From IMG/VR virus record IMGVR_UViG_3300005965_000004, positions 21,395 through 85,394 of that record: a DNA stretch of 64,000 bases; one strand, 5' to 3'. Positions 1 to 64,000 of the stretch are shown piece by piece (the first letter of the stretch is position 1; each line of letters opens with the position of its first letter). The DNA comes from a virus. The translations under genes and the position numbers were made by a program. The notes under the pieces were generated by a model. The model worked only from the letters and a program-made list of their open reading frames with translations. It made no database searches and was not told where the DNA came from.

Positions 1-20
1 GACCACGAGACTGTGAAATT

Positions 21-91
21 GGTCTGGACGGTAGAATTCGAACCTACGTGATCCCGGTTCCAGGCCGCGTGACTCAAGCCATACTAGCATA
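21..91 (-). tRNA. degraded tRNA-like element (possible Pro anticodon UGG)
   Basis: The 3' half is tRNA-like: a T arm with the TTCGAAT loop at about 31-45 and a CCA-type end at 21-23. The anticodon arm can be drawn with a CCTGGAA loop (anticodon UGG), but position 33 would be C rather than U. No 5' strand pairs with the 3' acceptor strand, and the space before the next tRNA is too short. It is probably a tRNA pseudogene or a truncated copy. Confidence 0.4.
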
Positions 92-172
92 CACCCGGAT
101 GGATTCGAACCATCGATGCGCTTTCGCGTCCACATTAAAAGTGTGGTACTCTCGACCTCTGAGTGACGGGTG
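92..172 (-). tRNA. tRNA with UUU (Lys) anticodon and long variable arm
   Basis: The acceptor pairs CACCCG with CGGGTG. The anticodon stem CCACA/TGTGG encloses the loop CTTTTAA, so the anticodon is UUU. The T arm is GATGG-TTCGAAT-CCATC. Between the anticodon and T stems lies a long variable arm with a CGC-GAAA-GCG hairpin, a class II trait usual for Leu, Ser and Tyr but not Lys. No CCA is encoded. It lies directly upstream of the degraded tRNA. Confidence 0.75.
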
Positions 173-355
173 CGTAAAAAATTTAGTAATAATTATCTCA
201 AACCATAATATTCATGTTACATTGAACTATCTTTGTACCTTTTTCTTGTTTACCAACAAAGGATTTGGCACAAAACTTACTACAAAAATCTCCATTACTC
301 CACTTACTATATTTTTTCAGTGAACTTTTTTCAAACTTTTTTACAGGTTGGAACT

Positions 356-430
356 TGGCAGACCCGGAGGGATTCGAACCCACATCTGCTGGTTTTGGAG
401 ACCAGTGTGTTACCGTTACACCACGGACCT
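356..430 (-). tRNA. tRNA-Trp (CCA)
   Basis: A full cloverleaf is visible: acceptor AGGTCCG pairs with CGGGTCT, the anticodon stem CTGGT/ACCAG encloses CTCCAAA (anticodon CCA), the T loop is TTCGAAT, and the 3' CCA is encoded at 356-358. It is part of the minus-strand tRNA cluster. Confidence 0.92.
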
Positions 431-442
431 GTAAAGAAATCT

Positions 443-517
443 TGGTTACCGGGGCAGGATTCGAACCCACATCCTTTGAGTCAAAGTCAAACATCCTAGC
501 CATTGGACGACCCGGCA
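443..517 (-). tRNA. tRNA-Gln (UUG)
   Basis: Acceptor TGCCGGG pairs with CCCGGTA. The anticodon stem TTTGA/TCAAA holds the loop CTTTGAC with anticodon UUG. A T arm with TTCGAAT and an encoded CCA are present. Confidence 0.9.
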
Positions 518-530
518 ATAAATTTACTTA

Positions 531-615
531 TGGTGGGCATGGACGGAGTTGAACCGCCACAGTCGAAAGACGGGTGGGTTACAGCCACTTGAGCTCGCCA
601 ATGCTCAGCCTACCC
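531..615 (-). tRNA. tRNA with GUA (Tyr) anticodon, first copy
   Basis: Acceptor GGGTAGG pairs with CATGCCC apart from one mismatch. The loop CTGTAAC carries anticodon GUA, and the long variable arm fits the class II form normal for bacterial tRNA-Tyr. The T loop is TTCAACT and CCA is encoded. A second GUA tRNA follows at 633-719, so the two may differ in identity or modification. Confidence 0.8.
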
Positions 616-632
616 ATCAAAAGTAAATTTAT

Positions 633-719
633 TGGTTCTGCGGGAAGGATTCAAACCTTCATAGCCATAAAGTCGACGGATTTACAGTCCGCTGATTTCG
701 TCCACTTACCATCCGCAGA
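633..719 (-). tRNA. tRNA-Tyr (GUA), second copy
   Basis: Acceptor TCTGCGG pairs fully with CCGCAGA. The anticodon stem GCGGA/TCCGT encloses CTGTAAA (GUA), and there is a long variable arm typical of tRNA-Tyr. The T arm GAAGG/CCTTC and an encoded CCA are present. Confidence 0.9.
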
Positions 720-727
720 ATAAAATT

Positions 728-805
728 TGGTACCCCCGTCTGGACTCGAACCAGAACCTTACAGATTAAGAGTCTGCCATGCTAATCCAATTACAACACG
801 GAGGC
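728..805 (-). tRNA. tRNA-Lys (CUU)
   Basis: Acceptor GCCTCCG pairs with CGGGGGT through G-U pairs. The anticodon stem GCAGA/TCTGT encloses CTCTTAA (anticodon CUU). The T arm TCTGG-TTCGAGT-CCAGA and an encoded CCA are present. Confidence 0.9.
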
Positions 806-965
806 AAAAGTGAGTGTGTTACTAAAATCTCTTTAGCGTTTTTCGCAAAATGATTCTTTCACACACTCTTATATGTAAAATTTACATCTTCAATGTAAAT
901 TCACATTCAGTACAAGTTGCTTTCGCAACAATGTGCTTACGTCAGTTTCCAGAAATGTCAAAAAG
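806..965 (-). other. structured non-coding spacer between tRNAs and terminator
   Basis: No credible gene is seen. The stretch holds several inverted repeats: GAGTGTGT near 812 pairs with ACACACTC near 865, there are short ATGTAAATT-type palindromes near 870-905, and on the minus strand a GTTGC-GAAA-GCAAC hairpin near 915-930. It could be tRNA leader or processing sequence, or a small RNA. Confidence 0.35.
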
Positions 966-1001
966 CCAAAAAAAGAGAGTCAGATTTTTACCTGACTCTC
1001 T
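966..1001 (-). terminator. rho-independent terminator (minus strand)
   Basis: A 10-bp stem (CTGACTCTCT at 992-1001 with AGAGAGTCAG at 974-983) is followed on the minus strand by a run of seven T. It lies downstream of the tRNA-Met gene and upstream of the remaining tRNAs. Confidence 0.8.
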
Positions 1002-1185
1002 TTGATATTCCAAGTATCTTATGAGTCAGGTTAGGCAGTGCCTCCTTCTGGTCTATCTGTAATATTAGCACTGAGCCAATTATAGACCACGGATATGGCA
1101 CTAAAATAATGCTGCTTGCCTTGTTTTTGAATTGTCTGTTTACAAATGCGTTCCATAAGATTACCTTTTCTTTCCTTTTCCTTTT

Positions 1186-1261
1186 GGTTGCAACGGGTTG
1201 GAATCGAACCAACTTTTCTCTGCTTATGAGACAGAGCGAGATGCCAACCTCTTCCCCCTGC
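1186..1261 (-). tRNA. tRNA with CAU anticodon (Met/fMet or Ile2)
   Basis: The anticodon stem TCTGT/GCAGA encloses CTCATAA (CAU). The T arm is GTTGG-TTCGATT-CCAAC, and acceptor GCAGGGG pairs with CCGTTGC apart from one mismatch. It is the first tRNA downstream of the tandem promoters. Elongator, initiator or lysidine-modified Ile identity cannot be settled by eye. Confidence 0.85.
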
Positions 1262-1281
1262 TGTAATTTGTCTCCAAAAAC

Positions 1282-1289
1282 TATTTATA
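1282..1289 (-). promoter_or_regulatory. T4-type late promoter (TATAAATA)
   Basis: An exact TATAAATA on the minus strand lies about 20 nt upstream of tRNA-Met, matching the T4 gp55-dependent late promoter. The tRNAs may therefore be expressed both early and late. Confidence 0.5.
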
Positions 1290-1294
1290 GTTTT

Positions 1295-1323
1295 AATATA
1301 CCATTTTCTCCAAAAAATGTCAA
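1295..1323 (-). promoter_or_regulatory. sigma70-type promoter P1 of the tRNA cluster
   Basis: TTGACA (minus strand, 1323-1318), a 17-nt spacer ending in TGG, then TATATT (1300-1295). It points at tRNA-Met. Confidence 0.75.
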
Positions 1324-1330
1324 ATTTTTT

Positions 1331-1388
1331 GAGTGAGACTCATCCAGGTACTTCTACCGCTGGCACGGATTTTATTATTGTCTCACTC
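1331..1388 (-). other. 9-bp stem with a 40-nt structured loop
   Basis: GAGTGAGAC (1388-1380 on the minus strand) pairs perfectly with GTCTCACTC (1339-1331). The loop contains a second inverted pair, CCAG and CTGG. It sits between promoters P2 and P1 and has no long U run, so it could be a processing site or small RNA. Confidence 0.4.
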
Positions 1389-1409
1389 TCTTCTACTAAC
1401 CACATATTA

Positions 1410-1438
1410 AAGATAACATATTTTCACAAGATTGTCAA
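1410..1438 (-). promoter_or_regulatory. sigma70-type promoter P2 of the tRNA cluster
   Basis: TTGACA (1438-1433), a 17-nt spacer ending TGT, then TATCTT (1415-1410). It lies in tandem with P1 and P3. Confidence 0.7.
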
Positions 1439-1494
1439 TAGTTTTTTTCATCTTTTTTTCTTGTGTTTCTTTCTCTTCTCAATCGCACAATAAC

Positions 1495-1523
1495 AATATA
1501 CAAAATTTTCGTAAGAATGTCAA
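1495..1523 (-). promoter_or_regulatory. sigma70-type promoter P3 of the tRNA cluster
   Basis: TTGACA (1523-1518), a 17-nt spacer, then TATATT (1500-1495). The 1262-1586 interval has no gene and consists of these three promoters, a late promoter and the hairpin at 1331-1388. Confidence 0.7.
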
Positions 1524-1586
1524 CAACTTTCTCAAAAAAATTGTTTAAGCGATTAAACTACCTATAATATTGTACGCGCTTGTACA

Positions 1587-1853
1587 TTATATATCATTCT
1601 TAGAAGCATCTCTGAATAACTTGTCCATGAATGGCTCAAGTCCTGCTTCTCCACCATCAGAAGAAATAACTTCGTCTATCATTGACTTATAAGCCAAGAA
1701 ATCAGTTGTTCTGTAACCTGTTGCTCTCTCGTATCTCTTCTGTAATTCTCCAAGCTTTTCAGAGGCTTCCTTAAGAAGTTCAATAACATCTTCCGTATCG
1801 ACAACTATTAACTGAAGCTCTTCATTCTCTTTAAGATATTGTTTGAAACTCAT
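1587..1853 (-). CDS. unknown small acidic protein (88 aa)
   Basis: I do not recognise this protein. It is charged and probably helical, with a heptad-like central stretch (residues about 20-45, EDVIELLKEASEKLGELQKR). No membrane segment or zinc motif is present. It starts two bases after the upstream 125-aa gene ends, so the two are a translationally coupled pair and the last coding genes before the tRNA cluster. The start at residue 1 is the natural ATG next to the upstream stop. Confidence 0.7.
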   Translation of the reverse strand: MSFKQYLKENEELQLIVVDTEDVIELLKEASEKLGELQKRYERATGYRTTDFLAYKSMIDEVISSDGGEAGLEPFMDKLFRDASKNDI

Positions 1854-1855
1854 TA

Positions 1856-2233
1856 TTACTCCTCTCCACCCATGTCAAATTCTTCATCGTCAGACATTGA
1901 TGGCTCTTTTGTTGGTTCTACCTCGTCATTTCCACCAATCTTTTCTGTAGAAATTTCAACCATGATTTCCACTGGAACCGCATCACCTTCACTTTCATCG
2001 TATTTTGATGTTGCTACAAATCTTGGAGAATTTTTCAAAACACCCTTTTCATGGGTCTCTACTCCAATCTCCATATTATTGATGACCTGCATTTTCTCAT
2101 CTTCAGACAGGTCGAATTCTGTTACAATATACTCCTTAATAACATCTATAATGTTTTTGAGAAGGTTGCTTGAGACTTTCTTAGACTCATTTTCCTCAAG
2201 CTTGTTTCTGACAAAATCTGTAAAGGCTCCCAT
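1856..2233 (-). CDS. unknown acidic-tailed protein (125 aa)
   Basis: The family is not recognised. Residues 1-50 look like an amphipathic helix-rich region, the middle is mixed, and the last 25 residues are strongly acidic (SMSDDEEFDMGGEE end). Acidic tails of this kind occur in phage core and DNA-mimicking proteins, but no function can be assigned. An AGGAGAGG ribosome site precedes the ATG. It lies directly downstream of a decayed HNH endonuclease. Confidence 0.7.
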   Translation of the reverse strand: MGAFTDFVRNKLEENESKKVSSNLLKNIIDVIKEYIVTEFDLSEDEKMQVINNMEIGVETHEKGVLKNSPRFVATSKYDESEGDAVPVEIMVEISTEKIGGNDEVEPTKEPSMSDDEEFDMGGEE

Positions 2234-2243
2234 TTTCCTCTCC

Positions 2244-2657
2244 TTAATTTAAAAACAATTTTAGTTGTTTTTTATTAGTTTTATATCCAAACTTTTTGTG
2301 AATTTCTTTATGACAATCTTTACATAAAGTTATACCATTATTTATTTATATATATTATAACGATTTTCAAAATTTTCTTTAAAATTGTCAATATGATGAA
2401 CGTGAAGATGTTCTTTAGAACAACATTTTTGACAAGTATGATTGTCTCTTTCAAGAACTTCTTTTTTCCAAAAATAGTTATCTGAAATTAATCCTCTATT
2501 ACGACTTAAAAATCTTTCTTCGTTGGTAATTTTATTATTATATTTTGGATGATTTGAACCAACTTTTAAATTTTATTCTTCCAAATCTATCCTTATAAAG
2601 AGGAATATCATATCCTTTACTTTTCCAATAATCATAAGTTCTTCCATTTATTGTTAC
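2244..2657 (-). pseudogene. decayed HNH homing endonuclease
   Basis: Reading the minus strand across three frames gives a recognisable HNH protein. An N-terminal part (INGRTYDYWKSKGYDIPLYK) is followed by a GSNHPKYNN segment after a frameshift near 2571. The zinc/HNH core has ERDNHTCQKC and HVHHIDNFKEN, then comes a stop at a TAAATAAATAA stretch, and a last frame gives NGITLCKDCHKEIH. At least two frame breaks make an intact product impossible. It begins directly at the stop of the dNMP kinase gene, the usual intergenic site of free-standing phage homing endonucleases. Confidence 0.8.
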
Positions 2658-2659
2658 AT

Positions 2660-3367
2660 TCAAATAAGTATGTATCTATTATCATAATTTTCTTCTTTTA
2701 AAATATCATTGCATACTACTTCAGCTGAATTTTTTAAATCATTTAAATTACCATTATTGGAAATTATATAGTTCCATTCATTCCAGTTGTCAAGAGATGT
2801 CTCCGAATCGTGATTAGCAATCTGCTCTTGAGTATTTATATTTCTTGTGATCCTTATGACGTATGTTTCGTATTCATCACAAAACATCTCAGTAATTTCA
2901 TTTGGAAATCTACAGTCAGTGATTACAATAAAGTCATCATCAGAATCTATTGCTCTGTTCTTAACTTGATTGACCCACCAATCGTTGTCTACTCTTTTTC
3001 TGAAAATCTCTGTTCCGTATAACTGAAGAATGTTTCTGGTAATGTCTGTCTTGTTCTCATACCAGTTCTCATCATTGATCTTTAGCTTATTGATGGTATC
3101 GTCTATATCTCCAACCTGTGAAGGATACTTCATGTATTCCCTTCCATCAATGAAAGTATATATTTTTCTTTTTATCTCATCTGAAATATTGTCAAGAACA
3201 TCTACAAGCTTTCTGAAATCTTCCTTACAACAGTCTTTGAGTGAACGAGCAAAAAGATCAGTTGATACTTTGAATCCTCTTTGTTTTAGAATATCAACAA
3301 CATATTCAGAAAACTGATTTTTACCGCAATGTATTTTTCCCGAGATCAGTAGAACCTTCTTCATCAT
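2660..3367 (-). CDS. 1: deoxynucleoside monophosphate kinase (T4 gp1-like)
   Basis: This is predicted to phosphorylate dNMPs to dNDPs for phage DNA synthesis. The N-terminus has a P-loop-like SGKIHCGKNQF in which the usual GK[ST] serine is Asn. The middle has a DCRFPNE segment and the C-terminus a conserved-looking ISNNGNLNDL stretch, both typical of T4-like dNMP kinases. The ATG at 3367 is chosen because AAGGAG lies five bases upstream; an in-frame ATG at 3406 lacks a ribosome site. About 235 residues is normal for the family. Confidence 0.75.
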   Translation of the reverse strand: MMKKVLLISGKIHCGKNQFSEYVVDILKQRGFKVSTDLFARSLKDCCKEDFRKLVDVLDNISDEIKRKIYTFIDGREYMKYPSQVGDIDDTINKLKINDENWYENKTDITRNILQLYGTEIFRKRVDNDWWVNQVKNRAIDSDDDFIVITDCRFPNEITEMFCDEYETYVIRITRNINTQEQIANHDSETSLDNWNEWNYIISNNGNLNDLKNSAEVVCNDILKEENYDNRYILI

Positions 3368-3417
3368 AAACTCCTTCGTTTTCAAGTCATATATTTGGTA
3401 AGCCAATCACTAAAATC

Positions 3418-3585
3418 TTAAACTTTTTCATTCAAGAGCCTTGCCGATATATCAACGTAGTCCCTTCCCAGACTTCCTTCAGTAATTGTTCCGTTTGTAA
3501 TTCTGACTTTTCCACAACTACATGAACCATCATGTTCCACAACACTCTGACAATGTAGGCATTTTACTTTTTTGTTAATTTGCAT
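3418..3585 (-). CDS. small zinc-ribbon protein (55 aa)
   Basis: A 55-residue frame with CLHCQ at residues 9-13 and SCSCGK at 21-26 could bind one zinc ion. Its ATG lies just after the stop of the 191-aa gene at 3589, so it is likely co-translated. No function is known; such minimal zinc ribbons are common in T4-like early operons. Confidence 0.65.
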   Translation of the reverse strand: MQINKKVKCLHCQSVVEHDGSCSCGKVRITNGTITEGSLGRDYVDISARLLNEKV

Positions 3586-3588
3586 AAT

Positions 3589-4164
3589 TTACTCCTCTTC
3601 ATCTTCTTCAGAATATTCGTTATCATCATTATTTTTAGAAAGTTCATCATTTATGATGCCCAATCTTGTTCTCAAGTTACCATCATAATCATAATCTTCG
3701 TCGTCGTGTCCAGAATAGTCTATTATAACTCTTCCACAATTCTGACATTTGAACTGTTCATCAGGGACATCTGTCACATCTTTGAAAAAATATACTCCAA
3801 ACCCACAAGTACATTCAACCTCCAAAAAATTTCCACAAAAAATTTCTTCAACATTATCTGGATGGGACTCATGTAAACAAATAATTTTATTTTTTATAAT
3901 TTCCTTATAATATTCTCTTATCTCTTCTTCTGAACATTTAGATTCTCTTTTTCCATTTTCCATTATATCATTAAATCTTGAGCTATCCAAACATAAATCA
4001 ATTCCTTTAAGATTGATTTCGATACCATTGTCTTTAAGAGTTTCAACAATTAAGTTTTCAATCATCTTTATACCACTTATATACCCAACCAACCAATCTT
4101 TGTTCTTTGCTACGATAGGTACGAATTGTGGTTTCTTGTTAATCTTCGGTGGTTTGTATCGCAT
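3589..4164 (-). CDS. unknown protein with zinc ribbon and acidic tail (191 aa)
   Basis: I do not recognise it. The N-terminus is basic (RYKPPKINKKPQ). A likely zinc ribbon is formed by ECTCGFG near residue 117 and FKCQNCG near 139, and the last 35 residues are almost entirely acidic. AGGAGG lies just upstream of the ATG, and a TATAAATA late promoter lies about 25 nt further upstream, so this gene may be expressed late although it sits in the early block. Confidence 0.7.
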   Translation of the reverse strand: MRYKPPKINKKPQFVPIVAKNKDWLVGYISGIKMIENLIVETLKDNGIEINLKGIDLCLDSSRFNDIMENGKRESKCSEEEIREYYKEIIKNKIICLHESHPDNVEEIFCGNFLEVECTCGFGVYFFKDVTDVPDEQFKCQNCGRVIIDYSGHDDEDYDYDGNLRTRLGIINDELSKNNDDNEYSEEDEEE

Positions 4165-4185
4165 AAATACCTCCTTATTTGTAAG

Positions 4186-4193
4186 TATTTATA
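4186..4193 (-). promoter_or_regulatory. late promoter (TATAAATA), minus strand
   Basis: TATAAATACTTAC occurs on the minus strand just upstream of the 191-aa gene starting at 4164 and matches the T4 late promoter, including the downstream C. It overlaps the 3' end of the gp62-like gene. Confidence 0.6.
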
Positions 4194-4587
4194 CATCAGC
4201 AATTTTATTTTTGCCGTAACTAAAGATTTCAAGTATCTCCTTAATTTGCTTTTCATCAAGAAGTTGAATGTATCTTTCAGCATCCTTCAACCCTACTTCA
4301 AAATATCTGGCAATAACCATTTTTTCTTTCTGATCCAAATCCTTCTTCTTTTTTATATACTTAAAGTAATGCTTTCTCTTTGGTAGAATAGAAAAGTAGT
4401 ACCTGTAGTGAGTACTATTAGGAACATCATACTTGTTTATTTCGTTGACTACAGGTACATATATCTCACTCATAGATACAAACCTGTTAATCATATAACC
4501 AGGATATCCCTTATTAACCTCTTCATCACTGAAATCTAAATCCTTATTATCAACAGTCAAGCCATCGAGATAATCAAATAATTCCAT
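4189..4587 (-). CDS. 62: clamp loader small subunit (gp62-like)
   Basis: This is the partner of the gp44 AAA+ ATPase in loading the gp45 clamp. At 132 residues it is shorter than T4 gp62 (187) but close to the compact form of marine T4-like phages. The pattern MELFDYLDGL, GYPGYMINRFVSM, an R/K-rich LPKRKHYFKYIKKKK centre and a C-terminal DEKQIKEIL helix match that family as I remember it. The gp44 and gp45 genes lie 4-6 kb upstream rather than adjacent as in T4. Confidence 0.75.
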   Translation of the reverse strand: MELFDYLDGLTVDNKDLDFSDEEVNKGYPGYMINRFVSMSEIYVPVVNEINKYDVPNSTHYRYYFSILPKRKHYFKYIKKKKDLDQKEKMVIARYFEVGLKDAERYIQLLDEKQIKEILEIFSYGKNKIADV

Positions 4588-4838
4588 TAGAGTATCCTTT
4601 CAATTGCTTCCTCAATATCTATGCCATTTATCATTTCTGTAGTTGCTTCCTGAGTTGCGTCGTAAATATCATTGAAAAGCTTTTCCTCACTTTTCTCAGG
4701 AATTCCAGGAATGTCAACCTTCTTGTTTGCTTTGGTGACTATCAATTTCTGATACTTTTCACTGTTTACATTACTTAAAAGAATCTTCTTGATCTTGGGC
4801 CAAGCCATTCTTATTATAATTTTTTTAAGCCAATTCAT
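4587..4838 (-). CDS. unknown small basic protein (83 aa)
   Basis: The family is not recognised. The N-terminus is tryptophan- and lysine-rich and amphipathic (MNWLKKIIIRMAWPKIKKIL), possibly membrane- or nucleic-acid-associated, and the C-terminus is acidic helical. The ATG at 4838 is chosen because GGAGAG precedes it by about 6 nt. The stop overlaps the start of the gp62-like gene, indicating coupling. Confidence 0.6.
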   Translation of the reverse strand: MNWLKKIIIRMAWPKIKKILLSNVNSEKYQKLIVTKANKKVDIPGIPEKSEEKLFNDIYDATQEATTEMINGIDIEEAIERIL

Positions 4839-4840
4839 AA

Positions 4841-5001
4841 TTACTCTCCACATCCCAGCCACATAATTTTATATTCTGGGTATTTCTTTTTGAAATCGCT
4901 TGAAATTTTCTTTATGTACTCTTCCGCTTTACTTTTGGGTAGTCTACCAGTATATACATACAGCTTCTTTTATCAAATTCTTTAACCACTTCATGAGCCA
5001 T
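4841..5001 (-). pseudogene. small frame-disrupted gene (about 53 codons)
   Basis: An ATG at 5001 with a GGAGGT ribosome site opens a frame reading MAHEVVKEFDKR. A one-base shift at an AAAAGAAG run is needed to continue into the coherent tail KLYVYTGRLPKSKAEEYIKK and on to a stop at 4841, abutting the next gene. The coding character on both sides suggests a recent frameshift or an assembly error rather than noise. Confidence 0.55.
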
Positions 5002-5212
5002 TACCTCCTCTTTTCATTTTAACTTTAGGCCATATTGATAGAAATTTTTCCTTTTCTGATCTTGATAATCCTGACAAATCTATATTCCAGATTTCGGATT
5101 CTTTCCACGAAACTATATAATAGTCGTCGTACTTCTTAATTTTGTGAATGTTCTTCCCCTCAAGAAAATCACCAAGCAAATCTGACAGTTTGACAACTTT
5201 TGATTTAATCAT
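4991..5212 (-). CDS. unknown small protein (73 aa)
   Basis: Not recognised. It is a lysine-rich mixed alpha/beta protein with VVKLSDLLGDFL at the N-terminus and a basic C-terminus. Its stop overlaps the start region of the frame-disrupted gene downstream, so it is part of the same early operon. Confidence 0.6.
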   Translation of the reverse strand: MIKSKVVKLSDLLGDFLEGKNIHKIKKYDDYYIVSWKESEIWNIDLSGLSRSEKEKFLSIWPKVKMKRGGNGS

Positions 5213-5232
5213 AACAAATTATTTCTCCAAAG

Positions 5233-5733
5233 TCAAGGTTTTACTATTAGAAATCTTTCTTGTTCTTCTCTCAAAACTCTACAATCAACATGGACCCAAC
5301 TTTGGCTTGGAAAATCTTCGACTGTTGTTATGTATTTGAAAGCATCTTCATATGGACTATCCAGAATAGTTTTTCTTATCTCAGCAGAATCAATTCCATT
5401 CATGTAAAAGTCTATTGCTCTTCCATATGTATGTTGAGAGAATCTTGAATACTCCGGAGAGTTTTCGTATCTTATCCCCGACCACATTCTACTACCACCA
5501 ACATGCCAATTGTTTATTATCATTGGTTTATCGAAATACTCTCTTATCATATCGGCAGTCCATAACATTCTCCAATCAATGACAGAGATTGATTTATCGC
5601 CTCTAATGCTATATGTCTCAGGGTCTACGAACTCCTGAACTACAAAATGCTTTAGTTTATATTCTACCATAGGAGCCTCTAATACTGTTATTTTTCTAAA
5701 ATCAAACAAATGTTTCAACAATTTCCATCTCAT
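5233..5733 (-). CDS. M15-type peptidoglycan peptidase (D-Ala-D-Ala carboxypeptidase-like)
   Basis: It is predicted to cleave peptidoglycan peptides using zinc. The M15 signature is visible: SQHTYGRAIDF (S-x-H-x2-G-x-A-x-D) near residue 100 and WVHVDCR (H-x-D) near residue 145. No signal peptide is present, so export would need a holin or lysis route, or the enzyme may be a virion or host-modifying component. The ATG at 5733 is chosen over a TTG at 5757 because AAAGGA precedes it and it starts one base after the upstream kinase gene stops. Confidence 0.75.
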   Translation of the reverse strand: MRWKLLKHLFDFRKITVLEAPMVEYKLKHFVVQEFVDPETYSIRGDKSISVIDWRMLWTADMIREYFDKPMIINNWHVGGSRMWSGIRYENSPEYSRFSQHTYGRAIDFYMNGIDSAEIRKTILDSPYEDAFKYITTVEDFPSQSWVHVDCRVLREEQERFLIVKP

Positions 5734-5734
5734 A

Positions 5735-6256
5735 TTATATATCCTTTGAAGATTCAAATGGATTGACCTTTACGAGTTTATTGTATCCTTCTCCATCTGT
5801 TGGTGGTTCAAAGTTCTTCTTCATACCATTGATGACTTGAGCCCACTTGGATACATCATATCCACGGGATTCTCTCATTCTATATTCAATATTTCTTTTG
5901 TCTTCTGTAAACCACATATATACAATCTCAGTCTCACCAAAGTCTTTTGTAATCAATCCATAACTTCTCTCAAAATCTCTGATGGATTCTACTATTTCTA
6001 TTCTCCTGGCAGACTTTATATGAGTCTCATCGACAATAACATCAAGACCGTGCTCTAGTGCCATTTCGATTGCCTTGTTAGTTGATTGTTTGATAAAAGG
6101 TTCAAATCTAAAATCGAATGTATACTCTCCACCCTTTATCATCGATCTGTATGCGTCACGATTGACAATAACAACTTCTTTGTTCTCACTGGCAAACTTT
6201 CTTGACCATGTTGATTTACCAGAACCCGGCAACCCAATTGTTAAGTAAACTTTCAT
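5735..6256 (-). CDS. P-loop polynucleotide kinase-like protein
   Basis: The N-terminal Walker A GLPGSGKST (residues 8-16), the VNRDAYRSM segment, the IVDETH stretch and the C-terminal RMRESRGYDV pattern match the kinase domain of T4 PseT-type 5' polynucleotide kinases (AAA_33 group). The T4 enzyme also has a phosphatase domain, which is absent here at 173 residues. A role in nucleic-acid end repair is likely but the substrate is uncertain. Confidence 0.7.
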   Translation of the reverse strand: MKVYLTIGLPGSGKSTWSRKFASENKEVVIVNRDAYRSMIKGGEYTFDFRFEPFIKQSTNKAIEMALEHGLDVIVDETHIKSARRIEIVESIRDFERSYGLITKDFGETEIVYMWFTEDKRNIEYRMRESRGYDVSKWAQVINGMKKNFEPPTDGEGYNKLVKVNPFESSKDI

Positions 6257-6265
6257 ATTAAATCC

Positions 6266-6439
6266 TTATCCATGAGTTCCATCTACTAAAGATATTCCAT
6301 GTTTAATTCCACTTAGAAAATTTCTAGCTTCCTCTATATCAATCTTAGAGACTTCTATACCAATCTCATTTCCAATATCAGAAGCATCGTACCAATCTTC
6401 ACATTTTTCCAATATCTTTATGATGTCTTGCTTGTTCAT
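6266..6439 (-). CDS. unknown small protein (57 aa)
   Basis: The ATG at 6439 opens a coherent frame (MNKQDIIKILEKCEDWYDAS and onwards) that looks like a short helix-turn-helix or winged-helix fold. No ribosome site is strong, but codon use matches its neighbours. The function is unknown. Confidence 0.5.
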   Translation of the reverse strand: MNKQDIIKILEKCEDWYDASDIGNEIGIEVSKIDIEEARNFLSGIKHGISLVDGTHG

Positions 6440-6454
6440 ATATCACAATACTTA

Positions 6455-6607
6455 TTATTGTAAATTTTTAATTGTTTCATTTTGAACTTCAACCCATTCC
6501 CACCTGTTTGGTTTTTCCATCATCATAATCATTTTGTCCAACTTTATTTTTTCAAAAATTTCTATCATAATAATTCCAATGACATATCCAATCAAAATCA
6601 TAACCAT
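6455..6607 (-). CDS. small membrane protein (50 aa)
   Basis: The ATG at 6607 has an excellent GGAGGTAACT ribosome site. Residues 1-18 form a single hydrophobic segment (VMILIGYVIGIIMIEIF), followed by a basic and then an acidic cytoplasmic tail. Function unknown; short one-span proteins of this type are frequent in phage early regions. Confidence 0.6.
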   Translation of the reverse strand: MVMILIGYVIGIIMIEIFEKIKLDKMIMMMEKPNRWEWVEVQNETIKNLQ

Positions 6608-6618
6608 AGTTACCTCCA

Positions 6619-7392
6619 TTATATATCAATCTCAACAATCTCGCTTTCAACTTCTTTTATGTCAAATTGGTCACGAGTAATCGGTAATTTAAGTCCCTTG
6701 TCTTTCCATTTCTCAAAAAGCTTTTCTTTAGATTGTTTCCACTTATCATCGAAAACACCCATTCCTGATGATTGGTGGTAGATAAGTACATCAGCAACGG
6801 CGATTTTGTATCCCATTTCCTGTACCCTTAGACAGAAATCTATATCGTAAAAATCGTTATACTCATATGTCTTATCGTCAAAAGAAATTCCCTCTTTTAG
6901 AAATCTGCCTTGAGTTATCATTATACAACCATCAACACAAACAACATCATCAAAGTAACCTATGACACCTTTCTGAAGATGGAATCCTTCACCAATTTTA
7001 CCTTCGTTCTTACCCTGAATAAGATGTCCTCTCATTTTGTCAGGTGTTGTCATCCACCACCCACCTCTTTCTGTCAATTCAGTAGTTCCTGCTATTCCGA
7101 CAATGGCTACATCGTTCTTTTCAGCAAAAAGAAGTTCAACCTTCTCTCTAAATAAGTTGTCAAGAATACCAACATCTTCATGCATGAAAACAATGATATC
7201 ATCATCCTTAAGACCTGACTGCATTGCTGCTTCTATACCGGCATTATATTTCTTGAAAATGTTTTCATGTTTACCTTCTTCTTGATCGAAGACTGATAGA
7301 ACTTGTGCTCCTATCTTCTTCAATGATGGTTCAGCAAACATCTTGAATTTTTGCTCGTCATGTCTAGGTATTATACATTTAAAGTTTGACAT
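6619..7392 (-). CDS. GT-A fold glycosyltransferase-like protein
   Basis: The order of motifs suggests a family 2-like glycosyltransferase: an N-terminal strand-helix unit, then IVFMHEDVGIL, which fits a DxD-type acidic loop near residue 72, a VVCVDGCIMI segment and a C-terminal YNDFYDIDFCLRVQEMGYK acceptor-loop motif. The ATG at 7392 has AAGGAG seven bases upstream and overlaps the previous gene's end. Its sugar and target are unknown; DNA or cell-surface modification are options. Confidence 0.65.
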   Translation of the reverse strand: MSNFKCIIPRHDEQKFKMFAEPSLKKIGAQVLSVFDQEEGKHENIFKKYNAGIEAAMQSGLKDDDIIVFMHEDVGILDNLFREKVELLFAEKNDVAIVGIAGTTELTERGGWWMTTPDKMRGHLIQGKNEGKIGEGFHLQKGVIGYFDDVVCVDGCIMITQGRFLKEGISFDDKTYEYNDFYDIDFCLRVQEMGYKIAVADVLIYHQSSGMGVFDDKWKQSKEKLFEKWKDKGLKLPITRDQFDIKEVESEIVEIDI

Positions 7393-7654
7393 TACCATTC
7401 TCCTTCATTGTCTCAAAAAGACTCTTTACGGATAATATAACTATTTCATTATAGCATTTGTGACAAAGCTCTGCTGAGTCTTCTCTACCGGATATTGGTT
7501 GTGATTTGCTGAAGTCATGTTCCTCGATTCCGTCGATTCCTTCCCAACCAGGGTTTTTACCGTTGGCAATATCTGTCAGATGACAAAGCCACACAAAGAC
7601 ATTACCTCTTTTCTTCAGTTCTTTGCCACAACAATCACAAAAGTATCTAACCAT
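7379..7654 (-). CDS. zinc-finger protein (91 aa)
   Basis: CDCCGKEL at residues 6-13 and LCHKCYNE at about 63-70 form a probable four-cysteine zinc site with a long spacer. The family recurs in T4-like phages without a known role. Its ATG overlaps the stop (TAATG) of the endonuclease remnant upstream, indicating that the remnant was inserted exactly in front of it. Confidence 0.65.
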   Translation of the reverse strand: MVRYFCDCCGKELKKRGNVFVWLCHLTDIANGKNPGWEGIDGIEEHDFSKSQPISGREDSAELCHKCYNEIVILSVKSLFETMKENGNVKL

Positions 7655-8021
7655 TATAAGACCTCCAACATTTTTTGAATATCATCTTTACATATAATTG
7701 AAAGTTTTGTATGGTTGTTTTGATAAATTTTAATTTCAAAATAATCATACTTATTGTTGTGAATTTTTTAAACCTTTTTATCAAATTATTTAAATCTAAC
7801 CTTTTATCATCATATTTACATTTAGGACATCCACATAATCTTGATTTAGCAACATGGTCAGATGGTTTTATCAACCATCTATGACCACATTGATTACAAG
7901 TTATTGGGACTTTACTTCTTGAATCAATCCAATTTTCTTTGACTTCATCATAATTATATCTCCAATTCCAAATTAAATTTGCTTTTTCTAACCAGTCCTC
8001 AAATATTACTTTCTTTCTCAT
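7654..8021 (-). pseudogene. truncated, frameshifted homing endonuclease (zinc-ribbon module type)
   Basis: Residues 20-65 have the repeated module seen in other endonucleases of this window: a W/Y-rich start, ITCNQCGHRW, then GCPKCKYDD. After about residue 85 the open frame becomes unlikely, whereas a one-base shift restores KIHNNKYDYFEIKIYQNNHT and a second module ending at the TAA at 7654. The catalytic nuclease domain is missing, so this is a remnant. The ATG at 8021 has AAGGA upstream, within a hairpin. Confidence 0.7.
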
Positions 8022-8028
8022 ATAAATT

Positions 8029-8058
8029 CCTTATAAAGATATTTATTTCTTTATAAGG
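8029..8058 (-). promoter_or_regulatory. hairpin sequestering the ribosome site of the endonuclease remnant
   Basis: A perfect 10-bp inverted repeat (CCTTATAAAG with CTTTATAAGG) is separated by 10 nt. On the minus strand the second arm contains the AAGG of the ribosome binding site for the ATG at 8021. Such hairpins restrain translation of phage homing endonucleases from long early transcripts. Confidence 0.6.
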
Positions 8059-8074
8059 AGATTTATATATTAGA

Positions 8075-9037
8075 CTATAAAATACCCATTAATTCTAATA
8101 AACACGCTGTAAAATTGATTTCTTTGTCAAGGACGTGAACTGAGCGAAACGCATATTCAGCGATTATTAAAATTGATTGAGCCTGCTTATCTTTATCTAA
8201 CATTGGAACAAGATTGTCAAACAGATTTCTATAAAGCTCATCATAGTTGTAGTTTCTCTCTATGATATATTTTCTTGCGGCTGTTAGCTTTCTGTTGACA
8301 ATCATATTATAAAATTCAGTATCAACATTTTCTACGTTGAATATACCATTGTCAATCATTCCACTTGCTTTAGAGTAATGCTGAAGTAAGCTTACCATTC
8401 TACGAATATCTGGATAGAATGTCTCCACAACCTTCTTAATAACTTCTGGAGTATACTCAACATTCTCAAACTTCAAAATACCACAAAGTCTCTTAAAAAT
8501 TATTGGCTTCAGTTCCTTCTGAATTTCAACATCCATCATGTTGAAATCTACTAACTGACACCTTGACTTTAGTGGTTCAATTATTTTTGTGAAGTAATTA
8601 CATGTCAAGATAAATCTACATGAGTCCTGAAACTCCTCCATGAATCCACGCATAGCAGCCTGTAGTTCTGGTGTGGCTCCATCAAACTCATCAAGAATAC
8701 AAATTTTCTTTCCACCCTCGTTCTCACCGAACATAGAATAAGAAGTTGCGAATTTAGATATTCTATTTCTCAGTGTGTCAATACCTCTGTCAAGAGATAT
8801 ATTGATGTATATATAATCCGACTTTATGTCATTGACAAGGGCTTTTGCTATAGTGGACTTACCAGTTCCCGGACTAGATGAATAGAGAAGAAGATTTGGA
8901 ATCTCCTTCTCCTTTACCAATTGTTGGAAGAAAGCTTTGACCTTTGGAGCAAGTAGAACTTGCTTAACTGACATTGGGCGATATTTCTCAATCCACAAAC
9001 TATAAGACAACTGTTTTGACTTATTTACCTCAATCAT
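8075..9037 (-). CDS. 44: clamp loader large subunit, AAA+ ATPase (gp44-like)
   Basis: It uses ATP to open the gp45 clamp and load it at primer ends. Motifs run in the right order: Walker A SSPGTGKST (residues 54-62), Walker B CILDEFDG (about 113-120), the sensor region FILTCNYFTKI, and the SRC arginine-finger motif at 158-160. At 320 residues it matches T4 gp44 (319). It follows the 241-aa gene with a four-base overlap and precedes the endonuclease remnant. Confidence 0.93.
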   Translation of the reverse strand: MIEVNKSKQLSYSLWIEKYRPMSVKQVLLAPKVKAFFQQLVKEKEIPNLLLYSSSPGTGKSTIAKALVNDIKSDYIYINISLDRGIDTLRNRISKFATSYSMFGENEGGKKICILDEFDGATPELQAAMRGFMEEFQDSCRFILTCNYFTKIIEPLKSRCQLVDFNMMDVEIQKELKPIIFKRLCGILKFENVEYTPEVIKKVVETFYPDIRRMVSLLQHYSKASGMIDNGIFNVENVDTEFYNMIVNRKLTAARKYIIERNYNYDELYRNLFDNLVPMLDKDKQAQSILIIAEYAFRSVHVLDKEINFTACLLELMGIL

Positions 9038-9759
9038 TTATTCCTCTTTACTTTCAATTTTTCAAGTTTCTCTTTATTTCCCTTCACGATCTTTTTAGTT
9101 TCTGTCAATGTAAGATTCAAAGAAGTTGATGTATCTTTTAGAGATTCTCTCTTGATGTATTCTCTAAGAACTTTGTTAATATGTCTTGCTGAAGGCTCTT
9201 TCAACTCAACAGTATTACCATTAGTCCCCCTTTTCTTCCTTCTTTTTTCGATCTTCCTTTGAATTTCGAAATTCTTCTTCAACATTCTAGCCATTGCTCT
9301 TTTTTGACTTCTGGTAATCTTTCTATTTATTTTTCCAGAATCATAAGCACTCTCAGACTCTTTTTCTTTCTTGGTTTTCCCACGAAAAAGGCATCTGCAC
9401 GGGACGGGTGACTTGGTAACAGATTCTAAACCCTCGTATCCTCTTCCGTAACAATATCTACAACTTTCCTTAGGGTCTTTCAACTCTGTTCCATTTTCCT
9501 TGGCAATCGATTTGATTATTTCAAAAGGAGTCATATCCTCCCTTTTAATAACCTTACCCTCACCGGTTTCAACAAAAGCATCAGCATCATCTGGAGTATC
9601 ATATTTAGCGTCTGTAAATAGACCACCAGATTCATACTCATCATCGAAGTTTTCAGGAACAAACAACTGGTTTTCTTCCTGATCCAAAACTTCATCAACT
9701 TTAGATTTTTTTTCGGAATTCTTTTCAGGCTCTAAATTCTCTTCTCTTTTCTTTGTCAT
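9034..9759 (-). CDS. unknown highly charged protein with DnaJ-like zinc site (241 aa)
   Basis: The N-terminal 70 residues are acidic, the middle has a CRYCYGRGYEG...PCRCLF cluster resembling half of a DnaJ cysteine-rich repeat, and the last 110 residues are very basic, suggesting nucleic-acid binding. It lies between the clamp and clamp loader genes, so a role at the replisome or in late transcription (which in T4 needs gp45) is possible but not shown. Confidence 0.65.
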   Translation of the reverse strand: MTKKREENLEPEKNSEKKSKVDEVLDQEENQLFVPENFDDEYESGGLFTDAKYDTPDDADAFVETGEGKVIKREDMTPFEIIKSIAKENGTELKDPKESCRYCYGRGYEGLESVTKSPVPCRCLFRGKTKKEKESESAYDSGKINRKITRSQKRAMARMLKKNFEIQRKIEKRRKKRGTNGNTVELKEPSARHINKVLREYIKRESLKDTSTSLNLTLTETKKIVKGNKEKLEKLKVKRNK

Positions 9760-9770
9760 AAATGAACTCC

Positions 9771-10472
9771 TTACTGCCTTACACGACCAGTATAAATGTC
9801 AAGACTAATATCCTCATCAACCAATGAAATTCTTACAAAACCCTGAGATTTTATTTCAACAACATAATCTCTTTTAGCTGGAAGATTTTTAAAAGTATCC
9901 GAAAACATTATGAAGTCAATCTCATCATCGAAATTTGTCAGGTTCTCAACCTCAAATGACTTCTCAAATGTATTGTCATGTAGATTGTGGAAGACCTTGA
10001 AAATGATTTTACTTCCATCACCGATAACCTGCGTCTTCTTTGAATTGATAAGACCAATCATCTTCAACAACTCATCAAGCTCTTCTGAAGAAATCTTGAT
10101 ACGAATATCTGGGTCCTTAAAATTAATTGACTTTGGACCCGCTGCTATTGACTCTGGGTTTGACAACAGATAACTAGATTTAGAACTTCCTTCCTTCATA
10201 ATAACATTCTTCTGCTCAATATCAATTTCAGGTTCTCCTAGAGCCTTGAAGTAGTTATAGAACTCCGGATAATTGTAAAAAGCAACCTGGTCATATTGGA
10301 AGTCAAAGTAATCCTTTGGGGCTACCAACTGATATGCGATAGTTGACTCTGAATCTGCTCTTCTTACCAAGACATTTCCATCATCATCCTTCTCAAAAAT
10401 AACCTGAGTATTGATTGATGTGAGGTCTTTCAACAAATCAAACAATTCACTTTTGTACTGAACTTTAGACAT
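9771..10472 (-). CDS. 45: sliding clamp (gp45-like)
   Basis: This is the processivity factor for DNA polymerase and, in T4, the mobile activator of late transcription with gp55 and gp33. Length (233 residues; T4 228) and pattern fit: an N-terminal FDLLKDL helix, repeated beta strands, an acidic FDDEIDFIMFSDTF segment and a C-terminal SLDIYTGRVRQ strand. The ATG at 10472 has AAGGAG six bases upstream. A consensus sigma70 promoter lies 37 nt upstream of the start. Confidence 0.85.
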   Translation of the reverse strand: MSKVQYKSELFDLLKDLTSINTQVIFEKDDDGNVLVRRADSESTIAYQLVAPKDYFDFQYDQVAFYNYPEFYNYFKALGEPEIDIEQKNVIMKEGSSKSSYLLSNPESIAAGPKSINFKDPDIRIKISSEELDELLKMIGLINSKKTQVIGDGSKIIFKVFHNLHDNTFEKSFEVENLTNFDDEIDFIMFSDTFKNLPAKRDYVVEIKSQGFVRISLVDEDISLDIYTGRVRQ

Positions 10473-10508
10473 AAACAACTCCTTGTTGAAATGTTCGTCT
10501 TTATTTTA

Positions 10509-10537
10509 ATAATAACATGTTTCTTTGATTATGTCAA
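10509..10537 (-). promoter_or_regulatory. sigma70-type promoter of the clamp gene
   Basis: TTGACA (10537-10532), a 17-nt spacer ending in TGT, then TATTAT (10514-10509). It lies between the MazG-like gene and gene 45 and serves the clamp and clamp loader operon. Confidence 0.8.
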
Positions 10538-10545
10538 CAACAAAA

Positions 10546-10917
10546 TTATCTGTCGTCGCCAGAACCTGTCAATTTGTCTCTTCTCTTCCTGTCAAACAAT
10601 TTATCTATATTTGCTTCTGCTACTTCGTCAAGGGACAGATTTAGTTCAGAACACATAGCAGAAACATACCAAAGAACATCTCCGAGTTCTTTCTTCAAAT
10701 CCTGAACATTGGAATCCTTAATTTCTCCACCTTGATCCCTAAGAATCTTCTTGATTTTTCCTTGTATCTCACCAACTTCTCCTAGACCGTTTGCGCAGTA
10801 AGAAAGACCAAGATACTTCATAACAGTACTAGGAATTTCTTCGTAACCACATTGCTTGAACTTGTCAAGATAGATTGCTGTTTGTGAAGCAAGTCTTTGG
10901 TATTCATCAAAATTCAT
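10546..10917 (-). CDS. MazG-like nucleotide pyrophosphohydrolase
   Basis: It is predicted to hydrolyse NTPs, dNTPs or (p)ppGpp-like substrates. The all-alpha MazG signature is present: NGLGEVGEIQGKIKK (EExxE-type) near residues 44-58 and KKELGDVLWYVSAM (ExxD) near 75-88. A single-domain length of 123 residues is normal for phage versions. It is three bases downstream of thyX, so it fits a dNTP pool operon (nrdJ, thyX, MazG). Confidence 0.8.
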   Translation of the reverse strand: MNFDEYQRLASQTAIYLDKFKQCGYEEIPSTVMKYLGLSYCANGLGEVGEIQGKIKKILRDQGGEIKDSNVQDLKKELGDVLWYVSAMCSELNLSLDEVAEANIDKLFDRKRRDKLTGSGDDR

Positions 10918-10920
10918 TGT

Positions 10921-12540
10921 TTACCTCCGCAGTTTGTTATTGAGATGTACAAATATTCTATTTTGTAATTCATCAGAAAGTTTATCAATAATTGATTCTA
11001 TGTCACCATTTTCTGTAATCTTCTCTGCTATATTAAATACTGACATCACAGGACGAGCATATTCTTTACCATCTTCAGTTTTGAAAAACTTAAAATCATC
11101 AAATACAAGTGGGATATTTTCTTGGCACCATTTTAATAAGTTGAGCATGACACCACGAATTTCCCAATGAGCAAACTTATCACATCGCATAGTAAATATA
11201 TGTCTAAGTTCTCTCAAATTAGATTTGAAAACTATTTCTGTTTTAATATTACTAGGAAGAAACAATCTTCTATCATCATTTTTATATATTCCTTTTAAAG
11301 ATTCATAACAAGAAATTTCATTCTGAGTATTATACACATAATTATATTGTCTTTCTATATCGTCAAATGGAGGACTAACAACATTATACTTATCACAAAA
11401 ATTATTGAACTTAGAATTAATCTTATCATCTATATTAGATAATGAAGATGCCATAGATAATTTTCTTTCCATTATTAGTTCGAAAGAAAATTCACTATAC
11501 ATCCAATCAACTATTTTTTTAATATCTTTTTTTCCTTGATAAACCAATTGAAAACTTTTAGTTTTAGAATAAATATTTTTTATATCAACATTACAATTTT
11601 TATGTAATACAATAGATAACCATTCTAAAAATTCTTTACAACCAGAGGTAAAAGTTAATTGTCTTTTCCAATTATTTTTATACCAACCTATAAAACCACC
11701 CCCTTCAAAAAATCCTCTTATAAAACTTGACAAATATTCTTTTGGCAAATTTTTTTCTATAAGATTATATCTGAGATTTAGTGATTTATTTTCTTCACAT
11801 CCATAAACATTTTTGAATAAATTATACAAAGATTTAGAACTTATATTAAGTTTAATTAATCCTTCTTTTTCATATGGATATATATTACCACCAATAATAA
11901 AATGTAATTGTTGTAAATATTCTATATCTTTTATTTTAAATGAGATAACATAATTAGAACCATTATTATATAAATTTCCATTTGCAAATAAAAATCCTAA
12001 TATCTGAGCATAAACATGATTAATATTTTCTGGTTCAAAATTATTAACAATATCAGAAGAAAAACAAAAATCTCCACGTTCTCTAATTTGGATATTATTA
12101 TTTTTAAGTATATTAATTATAGTTTGTGAGTTACATCCATATAATTTTGATATTTGATTAGCCGATTTGCCAGTTTGATAAATATCTATTATATCTTTTT
12201 CATCCTCAATAGAAAACTTACAAAAAATATTTCTTTTATTTTGAATACTATCATATGAACAATATCTCGTACTTTCTTGGGCATATGACAACAATCTATG
12301 TCTAACTAATTCATGAGTTAAATATCTGCTTATATTACTTAATTTAACTGTTAAATGAGCGAACTCAAACATAGCAAAATGGCCTCTATTCATCAAATTC
12401 TTAACTAACTTTTTATCAGTCTCAGGAGTAGCTTTATCCTGAGACTGATAACATGTTCTTGCTGCTGTTGCTATGTCTTTAATCACATCTTCAGGCTTAG
12501 TCAGCACTTCAAATTTACCAGCATTTTTCAATATTTTCAT
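10921..12540 (-). CDS. thyX: flavin-dependent thymidylate synthase ThyX with in-frame LAGLIDADG-like insert
   Basis: ThyX makes dTMP from dUMP with FADH2. The hallmark RHRLLSYAQESTR is at residues 80-92 and the C-terminal part has KTEIVFKSNLRELRHIF and CDKFAHWEIRG. Between them, residues about 104-384 are foreign: a helix-turn-helix (GKSANQISKLYGCNSQTI), then LGFLFANGNL (179-190) and FIRGFFEGGGFIG (273-284), which match two LAGLIDADG motifs but lack the catalytic Asp in both (ANG, EGGG). No intein splicing blocks are visible, and the reading frame stays open throughout. Without the insert the enzyme would be about 255 residues, normal for ThyX. Confidence 0.85.
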   Translation of the reverse strand: MKILKNAGKFEVLTKPEDVIKDIATAARTCYQSQDKATPETDKKLVKNLMNRGHFAMFEFAHLTVKLSNISRYLTHELVRHRLLSYAQESTRYCSYDSIQNKRNIFCKFSIEDEKDIIDIYQTGKSANQISKLYGCNSQTIINILKNNNIQIRERGDFCFSSDIVNNFEPENINHVYAQILGFLFANGNLYNNGSNYVISFKIKDIEYLQQLHFIIGGNIYPYEKEGLIKLNISSKSLYNLFKNVYGCEENKSLNLRYNLIEKNLPKEYLSSFIRGFFEGGGFIGWYKNNWKRQLTFTSGCKEFLEWLSIVLHKNCNVDIKNIYSKTKSFQLVYQGKKDIKKIVDWMYSEFSFELIMERKLSMASSLSNIDDKINSKFNNFCDKYNVVSPPFDDIERQYNYVYNTQNEISCYESLKGIYKNDDRRLFLPSNIKTEIVFKSNLRELRHIFTMRCDKFAHWEIRGVMLNLLKWCQENIPLVFDDFKFFKTEDGKEYARPVMSVFNIAEKITENGDIESIIDKLSDELQNRIFVHLNNKLRR

Positions 12541-12563
12541 TATTCATCAACCCTCAAGTGTTT

Positions 12564-12620
12564 TTACATTCCTACAAATTTCTGAGGCTCAAAATGGCTT
12601 TTACAATAAAGACAATTCAT
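12564..12620 (-). CDS. tiny zinc-knuckle ORF, probably frame-disrupted
   Basis: The ATG at 12620 has a good GGAGAG ribosome site and gives MNCLYCKSHFEPQKF before an early stop. A one-base shift would extend it with CRNVKTLEG, giving a third cysteine. The remaining sequence between 12541 and 12674 shows nothing else convincing. Confidence 0.35.
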   Translation of the reverse strand: MNCLYCKSHFEPQKFVGM

Positions 12621-12674
12621 ATTACTCTCCTGATTTTTCTTTAGTAAGTTCTTGAATAAACTCTTCATCATCTT

Positions 12675-12971
12675 CTATATTTTCAATTTGTCTCTAAGAA
12701 TATTATTACAAAGCTGATTGAAAGTAATGTTTCTTCGGTGGGCTTCTTCGTAGAGTGGAAGAAGTTCTTCTATTGAAAATTCTATCTCAACTTCTTCCAT
12801 GTTTGAGTTTTCTTCTTCTTCAAGAACCCATTTACTTATATCTTCAGAAAGCTTAGGGTTCTCATCCTTGATGAATCTGGAATATGCCATCAGAGCCTCT
12901 CTTGAGGCTCTGGCATATACATCACTTCCTTTTGGCTTCAACACAAAGTATTTCATCTCTAAACCAGACAT
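12675..12971 (-). CDS. unknown phage protein (98 aa)
   Basis: It begins MSGLEMKYFVLKPKG and has the pattern YARASREALMAYSRFI, seen in small conserved phage proteins of unknown role. The second half is acidic. GAAAGGAG precedes the ATG at 12971, which is preferred over an upstream ATG at 13016 lying inside the promoter. In another frame, acidic coding-like sequence continues past the stop (IENIEDDEEFIQELTKEK), so the C-terminus may be truncated by a frameshift. Confidence 0.6.
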   Translation of the reverse strand: MSGLEMKYFVLKPKGSDVYARASREALMAYSRFIKDENPKLSEDISKWVLEEEENSNMEEVEIEFSIEELLPLYEEAHRRNITFNQLCNNILRDKLKI

Positions 12972-13017
12972 ATTATAAACTCCTTTCAAAAATGAACAAA
13001 TATCATTCAATATCAAA

Positions 13018-13046
13018 ATTATATCATATTATTGAAATGTTGTCAA
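13018..13046 (-). promoter_or_regulatory. perfect consensus sigma70 promoter
   Basis: TTGACA (13046-13041), 17-nt spacer ending TGA, TATAAT (13023-13018), an exact match to both hexamers with an extended -10. It drives the 98-aa gene and thyX. Confidence 0.85.
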
Positions 13047-13052
13047 CTATTT

Positions 13053-15602
13053 TCAACCACAACCTGCGTATCCACATTGTTTACAAACAAAACACCCGGA
13101 TTCCATTACAAGAGTAGACTTACATTCTGGACAGTTCATTCCAACTATCTCTTTACCGTCATCAATGGTTGATCCGATAAACTTTCTTACTGCTGTTAGT
13201 AAACTTGAAATATTGTCACCTTCTATATTAGTCAACGCAACTAAAATATCTTCTCTTGGAACGTTGTGTCTCATACAAAGTGAAATCATTCTCGCAAGTC
13301 TATTATGTGGATAATCACCCAAACACTTTTCCCAAGTATCGTCAATTATCCTATGGTCAATTCCAACAGCAATTGCTAGTTTTGTAAGAGACTTACAAGC
13401 ACGATTACAAGCTACTGTTTCTTTCTTGGCGTTTGTATGAATCCACATAGCTACTGGATATCTAAGTTCCTTGTCATCTGGAAGGTAACTAAAATGTATA
13501 TAAAATTTCGCACCCTCTCTTTTGATTGTTGTTGTGGGTCCATTCAAGAAAACATCTGGAAGCTTGATATCCTTTTTCATGATTTCCTTCTTCTCTTCTG
13601 CCTTCTCAAGAGAACTCAACACAGATTCCATAGAACCTTCTCTATATGTTGTAAATCCTATCAATCCCTTCTTCCATGCTTCAAGATAAAGATTCTTGAA
13701 TTTTGTGAATGAATAGTTCTTTGGAATGTTACATGTCTTGGAAACAGACTGGTTACAGTAATACTGTACGACTTCTTGAATGTTGATATGGTCTTCAATT
13801 TCAAGATTCTTGGTTGTCACAATATACTCTTTATCAATGTCTGAGAAGTTTTCCAACAACCACTGATAACCGTAGTCTCTCATTATGTGAATTTCACAAA
13901 GACCTCTATTGTGTGGCTCATAGTAATACTTCTGCCCATTGAACTCACCTTTCCAGTAAACAAAATCCTTCTCTTTTTCTTCCTTCAGAATCTTCTTTAC
14001 ATTGTTGGAATTCAAACCTTCTGGCCAATCACAAATCACCTTCCTTTCAATTTCCAAATCATATACAGGCTCAATACCATTTGATACATTATCACAAATG
14101 ACTGATGTGTTTCCAAGTGGAGGATTTGTTGTAGTTTTAGCATTTCTAACACCATGATCCATTATCATTTTCTTAGTCTCTTCACTAAGTCTATCTGACT
14201 TGAAGTAATCAGTATTTGTAAACTTTTCCTTGTCATACAACGGAAACGTTCCCTTTTCTGCCGCAAGTTTTGCTGATGCTTGCCAAGTTATATTTTCTTT
14301 GAGTCTGACTAATTCTTCTACGAACTTTACAGATTCATCACTTCCATATCTGATTTTGAGCATCATTAGAGTGGAGCCAACTCCGTTGAGACCCATTCCA
14401 AATTGCCTGTTATTTTTAACAGCCCACTCATATGCTGGAAGAGGCAAATCTGTCAAGTCATTTACATTATCCAACATTCTCGAAAAAACTTCAATATCAT
14501 TTTTATATTGCTCAAAGTCAAATTTTGTATTTCCACAATCGTCTATGAATACATATTGTGTGAGGTTGACGGAACCAAGAAGACAAACAGTAGTGAGATA
14601 TGGATTACCTGGAATTTCACCACACGGGTTAGTACAGTTACAATCTCCAAGATACTGAATTGGATTATTTCTTCTCATGTTATCATAGAAAAGAACTCCG
14701 GGTTCAGCACGATTATATGTTGACTTCATAATAAGGTCATAAAGATGCTTTGCCTTGACTCTTTTGTAAATCTTACCATCAAAATGAAGCTCGTACATTT
14801 CGTCATTTTCAACAGCTTTCATAAAAGCGTCGTCAATAAGAACACTGATATTAAATTTAGTGAGTCTTCCTGGTTCCTGTTTTGCTCTAATAAATTCTTC
14901 AATATCTGGATGCCAAACAGGCAATGCTCCAAGCATAGCACCTTTTCTTGTTTGCTTCTTGACAATAGACTTTACTTCATCAAACTCTTCCTTTGTCAGG
15001 TAGTTCTTCAAATTGTCACTATAACCATCATTGTCACCTTTAACGATACACTCTGATACAGCATCCCAGATGTCCATGTATGATACTATACCAGGGTGCC
15101 TTATACCTGTTCCCTTTATCAATGATCCTCTTGGTCTTATGAATCCAAAGTTAATTCCATAACCACCCTCAGAAGCAAGAGTTTTTGCCTGTTCCATTAT
15201 TGTCAAGAATATATTTACCAAATCATCAGGCGTATCTGGAGTGTTCATGTTGATAGTATTTTCTATCAAGCCATCTTCCGATTTTCTAACATACTTTATT
15301 TCCGCATTTCTAACAGGACCATTTATAAAACAATTCATCAAGGTTGCTTTATCATACGTAGTTCCTGCGTTGGCAGTAATTCTTCCACCAGGAGTACACT
15401 TTAAACCAATAGGATTACCCTCTTCATCAAATTTGACAAGTGTATGTAAGAACTTTTCTTCCCACTCTTCAGGGTTCTTCTCTACAGAAGCAAGAGACTT
15501 TGCTATTCTTTTGAAAGTTTCTATTGGTGTCTCATCACCAAACTGATATTTTTTCTTCCAATTTTCATATGCCAGACTTGTCTTAAAAAAGCTTGATTTC
15601 AT
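13053..15602 (-). CDS. nrdJ: class II (adenosylcobalamin) ribonucleotide reductase
   Basis: It reduces ribonucleotides to deoxyribonucleotides without a second subunit. The catalytic barrel has LMNCFINGP near residue 88, a glycine-rich EGGYGINFG, the active-site NPCGEIPG near 330, and a cysteine tail NCPECKSTLVMES...CKQCGYAGCG that matches the C-terminal redox/zinc region of NrdJ-type enzymes. A single 849-residue chain with no adjacent nrdB supports class II. No intein interrupts it. The host or environment must therefore supply B12. Confidence 0.88.
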   Translation of the reverse strand: MKSSFFKTSLAYENWKKKYQFGDETPIETFKRIAKSLASVEKNPEEWEEKFLHTLVKFDEEGNPIGLKCTPGGRITANAGTTYDKATLMNCFINGPVRNAEIKYVRKSEDGLIENTINMNTPDTPDDLVNIFLTIMEQAKTLASEGGYGINFGFIRPRGSLIKGTGIRHPGIVSYMDIWDAVSECIVKGDNDGYSDNLKNYLTKEEFDEVKSIVKKQTRKGAMLGALPVWHPDIEEFIRAKQEPGRLTKFNISVLIDDAFMKAVENDEMYELHFDGKIYKRVKAKHLYDLIMKSTYNRAEPGVLFYDNMRRNNPIQYLGDCNCTNPCGEIPGNPYLTTVCLLGSVNLTQYVFIDDCGNTKFDFEQYKNDIEVFSRMLDNVNDLTDLPLPAYEWAVKNNRQFGMGLNGVGSTLMMLKIRYGSDESVKFVEELVRLKENITWQASAKLAAEKGTFPLYDKEKFTNTDYFKSDRLSEETKKMIMDHGVRNAKTTTNPPLGNTSVICDNVSNGIEPVYDLEIERKVICDWPEGLNSNNVKKILKEEKEKDFVYWKGEFNGQKYYYEPHNRGLCEIHIMRDYGYQWLLENFSDIDKEYIVTTKNLEIEDHINIQEVVQYYCNQSVSKTCNIPKNYSFTKFKNLYLEAWKKGLIGFTTYREGSMESVLSSLEKAEEKKEIMKKDIKLPDVFLNGPTTTIKREGAKFYIHFSYLPDDKELRYPVAMWIHTNAKKETVACNRACKSLTKLAIAVGIDHRIIDDTWEKCLGDYPHNRLARMISLCMRHNVPREDILVALTNIEGDNISSLLTAVRKFIGSTIDDGKEIVGMNCPECKSTLVMESGCFVCKQCGYAGCG

Positions 15603-15613
15603 AAAACTTTCTC

Positions 15614-16078
15614 CTACTTATTGAAAAGCTCCCTTTCGGTTATTATCTTGAATTCGAGACCTCTCTTAGCGCAAAATTCCCTTGCTGCATCCCATTTACA
15701 TCTGTTAGTGACGTAAGTGTGCGCCTCGTAGATATATCTCTTTCGGGCTTTTCTGTTGTTGTTTTTGGGTTTCTTTGGTGGTCTTGTTTGTGATGCCGGT
15801 TTAACTTCAATGACGAACTTCCTTTCATTTCCATTTTTATCAACTTCCTCAAAATAAAAATCTGGATAATATCTGTGAATCCTTTTGTCAATAGCGCTTA
15901 GATAAGGTATTTCTAAACACTCAAACCCCCATTTCTTTATACTTGGAGAGTGGTCACAAAAGTAACAAAATCTAGATTCCCAAGAACTTCTGTACACTGG
16001 GTTTTTGGCTCCAATATACTTTTTCTTATTCTCAACTTTATATTCACCAATGTAAAATCCACTTTTTCCCTTCTCCAT
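15614..16078 (-). CDS. 4: head completion protein (gp4-like, TnsA-type nuclease fold)
   Basis: T4 gp4 is needed to complete DNA-filled heads. The match is strong along its length: YIGAKNPVYRSSWESRF, IPYLSAIDKRIHRYYPDF, FVIEVKP and HTYVTNRCKWDAAREFC. The D-x(n)-E-V-K pattern is the PD-(D/E)XK-like nuclease core. Length 154 versus 150 in T4. It lies in the early block next to rnh, unlike the head genes on the plus strand. Confidence 0.85.
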   Translation of the reverse strand: MEKGKSGFYIGEYKVENKKKYIGAKNPVYRSSWESRFCYFCDHSPSIKKWGFECLEIPYLSAIDKRIHRYYPDFYFEEVDKNGNERKFVIEVKPASQTRPPKKPKNNNRKARKRYIYEAHTYVTNRCKWDAAREFCAKRGLEFKIITERELFNK

Positions 16079-16087
16079 AAACTCCTT

Positions 16088-17005
16088 CTACTTTAGCGAT
16101 TTTATTAATGGGCCATAGTTAGACCAATCATCCATCATCTTATTCAATCTATTTCTGGAGAAGAACTTCATAAGCTTAGAACCGTCTATATCTTTAATCT
16201 CGTAATCGTTGTACGTTTTCAATATACCTTTTGACAGTTCTTTTGGAATGAAGTCAAAGTCAATAAGAATTCTATTTCTCAGATAATTGTTCTTGACTTC
16301 TTCATTCTCCTCAAGAAAATCATCCAATCCTTTCTTCAGTATAGCTTCAGCAGTTGCTTTACCTGTTCTTGGCTTTATTGCGGGAATAGTATCGCTCTTA
16401 TCACCAGTGATAACTTTTATATCAAGTTCTCTCTGTGGATTTATACAGTTTACGATCTTATTCTTTATAGGATCAAACTGCTTATTGTTCTTATCAATCA
16501 ACAACTGATGAAGGTCTTTATCAGTCGATACTATCACATTCTGACAAGAGCTAAACTGCTCTTTTACAAGAACGGCAATAATGTCATCTGCCTCTGATCT
16601 TGGATGTTCTATTGTATATATAGTCGAAAACGTTTCTTTTATTTCTTCTCTGAATTCATTGAAAACCGGAAAGAATTTCTGAAAGTCAACAACAGCCTTG
16701 TCTCTTGCTTGTCTTCTATTATTTTTATATCCATCAAAGTGGTCATATCTCCAACTTCCTTTTGTGTCAAAAGCGAGAATAACTTTCTCAGGATTAAACT
16801 TTTCTATTGTTGAGAAAAGACTATTCATGAATAAATGTCTCCAAAAGAAAAAAAAATTTTCGTTATCTTGAGGATTCATAAAGATAGCTGAGAATAATGT
16901 TCTGTAGGCTAGATTATGCCCATCAAACAATAAAGTTTTTTTCTGATTTTTTATTACTTGTTGATCTTCAACAGAAAATAATTCTGATAATGAACTTTTA
17001 TTCAT
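16088..17005 (-). CDS. rnh: 5' nuclease / RNase H (T4 Rnh-like)
   Basis: It removes RNA primers and flaps during lagging-strand synthesis. The FEN-family acidic motifs are present in order: LLFDGHNLAYR (near 26), ILAFDTKGSWR, RSEADDIIAVL, STDKDLHQLL and GDKSDTIPAI followed by a glycine-rich helix-hairpin region. At 305 residues it matches T4 Rnh. Its 5' end overlaps a decayed GIY-YIG gene by a few bases. Confidence 0.88.
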   Translation of the reverse strand: MNKSSLSELFSVEDQQVIKNQKKTLLFDGHNLAYRTLFSAIFMNPQDNENFFFFWRHLFMNSLFSTIEKFNPEKVILAFDTKGSWRYDHFDGYKNNRRQARDKAVVDFQKFFPVFNEFREEIKETFSTIYTIEHPRSEADDIIAVLVKEQFSSCQNVIVSTDKDLHQLLIDKNNKQFDPIKNKIVNCINPQRELDIKVITGDKSDTIPAIKPRTGKATAEAILKKGLDDFLEENEEVKNNYLRNRILIDFDFIPKELSKGILKTYNDYEIKDIDGSKLMKFFSRNRLNKMMDDWSNYGPLIKSLK

Positions 17006-17434
17006 TTGTAAACTCCTTTTTAAGTGTTTTATGTATTATAACATTTTTATATTCAATCTCCAAAACTTTTTTTCTTCTAAATGTTTCTTTAATATTATGT
17101 CTTTCTTTTTTAGAAAAATATTCATAAAAATCCATTCTATTAGATAATACATATATCCATTTACTCGAAGGATTATTATAACCTTGTTTAGCTAAACTTA
17201 TTTTTTGTTTATGTTCTTCTGAATATTTTCTTCCTTTTAATTTTTTACTGAGATTTTCTTTAAATTCTTTGCTTCGTATTTTTCCAATGTTTTTTCCAAT
17301 CATAGATTGACGTTGTTTTATTTTACTTTCTTCACTTTTTGTTTTACCAATCATTGATTGACGTTGTTTTTCCTTTTGTTCTTCTGAAATAATTTTACCT
17401 TATTGGTGGTTTTGTAGATTATATAAGTACTCAT
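16998..17434 (-). pseudogene. decayed GIY-YIG homing endonuclease with NUMOD3 repeats
   Basis: The ATG at 17434 (GGAGG upstream) gives MSTYIIYKTTNK, the start of a GIY-YIG domain, but the catalytic core is deleted. After a frame change the text resumes with DNA-binding NUMOD3-like repeats: SEEQKEKQRQSMIGK, KSEESKIKQRQSMIGK, SEEHKQKISLAKQG. The open part from 17354 to 16998 could make a 118-residue DNA-binding remnant. Confidence 0.75.
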
Positions 17435-17541
17435 AAGATACCTCCACATAAGGTTATTAGTAAGAGATTGATTGATAATTCTAATGTTGGATATAAAACT
17501 TCCGTCGAAGCTGTCCCAACCTATCCAATGAGTATTTACAT

Positions 17542-18132
17542 TTAAATATTTTTTTCTTTAACATATTCTTCCAAACTTTTGACCTCAAAATGGTATTTTT
17601 TCTTCTTTCCAGTTTTGGTTAATAAAGCTTTTTCGGGAACAAATGTATCTTTAAATAAACATTTGGTTTTAGCAACTGGTGTAATTTTTTGAACTAATAT
17701 TTTGTATTCATAATACACCCATTTGATATTAATAATTGCTAGTCTTGTCATATTTTGAAAATCAAATGATGGCTTTATTTCTATAAAAGAACCAACATCA
17801 TACCCATCATTCCCAATATTGTTTATAAAAGGCACAGAGTCCAATTTATTTTTTCCATCGTTAATATCAAGATAAAAAATTCCGTATGCTTTAGAATTCC
17901 ACAATATTTTGAAATCGGGCACATAAACATGTGATTGAAGCAAAGTACTTTCCATTTTCTTATCTTTAGTCTTCATCTTTTTTATCCAATCATATGTCAC
18001 TTTTTCTGAAAGGGTAAATGATTCCGAATGAAAAGAGAATTCTCTAACGAAACCTCTTTCCTTAAGCTCATCCAAATAAAGGTAAAACAATCTTTCTTCT
18101 TCGGAATCAAACTCTATACCATTATAAATCAT
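17542..18132 (-). CDS. predicted PD-(D/E)XK nuclease-like protein (196 aa)
   Basis: It begins IYNGIEFDSEEERLFYLYL, a pattern of DUF1064/TnsA-like nucleases in which the first Glu helix precedes the core. YVPDFKILW and SFIEIKP supply the PD...ExK residues. A recombination or repair nuclease is plausible, but the exact family is not certain. The ATG overlaps the stop of the short ORF at 18122. Confidence 0.55.
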   Translation of the reverse strand: MIYNGIEFDSEEERLFYLYLDELKERGFVREFSFHSESFTLSEKVTYDWIKKMKTKDKKMESTLLQSHVYVPDFKILWNSKAYGIFYLDINDGKNKLDSVPFINNIGNDGYDVGSFIEIKPSFDFQNMTRLAIINIKWVYYEYKILVQKITPVAKTKCLFKDTFVPEKALLTKTGKKKKYHFEVKSLEEYVKEKNI

Positions 18133-18308
18133 TGTTCATAATCCTTTTGTCATCTTCTTCGTCATTATCTTCATTGTAGATAATTCTCATTGCGTAAGCA
18201 AGTCCTGCTGGTTGTGTCATTGGTTGGGCACCACTTTACCATTTCAATCAAATCCATATTGTTCCTCATGGCATTAGGATTTATCTTATTTACATTCCAG
18301 TAAATCAT
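18122..18308 (-). pseudogene. small gene split between two frames, with a capsid-like peptide
   Basis: The ATG at 18308 overlaps the primase stop and gives 45 residues ending at 18171 (INPNAMRNNMDLIEMVKW). In the next frame an ATG at 18220 gives a 32-residue product, and a slip at CCC near 18222 would fuse them through QPMTQPAGLAYAMRIIY. That segment closely resembles the gp23 segment AMSTPVGLAYAMRVVY at 58480 in this window. It is either a genuine small frameshifted gene or two overlapping ORFs. Confidence 0.5.
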
Positions 18309-19297
18309 ACGAAAAACACCTTATCAAAAATAGAGTTTGTGAAGAAGGGTTCTAACTCTTCATAAGAAAAATTGTCTTTATTCATGTAAAGTAAAACATC
18401 ATTGATGTCCCATTTACTTCTCTTGGGTAGATTGTATGTCTTCATGAATTTCTTCCAACAGAAGACGTACTCTCCTTTAGTCAAGAGTTCTATGGTTTTT
18501 TTCTTAGTATCAAATGTTTCACAGTCATAATCTATAAGAAATCTCTTCTGCTTGAAAATCTTCAAGTTATCGTCGTATATCTTTACACCAGTAACAGCAA
18601 CTGAATTCTCGACGAAGATACTGTCAATGGGACCCTCTAACACAGTGACTGGTTTTTCTCTATCGACAAGGTAGTAGTTATATATGCTATTGTAATTTCC
18701 TGCTCTTGACAGATATTTTGGAGTCATGTAGTCATAAAGCGATCTTCCCTGGTAATAGTATATTTTACCTTTATCATCATAAAATGGTATAATAAGCCTA
18801 TTACGATACATCTCTCCAGTTGCCACATACCATTTACTCCAAACATCTTCTGGAATGTTTCTGTCAATACAAAACCTTATTGCTTTAGCGAAGAGTGGAG
18901 TTACACCACTCTTTATATGTACGAAGAATTTTGTTTGATCCTGCTCAGTACTTCTCTTTCTCGTTCTTCTTGCCTTTATATTTGGTAAATCTCTTTTCTT
19001 TTTATTGTCGTTTCTTCCAAGGACTTCTTTGAAGTAGTCCTTGTAGTATGAAGGGAAAAATTCCTTCATCCAAAAAATAACGGGTTTCTTGTAATAACAA
19101 TTGTGACAATAGTACATCCAAGGAGTCTTGTTTTTAAGAATGTATCCTCTTTTCTTTGATTTTGACTTTTGAGAATCTCCACATATATGACATCTGAAGT
19201 TGTAATAGTCATAGCTCTCAGTTACATTTTCCAATGAACTCAGAATTAGTCTTACTTGTCTTTCGAGAGCTATTTCATCAAAATCTGAAAAATTCAT
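18305..19297 (-). CDS. 61: DnaG-type primase (gp61-like)
   Basis: It synthesises RNA primers with the gp41 helicase. The N-terminal zinc finger has FRCHICGDS (about 34-42) and YYCHNCYY (about 62-69). The TOPRIM centre has VTVLEGPIDSIF near residue 215 and a RFLIDYDCET acidic strand. 330 residues is close to T4 gp61 (342). It starts immediately after the terminator of gene 32. Confidence 0.85.
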   Translation of the reverse strand: MNFSDFDEIALERQVRLILSSLENVTESYDYYNFRCHICGDSQKSKSKKRGYILKNKTPWMYYCHNCYYKKPVIFWMKEFFPSYYKDYFKEVLGRNDNKKKRDLPNIKARRTRKRSTEQDQTKFFVHIKSGVTPLFAKAIRFCIDRNIPEDVWSKWYVATGEMYRNRLIIPFYDDKGKIYYYQGRSLYDYMTPKYLSRAGNYNSIYNYYLVDREKPVTVLEGPIDSIFVENSVAVTGVKIYDDNLKIFKQKRFLIDYDCETFDTKKKTIELLTKGEYVFCWKKFMKTYNLPKRSKWDINDVLLYMNKDNFSYEELEPFFTNSIFDKVFFV

Positions 19298-19305
19298 AAA
19301 TTCTC

Positions 19306-19343
19306 CAAAAAGAAGGGGAGTGATGTATATTCACTCCCCTTCT
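19306..19343 (-). terminator. rho-independent terminator after gene 32
   Basis: A 12-bp perfect stem (GAAGGGGAGTGA with TCACTCCCCTTC) and a T5 run on the minus strand follow directly after the SSB stop. T4 gene 32 also has a strong terminator. Confidence 0.88.
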
Positions 19344-19366
19344 CCAATAAACAAACAACCATTCAA

Positions 19367-20254
19367 TTATTCTTCATCATTCTGTAAGTCATTGAAGAAA
19401 TCGTCATCCGATCCTTCAAATATTGATTCTTCTGCGATTGATTCAGAAGTTTCATTCTTGGTGTTGCTCTGCTCTGGTTTTGTTGTCGATGGCGCAGGAG
19501 TTGGTTGGTTTGTGTATGATGGATTTGGAGCACCAACAACTCTATTGAACTTACTTTCAAGTTCCCCATATTCCTTGAAATTGTCAGGAGAAACGAATTC
19601 AGACAAACTATAAAGACTTTTATCAATCTTTTCAATTTCAGCATCTGTTCCAACAGGTGAAGGATTGTCAAACTGACAAGAGTCATAGTTTGGCATATTC
19701 AAATTACCAACTTTGATCTTCTTGATAATCAACTTAAAGTCTGCTCCATCATAGTAGTCAAAAACCATGACAGGTTCTTCAATTGAGTCATCACCAGGAT
19801 TAATTCTTTCCATAATCTTATCATGAACTTTCTTTCCATATCTGTAAAGGAATACCTTTCCTTCGTTCTCTGGATGAGCTGGGTCCTTTACAACAAGGAT
19901 ATTGGAGTAGTAGTTCTGCTTTCTCTTTCTTTTTCTGGCAGTTTCCTGGTCACTGTCCCAAATTGCCGAGTTGGCCTTACAGACTGGACATTCCTTCTTC
20001 AATGTTGTTGGGCAATTCTCAATGTACCATCCACCAGGTCCCTTTACAGAGTGGCTATATGTACTTACAAATGGGATATCTGTGTCTGGTGATGGAAGGA
20101 ATCTGATAAGTGCCTGGGCAGTTCCATTGCTTGAGAATTCAGGGTAGTAAATTCTTTCGTCTTTATAAGAGTTTCCAGAATTACCCTTATCATTCTGTTC
20201 ACGGATTTTGTCCATTGTCTTTGACCAATCTCTACCGAATTTCTTTTTGTTCAT
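19367..20254 (-). CDS. 32: single-stranded DNA-binding protein (gp32-like)
   Basis: It coats ssDNA and organises replication and recombination. The zinc site fits the T4 His-Cys3 arrangement: HSVKGPGGWYIENC then KKECPVC (about residues 68-92). The N-terminal basic LAST-like region (KKKFGRDW) and an acidic C-terminus (DDDFFNDLQNDEE) for partner binding are present. It has its own promoter and terminator, as in T4. Confidence 0.9.
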   Translation of the reverse strand: MNKKKFGRDWSKTMDKIREQNDKGNSGNSYKDERIYYPEFSSNGTAQALIRFLPSPDTDIPFVSTYSHSVKGPGGWYIENCPTTLKKECPVCKANSAIWDSDQETARKRKRKQNYYSNILVVKDPAHPENEGKVFLYRYGKKVHDKIMERINPGDDSIEEPVMVFDYYDGADFKLIIKKIKVGNLNMPNYDSCQFDNPSPVGTDAEIEKIDKSLYSLSEFVSPDNFKEYGELESKFNRVVGAPNPSYTNQPTPAPSTTKPEQSNTKNETSESIAEESIFEGSDDDFFNDLQNDEE

Positions 20255-20813
20255 TTAAGAACCTCCTTTGTGTTTCTTTTATCTTATTTGCTATTCTCTT
20301 AAATAGCTCGTACTCTCTATTATTAATTGTATCATATTCATCATTTTTTGTCAACATATTTTTTATGAAAAATCTTGGAGAAATATGCTTCTTTTTTGTC
20401 AATTCAAACACCACATTTGTCCCATCCTCCTTTATGTCAAAGAATTCTTTCATGCTTTTGAAATTTAGACTTTTATAAACCTCCCTTAACAAATGTAAAT
20501 CTTCATTATACCTTTTGTCACTTATCATTTCCTTGAAATCTTTCAAGTTTTTGTAGTTTACTTCACCAAGCTTTATAGACGTTTTACCCATCATGTACTG
20601 ATACAGAAGAAATATTGCCAAGTCACAAATGCTATAGTATCCGTTAGATATCTCACTATATATTCTCTTAGAACTAATTGCGTAGAATTTAGGAGCTTTT
20701 CTAAAGGCAGTCATACTAAGAAGTTTGAAAATGTCAATATCCTTCTTACCTTTTACAAAGTTCTTAGTGTTTACAATAACAGAAAAAACTCTCAAAGTAG
20801 AAGCGAATTCCAT
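20232..20813 (-). CDS. 59: helicase loader (gp59-like)
   Basis: Weak but ordered similarity to T4 gp59: KFYA(I)SSKRIYSEI, CDLAIFLLYQYMMG, KNLKDFKEM and an EVYKSLNFKSMKEFFDI region, in an all-helical 193-residue protein (T4 217). Position between the helicase gene and gene 32 supports the role of loading gp41 onto gp32-coated forks. The C-terminal codons overlap the gene 32 start and contain that gene's promoter. Confidence 0.6.
   Translation of the reverse strand: MEFASTLRVFSVIVNTKNFVKGKKDIDIFKLLSMTAFRKAPKFYAISSKRIYSEISNGYYSICDLAIFLLYQYMMGKTSIKLGEVNYKNLKDFKEMISDKRYNEDLHLLREVYKSLNFKSMKEFFDIKEDGTNVVFELTKKKHISPRFFIKNMLTKNDEYDTINNREYELFKRIANKIKETQRRFLNEQKEIR
20326..20354 (-). promoter_or_regulatory. 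sigma70-type promoter of gene 32
   Basis: TTGACA (20354-20349), 17-nt spacer ending TGA, TACAAT (20331-20326), inside the 3' end of the gp59-like gene and about 75 nt upstream of gene 32. Confidence 0.8.
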
Positions 20814-20817
20814 ACAA

Positions 20818-21207
20818 CTACCCCAGTATTTGTTTCAGATTATTTTCGTCCAATTGAATAAAGTACTTTTTTGATAGTTCCTTTTTAAGTTCGTACTTTG
20901 TTTCTCCATCGAATGTATAGAGTATCTTCTTGAACTTGTTAAAGTTCTCTTCAAACAACACAATAATATCTACGAGATTAATGTTAACTTCTACCTTTGC
21001 CTTTCTTATTGTCTCGTTGAATTTACTCTGTTCAGAGGCACTCATTTTCTTACCATCAAAAATTTCCTTTAGATAATCGAAAGAATACCCTTTTCCTTCC
21101 ATCCAATTTAGAAATTCCTTTTTGAGTATGTCATTCACTAACTCAAACTCGTTTGTTTTTTCTGATATCTTACTTTGGTCAAATGTGTTTACTTGATGTT
21201 TAGCCAT
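20818..21207 (-). CDS. unknown helical protein (129 aa)
   Basis: Not recognised. It is lysine- and glutamate-rich and predicted helical, with a FNKFKKILYTFDGETKYELKK segment. In T4 the late co-activator gene 33 neighbours gene 59, so position alone raises that possibility, but the sequence does not show it. It is co-directional and tightly packed between genes 41 and 59. Confidence 0.65.
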   Translation of the reverse strand: MAKHQVNTFDQSKISEKTNEFELVNDILKKEFLNWMEGKGYSFDYLKEIFDGKKMSASEQSKFNETIRKAKVEVNINLVDIIVLFEENFNKFKKILYTFDGETKYELKKELSKKYFIQLDENNLKQILG

Positions 21208-21215
21208 TTAAACTC

Positions 21216-22625
21216 CTATTCAAAGTCAATCATTTTTTTGAACTTATCGTTTGTATCTTTACTTAAAACTCCCTTTGCGTCTTTAATAGCACTACTAACC
21301 TTTTTCTTCTTGTCTTTATCACTCGGAGGGTCTCTGGATATTGATCCAGTAGTATCTCCAACTTCTGTCTCCTCATCTTCAAAAACTCTCATCTTGTAAT
21401 AATCAACACAAACATTCATACCCTTCTTATTCAAACCATATCTGTTTTTCAGTACCATCCAATAGTACTTTCCAACTTTTCTTAAATCATTCGATTGAGT
21501 TACTCCAATTATAACATCAGCAGTTGCTGCTGTTCCAATGGAGTCAGATATATCAGTCAAATCTATTTCAGCACCACCAAAACCCTTACGGTTTGTCTGA
21601 ACTGCTGAAACGATAGGAAGAGACATCTCCACAGCAACTGCTCTTACTTCCTCTGAAATTCTCTTGACTTCAAGATATGTATTATCACCCTTGTTTTTAT
21701 GAATAGGGTTCATTATACCAAGATAGTCTATGAATATTATATCAGGAGTAAACTTCTTCCTAACCTTAAGCTCTTTTAGTAAATTTCTAATATGGTTGGC
21801 GTTGATAGATGTTGGTGGATATTCCTTTACTATTATCTTCTTACTGACTTGCTTTTTAACCTTTTCAAACTTAGAGTGAAACTTGTCTTTAGTCAATAGT
21901 TTCAAATCCTCAGTATTAACATCAAACATATTTGACATTATTCTTTCTGAGATTTTGTTTTCTGACATTTCACAAGACACATAAAGGACGTTCTTGTTTC
22001 TAAGAACACAATCAACAGCAAGAGAAGTCATTATCAAAGACTTACCCATATTGGTTTCGGCCATGAACAATGTCAATGACTTTTCATGGAATCCACCTTC
22101 TATTATCCTATTGAGAATACCGATAGAGGTTGGTATCACTCTGTCAACATCATGTAGGAACTTATACAATCTTTCTTCCTCTTCCATAAAATCAAGTCCA
22201 ACTTTAGAGTCAAAACTAAAAGCTATTGCTTCTCTCAACTGATCTGGAGTCTTCTTAATATCATCTATTTTTTTGTTACTGAGATTCACAGCAATATCAA
22301 CATTGATGTTATGAATCAACTTTTCTCTCATAAATTCTTCTATCTCTTCCAACAAGAAATCTGACTGATATTCAGAAACATCAGTCTCCATAATTTCTAA
22401 TAATCTTTTGTACACACTCTCATTATCAAGTTCAAGACGCATTTCGGGAACTGTTGGAAATCTCTCAAATTTTTCATACATTTTTATGACAGACTTTATC
22501 AACTGAACGTTCTTATGATCTTCAAAAAGTTCAGGGACAAGAAACGGCATAACCTTGTCCCTAACATTCTCGATTGTAAAAAGAAACTTTATGAGAACAT
22601 TTTCAAAGAATACAGCTTCTTTCAT
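21216..22625 (-). CDS. 41: replicative DNA helicase (gp41/DnaB-like)
   Basis: It unwinds DNA at the fork. An N-terminal helical domain precedes a RecA-like core with Walker A MAETNMGKS (about 188-196), Walker B IIFIDYLGIMN near 300, and an SAVQTNRKG motif. A basic tail follows. 469 residues matches T4 gp41 (475). No intein is present, unlike gp41 genes of some related environmental phages. Confidence 0.92.
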   Translation of the reverse strand: MKEAVFFENVLIKFLFTIENVRDKVMPFLVPELFEDHKNVQLIKSVIKMYEKFERFPTVPEMRLELDNESVYKRLLEIMETDVSEYQSDFLLEEIEEFMREKLIHNINVDIAVNLSNKKIDDIKKTPDQLREAIAFSFDSKVGLDFMEEEERLYKFLHDVDRVIPTSIGILNRIIEGGFHEKSLTLFMAETNMGKSLIMTSLAVDCVLRNKNVLYVSCEMSENKISERIMSNMFDVNTEDLKLLTKDKFHSKFEKVKKQVSKKIIVKEYPPTSINANHIRNLLKELKVRKKFTPDIIFIDYLGIMNPIHKNKGDNTYLEVKRISEEVRAVAVEMSLPIVSAVQTNRKGFGGAEIDLTDISDSIGTAATADVIIGVTQSNDLRKVGKYYWMVLKNRYGLNKKGMNVCVDYYKMRVFEDEETEVGDTTGSISRDPPSDKDKKKKVSSAIKDAKGVLSKDTNDKFKKMIDFE

Positions 22626-22628
22626 ATA

Positions 22629-23720
22629 TTATTTCTTTCCTTTTTTAGATTTATTCTCTTCTTTGTCCATTATACTTAGAGCTTCATCCTTTGTAGCAAT
22701 ATCTATTGGTGTTTTGTAAGTATATTTCTTTTCTAACCAATTCTTGAACTCAGTATCCTTGAAAACTGGTAACCAAAAATCTGAATTGTATATCTCACTT
22801 TCTCTGTGCTTTTTATCATTCTCTACACAAGTTCTGGTGTAATATCCAACAGTTGGTTTTTCTACAACTCCAGCTTCTAAAGCATCCGGTAATATTCCAT
22901 AGAATATATCAAGACCACCTTCAACTTTGATTCTGAATTGAATTCTGGAATTCATCTTGCTCCATCTTGACTTGTAAGTTTCAGCAGTAACAATATAACC
23001 AGTTATATTTTTCTTGGCATCCTTCTCTTTTGCCATACTTCTACCAAGAACAATTGCTTCACTATTGAACTCTATCTTTCTTCCACCAGGAATTTTTAGA
23101 GTATCTCCCATTCCACCAGTATTATCATAAACGTGATTGACTACAAAGAATGTTGCTCTTTGATTTATCATTATATTAGCAAGATTGTTTTTCTTTTTGG
23201 GGATTGTAAAATCTGCAGCATCGTTACCTGATCTCGCGTTATCAACCGTCTTTGATGTTACCAATGAACCCCAACTATCTATAACAAACAAAATATTCTT
23301 TCTCTCGCTCTTTGGAATTTCATCACAAATCGTTACAATAATTCCTTGAACGTCCTCAATACTATTTTCTTGAAGAACAACAAGTTTTTCTGGACTAATA
23401 TCAATACCAATAGATTGTGCGAATGAAAAGTTGAATGCTCTCTCAGTATCAATAATACAAACTTGCATTCCATTCTTTTGAGCATTCTTGACAAGTCCAT
23501 ATGCTACGAAAGACTTTCCAAGCATTGAAGGTGCTGAAATCATTGAAATTCTACCAATTGGAATTCCTCCGTCAATCCTCCCACTGTATAGTAGGTTCAA
23601 AGATATTACATTGGTAGACAGAAAATCTATCTTCTCATCTTCTGTAAAGAGATATGATGATAGCGCTGGACTATCTTTAGTCTCTTTGTCTTTTAGAATA
23701 ATCTCATACAAATTTTTCAT
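22629..23720 (-). CDS. uvsX: recombinase UvsX (RecA family)
   Basis: It drives strand exchange with UvsY and gp32. Walker A SAPSMLGKSF is at residues 62-71 and Walker B ILFVIDSWGS near 145. FFVVNHVYDN and IPGGRKIEFNSE supply L2-region and RecA-type features. The lysine-rich C-terminus replaces the acidic T4 tail. Its own consensus promoter lies just upstream. Confidence 0.92.
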   Translation of the reverse strand: MKNLYEIILKDKETKDSPALSSYLFTEDEKIDFLSTNVISLNLLYSGRIDGGIPIGRISMISAPSMLGKSFVAYGLVKNAQKNGMQVCIIDTERAFNFSFAQSIGIDISPEKLVVLQENSIEDVQGIIVTICDEIPKSERKNILFVIDSWGSLVTSKTVDNARSGNDAADFTIPKKKNNLANIMINQRATFFVVNHVYDNTGGMGDTLKIPGGRKIEFNSEAIVLGRSMAKEKDAKKNITGYIVTAETYKSRWSKMNSRIQFRIKVEGGLDIFYGILPDALEAGVVEKPTVGYYTRTCVENDKKHRESEIYNSDFWLPVFKDTEFKNWLEKKYTYKTPIDIATKDEALSIMDKEENKSKKGKK

Positions 23721-23738
23721 AAATCCTCCTTTTATATG

Positions 23739-23767
23739 ATTATATCATATTATTTCTGTTTTGTCAA
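23739..23767 (-). promoter_or_regulatory. perfect consensus promoter of uvsX
   Basis: TTGACA (23767-23762), 17-nt spacer ending TGA, TATAAT (23744-23739), both hexamers exact. It overlaps the last codons of the polymerase gene. Confidence 0.87.
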
Positions 23768-23769
23768 TA

Positions 23770-25167
23770 TCAAAACTCAATGAAGTCAGATAAACTGTTC
23801 TCTTCTATTTCTATCTCACCCCACCCGAGAACATTGAAGAATCTCTGTATTGCGTTTTGAAAAACCTTCTTCCATTGCTCCTCTGTGTCAATATAAAACA
23901 AATCATCAAACTCCTTTGGCCACTCATTCACAAAGCCAATTACATTCTGATGAATTTCGTTCTTATGAGGAGCAACATAAATGTACTTCATTTTAGTTCC
24001 ATTATTGACAGGCATCAATGGAAGATCATTCTTAGCAACAACGAAATTATAATTCATAGCAGCTCTGACATGAATCGGTAAATGTTTTGGATAACTTATC
24101 TCGTTGTTCTCAATATACTTTTCAACTGGTTCAGCATATTTTGTGTAATCTTTTATACCAGTTGGGTTGGCAATATCAGAAGGACCAGCTTCAAGAAATT
24201 CATTATGAATCTTTCTAAGCTTTGTCAATACGGCTTCCTTGTCCTTTCCACGCACATTGAATATTTTTCTTATAACACCCATAATCCTTTCACGACTAAA
24301 TTGAGGAGTGTCAGTTCTAACAACCTCAATTCCAGTGATTGATATTTTTGGTTCATCAATGTAAAGCTTATCTTCATTGGCAATAACTTCATCAGCATAT
24401 TTCTTCTTAGCAAGTATGAACTTCTGTGTTATAATCTTTTCTCTCTTGAAGTCAATCAACTGAGGAACTCCATAGTTATTGGCATAGATTTTTAGAATCT
24501 TGTCAAAGAATGGTTTGAAAAATCTTTCATCAAGATCGTCAACCCAATCATAAAATTCCTGATTATTCTTGAATTCCAGACCCATGTTTCTAACAATTTC
24601 CTGAAGACAAACATAGCTGGAGTCAGTATCTATAAGTATCACAACATCTTTTTCCAAAGGTTTCCAATCACATTTTGCGTATGGATAGAGCTTAGGACCA
24701 ATTTCGTGCCACTTTTGCTTCATGTAGTTGTTGAGAGTATTTGATAAATATCTAATCAAGTCCTGTCCGCTCAATGTAACAGCGATAGCATTGTTCACAT
24801 TGAAAAAGTTGAAGAAAGGATTTCCAAGAACTCCATACACTGAGTTGATAAGAATCTTTCTGATTAGCTGTTGAGAGTCATAATATTCCGATGTCTCACC
24901 TTCTGATTTGACAGCATCAATAAGCTCTTGTGGATAACCTTCAAGACTTCTACCTTTTGCGATAGCATCAGCAATGAATCCCTTCTTCTTCAAAGTCTTT
25001 CTTTCGTTGTAAATATCGCTTACAATCTCTGCCATGACTCCCCTTTTATCTTTACGATAATAGATTCCACCACACTCAAAATCACCGTTAACTGTTTCCC
25101 ATGATTTCCATTTGGAAAGAGGACATTTGTAATTTTTACTTAATTTGAAATTTTTTCCTTCAACCAT
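23770..25167 (-). CDS. 43: DNA polymerase, C-terminal piece (palm motifs B and C, thumb)
   Basis: This is the third piece of the family B polymerase. Motif B is KILINSVYGVLGN near residue 102 and motif C is VVLIDTDSSYV near 170. Residues 15 onward (KCPLSKWKSW, GGIYYRKDKRG) belong to the fingers, and the C-terminus has FHIRG-like HLPIHVRAAMNY and the thumb. The ATG at 25167 has GGAG 8 nt upstream, inside the end of the endonuclease gene, and overlaps it by 28 nt. Activity would require assembly with the two upstream pieces. Confidence 0.88.
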   Translation of the reverse strand: MVEGKNFKLSKNYKCPLSKWKSWETVNGDFECGGIYYRKDKRGVMAEIVSDIYNERKTLKKKGFIADAIAKGRSLEGYPQELIDAVKSEGETSEYYDSQQLIRKILINSVYGVLGNPFFNFFNVNNAIAVTLSGQDLIRYLSNTLNNYMKQKWHEIGPKLYPYAKCDWKPLEKDVVILIDTDSSYVCLQEIVRNMGLEFKNNQEFYDWVDDLDERFFKPFFDKILKIYANNYGVPQLIDFKREKIITQKFILAKKKYADEVIANEDKLYIDEPKISITGIEVVRTDTPQFSRERIMGVIRKIFNVRGKDKEAVLTKLRKIHNEFLEAGPSDIANPTGIKDYTKYAEPVEKYIENNEISYPKHLPIHVRAAMNYNFVVAKNDLPLMPVNNGTKMKYIYVAPHKNEIHQNVIGFVNEWPKEFDDLFYIDTEEQWKKVFQNAIQRFFNVLGWGEIEIEENSLSDFIEF

Positions 25168-26057
25168 TTATTAAGCTCCATCTTTATGTTTTGTTTATAA
25201 GATATTCTTATTAGTTCAATATTATTATCTTGACAAAATACATTCTTTATTTTATCACATTCCTGTTGTCTACAAAATTTTTTGTAGCTACCAAAACAAG
25301 GAACATGATAAAAATGTTGTATACCATCATATTCAATACATGTATTATACTCTGGAATATAAAAGTCAAAAGATAATTTTCTTTTGTTACTACAACCGTC
25401 AAAATTGTATTGACTAATAAACTCTATTTTATTATCTTTGAGAAATTTTTCAATTACAATTTCACCTTTGGATAATTTACAGATAGGACAACCATTTTTA
25501 TGATGAATGTGTGAATTATAACTTTGCCAGAATTCACCATGTTTAGGACAAATGATACAAACTTTTTTTAAACTACTTACATATTCAACTTTTGAGTAAT
25601 CATACTTGTTACCGTGAACTTTTTTAGCTTTATCTATAAATATTTCATTATTAAAAGAATGTTTTGAAATATGATTATCAACCATACAAATAGGACATCC
25701 ATGTCCTCTTAAATGGTTTTGTGGCTCTTGTAAAAATATACCGTGATTTTTACAAATTATAGCAACTTTGGTATGGTTGTTGACATAATCAACTTGACTA
25801 TAATCATACTTTTCTCCATGAACTTTTTTAGCTTTTTTTATGAATACATTATGATTCATAGTTCTATTGTCAATAGCACATAAAGGGCAACCATATTTTC
25901 TAATATGATTAGACGGCAATTGTTCAAAAATTCCATGTTTTTCGCATTTGATTTTTACCAAAGTCCTACTATTAACGTAATCAACTTGACTATAATCATA
26001 CTTTTCTCCATGAACTTTTTTAGCTTTCTCTACAAATATTTTCTTATTCCACTTCAC
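25140..26057 (-). CDS. homing endonuclease inserted in the polymerase gene
   Basis: Three tandem modules of about 60 residues each carry KKVHGEKYDYSQVDYVN and a zinc-binding IKCEKHGIF...GCPLC pattern, probably for DNA recognition. The C-terminal Vsr-like nuclease domain has FDFYIPEYNTCIEYDGIQHF. It starts with GTG (GGAG six bases upstream) and its end overlaps the polymerase C-terminal piece. It appears intact and could promote its own spread into uninterrupted polymerase genes. Confidence 0.8.
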   Translation of the reverse strand: MKWNKKIFVEKAKKVHGEKYDYSQVDYVNSRTLVKIKCEKHGIFEQLPSNHIRKYGCPLCAIDNRTMNHNVFIKKAKKVHGEKYDYSQVDYVNNHTKVAIICKNHGIFLQEPQNHLRGHGCPICMVDNHISKHSFNNEIFIDKAKKVHGNKYDYSKVEYVSSLKKVCIICPKHGEFWQSYNSHIHHKNGCPICKLSKGEIVIEKFLKDNKIEFISQYNFDGCSNKRKLSFDFYIPEYNTCIEYDGIQHFYHVPCFGSYKKFCRQQECDKIKNVFCQDNNIELIRISYKQNIKMELNKWLKEKISN

Positions 26058-26090
26058 AAGATTCTCCTAATGATGTTATAACAATGTATT

Positions 26091-27215
26091 CTATTTAGAA
26101 GTATTTATATAAATAACATCATTTTCTTGTAAATCTTTGACAAATTTTTTAATATATCCTTTAGAACTTTCAACCAAAATTTCATCATTACCATCAAAAA
26201 AATAATCTTTGTCTTTATAAGTTAATGTGTATTCTTTATCACAAATTGTTTCCGGGCTTATATTGTAAGTCATAATTTCGTGAGGATACATAGAAGCAAC
26301 ATCAAAAGAAACAACATACTCATAGAATCCTGGTTTTGCCATAACATACGCCCCAGGAAACTTTTTGTTCTTCTCCGTGTTTATTCTATCTGGGAAAACG
26401 ATATTCCTTTCATGAAGATATCTCAGCATGTATCCAGTCACAAGAGTTATAGAAGAGAATATTCTTTCAAATGGTATCAATGCCTGATAACAGAACTGGA
26501 TTGTGAGCTTGATATGCTTTTTCTTATCCTCTATCTTCTTACAAAGTAGAACGTCTTGTATGTTATACTCCACAAATTCATTCCACTGCTTCCAAGCAGT
26601 ATTGACAGTTCCCTCCAAGTCCTTCTTACCTTCATTGACTTCCAACTTTCCTATAAACTGAAGAGAATATCTTTCTCTTTTGGTATAAACAAAGTTCTTG
26701 TATAATTCCAATCCATCAAGAATAGAAATACCAGGTATGATAAAACCACCACCTTCTATATGATAGCCACCAGTTTTTCTCTGAACGTAATCAAGATTTA
26801 TTGGAGACAGTAGAGTTTCTATTTTAAGATTTCTACACCTGTTGACAATGTATGGAACGTCGAATCCCATAACATTCCAACCAGTTAGAATATCAACACT
26901 CTTCTTTCTGAAGTGTTTTATAAATCTCTCTAACATCGTCTTTTCATCTGGACAATAGTGATAGTTTTTTACCAGAGGACTATCGCCAGTATAAGGTCTT
27001 GTACCAAATGTATAAACCTCATCTTCCTTAGAATAGTGTATAGATATTAGATTGATTGGGAATTTGGCATCTTCTGGTTTGGGGAACTCTGAATTTGAGT
27101 AATAACAACTATCTTTGAAATTACACCATTTTTGTTTCTTCTCATCCCAAACTTCATAATCATTTTTATCATTTTTGGTTTCAAATTCACTTATTGTAAT
27201 AAACTCTTCATTCAT
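26091..27215 (-). CDS. 43: DNA polymerase, middle piece (exonuclease II/III and motif A)
   Basis: It contains Exo II TGWNVMGFDVPYIVNR, Exo III YNIQDVLLCKKI and polymerase motif A SFDVASMYPHEI. After NISPETIC and a TYKDKDYFF stretch, the last 35 residues (GNDEILVESSKGYIKK and LQENDVIYI) look foreign, resembling the region around block B of an intein N-half. The first 40 residues before SEFPKPEDAKFP are also unusual. ATG at 27215 with AAGGA about 10 nt upstream. Confidence 0.85.
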   Translation of the reverse strand: MNEEFITISEFETKNDKNDYEVWDEKKQKWCNFKDSCYYSNSEFPKPEDAKFPINLISIHYSKEDEVYTFGTRPYTGDSPLVKNYHYCPDEKTMLERFIKHFRKKSVDILTGWNVMGFDVPYIVNRCRNLKIETLLSPINLDYVQRKTGGYHIEGGGFIIPGISILDGLELYKNFVYTKRERYSLQFIGKLEVNEGKKDLEGTVNTAWKQWNEFVEYNIQDVLLCKKIEDKKKHIKLTIQFCYQALIPFERIFSSITLVTGYMLRYLHERNIVFPDRINTEKNKKFPGAYVMAKPGFYEYVVSFDVASMYPHEIMTYNISPETICDKEYTLTYKDKDYFFDGNDEILVESSKGYIKKFVKDLQENDVIYINTSK

Positions 27216-27220
27216 ATAAT

Positions 27221-27405
27221 TTATTTTCCTTTTAAATATTTTTCTCTTAGGTTTTTCATTCTTTTGTACATTTTAGGATTTTTATTTTGTAAAAAATTTT
27301 CAAATTCTAAATCAGTCATTTTAGCATATTTTTCACCCATTATTTTTTGTTGATTAGTTTTTGTCCTTTTTTTTATTTTTAGATATAGATTTTCCTCATC
27401 TATCT
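27221..27405 (-). pseudogene. remnant of an insertion between polymerase pieces
   Basis: A one-base shift at the poly-A run near 27406 would extend polymerase piece 1 into KIDEENLYLKIKKRTKTNQQ and on to a stop at 27221. The text is basic, short and not polymerase-like, and resembles the tail of a decayed endonuclease. No catalytic motif remains. Confidence 0.45.
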
Positions 27406-27810
27406 TTTTTTTCTTATTTTAATTTTATGATTTTGATCAAATCCAGTATATCCAGCTTCAACCTCGATGTCTATCGTAGCTATTTGAAAGTTATTCAAAT
27501 CAGCTTTTAATTTTTTTCCTTTATATCTTTTCTGTAGGAATTTAACGTCTTCGGGTATGTCTGTTTCACAAGTCTTCGTACAAGATGCCACTTGCTTCAT
27601 TGACTGTCGTGAATCACTTGACTGCGGCATTACTCTATTGCCGTAAATATCTCTGAATTCTTCTTGTTGGTTTGATTCTCCCAAAGTATCATTGTATGGA
27701 ACATAATACTCGAACATTGGATGGAAGTCGTGCTTTTTTCTTTTTCCGTTTTCATATTCATTACAATATAATCTGTTTTTGTATGAGTCGTAATATATAC
27801 GAGTAAACAT
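27400..27810 (-). CDS. 43: DNA polymerase, N-terminal piece (Exo I)
   Basis: 136 residues comprise the N-terminal domain and the Exo I motif IATIDIEVE, homologous to T4 gp43 residues 1 to about 115. It then runs into a foreign tail (AGYTGFDQNHKIKIRKKR). Exo II lies on the next piece. An AGGAGG ribosome site precedes the ATG, and a sigma70 promoter lies about 75 nt upstream. Confidence 0.82.
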   Translation of the reverse strand: MFTRIYYDSYKNRLYCNEYENGKRKKHDFHPMFEYYVPYNDTLGESNQQEEFRDIYGNRVMPQSSDSRQSMKQVASCTKTCETDIPEDVKFLQKRYKGKKLKADLNNFQIATIDIEVEAGYTGFDQNHKIKIRKKR

Positions 27811-27882
27811 TCATCCTCCTAAGACTTTTGAAATTCTTCTCTGTAAACCATCATTTCCGATATTGATTCCAAATATAACAAC

Positions 27883-27911
27883 ATGATAACATATTTTCGA
27901 AAAGATGTAAA
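27883..27911 (-). promoter_or_regulatory. sigma70-type promoter of the polymerase gene
   Basis: TTTACA (27911-27906), 17-nt spacer ending TGT, TATCAT (27888-27883). The 27811-27976 interval holds nothing else that is recognisable. Confidence 0.7.
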
Positions 27912-27976
27912 GAGCAAATTTACAAAAGCAAGCCCACAAAATCATAAACAAACAAAAAAACAAAATATTTTCCATA

Positions 27977-28237
27977 TTAGGCCCCTTCTATATCTCCGTT
28001 TTGTTCGATTGCTTCGTCCTCTCTCTTGTCGAGATATCTTCTTCTAAACTCATCAGCACAATGTTGAGCAGCATAAACACAGTCATGAAGATTTGAATAT
28101 CTATATTCCTTATCAGACATGTACTTGTTCATCAGACTGAAAATACAATACTCCAATTCACCTTTGGTTTCAATTTCATCAATCTCCCAGAGAGCACCAT
28201 CATACTTATCTCTATCTTCCTTCTTTATGTAAGGCAT
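27977..28237 (-). CDS. unknown conserved-type phage protein (86 aa)
   Basis: It begins MPYIKKEDRDKYDGAL and has KGELEYCIFSLMNKYM and NLHDCVYAAQHCADEFRRRY, the order of a small phage family of unknown function. The second of two adjacent ATGs is better spaced from the GGAGG ribosome site. Confidence 0.7.
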   Translation of the reverse strand: MPYIKKEDRDKYDGALWEIDEIETKGELEYCIFSLMNKYMSDKEYRYSNLHDCVYAAQHCADEFRRRYLDKREDEAIEQNGDIEGA

Positions 28238-28289
28238 CATCTACCTCCTTGGCTTCAATTGTCAATTTCTTTTCATTATAAACTCATAT

Positions 28290-28769
28290 TCAATATATAG
28301 CCGAATGCCACGATTTGTAAAATTCGTTAATGATTTTCTTTTCTATCAGTTCTTCAACACTCTTAACATACCACGAAACTGTGTTTGTTACAAATGGATG
28401 ATTTTCCCAAACAACATCATCTGTTATCATTATGACTGGTTTTCTCCAATCATATGCCCATGCAAGTTCATAAACTGTTCCAAGCAAAGGCCTATCTTGA
28501 CCAAAAGTATCTGTATTGACAATCAACAAGTCTGCTTTTCTAACACAATTATAATCTTTGTGTACAATAGCATTTGGTGGGAAAACACCTTTCAATCCGT
28601 TAGATGAAATTTCATTGAAGTTCTCTCCATTCAAAGGGTCTAACCAGTTAATTGGGTAACGACCAGATGGCCAGTTGTCATATGTTTCTCTAATATTTTT
28701 ACGCCAAGCAACACACTTATCAATGACACTGCCTTGAATGTAGCCAGCCAAATAAACTTTCATTGACAT
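28290..28769 (-). CDS. nucleoside 2-deoxyribosyltransferase-like protein
   Basis: The MKVYLAGYIQG start, RYPINWLDPLN, a central DLLIVNTDTFG and GTVYELAWAYDWRKPVIMI fit the Rossmann-like deoxyribosyltransferase family, including the catalytic Glu of the xxxE(L/I) helix. It may act in nucleotide salvage or modification. GGAGG lies six bases from the ATG. 159 residues is normal. Confidence 0.65.
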   Translation of the reverse strand: MSMKVYLAGYIQGSVIDKCVAWRKNIRETYDNWPSGRYPINWLDPLNGENFNEISSNGLKGVFPPNAIVHKDYNCVRKADLLIVNTDTFGQDRPLLGTVYELAWAYDWRKPVIMITDDVVWENHPFVTNTVSWYVKSVEELIEKKIINEFYKSWHSAIY

Positions 28770-28791
28770 ATTAAACCTCCGTTCAATAAAA

Positions 28792-29038
28792 TTAAATTAA
28801 CCAAAGACCTTCTTCATCCCAGTATTTTATCAAGTCTTGAAACTTACTAATAACAACTTCTGGTTTAGAAGGGTCTTCAAATTGAAAAACTAAACAACAA
28901 CCAGGTCTACCAGAAGTAAATTTTAGAACTTCTGGACATTGATTTTCTCTTTCGATACGAATACATTGCCAAGTCAAAAAAAGATTGTACGGCATCTGCT
29001 TCTGGTTGACTATTCCAATGCTTAATCTTTACTTTCAT
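28792..29038 (-). pseudogene. small gene split by a frameshift at a poly-T run
   Basis: The ATG at 29038 overlaps the stop of the DHH gene and reads VKIKHWNSQPEADAVQSFF. At the run of seven T near 28980 the coherent text moves to another frame, LTWQCIRIERENQCPEV and on to YWDEEGLWLI at 28792. The unshifted downstream part alone would be a 67-residue frame lacking a ribosome site. The function is unknown, and a sequencing error is possible. Confidence 0.5.
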
Positions 29039-29919
29039 TTCCTAGGATATTTTTGTGAAATTTCTTCTTCAAGAACAGAAACCTTATTCTGGAAATCTTT
29101 CATGTCGTCACAGAAAAGCCCTGCCGATTTTTCATGCCCCCCACCAATTCCCTTTTCTTTTAGAATTGTTCCCATATTTAAACCTTCAATCTTATGTCTC
29201 ACACTGACTCTACCATGATAAGGGTTTCTAACAAAAACTATGTCATATCCTTCTTCATTCATAAGCTTGTGACATATCTCATTTATGAACTCTTTTGACT
29301 GAACAACACAACCATTTATCTTCTCAAACTCGAATATTTCGAGACTATCATAAAGTCTTTTGAATTCAAAATCTCTTTCCTTCAACCACTTTTCTTCTTC
29401 ATCTGTAAAGTATGTCCTACCGTCAAAAAAGTTATCTCTGAACTTTTTAGGTCTATACAGATAAAACATTACGTCATTTAATTTCTTACTGTCAGGATAT
29501 TTGAGTTCCCACATATCATAATCATTCGTCAATCTAACTATGTCGTCAAGATGACTCAAATCAAGACCATAGTATTTTTCAACGAATTTCTTTGTCAGGT
29601 GCGCTGCGCATTTGTTAGGAACAACATAATGCATTTTGCTGGGGTCATTATAAGACTCTGCTGATTCATGATGGTCAAGTAAAATAATTTTGTCTGACAG
29701 ATATAAGTTTTCCTTTCTATTGGGACTTATATCTGCCAGAAATACAAAATCATATTTGTCATAATCCAGTGATTCAAGAACAGAATCTATTCTGTAAAAT
29801 GATGTATCTATTATGGTAATGTTTTCAAAAACATGACTTAAAATTAACGCACATACGGAACCGTCAAGATCGCAATGGACAATATTCAACACTCTACTGC
29901 TTTTTGGAATTTTCTTCAA
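29035..29919 (-). CDS. DHH-family phosphoesterase
   Basis: RecJ/NrnA-like metal-dependent phosphoesterase, probably degrading short oligonucleotides or cyclic dinucleotides. Motifs: VHCDLDG, FLADISPN, LLDHHES and the C-terminal DHHA1 GGGHEKSAG. A TTG at 29919 with AAGGAG six bases upstream is the likely start, because the only upstream ATG (29976) lies inside the -35 box of a strong promoter. Confidence 0.82.
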   Translation of the reverse strand: MKKIPKSSRVLNIVHCDLDGSVCALILSHVFENITIIDTSFYRIDSVLESLDYDKYDFVFLADISPNRKENLYLSDKIILLDHHESAESYNDPSKMHYVVPNKCAAHLTKKFVEKYYGLDLSHLDDIVRLTNDYDMWELKYPDSKKLNDVMFYLYRPKKFRDNFFDGRTYFTDEEEKWLKERDFEFKRLYDSLEIFEFEKINGCVVQSKEFINEICHKLMNEEGYDIVFVRNPYHGRVSVRHKIEGLNMGTILKEKGIGGGHEKSAGLFCDDMKDFQNKVSVLEEEISQKYPRK

Positions 29920-29947
29920 AACAAACTCCTTGGATGATTTTATTTTT

Positions 29948-29976
29948 ATTCTATCATCTTTTTGGATGTTTGTCAA
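29948..29976 (-). promoter_or_regulatory. sigma70-type promoter of the DHH gene
   Basis: TTGACA (29976-29971), 17-nt spacer ending TGA, TAGAAT (29953-29948). It places the transcript start near 29940, downstream of the ATG at 29976. Confidence 0.78.
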
Positions 29977-29977
29977 G

Positions 29978-31189
29978 TCAAAAGAGTTCAGTAATCATTT
30001 TAACATATTTTTCACTTTCAAGCCATCTACCTTCTTTGTCAAGAATTTGATATTGTTCTTTAATAACTTTATTGTAATTATCTGTTTCTGTCAAATCCCA
30101 AATAATTCTATCTAAATCTTCATATGAAATATTATATGGGACATTAACTGGACAATCATCATAAGGTGATGGAAATTTATCATATTTCGTTCCTTTCCAA
30201 GTATTTCCTATAAAACATGCACCTAAAGCATATGATTCAATAGCCTTAATATTGCTTTTACTGTAGTTAAAATAATTTGGTATAAGTGGTCCAATCATAA
30301 AATCAGGTCTATTAGATTTTATAGGAAGATGGTATTGAAAACTATTCACCCAATTTATAACTTTAAAGTTTGGTTTATTTTTAATACATTCAAAGAAAAA
30401 TGGTAAGCCGCCCATCTGAACAAAATTAATTTTACCATCAATAACATTTTTAATTATCCATTCAGTCCAAACATTATCCATATCACCTTTTAATTTAGTT
30501 TGATTATTATAATGTGTAGGGCTTCCACTCCACAAAAATGTTGGTTTTATAATCTTCTGTTTGATAGGTCTTTTCCTATGAGGTCCCCAAAAATACTGTG
30601 GAACAGCGTTGTATATAGTTCTTATCTCTGGTTTAGTAACACCATGTTCTCTTATGTATTGACCAAGAAAGTCAGTTGACACACAGACAATATCCATCTC
30701 ATTCATGATGTCAAGGGATGCTTGTTGTACTTCCTTTGATATTCCCTGCTTTCCGAAATTATAATCAGGAATTGATTCTCCTTCATCAGGACCTTCCCAG
30801 ATAAAGTCATCTATATCATAGATCATCTTAAAACCGTATTTCTTCTGGGCATCCTTGTACATTTGTATTGCTTTCATATGACCGGGCGCCATAGTTCTCT
30901 GGAAGAATATACTTCTACATCTGAGAAGAACATCATGCTGGAACAACATAACCGGAGAAATGATAACATTAAATTTTCCAGTCTTCCCAAAAATAGAGTT
31001 CAAATATGTCATTGGGAAAATGTTTCTTATATGTCCACATCCGGTTGAGTCAGAAACATATGATATTACAAGGTTCTTTTGAACCTTCATAAGTCTGCCT
31101 TCTTGTGTGGAAATCTCAAAAGATTTATTAGGATTGAGCAGGTGTTGTCTAAAGACTTCAAAATTGCTCGTTGGAAGCTTATTACTCAT
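29978..31189 (-). CDS. glycosyltransferase (GT-B, group 1-like)
   Basis: A GT-B layout is visible: N-terminal VISYVSDSTGCGHIRN with a glycine-rich loop, MIYDIDDFIWEGPDEGE, IVCVSTDFLGQYIREHG, TIYNAVPQYFW linker and a C-terminal SNIKAIESYALGACFIGN segment matching the EAxAxGxP donor-binding motif. Sugar and acceptor are unknown. The ATG at 31189 begins two bases after the gp47 stop and has GGAG upstream. Confidence 0.72.
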   Translation of the reverse strand: MSNKLPTSNFEVFRQHLLNPNKSFEISTQEGRLMKVQKNLVISYVSDSTGCGHIRNIFPMTYLNSIFGKTGKFNVIISPVMLFQHDVLLRCRSIFFQRTMAPGHMKAIQMYKDAQKKYGFKMIYDIDDFIWEGPDEGESIPDYNFGKQGISKEVQQASLDIMNEMDIVCVSTDFLGQYIREHGVTKPEIRTIYNAVPQYFWGPHRKRPIKQKIIKPTFLWSGSPTHYNNQTKLKGDMDNVWTEWIIKNVIDGKINFVQMGGLPFFFECIKNKPNFKVINWVNSFQYHLPIKSNRPDFMIGPLIPNYFNYSKSNIKAIESYALGACFIGNTWKGTKYDKFPSPYDDCPVNVPYNISYEDLDRIIWDLTETDNYNKVIKEQYQILDKEGRWLESEKYVKMITELF

Positions 31190-31190
31190 T

Positions 31191-32231
31191 TCAAATATCT
31201 CCTTTAACTTCATTGTAGAGGTCAATCAACGTGTCATAAATTTCCTCTTTATTTCCAATATCAAGACTATCTATATATTCTCTCATCAAGTCAACCATCG
31301 AACCGATATTGTAGTTTTCTAAATCTATCACTCCGTTTAGTTCAGAGTTGTTATCAACAAAAATGTTTGGAGTCATTGCCGGACAATGTTCTTCTATCTT
31401 CTTAACATATTTATCAATTTCTTTTTCATTGTATGTTTCATCATATGATATGTGAATATCAACAATGTTATTGTGAACTTTCTTTTTAGAGAACTTCTCT
31501 GGAAACTTTAACTTTATGTACTTTAATGAGACTTCATTGTCAACGAACTTATGTTCCATTTTGGATAAGTCAAGAATAGTAAAACCTCTATTCTCATCAA
31601 TGTCATTTCTAGTAAGTTGGTAAGGTGATCCTATATAAACAATATCACTACCATAAAGAGTTTGAGAATTTCTTATATGAAAATGCCCTGTGAAAACCTT
31701 TTGACATTTTCCGAAAAGCTTACTATGTAAACCATCATCGCTTCTCTTGAATTTATTAAAGTGAAATCCCTTGATATTGAAGTGTCCAAAACATACATCG
31801 CATTTTCTTTTGCTAAACTCCCTGACGAACTTAACATTGTCAACGATCCAAGGAACCATAACTATGTTCTTGTTATCAATCTCTATGCTTGTAATTTTCT
31901 CTATGAGCGTAACATTGTTAAATTCGTCAAGAAACTTAAGGGAGTTGACCTCGACAGAACTATTGAAATAACAATCATGATTACCGACTAGAACGTAAAC
32001 TTTGAAATCTGAAAAATGATTTTTGAAAACTTCATAAACAGCATTCATAACTTTGGTATTCGTACTGCTCCTATTATCAAAAACATCACCTAAAACAAAC
32101 AGATATTCTATACCATTATCTTTAAGATAAGGTACTAACTGTTCTGTAATAAACCTTGTCTGACTATTTAGAAACACTTCAGAATTTTTACGAACTCCAA
32201 AGTGTAAATCGCTAACTAAGCATACACGCAT
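31191..32231 (-). CDS. 47: recombination nuclease subunit (gp47, SbcD/Mre11-like)
   Basis: Calcineurin-type phosphoesterase with SDLHFG (7-12), GDVFDNR, GNHD and GHFHIRN. It forms the Mre11-Rad50-type complex with gp46, encoded 390 nt upstream with gp55 between. 346 residues matches T4 gp47 (339). Confidence 0.92.
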   Translation of the reverse strand: MRVCLVSDLHFGVRKNSEVFLNSQTRFITEQLVPYLKDNGIEYLFVLGDVFDNRSSTNTKVMNAVYEVFKNHFSDFKVYVLVGNHDCYFNSSVEVNSLKFLDEFNNVTLIEKITSIEIDNKNIVMVPWIVDNVKFVREFSKRKCDVCFGHFNIKGFHFNKFKRSDDGLHSKLFGKCQKVFTGHFHIRNSQTLYGSDIVYIGSPYQLTRNDIDENRGFTILDLSKMEHKFVDNEVSLKYIKLKFPEKFSKKKVHNNIVDIHISYDETYNEKEIDKYVKKIEEHCPAMTPNIFVDNNSELNGVIDLENYNIGSMVDLMREYIDSLDIGNKEEIYDTLIDLYNEVKGDI

Positions 32232-32253
32232 ATTGCCTCCAATTTTTTCAACC

Positions 32254-32619
32254 TTAAATCAAGTTGTCAGCGGTGTCGGCATTATCAATATATTCTATAC
32301 TCGTAAATATGTCATCTCTCCTGTTGTAATCATTTATATTCTGTAGAAAAGCATTTCTTGCGATCATAGTGAAGTACGCAAATGGATTCTTTCTTTCAAG
32401 ATTGAATTTGTCAACATACCTACACATGTAGTAGACTGCGTCTGATACCATCTCATCTTTTCTGTCTTGAGTGTAGTTGATAAAATTAGCTCTATTTAGT
32501 AAATTTTGAGCAATTAAAAGAAAACAATTACCAATCTTCTCATAAGTCCTTTTTGATTTATTTTCTCTGTATTCCTTTAACAAAGAATAAAATTCTTTGT
32601 TATTTACATATTCAGCCAT
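32254..32619 (-). CDS. 55: late sigma factor (gp55-like)
   Basis: It directs host RNA polymerase to TATAAATA late promoters, many of which occur in this window. YVNNKEFYSLL, the central FINYTQDRKDEMVSDAVYYM and NPFAYFTMIARNAFLQNI match T4 gp55 regions. It is short (121 versus 185 residues) and ends soon after region 2, so the C-terminal clamp-binding tail is reduced, although DNAD-TADNLI could serve. AAGGGGG precedes the ATG at 32619. Confidence 0.82.
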   Translation of the reverse strand: MAEYVNNKEFYSLLKEYRENKSKRTYEKIGNCFLLIAQNLLNRANFINYTQDRKDEMVSDAVYYMCRYVDKFNLERKNPFAYFTMIARNAFLQNINDYNRRDDIFTSIEYIDNADTADNLI

Positions 32620-32620
32620 T

Positions 32621-34396
32621 TTAATCCCCCTTAATTTTAACAACCTCGGAGAAGTTGTTATTGTTCTTTTTAATACTAATACAATTCTTGAACTGAGAAT
32701 TGTAATCCTGTTGTAATCTATGAGATATGATGTAAATGCTCAGGTCATTTGAGTCATAAGTCATATTTTTTAGACTTCCCACTAACTTTTCTAATCCATT
32801 CTCGTCTATAGCACTGTCAAGAAGTTCATCTATAATCAGTAAATTACAATTCCAATTTGATATGGTTTTTGTTATGCTTATGAACGAAAGTAAAATTGAC
32901 ATATCGATTCTCTTCTTTTCACCCTCAGAATAAGAATAGTATGAAATCTCATTGTTGAGATTGTCAAGATTTGTTATTTTTTCGTTCATCAACTCATCAA
33001 ATTGAAGCACAACAGGAAGTTCAAACATCTTAATGTACTCGTTTATTTTACTGTTGAGAATTGGTATAAGCTTCTTGAAGAAGTAAGCCTTTATACCACT
33101 TTCAGAAAGAATATTTTGAACAATATCATTATTCTTCAAGTCCTTCTTTATCTTTTTAGTTTCACTCCAAAGAACTCTATACTCCTGTTTTTTCTCTTCA
33201 AACTCATCCTTTATGCTACTCAAATTAAAGTCAATTTCTCTATTGAGAATTTCATTTCTTCTGGCTTCTGAAGAAGCTAGTTCTCTATCTATCATTTCAA
33301 GTTTGCTTTGAACATTGTCTCTTTTGAACTGATTATCATTCAGCTCTTTCAAATACCCTTCTTGAGATGATATCTCATCTTCAATGGCTAATCTATCAGA
33401 TTTTAGCTTACTTATTTCAGATTTTTTGTCAGAAACAATTTTCTTCAATCTTTTTATTTCTTTGTCTCTATGATCTGGAGTGATCTCTGTTTTACACCAG
33501 GGACATACAGTATGCTCGTTCATCGAGGTTATCATTTCTTCCGATGACCTGGACTCGTATTCACTTTCGTTAAGATTTTTAATTACTTTATCTCTTCTGT
33601 CTTTCAGGTCTTTTAGAATATCTTCATCGAATTTAGAGTTCTCTATCGATAAGTTAACTAATTCAATTTCTTCACAAAGCTCTAGCTTTTCTTTGAAAAA
33701 TCTTCTAATTCTATCGTCATTTGCTCTTAAATCGTTGTCTTTATTCGTTTGGAAATTATTCTGAGCTTCTGTCAACTCGACGACTCTCTTTCTAAGAGAT
33801 TTTAAATGTTGCTCAAGTAAAGCAATAACTCTATCATTGGCTTCATTCTTTGCTTTTATATCAGCATTTTTCTTCTTGAGAACTTTAAGCATCTGTCCAA
33901 ATACGACGATGTTAAAAATCTGCTCAACTATATCTCTCTTTTCCCAAAGCTGTAAAGAAAGGAATGGTTTGTTGTAGTTGACTGCGAGGGAAATAACCTG
34001 CTTGAACATTTGATAGTTTATTCCAATGATTTTGTCAATTTCTTCTTGGTTCAGTCTCTTGGATGAAAGAAGTTCTAATTTTTCTCCATTCTTTAAGATT
34101 TCTATTTTGTCAGGATTTAAGCTTCTTGTTATCACGTAATTGTCTCTTTCATCAACCATGAATTCACATGTAACTTTTAGGTTCTTTTTGTTCTTTCGAT
34201 TGACAAGCTCTTTTATTTTAATTTTTCTGTATGGTTGACCGAATAGACAAAACGAAAGAGAATCGAGAATGGCTGATTTACCAGAACCATTCTTTCCAGA
34301 AATGAGATTGACTCCATGGTCAAAGCTGACAGTTGTTGGAGTCGCACCGAAAGAGAGTATATTTTGAAATGTCAATTTATTAAACTTAACTACCAT
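32621..34396 (-). CDS. 46: recombination nuclease subunit (gp46, SbcC/Rad50-like)
   Basis: ABC-type ATPase with Walker A SGKNGSGKS (33-41), a zinc hook CPWC near residue 300 between two long coiled coils, and a C-terminal YSEGEKKR signature followed by Walker B LLIIDELLD. It processes DNA ends with gp47. 591 residues matches T4 gp46 (560). It is the first minus-strand gene at the transcription divide. Confidence 0.92.
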   Translation of the reverse strand: MVVKFNKLTFQNILSFGATPTTVSFDHGVNLISGKNGSGKSAILDSLSFCLFGQPYRKIKIKELVNRKNKKNLKVTCEFMVDERDNYVITRSLNPDKIEILKNGEKLELLSSKRLNQEEIDKIIGINYQMFKQVISLAVNYNKPFLSLQLWEKRDIVEQIFNIVVFGQMLKVLKKKNADIKAKNEANDRVIALLEQHLKSLRKRVVELTEAQNNFQTNKDNDLRANDDRIRRFFKEKLELCEEIELVNLSIENSKFDEDILKDLKDRRDKVIKNLNESEYESRSSEEMITSMNEHTVCPWCKTEITPDHRDKEIKRLKKIVSDKKSEISKLKSDRLAIEDEISSQEGYLKELNDNQFKRDNVQSKLEMIDRELASSEARRNEILNREIDFNLSSIKDEFEEKKQEYRVLWSETKKIKKDLKNNDIVQNILSESGIKAYFFKKLIPILNSKINEYIKMFELPVVLQFDELMNEKITNLDNLNNEISYYSYSEGEKKRIDMSILLSFISITKTISNWNCNLLIIDELLDSAIDENGLEKLVGSLKNMTYDSNDLSIYIISHRLQQDYNSQFKNCISIKKNNNNFSEVVKIKGD

Positions 34397-34440
34397 CTAA
34401 TCTCCCAATGTTAATAAAGCCGTTTACAAATTCCAATTAG

Positions 34441-34469
34441 ATTGTAACATGTTACTCTTGAAATGTCAA
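34441..34469 (-). promoter_or_regulatory. sigma70-type promoter of gene 46
   Basis: TTGACA (34469-34464), 17-nt spacer ending TGT, TACAAT (34446-34441). Confidence 0.8.
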
Positions 34470-34510
34470 CCATTTTCTAAAGTATTTTTTATAGCCTTAA
34501 CCATTTTAAT

Positions 34511-34601
34511 AAAAATAGGTTATATATAAATATATATATATACTAGGTCTTTAAAGGACCTAGTACTAGGCCCTAGAGGGACCTAGGCCCAGGCCCTAAA
34601 G
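34511..34601. other. AT-rich tract and palindromes (candidate origin element)
   Basis: A (TA)-rich segment at 34521-34541 includes TATAAATA at 34525-34532. It is followed by imperfect palindromes: CTAGGTC/GACCTAG around TTTAAAG (34543-34563), then a CTAGGCCC/GGGACCTAG pair and a GGCCC/GGGACC stretch to 34601. Together with the adjacent tandem repeats it forms the divide between early and late transcription. Confidence 0.55.
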
Positions 34602-34731
34602 GGACCTAGGCCTAGAATAACCCTAAAGGACCTAGGCCTAGAATAACCCTAAAGGACCTAGGCCTAGAATAACCCTAAAGGACCTAGGCCTAGAATAACC
34701 CTAAAGGACCTAGGCCTAGAATAACCCTAAA
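34602..34731. repeat. five perfect tandem copies of a 26-bp unit
   Basis: Units start at 34602, 34628, 34654, 34680 and 34706 and are identical. Each contains the palindromes CCTAGG and TAGGCCTA followed by GAATAACCCTAAA. Units are contiguous without spacers, so this is not a CRISPR. Iteron-like origin or regulator-binding array are the main options. The T4 origin oriF lies in the homologous uvsY region. Confidence 0.9.
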
Positions 34732-34745
34732 GGGCTCTGAAAGCA

Positions 34746-34760
34746 AACCGCTTCGCGGTT
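34746..34760. other. short GC-rich hairpin in the uvsY leader
   Basis: AACCGC and GCGGTT form a 6-bp stem with a TTC loop, about 30 nt before the uvsY start. There is no U run, so a leader structure or mRNA-stability element is likelier than a terminator. Confidence 0.4.
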
Positions 34761-34793
34761 CGTTTATGTTTACTCAAGATAAAGGAGTTTATT

Positions 34794-35201
34794 ATGAAGA
34801 ATGAAGATTTTCAGAAGTTGAAAAATTTTGTTGAAAAGGAACTGAAAATTGAAGAAAGCAATGTAATGGAAAAATCAATCCAACTTTCAAATCTCTACAC
34901 AAAATTTTTACAAATTTACACTAGAGAATTAAAAAATTTAAAATCAAAACATCATGAAAAAGCTAAAACTTATGGGGAACTTTATCACCATTATAAATTT
35001 AAATTCGATTATCAATTAGACACAAAGGCAGAAGTAGAAGCTTACATAAGAGCAGATGACAAATATTATCAAATCGCATTGGAATATTCCAATCTTGAGG
35101 TACAAGTTAAGTATTTGGAGCAAATCCTGGAACAGATAAATAATCTTGGTTTTAGAATAAAAAATTACATTGACTTGAAGAAAATCTCACTTGGATATTA
35201 A
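34794..35201 (+). CDS. uvsY: recombination mediator UvsY
   Basis: It loads UvsX onto gp32-coated ssDNA. 135 residues (T4 137), helical and basic, with a conserved C-terminus INNLGFRIKNYIDLKK that parallels T4 IKSRGFAIKHIQDMR. Strong AAAGGAG ribosome site. It is the first plus-strand gene and is followed by uvsW, as in T4. Confidence 0.85.
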   Translation: MKNEDFQKLKNFVEKELKIEESNVMEKSIQLSNLYTKFLQIYTRELKNLKSKHHEKAKTYGELYHHYKFKFDYQLDTKAEVEAYIRADDKYYQIALEYSNLEVQVKYLEQILEQINNLGFRIKNYIDLKKISLGY

Positions 35202-35212
35202 GGAATTTCTAA

Positions 35213-37042
35213 ATGAATAATATACTTGAAGTTGAAAAGTTGAACGAAGTATATGTACAAATAAGAAATTTGGATAAAGGCTCTGCTTTAGAACTAAAAG
35301 AATTTCTGTCGTGCTACATAGATAATTATTGGTTTCATCCTTTAGTAAGATCAAAGCAATGGGATGGGCGTGTTTCATTTTTCAATTGGAATGAGCAGAC
35401 AATACCAATAGGACTTCTTCCACAATTTGTAAAGTTTTGTAGAAAATTCGACTATGAATACAAGCTCAACTTCAGTAAAGAAGAAATTGTAAATGACATT
35501 TCAGAAGATGATTTTGAAGAGTTTTACGAAGCAATTTTCAAAGAATCGTCATTCTCACCAAGAGACTATCAGGATGATTGTATCAAAAAAGCACTAAGAA
35601 TAAAAAGAGGAGTCATAGAGTCTCCTACAGGTTCGGGCAAGTCTCTAATTATTTACTCAATGATAAGATTTATAATGGGAACATCAGAAGGTAAAATATT
35701 ACTGATAGTTCCAAATATATCTCTTGTAAATCAGATGTTCAATGACTTCAAAGAATATGGATGGAACCAAGTAGAAACTTACTGTTCACTGGTTTTTCAT
35801 AAGAGTAAAAAAATCAACTGGGATTGTCCTATAATAATTTCAACATGGCAATCCATTTATAAAAAAGGATCAAGCTTTTTTGATAAATTTGGTTCTGTCA
35901 TAGTCGATGAATGTTTACACCCATCAACAATAATAACAATGTCGGATGGTAGTAAAAAAAGAATTGATGAAATTAAAGTTGGTGAAAAAATTTTAAGTTA
36001 TAACTTAGATAAAAAAATATTAGAAACTGATGAAGTTATTAAAGTTTATGAAAATTTACAAAAATCTTCACAAGAAGAAATGCATGAATTAGAATTTGAT
36101 AATGGTATTAAAATTCAAGTAACAGGTAATCATAAAATTTTAACAAAAAATAGAGGGTATATTAGAGCTGATGAAATTAATGAAAAAGATGATGTAATTT
36201 TTATTGACAATATTGAAAAAATTATAAATAGTAATATAGAAAACAAAATTAAAAATTATATGAAATTAGTAAAAAGAAATTTAATTGAAAAAAGTGAAAA
36301 GGTTTTTAATCTTCATGTTAAAAATAATAATAATTATTTTGCCAATGGTATATGTGTTTCAAATTGTCATGGAGCTAAGTCAAATTCCATAAGAACATGT
36401 TTAGAAAAGTGTGTGAATGCCGATTACAGAATAGGATTGACAGGTACAATGCCAGATCAGAAGCTTGACAGTTTCACAATTTTTGGATATTTGGGTCCTA
36501 AAATTTTCGAAATGAAAAGCTCCGAACTCATTGAGAAAGGAATTCTATCCAAGATAAAGATCGCTAATATTGTCATAAAATATCCTAAGGATATCATTGA
36601 CAGATATTGGCGCGACTCAGACGATGGTAACATAAAACAAAATGACTACAATGAAGAGTTGAACGACATTTACGAATTTGAGGAAAGAAATAAAGTATTC
36701 AACTACATCATAGATAAGCTTGACAAATCACAAAATATATTGATACTTTGTCATAAAATAAGTCATTTGAAAGATATCAAGAAGTATCTTGAGGATAACT
36801 TTCCATCGTATGATATTCATGAGATATATGGAAAAACAGCGGCAGATGAGAGAGAAAGAATAAGACAATTATTGGACGAAAGTAAAATCAAAATATTTTT
36901 AGACGAAGATTCATATATTGTTGTCAATAAAAAAGATAAAGTTAAACTTACAAACGGTCAAATTAAAACTGGAGCAAATATTAACATAAATGATGATATT
37001 GATGATAATTGGATAAAAAGCAAAAAAGTTTTCAAGAAATAA
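35213..37042 (+). CDS. uvsW: UvsW helicase, N-terminal piece containing a mini-intein
   Basis: SF2 helicase for recombination forks and R-loops. Motif I SPTGSGKSL is near residue 136. The DECH box is split by an intein at residues 234-384 (see separate entry). The core continues with RIGLTGTMPD (motif III region) and ILILCHKISHL. After DESKIKI the expected motif V is replaced by an unrelated tail of about 45 residues (LDEDSYIVV...TNGQIKTGANI...) and a stop at 37042. The missing motifs V and VI occur out of frame downstream at 37120-37413. Confidence 0.82.
   Translation: MNNILEVEKLNEVYVQIRNLDKGSALELKEFLSCYIDNYWFHPLVRSKQWDGRVSFFNWNEQTIPIGLLPQFVKFCRKFDYEYKLNFSKEEIVNDISEDDFEEFYEAIFKESSFSPRDYQDDCIKKALRIKRGVIESPTGSGKSLIIYSMIRFIMGTSEGKILLIVPNISLVNQMFNDFKEYGWNQVETYCSLVFHKSKKINWDCPIIISTWQSIYKKGSSFFDKFGSVIVDECLHPSTIITMSDGSKKRIDEIKVGEKILSYNLDKKILETDEVIKVYENLQKSSQEEMHELEFDNGIKIQVTGNHKILTKNRGYIRADEINEKDDVIFIDNIEKIINSNIENKIKNYMKLVKRNLIEKSEKVFNLHVKNNNNYFANGICVSNCHGAKSNSIRTCLEKCVNADYRIGLTGTMPDQKLDSFTIFGYLGPKIFEMKSSELIEKGILSKIKIANIVIKYPKDIIDRYWRDSDDGNIKQNDYNEELNDIYEFEERNKVFNYIIDKLDKSQNILILCHKISHLKDIKKYLEDNFPSYDIHEIYGKTAADERERIRQLLDESKIKIFLDEDSYIVVNKKDKVKLTNGQIKTGANININDDIDDNWIKSKKVFKK
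35912..36364 (+). other. mini-intein (151 aa) in the DECH box of UvsW
   Basis: It starts at Cys (VDE|CLHPSTII), and the N-terminal block runs DGSKKRIDEIKVGEKIL. Block B is QVTGNHKIL and the C-terminal blocks are VFNLHVKNNNNYFANGI and CVSN|CHGAKS. Excision would restore VDE-CHGAKS, a normal DECH helicase box. There is no endonuclease domain, and the penultimate residue is Ser instead of the usual His, as in a minority of functional inteins. Confidence 0.85.
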
Positions 37043-37082
37043 GGAAAAAATTATGAAGCCAAAAAAAATAGAGGAAATTAAA

Positions 37083-37111
37083 AGTCCCGGCCATATATTG
37101 GTCGGGACTTA
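37083..37111 (+). terminator. strong hairpin inside the uvsW interruption (possible terminator)
   Basis: AAGTCCCGGCC and GGTCGGGACTT form an 11-bp stem with a 7-nt loop. The run after it is weak on the plus strand (ATTAG) and slightly better on the minus strand (TTTTAATTT). It may instead be a structural part of whatever interrupts uvsW. Confidence 0.5.
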
Positions 37112-37119
37112 TTAGCTAA

Positions 37120-37413
37120 GCTACGTTAAGTACTGGTATAAATATTAAAAGACTACATCATGTCATTTTTGCGTCAAGTTATAGGTCTAAAATAAAAATT
37201 CTCCAAAGTATAGGTCGTGGTCTTAGAAAACATGAGACAAAAAGCAGGCTTATTGTTTGGGATATCGTAGATGACCTTACTTGGATAAATGTTTGGGGTG
37301 ATAAGGAAGTTAAACATATCAACCATGTTTATAAACATTGGTATGATAGACTTCAGTATTATAAAAATCAAGGATTTGAGTTTTTGACCAAAAGAATAAA
37401 TATATGTGATTAG
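37120..37413 (+). pseudogene. uvsW: UvsW C-terminal piece (motifs V and VI) without a start codon
   Basis: From just after a TAA, the frame reads ATLSTGINIKRLHHVIFAS (motif V), then KIKILQSIGRGLRKH (motif VI) and a normal UvsW end at 37413. The 98 codons contain no Met and no plausible start with a ribosome site, so this piece is either reached by splicing or recoding, or is dead. The gap from the tail of the N-piece is about 77 nt from stop codon to this frame. Confidence 0.8.
37137..37144 (+). promoter_or_regulatory. late promoter (TATAAATA)
   Basis: An exact TATAAATA within the uvsW 3' fragment, about 270 nt upstream of the first structural gene of the plus-strand block. Confidence 0.6.
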
Positions 37414-37906
37414 GCATACAGGATCAGATTTTAAGAAACAATTTGTTTTTGAGGCAATGTCAGGAGAAGAGAAATTTAGAGATGTTAGAGGAAAGGCAAA
37501 TTTCATGTTAGCCGCTCCTTATGATGGAAGTTTTATAAACTTCAAGAATATGAGAAAAGTTAATCTTGACAAAATAGTTCCTCAAATAAAGTTATATGTA
37601 TCATTTAAGTCCGCTGGTTCACTACCTTGGTCTGTTATAAGAGCGGAACAGCCTATATTTGCTGATTCTGTTGAGTATGGAAGTACATTGAGGTACTTTG
37701 AGGAAAAGGCTGAAGAAATAGGTATAGACCATAAAACATTGAATGAGGGTATTATTGGTGAAGGATTATTAGATTGGTTCAAAAAGATATTTAATATCAT
37801 TAAGGACGCTATTAAGAAGGGTATTGAATATATTATGAAGTTATTCGCAATTGAACCAGAAATAGAAAATCTAAACCAGGATAATATAAATTTTCTTGAA
37901 GCTTAA
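37406..37906 (+). CDS. unknown late protein (166 aa)
   Basis: Not recognised. The N-terminal part is basic/aromatic (RHTGSDFKKQFVFEAMSGEEKF), the centre is beta-rich, and residues 125-150 form an amphipathic or membrane-active helix (LLDWFKKIFNIIKDAIKKGIE). The GTG at 37406 overlaps the uvsW end; an ATG 54 nt downstream is an alternative start. First gene downstream of a late promoter. Confidence 0.55.
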   Translation: MIRHTGSDFKKQFVFEAMSGEEKFRDVRGKANFMLAAPYDGSFINFKNMRKVNLDKIVPQIKLYVSFKSAGSLPWSVIRAEQPIFADSVEYGSTLRYFEEKAEEIGIDHKTLNEGIIGEGLLDWFKKIFNIIKDAIKKGIEYIMKLFAIEPEIENLNQDNINFLEA

Positions 37907-37915
37907 GGAACAACA

Positions 37916-38536
37916 ATGAATTTTGAGGAATATTATTTGAGAGAAGATTTAGAAGAACCGGAAGACTCTGTTGAAGAGCCAGAGGACGACTATGGATTGG
38001 ACTTTGTGGATGATGAAAAGTTTACAACGGATGAAATAGAAGTTGAAGAAATTCCAGACTTGTCAGACCCAATACTAAATGCTGATGAATTCATGAAATC
38101 TAATTCAGAAGTAATGAGTCATTACGCAAAAGGTAAGGGCTTCGAAGTTATTGATAATCAAGATTTGTATGAAGTTGTTAAGACCGTCAAGGATATGACA
38201 GACAAACATCTTTACTTTAGAGACATGACGTGGAAAGTAAATATAGATCATGGTAAGGCAAAGTTTATATTTAAGATAGGAGATGATGAATCAGCTAATG
38301 AGAATGATTTCTTTCTTCAAGGAGTCAAGAGATATGTGATTTCCGAACTTTGGAAGAAGTACGGTCCTTTATATGATGTTGACACTGAGTTTTCGAAGGA
38401 TGTCGAAGGTAAAGACCTAATGATATTGACTGTGGATAAGAATGAGGAAGAGAGGAGAAAAAGGTTAGAAAAGATTCCTGCCGGTGCTCCCGATAGCGCA
38501 TCTTTTATAACCAAATCATCAGTGTCGAGGATGTAA
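37916..38536 (+). CDS. unknown acidic late protein (206 aa)
   Basis: Residues 5-60 are highly acidic and contain EEPEDSVEEPEDDYG, a motif repeated in the 115-aa protein at 39294. The remainder is mixed alpha/beta (FRDMTWKVNIDHGKAKFIFKIG). No known domain. It could be a virion, core or DNA-mimic protein; context is late structural. Confidence 0.65.
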   Translation: MNFEEYYLREDLEEPEDSVEEPEDDYGLDFVDDEKFTTDEIEVEEIPDLSDPILNADEFMKSNSEVMSHYAKGKGFEVIDNQDLYEVVKTVKDMTDKHLYFRDMTWKVNIDHGKAKFIFKIGDDESANENDFFLQGVKRYVISELWKKYGPLYDVDTEFSKDVEGKDLMILTVDKNEEERRKRLEKIPAGAPDSASFITKSSVSRM

Positions 38537-38553
38537 TTATAAAGGAGGAGAGG

Positions 38554-39294
38554 ATGGTTTTTGACTTCTTCAAAGGCTTTTGGGGATATATGTCCGTGTT
38601 GCCATGGTGGCAAAGTCTTATTATAATCTTTGTAGTAATTTTTACAATAGTTGTTGGAAAATTCTGGAGAGATGTAATTACATGGATAGGTAATAGGATA
38701 ACAGGAGACAGGCTAACATTACAATATAGAATGTTCTGGGGGTTGGCTAACGATGCTATAAATATTCAGTTGAAGGATGAAATTAGAAGATCATTTAGAG
38801 AGAATGGATTTGATGAATTGAGTGGATCAGAGTTCTCTCAATATGTCAAGAATCAAAGTAAAGTACTATTATCTAAGCTTAGAAACCACTTTATAAACTT
38901 ATATCCTCCCAATAAGATGGGTATAAGAATTTCTATGGAAGAGATTCTTGACTTTATAGATAGAAGTGAATCTGATATAGAGGATATGATTTTTGAAGTT
39001 TATATAGAAGCAAAGAAAATAAAGAAACAAGATATTGAACTAATGATGAGTATTGAAGATAAATTTGGAAAAGAGATTGACTCACTTATCAAGAATAAAA
39101 ATGAAACTATGGATTGTAAGAATTGTCTAATAGTTCTTTTTGGAAAGAGAGAAATAGCAGAAAATAAAATGTCAAAAATAAAAACTTTGAAAGCTCAGAT
39201 GAATTTTGCTGAACAAAAGCTTTCGGAAATACATTCTGATTTTCTTTCATTTTTTAGTGAAAGATTGAGTGAAAAGAAAAATAGGAGGAGATAA
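38554..39294 (+). CDS. unknown membrane-anchored protein (246 aa)
   Basis: One strong transmembrane segment at residues about 17-37 (LPWWQSLIIIFVVIFTIVVG) is followed by a 200-residue soluble helical domain with coiled-coil character near the end. A CxxC pair (MDCKNC) sits near residue 190. Holin-associated or injected inner-membrane proteins have this layout, but no family is recognised. AAAGGAGGAG ribosome site. Confidence 0.65.
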   Translation: MVFDFFKGFWGYMSVLPWWQSLIIIFVVIFTIVVGKFWRDVITWIGNRITGDRLTLQYRMFWGLANDAINIQLKDEIRRSFRENGFDELSGSEFSQYVKNQSKVLLSKLRNHFINLYPPNKMGIRISMEEILDFIDRSESDIEDMIFEVYIEAKKIKKQDIELMMSIEDKFGKEIDSLIKNKNETMDCKNCLIVLFGKREIAENKMSKIKTLKAQMNFAEQKLSEIHSDFLSFFSERLSEKKNRRR

Positions 39295-39641
39295 TGGCTA
39301 GCAAAGAAATAAAAGAGACTATCAGAGATTTCGTAAACTTTGATATTGAGAATGATTATTACAAAGATGACGAGAAGGTTGAACTTGCTAAGAAATTCAA
39401 AGATATTCTTTTTTATGATGATGCTACTGTTCGTCAGTTTTTAAAATCTCTTTTGAGTAATTTTAGAGAAGTTGCAAGAGATTATTCTCTGGTAGCTAAG
39501 GAGGGTGGAGTCATAGAGGAACCGGATGAACCAGAAGATGCTGTTGAAGAGCCAGAGGATTCCATCGAAGAACCATTATCAACTGAGGAGTCATTCAAAA
39601 GAATAGTAAGAAAATCAGCAGCAGACATTCTTTACGAATAA
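39294..39641 (+). CDS. unknown late protein with EPED repeats (115 aa)
   Basis: Helical N-terminus, then EEPDEPEDAVEEPEDSIEEP at residues 73-92 and a short basic end. The repeat resembles the N-terminus of the 206-aa protein. Its ATG overlaps the previous stop (TAATG), indicating coupling. Confidence 0.6.
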   Translation: MASKEIKETIRDFVNFDIENDYYKDDEKVELAKKFKDILFYDDATVRQFLKSLLSNFREVARDYSLVAKEGGVIEEPDEPEDAVEEPEDSIEEPLSTEESFKRIVRKSAADILYE

Positions 39642-39654
39642 TGGAAAGATAGAT

Positions 39655-40083
39655 ATGAGTGGATTTTTAGATTATTTAGATGAATTTGACAATAGAAAGG
39701 ATAGAGTCGTAAAAGAGGAAAGTAGACAAGTCGAATCAAGTTCAAAAAGAAAGTCTAAAGTTTTGTGTTTGAATGTAGAGGTTCGTTCTCCAGAAGGAGC
39801 GGATGTAGTTATAGAAAAATTACAAAGCTGGGTTTCTGAGAACTTTGGTGAATCTGAAAAACCAAAACCAAAATCCAAGAGACCATATAGGATTCCTCCT
39901 AAAAAAGTAAATAAGAATCCTGTTGTAGAAACAAGATCACATGCTACAAATATTCTGGACGGTCTTCCTGACGAACCTGTTGTCACGGAGCAGAATCAGA
40001 GTAGTATAAATAATATTGCTCATCAACAGAAACCTCAATTTAATTTGGATTCTGTTAAGGGCCATGCATCGGCACTATTATAA
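39655..40083 (+). CDS. unknown late protein (142 aa)
   Basis: Not recognised. A short N-terminal helix, one beta/alpha unit (VLCLNVEVRSPEGADVVIEKLQ), then a proline- and lysine-rich linker (KPKPKSKRPYRIPPKK) and a low-complexity tail. Probably a virion or scaffold-associated protein from its position. Confidence 0.55.
   Translation: MSGFLDYLDEFDNRKDRVVKEESRQVESSSKRKSKVLCLNVEVRSPEGADVVIEKLQSWVSENFGESEKPKPKSKRPYRIPPKKVNKNPVVETRSHATNILDGLPDEPVVTEQNQSSINNIAHQQKPQFNLDSVKGHASALL
40005..40012 (+). promoter_or_regulatory. probable late promoter (TATAAATA)
   Basis: Exact TATAAATA about 80 nt upstream of the virion gene at 40094, inside the end of the previous gene. Coding coincidence cannot be excluded. 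Confidence 0.45.
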
Positions 40084-40093
40084 GGAGAATAAA

Positions 40094-40516
40094 ATGCCAA
40101 CTGTAGTAACCAACGATTTTAGAAAGTTAATGGCAACAAGTGGAGTCAACCTAAGTGCTGACACTTACAAAGTTGCTCTTATGGGAGAGCATGTCAATTC
40201 AGCATCATCATCGACTCTCAAACAGTCAAGTGACTGGACGAGTGTTTCTGGTTATGAGGTATCCGGTAATGGTTATTCCGCATTGAGTCTATCAGCACCG
40301 ACTGTATCAGCCAACGAAGATAATGTTGTGTATTGGGATGGAACTGATTTGACTTGGACAGATGTGACAGTAAGTCCATATGGATTTGCTATCTATAGAA
40401 CGAGCGATAATCTTGTAGTTGGATATGTCGAGTTTACCGATGGACAAGTCGTTGCTGTCAATGGAACAATTACAGTACAGTGGAATGCCAATGGAATAAT
40501 GAATATTTACGGCTAA
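40094..40516 (+). CDS. phage structural protein (140 aa)
   Basis: The start MPTVVTNDFRKLMATSGVNL, small/polar composition and repeated beta strands (YWDGTDLTWTDVTVSPYGFAIY) match the type of small virion decoration or fibre-base proteins common in myoviruses. AAGGAG lies 7 nt before the ATG at 40094. No catalytic motif. Confidence 0.65.
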   Translation: MPTVVTNDFRKLMATSGVNLSADTYKVALMGEHVNSASSSTLKQSSDWTSVSGYEVSGNGYSALSLSAPTVSANEDNVVYWDGTDLTWTDVTVSPYGFAIYRTSDNLVVGYVEFTDGQVVAVNGTITVQWNANGIMNIYG

Positions 40517-40544
40517 TTTGTTTTGAAATTGAAGGAGATTGTTT

Positions 40545-42257
40545 ATGGAAGAATTGACGTTTAGTACGTTCGATAAGAAGCCGCTTTATCTCGAAAATCA
40601 CTTCAGAAATTCAAGTTGTTTTCTTGTTTTATGTGGTCCTAGCCTCAATAGTTTTGATCTAAGTAAAATACAGCAACCCGGTATAATATCACTAGGTGTA
40701 AACAATTCACCTGCAGTTTTCCGTCCTAACATGTGGACATGTGTAGACCATCCATCAAGGTTTATGATAAGTGTTTGGAAGGACCCAAACATAATGAAGT
40801 TCGTTCCTTTTCACAAACATAAGGATGAAGTATTTGACAACTACAATTGGAAAGAGACCAACACAAAAGTTGGAGAGCTTCCTAACGTTATTTACTATCA
40901 TCGCAACGACCAATTCAAAGCAGAAACTTTCTTTACAGAGAAGACGATAAATTGGGGATGCCATAAAAATTATGGTGGTGGTAGAAGTGTAATGATTGCA
41001 TCGCTGAAGATGCTGTATGTGTTAGGATTCAAAAATGTTTTCCTTCTTGGTTGTGATTTTAGAATGGAATTAAACGCTAAGAACTATGCTTGGGAGCAAG
41101 GTAGAAGTAAAGGAGCAGTCAAAGGAAACAATAGTACTTACTCCAAGATGATTGATAGATATAAACAACTTACTCCATATATGGAGAAGTACGACTTTCA
41201 TGTGTATAACTGTAATCCAATGTCAAATCTGGAAGTCTTTCCTTACATGGAATATGATGATGCTGTCAATATGTGTCTTTCTAATTTCCCAGAAGTGAAT
41301 AATGAAAGAGTAGAGGGAATGTATGAAAGATTCAACGAAGAGAAAGAGAAGGAAAAGAAGAGAAAAGAAAAAGAGAAGAGACTAAAGAAAATCAAGGAGA
41401 TAAAGAAAAACCAGATAAAAATAGAAGAATCAGAAAGAGGTTTAGTCTATTACAATGTTGATAAAGGTGCAATTGTTAGAATGGCTGTTTCTATATCGAC
41501 TTGTGTTAGAAACTATAACAAAGACAACATAGTTATATTGTCAGACGAGTTAGGTTATGATGATTGTAAAAAAATTGCTAACCATTTTGGTATTAGAATA
41601 AAAATTATAGAAACAACGAAACTTGACAGAAAAGAAGTACTTCTAAACAAGTGCTTGATGCATAAGTTTACACCATTCAACAACACGATTCTAATAGATT
41701 CTGACACTATTGTCCTCGGTAATATAAACGCGCTTCATGATCTTGCTGATATGAATGAATTTGTTGTTCCTCAGTTTTCAAATTGGACAACTGAGAAAGG
41801 AACAATAAAGAAAAGAATCTTGCAATGGAAAGACATTTTTCCAGAGATGATTGATGATGCTTTGAAACCAGCACCGTCAGTAAACACTGGAGTATATGCT
41901 TTCACAAAGAACAGTGAGTTGATGAATGCTTGGTTTGATGTTGCCAAACATGGTACTCACATGTTCATACCAGATGAGCAGAGCTGTCATTTACTTCTTC
42001 CAAAGTATAAGAACGCCATTGTTCCAAGCATATACAACTGTAGTTGTAAATATGATAAAGTCAATGATAAAACAAAAGTAATTCACTACCATGGAAAAAA
42101 ACATTGTAGAATAGACGATAATGGAAAATTTCTATACAACTCTGATAAGTGGTACTCTGAATTTGAGAAGATAAAACATTTGGATTTTGTAAAAGATAAT
42201 ATTCAATTTGATTCTCAACTAAGGAAAAACATAGGAAAGTACAATGAAAAACTTTGA
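40545..42257 (+). CDS. two-domain glycosyltransferase (DUF115-like plus GT8-like)
   Basis: N-terminal domain: CFLVLCGPSLNSFDLSKIQ and NWGCHKNYGGGRSVMIASL resemble the DUF115/Maf-like domain tied to flagellin glycosylation. A lysine/glutamate coiled linker (about 255-300) follows. C-terminal domain: NNTILIDSDTIVLGNI (DxD) near residue 385 and PSVNTGVYAFTKN are GT8-type. GGAG is 7 nt upstream of the ATG at 40545. It opens a sugar-modification cassette. Confidence 0.72.
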   Translation: MEELTFSTFDKKPLYLENHFRNSSCFLVLCGPSLNSFDLSKIQQPGIISLGVNNSPAVFRPNMWTCVDHPSRFMISVWKDPNIMKFVPFHKHKDEVFDNYNWKETNTKVGELPNVIYYHRNDQFKAETFFTEKTINWGCHKNYGGGRSVMIASLKMLYVLGFKNVFLLGCDFRMELNAKNYAWEQGRSKGAVKGNNSTYSKMIDRYKQLTPYMEKYDFHVYNCNPMSNLEVFPYMEYDDAVNMCLSNFPEVNNERVEGMYERFNEEKEKEKKRKEKEKRLKKIKEIKKNQIKIEESERGLVYYNVDKGAIVRMAVSISTCVRNYNKDNIVILSDELGYDDCKKIANHFGIRIKIIETTKLDRKEVLLNKCLMHKFTPFNNTILIDSDTIVLGNINALHDLADMNEFVVPQFSNWTTEKGTIKKRILQWKDIFPEMIDDALKPAPSVNTGVYAFTKNSELMNAWFDVAKHGTHMFIPDEQSCHLLLPKYKNAIVPSIYNCSCKYDKVNDKTKVIHYHGKKHCRIDDNGKFLYNSDKWYSEFEKIKHLDFVKDNIQFDSQLRKNIGKYNEKL

Positions 42258-43665
42258 TATCGTAACAGCATGTACTCCTGACTATTTAAAAAAACTGAAT
42301 TGGTCGATACCAACATGGACTATAAAAGATCAATTCAAGGGAAAGCAGTTGATAATTTTCTACCATGGTCTAAAAGAAAAAGATTTTGAATTCGCGAAAG
42401 AATATTTCAAAGTCAAGCTTATTAGATGGGATAATCCAGAAAAACTATCTAATAGAGAGTTGATGCTTTCTTCTTTTGTATTAGGAGTCAATCATATAGA
42501 TCAGGATTACTTTGTAAAACTTGACGCAGACACGTACTTTACAGATAAAAGAGATGTGTTTACTGATGACGACTTTGATAAGGATTTAGTTTCTCATAAG
42601 TGGAATTACACCAAACCAGGATATTGGATTGACATTCTTGACAATTACTTTCTTGGTAAGAATCTTGAGATTGATGAAAACAAAAGAATTCACAAACACA
42701 AACGCATTCAGAGTTTTTGTTGCCTACATCGAACAGACTTTGTAAGAAGAGTTAGCGACAACATTAATGAGTGTAATGGTGGTAGATTACCAGTACCAAG
42801 CCACGATACGGTTCTTTGGTATTATGCTAATTACAATGACAGTAATAGTTGGTCTTCAAAGAATATGAAAAAGTTTGGAGTTGGACACTGCTCCAGATTT
42901 TTGAAAATGAGGGATGATATTTGCGCTAATGAATCGGCTTTCAATCCATATCTGAATAGAGAATTGTTCAATAAGATACAAATTGAAATCACAAATTACT
43001 GCCAGATCGGTTGTAATAACTGTGATAGAAATTGTGGAATTGTCAAGAGAGAAGATCATATGTCAGTGGATCAGATATTCAAGTTTGTAAAAGAGTCTAT
43101 TGAAATGAACCACAAGTGGAGAAGAATAGATATAATTGGTGGAGAACCACTATATCATCCAAAGCTCCGTGAGATTTTCGATGTTATAAAAGTTTACAAG
43201 AACAAGTTTCCAAGATGTAAGATTCGCATAAGTACAAATGGGTTAGGACCTAAAGTAAATGAAGTTATGAAGACTATACCAGATTGGATTTCTATTCGTA
43301 ACTCCAACAAGAAATCTGCTAATCAATCCGGATTCGATGCTTATAATAGTGCGCCTATTGACAATGGTGAGAAGAGAGTAAAGTATTGCTCCATACCTTG
43401 GAGATGTGGTTTGGCATTGACAAGATATGGATATTTTCCGTGTGGTGCTGGTGCATCATTGTGCGAAATATTTGGAAAAGATATTGGAGTCAAATCTCTA
43501 AAGAATTTTAATCTTGAATCTGTAAAGAGTCAACTATCAGAAATATGTCTGTTTTGTGGACATTCTAATTGTAAGTCAAAGCATTTAGTTACATCAAAAG
43601 AGTTGAGTAATTCTTGGAAGAAAGCCGTAAGTGAATTTGATAGTAATAGAATGGAAGAATACTAA
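42244..43665 (+). CDS. glycosyltransferase-radical SAM fusion protein
   Basis: Residues 1-235 are GT2-like: FDIVTACTPDYLKKLNWSIP and YFVKLDADTYFTDK (DxD). From about residue 242 a radical SAM domain begins: IEITNYCQIGCNNC supplies the CxxxCxxC cluster, then DIIGGEPLYHPKL (GGEP), RISTNGLGPKV and a cysteine-rich C-terminal region (FPCGAGASLC, ICLFCGHSNC) like an auxiliary cluster domain. Enzyme reaction unknown. Overlaps the previous gene by 14 nt. Confidence 0.75.
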   Translation: MKNFDIVTACTPDYLKKLNWSIPTWTIKDQFKGKQLIIFYHGLKEKDFEFAKEYFKVKLIRWDNPEKLSNRELMLSSFVLGVNHIDQDYFVKLDADTYFTDKRDVFTDDDFDKDLVSHKWNYTKPGYWIDILDNYFLGKNLEIDENKRIHKHKRIQSFCCLHRTDFVRRVSDNINECNGGRLPVPSHDTVLWYYANYNDSNSWSSKNMKKFGVGHCSRFLKMRDDICANESAFNPYLNRELFNKIQIEITNYCQIGCNNCDRNCGIVKREDHMSVDQIFKFVKESIEMNHKWRRIDIIGGEPLYHPKLREIFDVIKVYKNKFPRCKIRISTNGLGPKVNEVMKTIPDWISIRNSNKKSANQSGFDAYNSAPIDNGEKRVKYCSIPWRCGLALTRYGYFPCGAGASLCEIFGKDIGVKSLKNFNLESVKSQLSEICLFCGHSNCKSKHLVTSKELSNSWKKAVSEFDSNRMEEY

Positions 43666-44399
43666 TGATAGATTTATGTATACATTGCCATAATTTTCAG
43701 AGAAGATTAGACTGGCTTCTTAGCAGCATCCTCCAACAGAACGATTACGATTTGTCAAAATTAAAAATCAATATTGCTGCTTTGAGAGGTAATGGAAACC
43801 CTACAACGGAAGATTTAGTTGACTTCTTCAGACATCAAGGTCTAAATATATCTATACTTTATTTTGATGATGTAGATGTTTTTGCTAAAAGAGGACTTGT
43901 TAGAAACAGACAGATAGATGTGACCGAATCCGAATGGTTATTCTTTGCTGATGCTGATAATGTATATCATCCAGATTTCTTCAAAGAGTTAGATGTGAAT
44001 TTGAGAAAAGTATCTCGTATTCTAACATCCGTAAACAAGGTACATACAGACATCAATAGCACGAATTCTTTGGTTGATTCTATGAACTATCCAACAATAG
44101 TTCCATCTGTTTTTGAATATGCTAGTAGCCTTGAGTTTATTGATAAAAAAAATAGAAAAGTTGCTGCTGGTTGTATGCAAGTTGTTATGAGATCAGTTAT
44201 AAATAAAAATGGAAATGGTTTGTATGTGAGTAAATCCAGAGATCATCATATGTTCAAGAAGGGGCAAAGAGCTTACAGTGATAAGCATTTTAGAAATAGA
44301 TTAGGAATAAGGACTAGGTTTCTTGATCTACCTTTTCAAATACATCTCAATCACTTTAGAGATAAAGAGGTTGGATATCATATTGAGGATCAAAGATGA
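43665..44399 (+). CDS. GT2-family glycosyltransferase
   Basis: GT-A start MIDLCIHCHNFQRRLDWLLSS, an RNRQIDVTESEWLFFADADN motif supplying the DxD, VAAGCMQVVMRS, and a C-terminal HFRNRLGIRTRFLDLPFQIHLNHF segment. 244 residues, one catalytic domain, no membrane helix. Its start overlaps the previous stop (TAATG), making a three-gene coupled unit. Confidence 0.75.
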   Translation: MIDLCIHCHNFQRRLDWLLSSILQQNDYDLSKLKINIAALRGNGNPTTEDLVDFFRHQGLNISILYFDDVDVFAKRGLVRNRQIDVTESEWLFFADADNVYHPDFFKELDVNLRKVSRILTSVNKVHTDINSTNSLVDSMNYPTIVPSVFEYASSLEFIDKKNRKVAAGCMQVVMRSVINKNGNGLYVSKSRDHHMFKKGQRAYSDKHFRNRLGIRTRFLDLPFQIHLNHFRDKEVGYHIEDQR

Positions 44400-45037
44400 A
44401 ATTGAGATCAAATTCAAGAAGAATACTGTTTAATGAGTTAGAAGGAGACAATTATTTGCTAAAATCAATAAAACAGGATAGCGTCAAATATTTTCTTGAT
44501 ATAGGAGCAAATGTAGGTTTTATCAGTATAATGGCAAGGATGCTTCATCCTAAAATGAGAATATTTTCTGTAGAACCTCATCCCGATGTTTATGAGAATT
44601 TAATAGACAATGTTGAACATCTCAGGATAAAAACATTAAATGGAGCATTTGGAGATGGTAGTGTATTCTACCTGTTGAAGAGCAGAAAAACAGATTTGTG
44701 TAATAGCTTCACAGATAAGAAGACAGGAAATTATAGCATTCGGAGCTATACTTTGGATTCATTGGTTAGAGAGTTCAATATAGAAGTGGAAGACCTATGG
44801 ATAAAGATTGATTGTGAAGGTGCTGAGAAATACATGATTAATGACCAACTTAGTGAAAATATATTAAGAAGATGTAAGGTTTGTGCTATTGAGGTCCACG
44901 ATAAAATAGATAATGATTCCAACATGTTCATGAATTGGTTTGTCAAAACATTAGAAAACACTCATACAATAAATATTAGTAGACAGAGTAGAAGTTTACT
45001 AATGTTAACGGCTAAGAGAGTAATACAGGAGGAGTGA
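44396..45037 (+). CDS. FkbM-family methyltransferase
   Basis: SAM-binding LDIGANVGFISI (residues 34-45), VEPHPDVYENL, and the diagnostic LWIKIDCEGAEKYM near 139. FkbM enzymes methylate hydroxyls of sugars or polyketides, which fits a role in capping glycans made by the upstream transferases. Overlaps the GT2 gene by four bases (ATGA). Confidence 0.82.
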   Translation: MKLRSNSRRILFNELEGDNYLLKSIKQDSVKYFLDIGANVGFISIMARMLHPKMRIFSVEPHPDVYENLIDNVEHLRIKTLNGAFGDGSVFYLLKSRKTDLCNSFTDKKTGNYSIRSYTLDSLVREFNIEVEDLWIKIDCEGAEKYMINDQLSENILRRCKVCAIEVHDKIDNDSNMFMNWFVKTLENTHTINISRQSRSLLMLTAKRVIQEE

Positions 45038-45255
45038 TGAGAATAAACATATTTCTAAATAGTTATTATCTCATAACCTATTCTTCTCAGAGAATAGGCT
45101 CGATGAAATCTCAAATTATAAAGACAGTGGCAACAAACAAGGAACCTGTTGACTTTTTGAAATCTTTGAGAAAAGACAGTGAAGACATAGAATTCGCTAT
45201 CTTGTATAGTGAAAGAATCAGCAAGAAAGATTACAGAAAATTTTCGGAGGGATAA
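45037..45255 (+). CDS. unknown small protein (72 aa)
   Basis: Begins MRINIFLNSYYLITYSSQRIG with a GGAGGAG ribosome site. No domain is recognised. It separates the sugar cassette from a virion protein gene. Confidence 0.55.
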   Translation: MRINIFLNSYYLITYSSQRIGSMKSQIIKTVATNKEPVDFLKSLRKDSEDIEFAILYSERISKKDYRKFSEG

Positions 45256-45258
45256 TCA

Positions 45259-45999
45259 ATGCTTAATATAGTTGCTAGAATTTCGGATCAGCAAGTAGTA
45301 GAAACAACTTCAAGAGAGATTACTCAGGGTTTACTTGAAGCATATGCTACCAATTACGCTAATGGAGATGTAAATGACATTACGTACTATACAGCTACAT
45401 CCCAAGAAGAAGATAGAGTTAACAATGGAGATGATTACTCATTGGTTTGGAGCGGAGACACAATAACAGGACTTGATTTCAGTGTAGAGGATTCTAAGTA
45501 TTGGCTTTCAGTGGAGAAAAGTGCTCCTGGAATCAAAGCGGACGCTCCAGCAGACATTAGTATTTCCAATATCTCTATCTTCAATGCTGGCGATACTTAC
45601 AACCAGGATGATTTGGTTTTTCACAACAATGCTATATTCAAATGTGTAGTTTCTTCAACAACAGAGACACCTTCTACTGGAACAGATTGGGGTATGGTTT
45701 GTAGTGCTTTGACTATAAAGTTCTCTGTATTGAAGCCAGATAAGAGTGGTGTTGTGGAAGCATTCAATGATACTGCTATAATAGATGTTGATGGGAATAA
45801 TGGTTCCAATCCTATGAGATGTCAATTTACATCAGGTGAATGTACAAAGGTTATCATAATGAAGAATAATTCAGATTGTGGTGAATGGATATTCCCATTG
45901 AGAAGTAAGAGAGATAATATAAGAAACTTGGATACTGGAACAGTTTACAATGTTAGAATAAATAATCAAGAAAATATTAAGGTTATTTTACCGTTCTAA
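45259..45999 (+). CDS. virion protein with carbohydrate-binding-like segment (246 aa)
   Basis: Beta-rich. Residues 110-145 (GDTYNQDDLVFHNNAIFKCV, then TPSTGTDW) resemble the chitin/carbohydrate-binding module of the CBM5/12 type often found in phage fibres. NGDDYSLVWSGDTITGLDF parallels NGDEYSLIWNDNAVTGLDF in the protein at 46975, so the two are paralogous. Confidence 0.65.
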   Translation: MLNIVARISDQQVVETTSREITQGLLEAYATNYANGDVNDITYYTATSQEEDRVNNGDDYSLVWSGDTITGLDFSVEDSKYWLSVEKSAPGIKADAPADISISNISIFNAGDTYNQDDLVFHNNAIFKCVVSSTTETPSTGTDWGMVCSALTIKFSVLKPDKSGVVEAFNDTAIIDVDGNNGSNPMRCQFTSGECTKVIIMKNNSDCGEWIFPLRSKRDNIRNLDTGTVYNVRINNQENIKVILPF

Positions 46000-46005
46000 T
46001 TGAAT

Positions 46006-46013
46006 TATAAATA
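46006..46013 (+). promoter_or_regulatory. late promoter (TATAAATA)
   Basis: TATAAATATTG lies 17 nt upstream of the cupin-methyltransferase gene in a real intergenic gap. Confidence 0.75.
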
Positions 46014-46029
46014 TTGAAAAGGAGAGTTT

Positions 46030-46959
46030 ATGATAATTCAAAGTAAGGTTTGGGGTAAAACCCAGAAAATTTTTGGAAATGAAAACTTTGAAATTCATAG
46101 GATTGAAGTTGAAAAAGGTGGTTATTGTAGCAAACACTACCATAAACACAAGTACAATATGTTTTTCATTGAATCTGGTGAATTGACAATTAAGATTTGG
46201 AGAAGAGATTCTGGTATAGTTGACTCTACTTCAATATCGGAAGGTCAATCTACAGTTGTCGATCCTGGGTCGTGGCATATGTTTATTGGCGCTGATGACA
46301 CAATTGCTTACGAAATTTACTGGACGGAATCGATAAGTGAGGATATAGTGAGAGAATTTTCCGGTGGTATTGGAATTGAAAATGAAAGTATGTATGGTGA
46401 TAGATTCTTTAGAAGAAGAGTAGGTAAGTTTGAGCAAAGGCAGATTGACGCAACAAAAATAATCTATGATGTATTCAAGCCCAAAAGTGTTTTTGATTTT
46501 GGTTGTGGAATAGGAAGTTATTTACTGGCTTTCAAAAGAATTGGATGTAAGGTAACAGGATGTGACAAGTATTATGATGTAGCTAAGAAATACATCAATG
46601 AGGAGGTTGTCAACGACATTTTTTCGTTTGATATTGGTTTCAACAAGATCAAATCAAATGTAAAGTACGATCTGGTTCAGTGTATAGAGGTTGCTGAGCA
46701 TCTTGCTCCTTGGAAATCGGAGTCTTTAGTAAATACAATTACTTATCTTTCAGGAAGACATATATTGTTTTCTGCTGCGCAACCAGGACAAAGAGGAAGA
46801 GGACATGTCAATTGTAGAAGTAAAATTTATTGGATTGACTTGTTTGAGAAGAATGGATTTTTCGTAGATGAAAAATTACAATCAGAAATAACTAATAGAA
46901 TTATTCAAGACGGTGATAAGCTGTCTCTTGCCAAAAATATAATGGTTTTCAAGGGTTGA
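46030..46959 (+). CDS. cupin-methyltransferase fusion protein
   Basis: Residues 1-110 form a cupin: KHYHKHKYNMFFIESGELTIKI gives the metal-binding histidines and the conserved glycine, with PGSWHMF as the second motif. Residues 140-309 form a class I methyltransferase with SVFDFGCGIGSYLL and VTGCDKYYD. Cupin-type sugar epimerase-like or sensor modules can sit beside methyltransferases in sugar pathways. Substrate unknown. Confidence 0.72.
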   Translation: MIIQSKVWGKTQKIFGNENFEIHRIEVEKGGYCSKHYHKHKYNMFFIESGELTIKIWRRDSGIVDSTSISEGQSTVVDPGSWHMFIGADDTIAYEIYWTESISEDIVREFSGGIGIENESMYGDRFFRRRVGKFEQRQIDATKIIYDVFKPKSVFDFGCGIGSYLLAFKRIGCKVTGCDKYYDVAKKYINEEVVNDIFSFDIGFNKIKSNVKYDLVQCIEVAEHLAPWKSESLVNTITYLSGRHILFSAAQPGQRGRGHVNCRSKIYWIDLFEKNGFFVDEKLQSEITNRIIQDGDKLSLAKNIMVFKG

Positions 46960-46974
46960 AAGGAGAAGTTTTTT

Positions 46975-47589
46975 ATGGAAATGTATTTAGTTGTTAGAAA
47001 GGCAGACAAGACCTTAGTTGAGCAAAGTGGCGCATATTCTTCACCAATGCCAAGTAATAATATTATTTTGACGAATATAGTCAAAAAGTATGGTGGAGAA
47101 ACCACTGATTATGAAGTCTACTCAATTACCGACGACCCAACAATAGAAAGAGTTCTAAATGGTGACGAATATTCTTTGATTTGGAATGATAATGCTGTAA
47201 CTGGTTTGGATTTTTTACTTGAAGAGTCAAAGAGACTTATAGTTTTTAGAGGAGCCAATCCGAATAATACTGATGAGTTGAAGTTGGAAATAATGGCTGA
47301 TGGGGTTGACTCTACATTGATACAGTGTACGGCTTATGCTTCATATGAATCCGATGATGTCAATGAAGTTGATACAGACTTCAACGAGACATTGCTGGTT
47401 CCGTTTGATTCACCATCAGGTAGGAGAGCTTTTTCCAAGTTACAATTTGTCAACGGTTATGCCGAGAAGAATTTTAAGACAACGGAATACGGATTGTGGA
47501 GAATACCTAGCAAATATAAGTTTGTTGGAAAGAACGCAAAATCGTATCCAAATTACAAATATGAAATAAATGCTTTACTAGACATCTAA
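46975..47589 (+). CDS. virion protein paralogue (204 aa)
   Basis: Beta-rich protein sharing the NGDEYSLIWNDNAVTGLDF block and overall order with the 246-aa protein at 45259 but lacking its carbohydrate-binding-like insert. It directly precedes the serine-rich virion gene. GGAG upstream of the ATG. Confidence 0.62.
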   Translation: MEMYLVVRKADKTLVEQSGAYSSPMPSNNIILTNIVKKYGGETTDYEVYSITDDPTIERVLNGDEYSLIWNDNAVTGLDFLLEESKRLIVFRGANPNNTDELKLEIMADGVDSTLIQCTAYASYESDDVNEVDTDFNETLLVPFDSPSGRRAFSKLQFVNGYAEKNFKTTEYGLWRIPSKYKFVGKNAKSYPNYKYEINALLDI

Positions 47590-47592
47590 TTT

Positions 47593-50500
47593 ATGGCAGC
47601 AACAATAATAAGCTCAATTCAAACCGGTCAGAAAACTGTTGCCAGCGCAAACACTTCTGATACAGTTGCAATTACGTCAGTAGATACTTCTAAGTCTATA
47701 CTTCTGTACAGTGTAAGACTTCCAGGAGCTCCTAATGCGGGTGGAACTCGTTTGGTTGGGCATTTGACAGATTCTACAACAATCACTTTTTATAAAGACG
47801 AAAGTGGTGACGATATAATAGTTGAATGGAAAGTGTTGGAATTCAGTAGTGGAGTTTATGTTCAAAGAGGCACCACTACAGAAGCTTCCAGTCAAATCAA
47901 TAATACTATTAGCTCTGTAGATACTGGAAAATCTTTTGTATTATCGGATGGTTATTGGATAGATGCTACTTTTACAAGGTCTACAGAAAAACCTAATGCG
48001 TGGTTGACTTCTTCAACTAATGTAAGAATTGAAAGAGTCTCATCTGTATCTAATATGAGGACCGTGTTTCAATGTGTACAGATAGATAATGCTACTACCC
48101 AAACGGGATTGTTAAATCTAACATCGACTTCAGATACCGTATCCATCACCAGCGTTACAACTGGTAAAGCTTTTGTCATCGGCTCGGGAACTGATGGTGG
48201 TGGAGTAAAAGTAGAAGGTCCAGATGACTGGGCCATGTCGGTAGAATTGACAAGCTCTACTAATATAACATTCAGGCATTATGATAATGCCAGAGATTAT
48301 AATTGTAGGTGGCACGTAATAGAATTATCAGACGGTGATTTTTCGGTTCAGAGAGGTAACCATAGCTTTTCATCTACAAACGCTGAAGATGTAATATTAT
48401 CATCTATAAATGAAGATGTGTCTGTGGCTATTATGGGAGGTCAAGGAAATAGCCACATGGCTCGTACCTCTGAAAGTAATAGAGGAGCAAATTCTTATCC
48501 ATCATCTTGTGCTACCAATAAGTTAACATCTTCTAACAATATGGAAGTTGAGTGTGATGGATGGAATAGTGGAGTGACTACTATATTAGATTGGCAAGTT
48601 TTAGAATTTCCTGAACCTGACGAAAGTTCATCATCGAGTTCCAGTTCGAGTTCATCGTCGAGTAGCCAAAGCTCCCAGTCTTCTGAAAGCAGTAGTTCGA
48701 GCAGTTCTCAGAGCAGCCAGAGTTCTGAGAGTTCTTCTTCACAAAGTTCACAGAGCAGTGAATCGAGTTCAAGTAGCTCTTCACAAAGTTCACAGAGCAG
48801 TGAAAGCTCAAGTAGCCAAAGTTCTCAGTCTTCTGAAAGCAGTAGTTCGAGTAGTTCACAAAGTTCACAGAGCAGTGAATCGAGTTCTAGCCAGAGTTCG
48901 CAGTCTTCTGCCTCGAGTAGTTCGAGCAGTTCACAATCGAGCCAGTCATCTGAGTCAAGCTCTAGTAGTTCTTCTCAGAGTAGTCAAAGTTCAGAATCAA
49001 GTAGCTCACAAAGTTCTCAGAGTTCCGAGAGTTCTTCTTCACAAAGTTCTCAAAGTTCTCAAAGTTCTGAGTCGAGTTCTTCTTCGAGTAGCCAGAGTTC
49101 TCAAAGTTCTCAAAGTTCTGAGTCGAGTTCTTCTTCGAGTAGCCAGAGTTCTGCCTCGAGTAGTTCGAGCAGTTCACAGTCAAGTGAATCTAGTTCAAGT
49201 AGTTCGTCATCGAGCAGTCAAAGTTCGCAATCTAGCCAGTCCTCTGAGTCAAGCTCAAGTAGTTCCCAGAGTAGTCAGTCTTCTGAGTCAAGCTCAAGTA
49301 GTTCCCAGAGTAGTCAGTCTTCTGAGTCAAGCTCGAGTAGTTCCCAGAGTTCGGATAGTTCCAGTGAGTCTGGTCCTTCCAGTTCAAGTTTTAGTTCCGA
49401 TTCTAGTTCTAGTTTGAGTTCAGAAAGTTCTTCCTCATCGAGTAGCCAATCTTCTCAGTCGAGTCAATCTTCTGAGAGTAGCTCGAGTAGTTCATCTGAA
49501 TCTAGTCGGAGTTCGGCGTCGAGTAGCTCGATTAGTTCTCAGAGTAGTCAGTCTTCTGAGTCAAGCCAAAGCTCATCCTCGAGTAGCTCAAGTAGTTCTA
49601 GCCAGAGTTCTCAAAGTTCTCAGAGTAGTGAGTCAAGCCAAAGCTCTTCCTCGAGTAGTTCGAGTAGTTCGAGCCAAAGCTCCCAGAGTTCACTAAGTAG
49701 TGAATCAAGTCCTAGTAGTTCGTCTGAAAGTTCTGTTTCGAGTGGCTCGCAAAGTTCTCAGAGCAGCGAGTCAAGTAGTTCAAGCAGCTCGCAAAGTTCT
49801 CAGAGTTCTCAGTCATCTGTTTCGAGTAGCTCAAGTAGTTCTAGCCAGAGTTCTCAAAGTTCTCAGAGTAGTGAGTCTAGTCCTAGTAGTTCATCTCAGA
49901 GTTCTGCTTCGAGTAGCTCAAGTAGTTCTAGCCAGAGTTCTCAAAGTTCTCAGAGTAGTGAGTCTAGTCCTAGTAGTTCATCTCAGAGTTCTGCTTCGAG
50001 TAGCTCGAGTAGTTCTTCGTCCAGCTTGTCAAGCTCAAGCTCTAACAGTAGTTCCATAAGTTCTAGTTCATCAAGCAGCGAATCAAGTTCGTCAAGTGAG
50101 AGTAGCTCTTCTGATGACTATGATTATTTCAAGTTGAACAACATAAATAACCCTTATATAAACAAGTGTTATTCGTCTACTTATTACAACAACGAGAGAG
50201 AACTATACGATTTACTTGTCACAGAGGCATATAATACTCATGGTGTCTGTATGATTTACTATGTGACTTCTTACGATAAAGATTATGATAGAGTTTGGGG
50301 AGAAGATAACAATAGAGAATTCCAGAGATACTTCCAATTCAATGCCTACTTCAATCTTCCAAGAGAAGAAAGATTGTGGACAAAGTTTGGAATAGAAGGA
50401 ATAGATCAGTTCTCAATGTATGTGTCCAAGAGACATTTTTGGGATGCTTCTCAGTACAACTCTGGACAGACACAGAAAGTCAACAAACCATATATACCAA

Positions 50501-50805
50501 AGGTTGGAGATTATATACAGTCCAACTATAACAAATACATCTATGAGATAGTCGAAGTAAAAGATGAAACAATGATGTACTTGTTGAGTAAACAACACGT
50601 CTGGGAGTTCTTAGTGAGACCATTCAAGGACGAGAAGATTTCTCTTACATCAGCAACTTCTGCTTCTCCAATATCAGCATCAACGGATAAGACAACAGAT
50701 AAGTTTGATGTTACTCACATAATAGATATTGAGAAGACCGATGTAAACTACGATCCATCTGATACTGAATGTGACCCTAATGATCCGTTTGGGAACTGGA
50801 ATTAG
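47593..50805 (+). CDS. 14: giant serine-rich virion protein with C-terminal gp14-like neck domain
   Basis: Residues 1-340 hold at least three beta repeats (SDTVAITSVDTSKSILLYS-like: VSITSVTTGKAFVIGS). Residues about 344-839 are almost only Ser with Gln, Glu and a few Ala (SSSQSSQSSESS). Residues 840-1070 match T4 gp14: RELYDLLVTEAYNTHGV, RVWGEDNNREFQRYF, LWTKFGIEGIDQFSMYVSKR. T4 gp14 is 256 residues, so the first 840 residues are added. If one chain, it would place a long, possibly glycosylated, serine stalk at the neck. Confidence 0.8.
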   Translation: MAATIISSIQTGQKTVASANTSDTVAITSVDTSKSILLYSVRLPGAPNAGGTRLVGHLTDSTTITFYKDESGDDIIVEWKVLEFSSGVYVQRGTTTEASSQINNTISSVDTGKSFVLSDGYWIDATFTRSTEKPNAWLTSSTNVRIERVSSVSNMRTVFQCVQIDNATTQTGLLNLTSTSDTVSITSVTTGKAFVIGSGTDGGGVKVEGPDDWAMSVELTSSTNITFRHYDNARDYNCRWHVIELSDGDFSVQRGNHSFSSTNAEDVILSSINEDVSVAIMGGQGNSHMARTSESNRGANSYPSSCATNKLTSSNNMEVECDGWNSGVTTILDWQVLEFPEPDESSSSSSSSSSSSSSQSSQSSESSSSSSSQSSQSSESSSSQSSQSSESSSSSSSQSSQSSESSSSQSSQSSESSSSSSSQSSQSSESSSSQSSQSSASSSSSSSQSSQSSESSSSSSSQSSQSSESSSSQSSQSSESSSSQSSQSSQSSESSSSSSSQSSQSSQSSESSSSSSSQSSASSSSSSSQSSESSSSSSSSSSQSSQSSQSSESSSSSSQSSQSSESSSSSSQSSQSSESSSSSSQSSDSSSESGPSSSSFSSDSSSSLSSESSSSSSSQSSQSSQSSESSSSSSSESSRSSASSSSISSQSSQSSESSQSSSSSSSSSSSQSSQSSQSSESSQSSSSSSSSSSSQSSQSSLSSESSPSSSSESSVSSGSQSSQSSESSSSSSSQSSQSSQSSVSSSSSSSSQSSQSSQSSESSPSSSSQSSASSSSSSSSQSSQSSQSSESSPSSSSQSSASSSSSSSSSSLSSSSSNSSSISSSSSSSESSSSSESSSSDDYDYFKLNNINNPYINKCYSSTYYNNERELYDLLVTEAYNTHGVCMIYYVTSYDKDYDRVWGEDNNREFQRYFQFNAYFNLPREERLWTKFGIEGIDQFSMYVSKRHFWDASQYNSGQTQKVNKPYIPKVGDYIQSNYNKYIYEIVEVKDETMMYLLSKQHVWEFLVRPFKDEKISLTSATSASPISASTDKTTDKFDVTHIIDIEKTDVNYDPSDTECDPNDPFGNWN
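48620..50116 (+). repeat. serine-codon low-complexity tract
   Basis: About 1.5 kb of short AGY/TCN serine codon mixtures with CAG/CAA and GAG/GAA interspersed. Local sub-repeats recur (for example AGTTCTCAAAGTTCTCAGAG near 49610, 49850 and 49940), suggesting growth by unequal exchange. Long open frames in other phases here are artefacts of the repeat. Confidence 0.9.
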
Positions 50806-50816
50806 CGACGTAATAT

Positions 50817-50824
50817 TATAAATA
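50817..50824 (+). promoter_or_regulatory. late promoter (TATAAATA)
   Basis: TATAAATAC directly after the serine-rich gene, about 30 nt upstream of the endonuclease remnant and 240 nt before the 67-aa gene. Confidence 0.72.
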
Positions 50825-50855
50825 CTTTCAAATGATAAAAGTTTGGAGGTTTATT

Positions 50856-50945
50856 ATGGTTTTTAATTGTAAAGAATGTGGTAAAGATTTTGATTTTAAA
50901 TCAATCCGTGCTTTTGTTCAATGGCATATATATATATATATGTAA
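50856..50945 (+). pseudogene. remnant of a homing endonuclease N-terminus
   Basis: An ATG with GGAGG gives VFNCKECGKDFDFKSIRAF, the zinc-finger start seen in the endonucleases at 59646 and 62657, then stops at a (TA)n run. Shifting one base continues with CKFHKSSIESTTITSRQ to a stop at 51054 just before the next gene. Only the DNA-binding start survives. Confidence 0.6.
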
Positions 50946-51057
50946 ATTTCATAAGTCTTCTATAGAATCTACGACTATAACAAGTCGTCAAATAAATTCT
51001 AAAAAGAATGTTTTGAGAGATAAAGAATTTTTAGAAATGATAAAAGGAGAATAAATT

Positions 51058-51261
51058 ATGCCAACAATTGTAGGAACACTTTTGATACCTAACGCAGATT
51101 ATCTTGAATCTGTTTCCGCTGTTGACGTTCAGTCAAACGGACAAACAATATATGTGACATATATTGATTCTGATGGTAACCTAAAGGCCGGATCGACAAG
51201 TTTCGTACAGAATGTAGATGGTTCCGTACCATCGGCAATGTCTGGATGCTCTATATTATAA
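51058..51261 (+). CDS. small virion protein (67 aa)
   Basis: MPTIVGTLLIPNADYLESVSAVDVQ and a beta-strand repeat pattern suggest a minor structural protein. AAAAGGAG lies upstream. The function is unknown. Confidence 0.55.
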   Translation: MPTIVGTLLIPNADYLESVSAVDVQSNGQTIYVTYIDSDGNLKAGSTSFVQNVDGSVPSAMSGCSIL

Positions 51262-51271
51262 AGGATCATAA

Positions 51272-52141
51272 ATGAGTCTTTTTGATTATGAAAAGGAGAA
51301 ACAACTCCAAGAGGATTTAGAAAATCTTTTTGAGAGTAAGGTAAGAATTTCCAAGAAGGATTTGGTGAACTTTCTAAAGAAAGACGAAAGTCCTAAGGAA
51401 GAAGTTGCGTCTGTTGAATCAGAAGAACTAAAGTTTGTGGATGTAAAGGATAAGATTGAACCAGATGTAGATGTTGTTGAAAAAGAAGAAAGCATTGACA
51501 ATGATGGTTTCGTGGAATCTCCTAAGCCAAAGATAATGGATAGACTTCTTGACGAGTATGAGGACAACAAGGAATCAAAGGAAGAGAGTAAGGAAGATGC
51601 TAAAGTTGTTTACTGGGGTGGTGGAGAAAATAATAGTATAGTTACTCTTGGAAATGGTACATCTATTTATAAAGATAAGTTCGGATCAGAACTTAGGTTG
51701 AAGTCACTATCTGCTACTGGATCGACTAGTATAACAGAGGTTGGAGATGTTGTTGTAATAAGTTCAACTGTTAGTGGTACAGATTCTTGGAGTACAGTTT
51801 CGGGTGATTACTATACTTCAGATGAAGTTGACGATTTGATAAGTGCTGTTAGTGCTACAAGCACTATAAGAATAACTAGTGCCGATTCTCCTTATAATAT
51901 ATCAAACAGTGATATTGTTATTTTCGCAAATACAAACAATCAAGCAGATGTTTCTGCTAATTTACCCGCTGGAGTTGAAGGAAGAAGAGTGAGAATAACA
52001 AACACAGGGACTACTGATGCTGGAAAGGTTTATGTTGTTCCTAATGGTTCCGAAAATTTGTTTGGTGATAATACAGCTTTTGAAATGATTGAAGCTGAAA
52101 CTATAGAAATTTATTTCAACACTACTGACGGATGGTGGTAA
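51272..52141 (+). CDS. virion/fibre-type protein (289 aa)
   Basis: N-terminal 110 residues are helical and charged (capsid- or tail-binding tether). Residues 120-289 are beta-rich with NNSIVTLGNGTSIYKDKFG and RRVRITNTGTTDAGKVYVVP, like the shaft-to-tip regions of phage fibres. It ends in GWW. No exact family is recognised. Confidence 0.62.
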   Translation: MSLFDYEKEKQLQEDLENLFESKVRISKKDLVNFLKKDESPKEEVASVESEELKFVDVKDKIEPDVDVVEKEESIDNDGFVESPKPKIMDRLLDEYEDNKESKEESKEDAKVVYWGGGENNSIVTLGNGTSIYKDKFGSELRLKSLSATGSTSITEVGDVVVISSTVSGTDSWSTVSGDYYTSDEVDDLISAVSATSTIRITSADSPYNISNSDIVIFANTNNQADVSANLPAGVEGRRVRITNTGTTDAGKVYVVPNGSENLFGDNTAFEMIEAETIEIYFNTTDGWW

Positions 52142-52145
52142 AAAT

Positions 52146-52259
52146 ATGAGTATAATAAGAGAAGTTCAAATAGATGCTACTGAAGCCAATGTCCAATATC
52201 CTTTATCAACTGATGGTGATACTGTATATGCTAAGGATATAAACGTATCAGCAGTATAA
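52146..52259 (+). CDS. very small late protein (37 aa)
   Basis: MSIIREVQIDATEANVQYPL continues to VSAV. It starts five bases after the previous stop and ends inside a late promoter. Coding is likely from composition, but the ribosome site is poor. Confidence 0.45.
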   Translation: MSIIREVQIDATEANVQYPLSTDGDTVYAKDINVSAV

Positions 52260-52262
52260 ATA
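52255..52262 (+). promoter_or_regulatory. late promoter (TATAAATA)
   Basis: TATAAATAC, 27 nt upstream of the 109-aa gene. Confidence 0.72.
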
Positions 52263-52288
52263 CAAGTAATCATTAGGAGAATATTTGT

Positions 52289-52618
52289 ATGGAAGAAAAT
52301 AAAAAGCTTCTTTATGAGAAGATTGCTAACATTAGCGAAACTAAAAGTCAGCTTCAAGAAGAGAATGAAATTCTCAAGAAGCAAATCAATGAATATCATG
52401 ATAATATTTTTGATGACTTCTGTGAGTTTGTTAATGTGATTATGGAAAAAGTTGACTTTAGTAAAGAAGAAATAAATGAAGGTGTGTTTGGCGAGCAGCC
52501 AAGAGAAAAGCAAATGGCAAAATTCTTTATCAAGGCTATAAAAGATAGAGCTGCTAAAGAGGGAGTTGACCCAAAGGAAGTAGTAAGAAATATTTCAGCA
52601 ATGTTGAAGGTATTTTAA
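52289..52618 (+). CDS. unknown coiled-coil late protein (109 aa)
   Basis: Residues 1-40 form a coiled coil (NISETKSQLQEENEILKKQI), followed by an aromatic helix and a basic C-terminus. It precedes the portal region by three genes. Chaperone or core roles are possible; no homology is recognised. Confidence 0.6.
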   Translation: MEENKKLLYEKIANISETKSQLQEENEILKKQINEYHDNIFDDFCEFVNVIMEKVDFSKEEINEGVFGEQPREKQMAKFFIKAIKDRAAKEGVDPKEVVRNISAMLKVF

Positions 52619-52620
52619 TT

Positions 52621-53043
52621 ATGAGCAGCGCGGAACATAAAAGTAATGTTGATACTATTTTGTCATATATACTTATTAAGAAATTAGTAACTCCAATAAC
52701 TAGGAGTAAAGGATACCAATTAGGTTTGGTTAATGCTGCTGGTAAAGTTATTAGAGAACCTAAGACAGATAAAGAACATGAAGCTTTAACACTAGCAGAT
52801 AGAATAGTATTCAAACTAAAAAGATTACTTGGAAGCAAACTTCTAAACCTTAACAATTTTCTGTATCTCCAGACAATAAATAATGATTTCTATAACAAGC
52901 TTGTTGTTAGAGGAACTATTAAGCAGAGAGCAGAGATAAAGAGAATAGCTAGAGATGTTCAGGGAATAAAAGAGAAGTATAACTTAGAAACAGAAGAAGT
53001 GATTTACTCCATTCTGAAAGAGGAATTAGAACAGGAATTTTAA
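52621..53043 (+). CDS. unknown late protein (140 aa)
   Basis: Contains LSYILIKKLVTPITRSKGYQ, ALTLADRIVFKLKRLLG and a helical end, an arrangement I associate with a conserved T4-like virion or assembly protein of unknown function. Starts two bases after the previous stop. Confidence 0.62.
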   Translation: MSSAEHKSNVDTILSYILIKKLVTPITRSKGYQLGLVNAAGKVIREPKTDKEHEALTLADRIVFKLKRLLGSKLLNLNNFLYLQTINNDFYNKLVVRGTIKQRAEIKRIARDVQGIKEKYNLETEEVIYSILKEELEQEF

Positions 53044-53044
53044 T

Positions 53045-53734
53045 ATGCCATCCAAATTTCAACAACAATACGACAGAAAGAAGATAGAAACTCAGAGAGC
53101 CTTAATTTCTGATTTGAATGATGAAATAGCTGATCTTAATGATAAGATGAGGGGTGTTACTGATCCTGACTTGAAAAAGGCAATAAGATCAGAAATTGAT
53201 GCTAAGAAGATTAGAATAAATTCTATAAAGAAAGGTCAACCAGTCAAACCAAGAGCTGCTGCTTTTGCTTTTGAGGAATCTCAGAATTTGAAAGAAGGTC
53301 TTGATGATATAAAAGACAAGTGGGTTGAAAAGATTACCAAGAGAGGTAGAAGTAAGTCAGAGGTTTCAGATTTTGCAGATGAACAAGTCAGAAAGTTAGA
53401 AGACAGATATGGTGATGATTATTCTGCTATTGTTGGAACTTTGAAAAAAATTCTATCAAACAAGTACGATGTTTCTCTTGACGAAGAAGCACAAGCATCA
53501 GTAACTACAAGTACAGTCGGATCACCAACAATGTCAACAAGTAATGGTGGAACAGAACCTGCTGTATATGGTAGTTCTCATATCTATGCTACAAAAGTTG
53601 GTAAAACGGCTAGTCGTAAAGGTGATATAGAAGTTTGTCCTGATTGTGGATATAAAAAATGTAGATGTAAAAAAAAGAAGAATAAAAAGAATTATAGAGA
53701 GTTTGTTGATTATTACTTTGAATCGGAGGAATAA
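53045..53734 (+). CDS. unknown late protein with C-terminal zinc cluster (229 aa)
   Basis: N-terminal coiled coil (LISDLNDEIADLNDKM), a central helical region (RGRSKSEVSDFADEQVRKLE), then a flexible Ser/Thr/Gly part and VCPDCGYKKCRCKKKK with four cysteines and a basic patch, likely zinc and nucleic-acid binding. Located just before the portal. Confidence 0.6.
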   Translation: MPSKFQQQYDRKKIETQRALISDLNDEIADLNDKMRGVTDPDLKKAIRSEIDAKKIRINSIKKGQPVKPRAAAFAFEESQNLKEGLDDIKDKWVEKITKRGRSKSEVSDFADEQVRKLEDRYGDDYSAIVGTLKKILSNKYDVSLDEEAQASVTTSTVGSPTMSTSNGGTEPAVYGSSHIYATKVGKTASRKGDIEVCPDCGYKKCRCKKKKNKKNYREFVDYYFESEE

Positions 53735-53736
53735 GA

Positions 53737-53913
53737 ATGCCAAATCCAAAAGACTATTCAAGCAAAGACGAGTGGATGAGTGCTTGTATGAGTAAAGTAG
53801 AGGGAGATGAGGGGAAGCCACACGACCAAGCTGTAGCGCAATGTCTAAGTATGTGGGAGAGAAAGAACGAATCATTCAAAGAGTTTATTGATAATTATCT
53901 AAGTGAAGAATAA
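53737..53913 (+). CDS. small conserved-type protein (58 aa)
   Basis: The ATG at 53737 gives MPNPKDYSSKDEWMSACMSK and DQAVAQCLSMWERK, an Ala/Cys/Met pattern that I recall from small ORFs next to phage portal genes. The stop at 53911-53913 is six bases before the 42-nt repeat. Confidence 0.6.
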   Translation: MPNPKDYSSKDEWMSACMSKVEGDEGKPHDQAVAQCLSMWERKNESFKEFIDNYLSEE

Positions 53914-53918
53914 TTAAA

Positions 53919-53960
53919 GGAGGACAGAGGGTAGCTCCCTTTTCCCGAAACCTTACTTAG
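53919..53960 (+). repeat. 42-nt element, copy 1 (upstream of endonuclease remnant)
   Basis: Identical over 42 nt to 62575-62616. It starts GGAGGACAGAGGG, has TAGCTCCC and TTTTCCCGAAACC in the middle and ends TTACTTAG. GGG and CCC runs can pair in several ways. Both copies sit between a head or neck gene and an endonuclease gene. Confidence 0.92.
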
Positions 53961-53965
53961 GTTAT

Positions 53966-54481
53966 ATGTTGCTTGATGAATTTGTAGAAATTCCTAAGAT
54001 ATTTGAAGAAAATGGTTGTAAACTAATTAGTGATAAATATATAAGTAATGATAAGAAGTTGAAGTATATTTGTGAGTGTGGTAGAGAGTCGGAGATAACT
54101 TTAGCTAACTTTTTTAATGGGTCAAAGATGTGGTTGTATTCGTTCTTTAGGTGAAAGAAAAATTGAAAAATGGTTAAAAGATAATAATATTAAGTTTATT
54201 TCACAAAAAAGATTTAGAGAATGTAAAAATATACGAAATTGCCTTTTGATTTTTACCTCCCAAAATATAATACTTGTATTGAATATGATGGAGAACAACA
54301 TTTTCAACCAGTTCAATTTGGTGGAATTAGTTTAAAAGAAGCTGAATTAAACTTAAAGAATAAGAAGCATAATGATAATATAAAGGAAAAATTTTGTAAA
54401 ATGAAAAATATTCATTTATTAAGAATTAAATATTTAGACAATTGTTTTGAAAAATTAAATGATTGTTTAGGAGGATGTTAA
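53966..54481 (+). pseudogene. frameshifted homing endonuclease (Vsr-like)
   Basis: Three frames give one protein: LISDKYISNDKKLKYICECG, then after a shift near 54120 SLGERKIEKWLKDNNIKFIS, and after another near 54236 the nuclease PFDFYLPKYNTCIEYDGEQHF with NIHLLRIKYLDN. This matches the nuclease of the polymerase-inserted enzyme. Two breaks make it inactive. It ends two bases before the portal start. Confidence 0.8.
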
Positions 54482-54482
54482 T

Positions 54483-56348
54483 ATGGGAATTGATTTGAGT
54501 TCCATTTTTCTTTTTAATCCATTTGCTAAGTACTTCCGTCAGTCAAGACCAGAGGAAGAAAAGGTAGAGGAGCAGGAGATTGAAAATAGTCAGGGTGTAT
54601 CTCAGGAAGAGGTTGACCTTGCTAACTTTATCAACTACGATTATCTATCTGATCCGGGTGCTGCTGTTACATATGTTGGAATACAGTTTGAGCAATACTT
54701 CGGAAGTAAAAGAGGTAGAATACAAAAGTATCGTCAGATGGCGAGGTATCCAATTATTAACGATGCTCTAAACCAAATATGTGATGATGCTGTTGTCGAT
54801 AATCCTGAAGGCGATATGCTAAGTCTTGAGATAAACGAAGAAATTCCAGAACACATTGAGGACGAAATCAGAAAGATATGGGATTACCTTATTGTAAGTG
54901 TTTACAAGTTCAACGAGAGAGGTTGGGAACTATTTAGAAAATGGTTGATTGAAGCAGAAATTTACATTGAGATGGTTCTTAATGATAAGGGTGATGATAT
55001 AATTGGTATCAAAATTCTTCCTGCTCATACCATGATGCCTGTCTACGAAGAGAATAAGGTCAAGGCATACATGCAGGTCAACGTAAATGCTCCTGAGGCT
55101 GTCAAGGGAGTTGACCACACACATCAAGGTAACGTTGCTTATGCTCAGTCAACGTCATATGCCGATGGAGAACCAAACAACATCATATTTGATAAGGACC
55201 AGATTGCTTATGCCAACTATGGAGATTATGGTGAGAACTTTCTTGATGTGAGAGGATTTCTTGAATCTGCTATTAGACCATTCAACCAGCTCAACAACAT
55301 GGAAGATGCCATCGTTGTACATAGACTTGTTAGAGCACCACAAAGAAGAATCTGGAATATCTATACTGGTAGAATGCCAAAGGGTAAGGCTGATGAGTTT
55401 GTAAAACAGCTCGCAAACAGATATAGAAAGAAGTTGATTTACGATCCAGAAACAGGAGCGATGAACTCGGCACAGAATGTTCAGTCGCTTACAGAAGATT
55501 ATTGGTTTACGAGAGATATCAATGGAAACGGAACAACTGTAGATACTATTGGTGGTGAGTCTAATTTCAGTGAAATGGACGACGTAAAGTACTTTCAAGA
55601 AAATCTTTATAAGTCCCTTATGCTACCTCGTTCGAGATGGGAGGACCCAGCGACATCTATGTACTCATCAGGTAAGTCTGGTGAGATTCAGAGAGAGGAA
55701 ATAAAGTTCGCAAGATTTGTAGAGAGATTACAAAGAAGATTCAAATACATCATTCTTGATCCATTCATTACTTTGATGAGACTTCGTGGAATTGACGAAA
55801 GATATGTTGACCAAAACATATTCAATGTTAAGTTTACAAAGTCCAACTTGTTCAAGGAATACAAGGAAATGGAGTTGATGGAATCGAGATTATCCATTCT
55901 TGGAGCAGCATCAGAGTTTATTTACAACCCAACAGAAAATCCAACCGGTTATTTCGCACCAGAATTCGCACTAAAGAGAATGTTCTTGATGAGTGATGAA
56001 GAGTGGATTTGGAATAAGGAATTGATGGACAAGATTAAACCAACTGAAGAAGAGCAGGCTGCTTTGGCAGCGGCTGGTGGTGAAGGCGGTTTCGGTGGTG
56101 CTGGTGAAATTGGTGGAGAATTTGGAGCACCTGATGTTGGTGGTGAAGTAGAGGCCGACGCGGAAGGTGGTGGAGAAGCAGAGGTAGGAGGGGAAGAAGA
56201 GGCTTCTCCAGAGACACCTGAGTCATTTTCATTCGCATTTGGGGATAACGACTCTCAAATTTTGAAAGAATGGAATACATTCGATACGTCAATTAGGAAA
56301 AGATATGAGGACAAAAATTTGAGAAAAAGTTTTAAGTTTAATAAATAA
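54483..56348 (+). CDS. 20: portal vertex protein (gp20-like)
   Basis: Dodecameric DNA-entry portal. Match to T4 gp20 through RGRIQKYRQMARYPIINDAL, ICDDAVVDNPEGDML, LPAHTMMPVYEE, QLNNMEDAIVVHRLVRAPQRR and SLMLPRSRWEDPATS. The last 90 residues are a Gly/Glu/Ala-rich low-complexity extension (EEEQAALAAAGGEGGFGG) not found in T4, then a short basic end. GGAGG lies 8 nt upstream. Confidence 0.93.
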   Translation: MGIDLSSIFLFNPFAKYFRQSRPEEEKVEEQEIENSQGVSQEEVDLANFINYDYLSDPGAAVTYVGIQFEQYFGSKRGRIQKYRQMARYPIINDALNQICDDAVVDNPEGDMLSLEINEEIPEHIEDEIRKIWDYLIVSVYKFNERGWELFRKWLIEAEIYIEMVLNDKGDDIIGIKILPAHTMMPVYEENKVKAYMQVNVNAPEAVKGVDHTHQGNVAYAQSTSYADGEPNNIIFDKDQIAYANYGDYGENFLDVRGFLESAIRPFNQLNNMEDAIVVHRLVRAPQRRIWNIYTGRMPKGKADEFVKQLANRYRKKLIYDPETGAMNSAQNVQSLTEDYWFTRDINGNGTTVDTIGGESNFSEMDDVKYFQENLYKSLMLPRSRWEDPATSMYSSGKSGEIQREEIKFARFVERLQRRFKYIILDPFITLMRLRGIDERYVDQNIFNVKFTKSNLFKEYKEMELMESRLSILGAASEFIYNPTENPTGYFAPEFALKRMFLMSDEEWIWNKELMDKIKPTEEEQAALAAAGGEGGFGGAGEIGGEFGAPDVGGEVEADAEGGGEAEVGGEEEASPETPESFSFAFGDNDSQILKEWNTFDTSIRKRYEDKNLRKSFKFNK

Positions 56349-56359
56349 GTATAATTAAC

Positions 56360-56367
56360 TATAAATA
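56360..56367 (+). promoter_or_regulatory. late promoter (TATAAATA)
   Basis: TATAAATAC in the gap after gene 20, 46 nt upstream of the small core gene. Confidence 0.78.
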
Positions 56368-56412
56368 CTAACTGAGACATTTATTTGCATTAAAAATTGT
56401 TAAGGAGGAGTT

Positions 56413-56592
56413 ATGAAGTCAGTTATAAAAAGAGTTCTCGATGGAGATTGGGCAAGTCTTCAGGCAGACATTGAGAAGATGGCAGCAACTAAGGTCAAGA
56501 CAAAAGTTGACGAAAAGAAGATGGATGTCTTGGCAAAGATGAATGGCATCAATGTTGATAAGCAGAAGGAAGTAATGTCGGTTTCAAAATAA
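56413..56592 (+). CDS. small prohead core protein candidate (59 aa)
   Basis: MKSVIKRVLDGDWASLQADI then a lysine-rich helical tail. Sequence similarity is weak, but position between genes 20 and 21 is where T4 has the prohead core genes 67 and 68. TAAGGAGGAG ribosome site. Confidence 0.6.
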   Translation: MKSVIKRVLDGDWASLQADIEKMAATKVKTKVDEKKMDVLAKMNGINVDKQKEVMSVSK

Positions 56593-56604
56593 TAGGAGAG
56601 ACTT

Positions 56605-57258
56605 ATGAAGCTTTTAACAGAGTTTGTCTCGTTTGATAAACTTGAAGTTATCAAAGAAGAGAAGGAAGGAAAGAAAGAGTTCAGGTTGAGAGGTCCCTTC
56701 TTAGAAGCAGAAATCAAGAACAAGAACGGAAGAGTTTACTCAAAGGATATTCTTGTCCGTGAAGTCAATGACTTTGTGGAATCTAAGATCATGAAGAATA
56801 GAAGTATGGGTGAACTTGACCATCCAGAAAATCCTCAGATTAATCTTGAGAGAGTATCTCATATTATAGAGGAACTTAAAATGGATGGTAACGTTGGTAT
56901 TGGTAGTGCTAAACTCATTGATACACCAATGGGTAGAATTGCCAAGACTCTTGTAGATGAGGGAATCATTGTAGGAATGTCAACCCGTGGTGTTGGAACT
57001 CTTGATGGAGCAACCGTTAAGGAAGACTATAAACTTATCACAGTTGACATTGTTGCTGATCCATCCGCACCTAACTGTTTCGTAGAAGGTGTACTGGAAA
57101 ATAAGGAATTTGTCATTGATGGTGACCAAATTGTTGAGGTTGCTGTGCAGAACTTACAAAGAAAGGTAGATAAAAAATACGAGCCTAACTCATTGTCAAA
57201 GCATGTGTTAGGTTATATGTTAGATTTTTTGAGTGAAATTCAGCGCAAAAATGTGTAA
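56605..57258 (+). CDS. 21: prohead protease (gp21-like)
   Basis: It cleaves scaffold and capsid N-termini during maturation. The catalytic pattern of the herpesvirus-like/T4 protease is present: SMGELDHPENP (His) near residue 73 and GIIVGMSTRGVGTL (Ser) near 125, with ITVDIVADPSAP downstream. 217 residues, as in T4 (212). Confidence 0.9.
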   Translation: MKLLTEFVSFDKLEVIKEEKEGKKEFRLRGPFLEAEIKNKNGRVYSKDILVREVNDFVESKIMKNRSMGELDHPENPQINLERVSHIIEELKMDGNVGIGSAKLIDTPMGRIAKTLVDEGIIVGMSTRGVGTLDGATVKEDYKLITVDIVADPSAPNCFVEGVLENKEFVIDGDQIVEVAVQNLQRKVDKKYEPNSLSKHVLGYMLDFLSEIQRKNV

Positions 57259-57286
57259 AAAGTTGCTGTTTTTTAAGTCCCAATTT

Positions 57287-57294
57287 TATAAATA
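57287..57294 (+). promoter_or_regulatory. late promoter (TATAAATA)
   Basis: TATAAATAA between genes 21 and 22, 31 nt upstream of the gene 22 start. Confidence 0.75.
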
Positions 57295-57324
57295 ATTACA
57301 GCAAATCAATAGGAGGAGCTTGAT

Positions 57325-58122
57325 ATGAGTAAGAAAATTACAGAAAAAATTAAGGAAATGTTGACTCCTGAGGACCTTAAGGTTTTCGAAGCTGCGGTTG
57401 AGAAAATGGTCTCCACAAGAGTCAAGTTGAAGGAAGAGGAAATAAAAGCAAAGTATGACGAGCTTGCTGAAGAGTATGTCAGTAAGAAAGTCAACGAAGA
57501 GCTTGAAACAGCTAAAGCATCTCTTATAGAAGAGTACGACGCAAAGCTTAAGAACATTGAGCAGAAAGTTGTTACAAAGCTTGGCTCTTTCCTTGACCAT
57601 GTTATTGTCGAACAGATTTCTGAAGAATCTATCGAGAAGCTTGCGATTAATGAAATTGCAATGCCGGTTGTTGAACAGATCAGAAAGGTCTTTACAAACA
57701 ACTATGTAGAGCTTGACACTGATGGTGCCGCTCTTCTTAAAGCGGAGCAGCGTAAAGTTGCAAAGCTTGAGAATGAATTGTCAGAAGCTCACGCAAAGAT
57801 TATGGAATCTGAAGAGAGACTTGAGAAGTCAGCAACATTCTTGCTTATTTCTGAAAAGACACAGGGTCTTACAGGAAGTCAGAAGCAGAGAGTTGCAAAG
57901 ATGTTCAAGAATAAGAAGTTTGAAGAAGTCAAAGAAGGAATTGACACATTTGTAGAAATGGTCAAAGAATCCAATTCTCCAAGATTAAAGAGTGTGGGTA
58001 AGGGAACTCTCGACGAAATCATTACTGAGGAAGATAATATTGGAGAAGAAAAGAAAGTAATCAAAGAAGAAAAGCAAGAATTCTCGTTTGCTGAAAGAGC
58101 AAATAGATACTTGGATGAATAA
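57325..58122 (+). CDS. 22: prohead scaffold core protein (gp22-like)
   Basis: Long coiled-coil protein rich in Lys and Glu (residues 15-75 and 135-175), with SEKTQGLTGSQKQRVAKMF near 180, a hallmark of gp22-type scaffolds, and a FSFAERANRYLDE end. It is the internal scaffold around which gp23 assembles and is a gp21 substrate. 265 residues (T4 269). GGAGGAG ribosome site. Confidence 0.85.
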   Translation: MSKKITEKIKEMLTPEDLKVFEAAVEKMVSTRVKLKEEEIKAKYDELAEEYVSKKVNEELETAKASLIEEYDAKLKNIEQKVVTKLGSFLDHVIVEQISEESIEKLAINEIAMPVVEQIRKVFTNNYVELDTDGAALLKAEQRKVAKLENELSEAHAKIMESEERLEKSATFLLISEKTQGLTGSQKQRVAKMFKNKKFEEVKEGIDTFVEMVKESNSPRLKSVGKGTLDEIITEEDNIGEEKKVIKEEKQEFSFAERANRYLDE

Positions 58123-58158
58123 TAAATCGGTCTTACCATAAATGAGGAGGAGAAAGAT

Positions 58159-59517
58159 ATGAGTCTTGCATTAATCAAAAAATGGGAACAGGCTGAAGGT
58201 AAGATGTCCATTAAGGATATCAAGGACAGATACGTTAAGGAAAACCTTGCAACTCTTTTGGAAAACCAGGAGAGAAAGGACTTTAACGGTCAGGAAGTCA
58301 TTAGTGAAGCTTCCAACCACGGTGCTACCAACTATGGTAGTCTTGGTGGATTCACTGATGGTGCCGCTGCAAGTGACTCTTGGATTTTCCGTCCAATTGC
58401 TCTTGCTCTTGTCAGAAGAACATTCCCAGATTTGTTCGCTAACAAGGTTGTCGGTGTCCAGGCTATGTCCACACCTGTCGGTCTTGCATACGCAATGAGA
58501 GTCGTCTACGATGACGGAAACGGAAACGAAGCTGCTTGGGACAATGTTCCTGAGTATGGTGGATACACTGGAAGTCAGGTTGGTGTTTCTGGTACACTTC
58601 AGGGTGGTCATACTAACACATCTGCCGACACAGGTATTTACGACACATCTGGTACTGGTGCTACTACATCTGCTGCTGAAGCTTGGACACTTGATGACAC
58701 TTGTAACTCAGACGAATCCGAAGTTGATGGTTGTGGAGATTGGCCACAGCTTAAGATGAGAATTGACCAGCTTGCTATCACTGCAAAGACCAGAAAGCTT
58801 GCAGCTAGCTTCAGTCTTGAAGCTGCTCAGGACGTAAAGGCGATGCACGGAATTGACATCGAAAGAGAAATGGTTCAGTTCTTGCAGTATGAAGTTACCG
58901 CAGAACTTGACAGAGAACTTATTCTTAGAATGAAGAGTGCGGCTACTGACACTACTAACGGTGGTGAGAATGTTGGTGCTATCGACCTTACTGGTGGTGG
59001 TACTGGTATCGACGGTAGATGGTCTGGTGAAAAATACATGAACATTGTTTCATCTATTGTGTATCAGGCTAACAAGATTTCTGTTACAACAAGACGTGGT
59101 CCTGGTAACTTCGTAGTTGTTTCACCAGCTATCGCAACTGCTCTTCAGGCTGCTGGACACCAGTTCGTAGCATACAACCAGAATGTTAACGCAACTCAGG
59201 TTATGGCTGCAATTGGTAAGCTCAATGGAACAATAGATGTTTACCGTGACCAGTACGCAAGAACAGAATATGCTCTTGTCGGTTATAAGGGTCCTGGTAT
59301 CTCTGATACTGGTATCATCTTTAGCCCATACATCATGGGTCTTACCAACAGAGCAATCCACCCAGATGACTTCACTCCAAGAGTTGGTGTGATGTCCAGA
59401 TATGCTATTACTGACACATTGCTTGGTTCTGGTAGATATTATCGCTTGATACCATACTACAATGTACAGAAGCTTATCCCTGGTGCTACTACTTCTAATC
59501 TTCCTTCTGGTTTCTAA
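58159..59517 (+). CDS. 23: major capsid protein (gp23-like)
   Basis: HK97-fold capsomer protein. Conserved T4-type blocks are clear: NLATLLENQE, TDGAAASDSWIFRPIALALV, FANKVVGVQAMSTPVG, LAITAKTRKLAASFSLEAAQD, YEVTAELDRELI and NFVVVSPAIATAL. The N-terminal 60 residues would be removed by the gp21 protease near LLENQE. Codon use is richer in GC than neighbours, as expected for the most expressed gene. Confidence 0.95.
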   Translation: MSLALIKKWEQAEGKMSIKDIKDRYVKENLATLLENQERKDFNGQEVISEASNHGATNYGSLGGFTDGAAASDSWIFRPIALALVRRTFPDLFANKVVGVQAMSTPVGLAYAMRVVYDDGNGNEAAWDNVPEYGGYTGSQVGVSGTLQGGHTNTSADTGIYDTSGTGATTSAAEAWTLDDTCNSDESEVDGCGDWPQLKMRIDQLAITAKTRKLAASFSLEAAQDVKAMHGIDIEREMVQFLQYEVTAELDRELILRMKSAATDTTNGGENVGAIDLTGGGTGIDGRWSGEKYMNIVSSIVYQANKISVTTRRGPGNFVVVSPAIATALQAAGHQFVAYNQNVNATQVMAAIGKLNGTIDVYRDQYARTEYALVGYKGPGISDTGIIFSPYIMGLTNRAIHPDDFTPRVGVMSRYAITDTLLGSGRYYRLIPYYNVQKLIPGATTSNLPSGF

Positions 59518-59546
59518 TCAGTAAAGATTCGTAAGTATATAAAGTA

Positions 59547-59580
59547 AAAGTCAAGGAGACCATCTCCTTGACTTTTTTAT
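59547..59580 (+). terminator. rho-independent terminator after gene 23
   Basis: AAGTCAAGGAGA pairs perfectly with TCTCCTTGACTT across a three-base loop and is followed by a T6 run, 30 nt after the capsid stop. Confidence 0.92.
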
Positions 59581-59645
59581 TTAAAATATGATAAAATTAT
59601 ATGATTGTCTTTTATCAACGTATAGAATTTGAAGGGAATATTATT

Positions 59646-61322
59646 ATGATATGTGAAATATGTAAAGAATTTGAAACAAAAACTTTTAGAGGTTTGTCAT
59701 TGCATATTAGGAATAATCATAATTTTGATATTAAGGAATATTATGATATTTACTTAAAAAAAGACGCAGAAGGAATTTGCACAGAATGTGGTAAAGAAAC
59801 ATCGTTTATAAGTTTAACAAAAGGATATTTTAATTTCTGTTCATCAAAATGTAGTAATAGTTCAAAAAATACTCGACAAAAAATAGAACAGACAAAATTA
59901 AATAAGTATGGAGATATTAAGTATAATAATAAAGAAAAATCTTCACAAACATGGAGAAATAAAACAATAGAAGAAATTGCAGATATAGTAGATAAAAGAA
60001 GAATTACTAAAAATAAAATATATGGAGATGAAAAGTTTAATAACAGAGATAAAGCAAAAAAAACATGTATAGATAGATACGGAGTAAAACATTTTACTAA
60101 TAGAAAAAAATATATAAAAACTTGTTTGGATAGGTATGGAGTAGAAAATCCGTTTCAATTGGAAGAAGTTAAAGAAGAAATTCGTAAATATTTTTTGGAT
60201 AATTTTGGAGTTGACCATCCAATGAAAATAGAAAAGGTGAAAAATAAAGTAGTTAACGGTGTTAATAATTTTTATAAAAATAAAAACGAAGAGATGTTTA
60301 AGAAGTATTTTAAAATATTAAAATATAAAGATGAAAATAATATACACGTTAGATGTAAAAATTGTGGTTGCGATTTTTGGATACAAAAACAATATTTTAT
60401 TTGGAGATTTAATAAAAAGGTTCATCCTTGCTATAAATGTTACAACCTATCAAATATATCAATCTATGAAAAAGAATTATTTGATTTTATTGAAATTAAT
60501 TACAATGGTGAAATTATAAAAAATTATAGAAAATTGATATATCCATATGAATTAGATATTTATATTCCTGAATTAAAATTGGCTTTTGAATTTAATGGGT
60601 TGTATTGGCATAATGAAAAGTTTGTAGATAAAAATTATCATCTTAATAAAACGGAATTATGTGAAGAAAAAGGAATACACTTAGTTCAGATTTATGAAGA
60701 TGATTGGGTTCTTAAAAAAGATGTAGTGAAATCGAGGATTTTAAATTTATTAGGAAAGTCTAAAAAAATATATGCTAGGAAATGTATTATAAAAGAAGTA
60801 ACATTTAAAGATGCTAAAGAATTTTTAGAAGAAAATCATTTACAAGGTTACTGTGTCAGTAAGATTAATTATGGATTATATTATAATGATGAATTATTAT
60901 CATTAATGACTTTTAGTAAATTAAGAAAAAGTCTTGGTTTTAATAATGTAAATGGATCATATGAATTATTAAGATTTTGTAATAAGCTAAACACTACGGT
61001 TGTTGGTGCTACAAGTAGATTATTTAAAAGTTTTTTGAATAATTATAAACCAGAAATTGTTATTAGTTATGCCGATAGATTTTGGACTACTATTATAAAT
61101 GGTGTAGTTTATGAAAAAATAGGTTTTGAATTGGTTGGTAAGACTACTCCAAATTATTTTTATGTACATAATAAGATAAGGAGAAATAGATTTAATTATA
61201 GAAAAGATATATTGATTAAGCAGGGGTTTGATAAAAATAAAACAGAGCACGATATAATGTATAATAGAGGAATATATAGAATATATAATTCTGGAAATTT
61301 AAAGTATGTTTATAAAAAATAA
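59646..61322 (+). CDS. intact homing endonuclease between genes 23 and 13
   Basis: It begins MICEICKEFETKTFRGLSLH with a zinc finger (start chosen for the AAGGGA upstream), then a second zinc site (CTECGK, FCSSKCSN) and several RYGV-type repeats (LDRYGVENPF) that read DNA in related enzymes. The nuclease is Vsr-like: LDIYIPELKLAFEFNGLYWH and HLVQIYEDDW. A C-terminal domain (LLSLMTFSKLRKSLG, ISYADRFWT) follows. No frame break is seen. Confidence 0.82.
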   Translation: MICEICKEFETKTFRGLSLHIRNNHNFDIKEYYDIYLKKDAEGICTECGKETSFISLTKGYFNFCSSKCSNSSKNTRQKIEQTKLNKYGDIKYNNKEKSSQTWRNKTIEEIADIVDKRRITKNKIYGDEKFNNRDKAKKTCIDRYGVKHFTNRKKYIKTCLDRYGVENPFQLEEVKEEIRKYFLDNFGVDHPMKIEKVKNKVVNGVNNFYKNKNEEMFKKYFKILKYKDENNIHVRCKNCGCDFWIQKQYFIWRFNKKVHPCYKCYNLSNISIYEKELFDFIEINYNGEIIKNYRKLIYPYELDIYIPELKLAFEFNGLYWHNEKFVDKNYHLNKTELCEEKGIHLVQIYEDDWVLKKDVVKSRILNLLGKSKKIYARKCIIKEVTFKDAKEFLEENHLQGYCVSKINYGLYYNDELLSLMTFSKLRKSLGFNNVNGSYELLRFCNKLNTTVVGATSRLFKSFLNNYKPEIVISYADRFWTTIINGVVYEKIGFELVGKTTPNYFYVHNKIRRNRFNYRKDILIKQGFDKNKTEHDIMYNRGIYRIYNSGNLKYVYKK

Positions 61323-61370
61323 TAAATATTTATTGTATTTTTCGCTAAAAAATTCATTTTAGACTAAAAG

Positions 61371-61378
61371 TATAAATA
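61371..61378 (+). promoter_or_regulatory. late promoter (TATAAATA)
   Basis: TATAAATATATG in the gap after the endonuclease gene, 42 nt before the 119-aa gene. Confidence 0.75.
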
Positions 61379-61419
61379 TATGTGAGAGTAAGTTTTAAAT
61401 GTCTTTTAGGAGGTTTGAC

Positions 61420-61779
61420 ATGAAGGTAGTTAACGTTGCTGGTTTTGATGTAAAGTTTGAGAAGGAAGGTAGAGTTTACAGAGTACCTAATGATGGAAGA
61501 CTACATCCAATTCCTGACAAATGTTTTTATGAAGATAATTTTCAGGGTTTGCTAAGAGTAATAATTCCACCACAACCAGTTAAGCAGATTATAAAGAAGA
61601 TGGAATGTTTTAACAAAAAGAATGTTGACGTTAATGAACCAAATATAAAAGAGATTATCATAGATAAAGTTGAAGAGAAGAAAAACAAACCACTCAAGGG
61701 AAAGAAGATCAAATCTAAAGTTAGAGCTGAGTTGAAGAAGACCACGAAAAAGACAAGTCAGAAAAATAAAGAGGAATAA
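61420..61779 (+). CDS. unknown late protein (119 aa)
   Basis: A small beta domain MKVVNVAGFDVKFEKEGRVY...PNDGRLHPIPDKC and a long lysine-rich tail. The AGGAGG site six bases before the ATG at 61420 sets the start. Adjacent to gene 13, it is probably a head or neck component. Confidence 0.6.
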   Translation: MKVVNVAGFDVKFEKEGRVYRVPNDGRLHPIPDKCFYEDNFQGLLRVIIPPQPVKQIIKKMECFNKKNVDVNEPNIKEIIIDKVEEKKNKPLKGKKIKSKVRAELKKTTKKTSQKNKEE

Positions 61780-61782
61780 TTT

Positions 61783-62562
61783 ATGGCTAAGATTACCAAT
61801 TTGAATCAAATGAAGGATTATGTTATAACACAACTAGGACATCCTGTTATCAACATTGAAATTTCTAATACGCAGTTGGAACAGGCTATAGAGGATGCGT
61901 GTCAAGACTTCAATCGTTATAACTACGACGAGGGTTCTTACAGAGACTATTTTATTCTTCAGACATCAGCGGGTCAGCAGGACTATGCTGTTTCCGCTGT
62001 TAGAGATTACTCTACTGGTGCGACTCTTGACAATGTTGAATTTATATGGGATTTCTCTATTTCATTTGGTATGGATGGAATAAACACTTTGTTTAGTCCT
62101 GCTCACATTCTTCTTTACAACCAATATGTGGAGCAAGGTAGCTATCCCGGAGGTCCTGGATATGGAGCACCTGGAGGATTAGCGTTGGCAAACTATCAAA
62201 CAGCTATGATATATCTTGACATGATTAATGAGATGTTTGGTAAGATGTATTCTGTTGACTATATCCCCGGAAGAGAGATTATAAGAATAACACCAACACC
62301 AACAACAGCATTGATTGGTGTGCTCATTCTTTGGAGAAGAGAATATGCTTATAATTTGTATAACAATCCACTAGTAAAGAAACTTGCTGTTGCAAGAGCT
62401 GGCATTAGATGGGGTAGAAATCTTAACAAATATGGTGGACAAATGCCCGATGGTTTGACAATTAATGCTAGTGAAATTATTAGTGAATATAAAGAAATGG
62501 AAGAGAAGTGGCTCGATAGAATGTTTGATGAGTCACATCCTCCCGATTTTATAGTCGCTTGA
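61783..62562 (+). CDS. 13: neck protein (gp13-like)
   Basis: T4 gp13 completes the head at the portal with gp14. Matching blocks: MKDYVITQLGHPVINIEIS, LEQAIEDACQDFNRYNYDEG, YLDMINEMFGKMYSVDYI, ALIGVLILWRREYAYNLYNN and RAGIRWGRNLNKYGGQMPDG. 259 residues (T4 309). Its usual partner gp14 is here the C-terminal part of the serine-rich protein 11 kb upstream. Confidence 0.85.
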   Translation: MAKITNLNQMKDYVITQLGHPVINIEISNTQLEQAIEDACQDFNRYNYDEGSYRDYFILQTSAGQQDYAVSAVRDYSTGATLDNVEFIWDFSISFGMDGINTLFSPAHILLYNQYVEQGSYPGGPGYGAPGGLALANYQTAMIYLDMINEMFGKMYSVDYIPGREIIRITPTPTTALIGVLILWRREYAYNLYNNPLVKKLAVARAGIRWGRNLNKYGGQMPDGLTINASEIISEYKEMEEKWLDRMFDESHPPDFIVA

Positions 62563-62574
62563 TTTATATAATCT

Positions 62575-62616
62575 GGAGGACAGAGGGTAGCTCCCTTTTC
62601 CCGAAACCTTACTTAG
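62575..62616 (+). repeat. 42-nt element, copy 2 (upstream of intact endonuclease)
   Basis: Exact copy of 53919-53960, located 12 nt after the gp13 stop and 40 nt before the next endonuclease start. The trailing ACCTTAC can pair with GTAAGG at 62643-62648, which includes the ribosome site of that gene. Confidence 0.92.
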
Positions 62617-62656
62617 TATGGATTACTCCAATTTAGAACCTGGTAAGGAGTTTATT

Positions 62657-64000
62657 ATGGAAATTTGTAAAGTTTGCGGGAAAGAATGTAAAAATTTCAA
62701 TGGATTAGCTTCTCATATAAATCAAAATCATGCAGATTATAATGTTCAAAAATATTATGATGAATTTCTGTTGAAAGAAGAATCAGAAAAATTTTGTAAT
62801 TTTTGTAAAAAACAATTGAAATTCAAGAGACTTTCTATTGGTTATGCAAAATATTGTTCCAGTCTGTGTAGTAATAAATCAGAACAGACAAAAAATAAGT
62901 ATAAAAATACCATGATGAATAAGTATGGAGTAGATAATTCTTTTAAATCAGAAGAAGTCAAAAGTAAAATTAAGGAAACAAATTTAAAAAAATATGGCAG
63001 TGATGTATATATTGTTAGTGAAGATTGCTTGACAAAGAAAAATAATACATTATTAAACAAATATGGAGTCGATCATTATTCTAAAACAGATATTTTTAAA
63101 ATGAAAGCTTCTAATAAATGTTATTGGAAGTCTAATGAATCCAGAATGAAATTGTTAAAAATATTTGAAGAAAAAAAATTGAAAACTATAATGGATAGAT
63201 TAGACGAATCTTTGAGTATCGTTTCTGTAAGTCAAGATAAAATTGTTTTGTTTTGTAATAATTGTAAAAATGAAGTCGAAATGTCGATACAGATGCTTCA
63301 TAGAAGATATAAAAATAATGAAGTTATATGTAACGATTGTAATAAATATAGAAAGCCAATATCCAGTTTTGAATTTGAATTGTTTGATTTTATCAAAAAA
63401 CAATATCAAGGTATCATTCTTACCAACGAAAAAAATATAATTGATTCATTAGAATTGGATATTTACTTACCAGAATTGAAATTGGCATTTGAATTTAACG
63501 GTCTTTATTGGCATTGTGAAATTCATAAAGATAAAAATTATCATCTAAATAAAACAGAAGAATGTGAAAAACAAGAAATTCATTTAGTACATATTTATGA
63601 AGATGATTGGATTTACAAACAAGATATAGTTAAATCAAGAATACTTAATTTACTTGGTAAATCTAAAAAGATTTATGCCAGAAAATGTTCATTGGAAGAA
63701 GTATCATATAAAGATTCAAAAGAATTTCTCGAAAAAAATCATATTCAAGGTAATTGTATATCTAAAATTAGATTGGGACTTTATTATGAAAACGAATTAG
63801 TTTCTTTAATGACTTTTGGTAAATTAAGAAAATGCCTAGGTCAAAAATCGAAAGAAAATTCATATGAATTATTAAGATTTTGTAACAAGATAAATACTTC
63901 TGTTGTTGGTGGTGCTAATAAGTTGTTTAAGTATTTTATAAATAATTATACGTTTAGTTCTATTATTAGTTATGCTGACAGAAGTTGGACAATGAATAAT
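62657..64000 (+). CDS. homing endonuclease, paralogue of 59646, cut by the window edge
   Basis: An open frame of 448 codons runs to the end of the window. It starts MEICKVCGKECKNFNGLASH, with a second zinc site (FCNFCKK, YCSSLCSN), KYGV repeats (MMNKYGVDNSF, LNKYGVDHYS), and the Vsr-like nuclease LDIYLPELKLAFEFNGLYWH with HLVHIYEDDW. It is closely related to the enzyme at 59646 throughout. The C-terminus lies beyond the window. Confidence 0.82.
   Translation, partial: MEICKVCGKECKNFNGLASHINQNHADYNVQKYYDEFLLKEESEKFCNFCKKQLKFKRLSIGYAKYCSSLCSNKSEQTKNKYKNTMMNKYGVDNSFKSEEVKSKIKETNLKKYGSDVYIVSEDCLTKKNNTLLNKYGVDHYSKTDIFKMKASNKCYWKSNESRMKLLKIFEEKKLKTIMDRLDESLSIVSVSQDKIVLFCNNCKNEVEMSIQMLHRRYKNNEVICNDCNKYRKPISSFEFELFDFIKKQYQGIILTNEKNIIDSLELDIYLPELKLAFEFNGLYWHCEIHKDKNYHLNKTEECEKQEIHLVHIYEDDWIYKQDIVKSRILNLLGKSKKIYARKCSLEEVSYKDSKEFLEKNHIQGNCISKIRLGLYYENELVSLMTFGKLRKCLGQKSKENSYELLRFCNKINTSVVGGANKLFKYFINNYTFSSIISYADRSWTMNN

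Follow-up and report, generated by a model that had tools for sequence, protein, structure and literature searches.

A conserved leader RNA upstream of phage homing endonuclease and replication-initiator-type genes: a probable translation gate with a self-complementary loop

Introduction

Why are two different homing endonuclease genes of one phage preceded by the same 42 nucleotides? The question is raised by a 64-kb stretch of viral DNA (64,000 nucleotides, called the window below), which belongs to a T4-like phage and carries the portal gene at 54483–56348 (Portal_T4) and a neck gene at 61783–62562. The initial annotation described positions 53919–53960 and 62575–62616 as identical and suggested that the element might be a mobile border, a cleavage or homing site, a translation switch or part of an endonuclease-associated RNA. 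As described here, the 42 nt form the 5′ portion of a structured leader RNA, about 57 nt long, to which a pairing partner at the Shine-Dalgarno (SD) site is added.

The two copies in the window

Direct comparison confirms the identity of the two 42-nt stretches. Their central 22 nt, searched with at most 3 mismatches, occur in the window only at these two sites, with none expected by chance, and in the whole 85,394-base source record there are no further close copies. One diverged third copy lies outside the window, at 1415–1470 of the source record, before the start of a GIY-YIG gene. A strain contig that is 99.9% identical has both 42-nt copies. Copy 1 starts 6 nt past the TAA of a small gene ending at about 53913, and copy 2 starts 12 nt past the neck-protein stop at 62562.

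The endonucleases behind the copies differ, as had been noted: that of copy 1 is broken into two open reading frames (53966–54154 and 54239–54481), while that of copy 2 is intact, of the EDxHD type and complete in a sister contig (L001:224–1849, minus strand). The placement of the element upstream of the gene also stands, but its boundaries had to be redrawn. The conserved unit of copy 2 is 62574–62630, which pairs with 62642–62648, and the likely ATG is at 62657 and not at 62618.

Copy 2 is the intact leader, whereas copy 1, whose gene is broken, is a fossil in decay (Table 1). The leader RNA model R1 scores 65.6 bits for copy 2 (at 62575) and 32.4 bits for copy 1 (at 53919), where all leader sequence beyond 53960 is gone. 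The simplest account of the end of identity at this position would be a deletion that fused the 5′ half of P3 to the gene start. The string GACAGAGGGTAGCTCCCTTTTCC is shared by several unrelated members of the family. That the identity spans just these 42 nt is a chance outcome of the decay of copy 1 combined with strong constraint on the P2 region.

Table 1. Coordinates of the leader elements and of the adjoining genes in the window
Feature	Position	Strand	Remarks
Decayed copy 1	53919..53960	+	Retains P1 5′ strand, P2 and the 5′ half of P3; lacks J3/1, P1′ and the SD partner; 32.4 bits, P1 = 0
Broken endonuclease gene	53966..54481	+	N-terminal part resembles the L021 endonuclease; C-terminal nuclease remnant
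P1 5′ strand UGGAG, copy 2	62574..62578	+	Pairs with 62626–62630
J1/2 junction GAC (then A of P2)	62579..62581	+	GACA in all aligned members; stretch belonged to the scan patterns
P2 hairpin AGAGG-GUAGCUC-CCUUU	62582..62598	+	Loop palindrome AGCU at 62589–62592; P2 pairs in 100% of cells
P3 stem-loop, closing CC/GG	62600..62621	+	Loop anti-SD CCUUACU at 62607–62613; basis: P3 covariation, loop–SD permutation tests
J3/1 junction AUUA	62622..62625	+	Conserved in aligned members; belonged to the scan patterns
P1 3′ strand CUCCA	62626..62630	+	P1 in-register pairing, covariation
P3-loop partner GGUAAGG (62642–62648), overlapping SD AAGGAG (62645–62650)	62642..62650	+	Pairing with the P3 loop
Endonuclease gene, EDxHD-type homing	62657..64000, runs past window end	+	phrog_3339, E = 6e-126; start codon picked by SD spacing

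Architecture of the leader RNA

In intact members the order of elements is P1, GACA, P2, U, P3, AUUA and P1′, which make up a three-way junction. P1 is formed by in-register pairing of the flanks of the core in every intact member, and its length is 4–15 pairs, versus 0–2 in chance matches. The 3′ end of the 42-nt element had been proposed to pair with the downstream ribosome site, and it can do so in copy 2 through CCUUACU and GGUAAGG. What was found is a three-way junction with a pseudoknot between the P3 loop and the SD, not a simple local hairpin. An initial reading, in which the 5′ strand of P3 formed a simple anti-SD helix, was displaced by this pseudoknot as the number of members grew.

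Folding of single sequences gave unremarkable energy z-scores and alternative folds. It was misleading, and the junction came to light only through alignment. Under the junction model, 92.7% of the pairs are standard in the 38 aligned members (alignment A2), the covariation score is 0.777 versus 0.191 after shuffling, and the signal collapses when the partners are slid by one column. Changes on both sides are seen in 13 of the 17 pairs, including all seven columns of P1, and P3 covaries on all five of its pairs; the selection of members relied on P1 and not on P3. The same fold was obtained independently by RNAalifold.

The scan patterns contained GACAG, UUU and AUUA, and the conservation of these letters is therefore partly imposed by the search. 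P1, the P2 loop (in the scans with the P2 interior left free) and the SD pairing were unconstrained, as was P3 in the first scans only. The strongly conserved junction is also compatible with a ligand-binding site.

The apical loop of P3 is complementary to sequence that lies at the SD of the next gene or overlaps it. Among 39 members the loop–SD pairing total is 649, versus 470 ± 15 when the SD regions are shuffled among members, and a second independent set of 45 further members gives 745 versus 531 ± 15. None of 2000 shuffles reached the observed total in either set.

Distribution and linked genes

About 80 distinct relatives of the leader were found, nearly all of them in viral contigs. 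The comparison of related portal loci provided a full-length relative before an HNH-type endonuclease (L021), and pattern scans of viral contigs added one locus (L083), then 17 stretches and then 47. In a direct blastn search against named phages the confident matches were confined to five Enterocloster phages, with 22 identical nt before an endonuclease annotated as I-TevI-like; other short matches, with E near 1, were left aside. The Enterocloster endonuclease with the leader lies 3′ of a group I intron core. An assignment of the element itself to a group I intron was rejected, since the Rfam group I intron is present at L084 only and apart from the element.

In 84,980 genomes of bacteria and archaea a near-identical pattern hit only five sites, of which one is a true member, and the family is therefore essentially viral. 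Among Bacillota genomes, 2 of 398 were positive, including the seed genome, and plasmids yielded no credible match. A phage may contain several copies, with 10 in a 253-kb relative (G002) and five in another (G021). The leader is always on the strand of the gene and on its upstream side. An upstream hexamer resembling a −10 promoter element is enriched (51 of 62 versus 37 in shuffles), with a position too loose to rely on.

Most of the 72 downstream open reading frames match endonuclease families. The earlier suggestion of an endonuclease-associated RNA is supported. The types include the unrelated EDxHD-like, HNH/NUMOD4, GIY-YIG and LAGLIDADG folds, and in one case (L130) the leader precedes an OrfB_IS605/TnpB-like gene. 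Eight or nine of the 72 are replication-initiator-type genes (DUF1376, RepA_N, HTH_36/RP-C, DnaD-like), so that endonucleases are not the only genes preceded by the leader; terminase-like genes come next in two of these contigs, as judged from translations.

The element is absent from endonuclease-free relatives at both the neck junction (L010, L012, L013, L014, L015 and L017) and the portal junction (L022, L023 and L025), and it therefore travels with the gene. Copies unrelated to endonucleases, which the initial annotation named as evidence against its view, were encountered in part, before the replication-initiator-type genes. Nor is the leader found on every endonuclease gene of a genome, as the one at 59601–61322 in the window is without it. 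In viral DNA that has not been annotated, the leader model also points to selfish nucleases and to genes of the replication-initiator type.

The self-complementary P2 loop

When the scans left the P2 interior free, 54 members were recovered, and among them 44 P2 hairpins are distinct. In 36 of these 44 a Watson-Crick palindrome of 4 nt or more forms the center of the loop, versus 11.3 expected and a maximum of 22 in 5000 shuffles. The palindromes vary (AGCU, UCGA, UGCA, GAUC, CAUG, GGCC, AAUU, GUAC and longer ones), and palindromicity is retained while the loop sequence changes. A central GC or CG is nonetheless present in all eight loops without a palindrome, two of which are GACG. In the 7-nt loops the palindrome is preceded by two free bases and followed by one. 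Kissing pairs of AAUU or AGCU would on their own be weak.

The P2 palindrome is not in excess elsewhere in the leader (4 versus 6.8 expected), which makes an intramolecular partner unlikely. Judged from the sequences, conserved self-complementarity with changing letters would be best explained if one copy of the RNA contacts another, although palindromicity could instead serve a protein dimer or selection at the DNA level.

Proposed function and alternatives

The three-way junction, the pairing between P3 loop and SD, the self-complementary P2 loop and the linkage to a set of genes are established by sequence comparison. On these grounds the leader is probably a translation gate, perhaps one that responds to its own mRNA through homodimerisation, and the early suggestion of a translation switch is supported. 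Once the P3 loop is paired with the SD, 30S binding would be blocked, as was shown for the simpler mobE and I-TevI hairpins (PMC3014915), and the folded RNA is likely to be the OFF state. The gate would hold translation of the endonuclease or replication initiator low or conditional, even within a highly transcribed phage operon. It would fill a gap, the restraint of mobile endonuclease genes inside highly expressed phage operons.

The self-complementary P2 loop would let two mRNA copies kiss, and it is an even question, on the palindromes observed, whether the leader RNA dimerises. Accumulating transcript would favor P2 kissing, which would stabilize the closed state, and this dosage brake is the most likely use of kissing. 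That dimerisation controls translation is a tentative proposal. Equally tentative is the wider picture, in which this phage RNA class is widespread, gauges through kissing-loop homodimerisation how much of its own mRNA is present and thereby closes the start site. If true, selfish nucleases and replication initiators would share a protein-free dosage-compensation device, in which many palindromes do one job.

The main rival to the dosage brake is a ligand-binding junction. As a riboswitch, the junction (GACA, U, AUUA) would bind a small molecule signaling the stage of infection and shift the loop–SD pseudoknot, while the P2 palindrome would merely stabilize a dimeric aptamer. Translational riboswitches usually have conserved junction letters, a compact three-way junction and SD pairing, as seen here, and a common metabolite would suit phages of such wide host range. 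However, nucleases, initiators and a TnpB-like gene represent no common metabolite pathway, and no known riboswitch family matches. Both a core and its coupling to the SD, as would be looked for in a riboswitch, are present, with core letters and junction conservation that were set in part by the scan patterns. A riboswitch is a serious contender with a limited chance of being correct.

It is unlikely that the leader is a fixed attenuator, which would just lower endonuclease translation, as the mobE or I-TevI hairpins do, responding to no signal and forming no dimer. Phage endonuclease genes are known to have structures that sequester the RBS (PMC3014915), and the strong loop–SD pairing is in line with such a role. 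A plain hairpin would do for this purpose, however, and the leader, with its three-way junction and covarying palindromic second loop conserved in unrelated phages, goes far beyond it. Quite improbable is a site at which a conserved protein of host or phage origin (a ribosomal protein, RNase or initiator) binds to expose or occlude the translation start: the three-way junction and its invariant G-U pair have a general likeness to protein sites, whereas the P2 apical loop is free to vary if palindromic, unlike a typical protein-contacted loop, and an unsystematic look near the loci examined noticed no common protein partner.

A DNA feature left by the endonuclease, such as a homing or cleavage site, a mobile border flanking the insert on both sides or a recombination hot spot, is hardly tenable, as the two identical copies adjoining two endonuclease genes and the endonuclease-free alleles without the element are outweighed by its occurrence on the upstream side and the gene's strand only, the strong RNA-type covariation, the specific pairing with each gene's own SD and its presence before replication genes.

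Comparison with known RNAs

No Rfam 15 family, HEARO and the known riboswitches included, reached the gathering threshold at the element, whether in the window or at L021, L083, L084, L088, L089 and 14 further loci, and none was obtained at the E-value level either. The best sub-threshold match of the L021 member was to the DUF805 RNA (RF03081; 16.2 bits, E = 0.8), which has a gathering score of 51.1 bits and is aligned over pairings other than those of the leader. Homology to preQ1, hammerhead or HDV-like RNAs was rejected for lack of conserved cores or any Rfam match.

No description of the leader was found in a literature search that covered the main text of largely open-access articles, and candidate lists such as PMC8040213 could include the RNA. 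The leader is an uncatalogued phage RNA family, while leader RNAs that close the RBS are already known as a general kind. Self-dimerisation of an mRNA as a sensor would be categorically new, a possibility to which we give the lesser weight.

Phage homing endonuclease mRNAs with RBS-sequestering structures include mobE of Aeh1, I-TevI and segB (PMC3014915). The leader resembles them in its position upstream of phage endonuclease genes and in its paired RBS, and by analogy a limit on translation would be expected. The mobE-type leaders are, however, local hairpins or helices particular to a gene, whereas the new leader is one conserved three-way junction with a pseudoknot, serving several nuclease folds and replication genes.

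In the DIS loop of HIV-1 the palindrome comes after two free bases and before one, and the 7-nt P2 loops match this 2+1 layout. Self-complementary apical loops are a likeness to the retroviral kissing loops in general, which also include the GACG loops of MoMuLV and MoMuSV, where kissing involves only two base pairs (PMC7357161); GACG is the loop in two distinct hairpins of the P2-free set. The retroviral loops belong to RNA genomes, whereas the leader is part of an mRNA of a bacterial DNA virus, its shortest palindromes are of 4 bp and its dimer is putative.

Functional RNA oligomers are rarely observed in nature (PMC7357161). If the P2 loop mediates dimerisation, the leader would be a rare functional RNA homodimer in gene control and a freely re-codable dosage sensor. 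The Guanidine-II riboswitch is likewise a cis-regulatory bacterial RNA with palindromic loop–loop kissing, but it is built of two simple hairpins whose ACGR loops are believed to kiss intramolecularly, has no three-way junction and is linked to other genes (PMC7357161).

Leader RNA loops and neighboring genes

The apical loop of hairpin P2 in the leader RNA is non-palindromic in some members. Two such loops, UAGCA and UGCUA, could base-pair with one another (viral contig stretches L135 and L124 versus L188, L205 and L209). They come from different phages and are possibly heterotypic kissing partners. In L211 and L135, the leader-bearing replication-initiator-type genes are followed by genes that read like the small and large terminase subunits.

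The leader RNA is absent before the third endonuclease (59601–61322; region 59535–59660). In its place, the stretch between the major capsid gene and this endonuclease carries a hairpin with a T run after it, accompanied by the promoter-like TATGATAAAAT.

Features in the window and in the compared contig stretches
Feature	Position	Strand	Details
OrfB_IS605/TnpB-like gene	L130:8193-9028		preceded by leader RNA family member
Tandem 26-nt repeats, AAAGGACCTAGGCCTAGAATAACCCT	34599-34759		at least 5 copies
1070-aa protein	47593-50805		very long serine/glutamine/glutamate-rich repeat region
Large terminase gene, apparently fractured	L008:5221-7404	minus	Pfam Terminase_6C, Intein_splicing

Large terminase gene

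In the sister contig, the second endonuclease has the large terminase gene of L008 immediately downstream of it, and this gene looks fractured. At the start of its C-terminal half is an apparent C-intein fragment, MSLKTNTKLLNSYEVETPEGF...; farther on there is a second LAGLIDADG intein that seems complete. The N-terminal half was found in neither of the two records. Genes fractured at split inteins are known in the company of endonucleases of the second-endonuclease type, and the L008 terminase resembles them.
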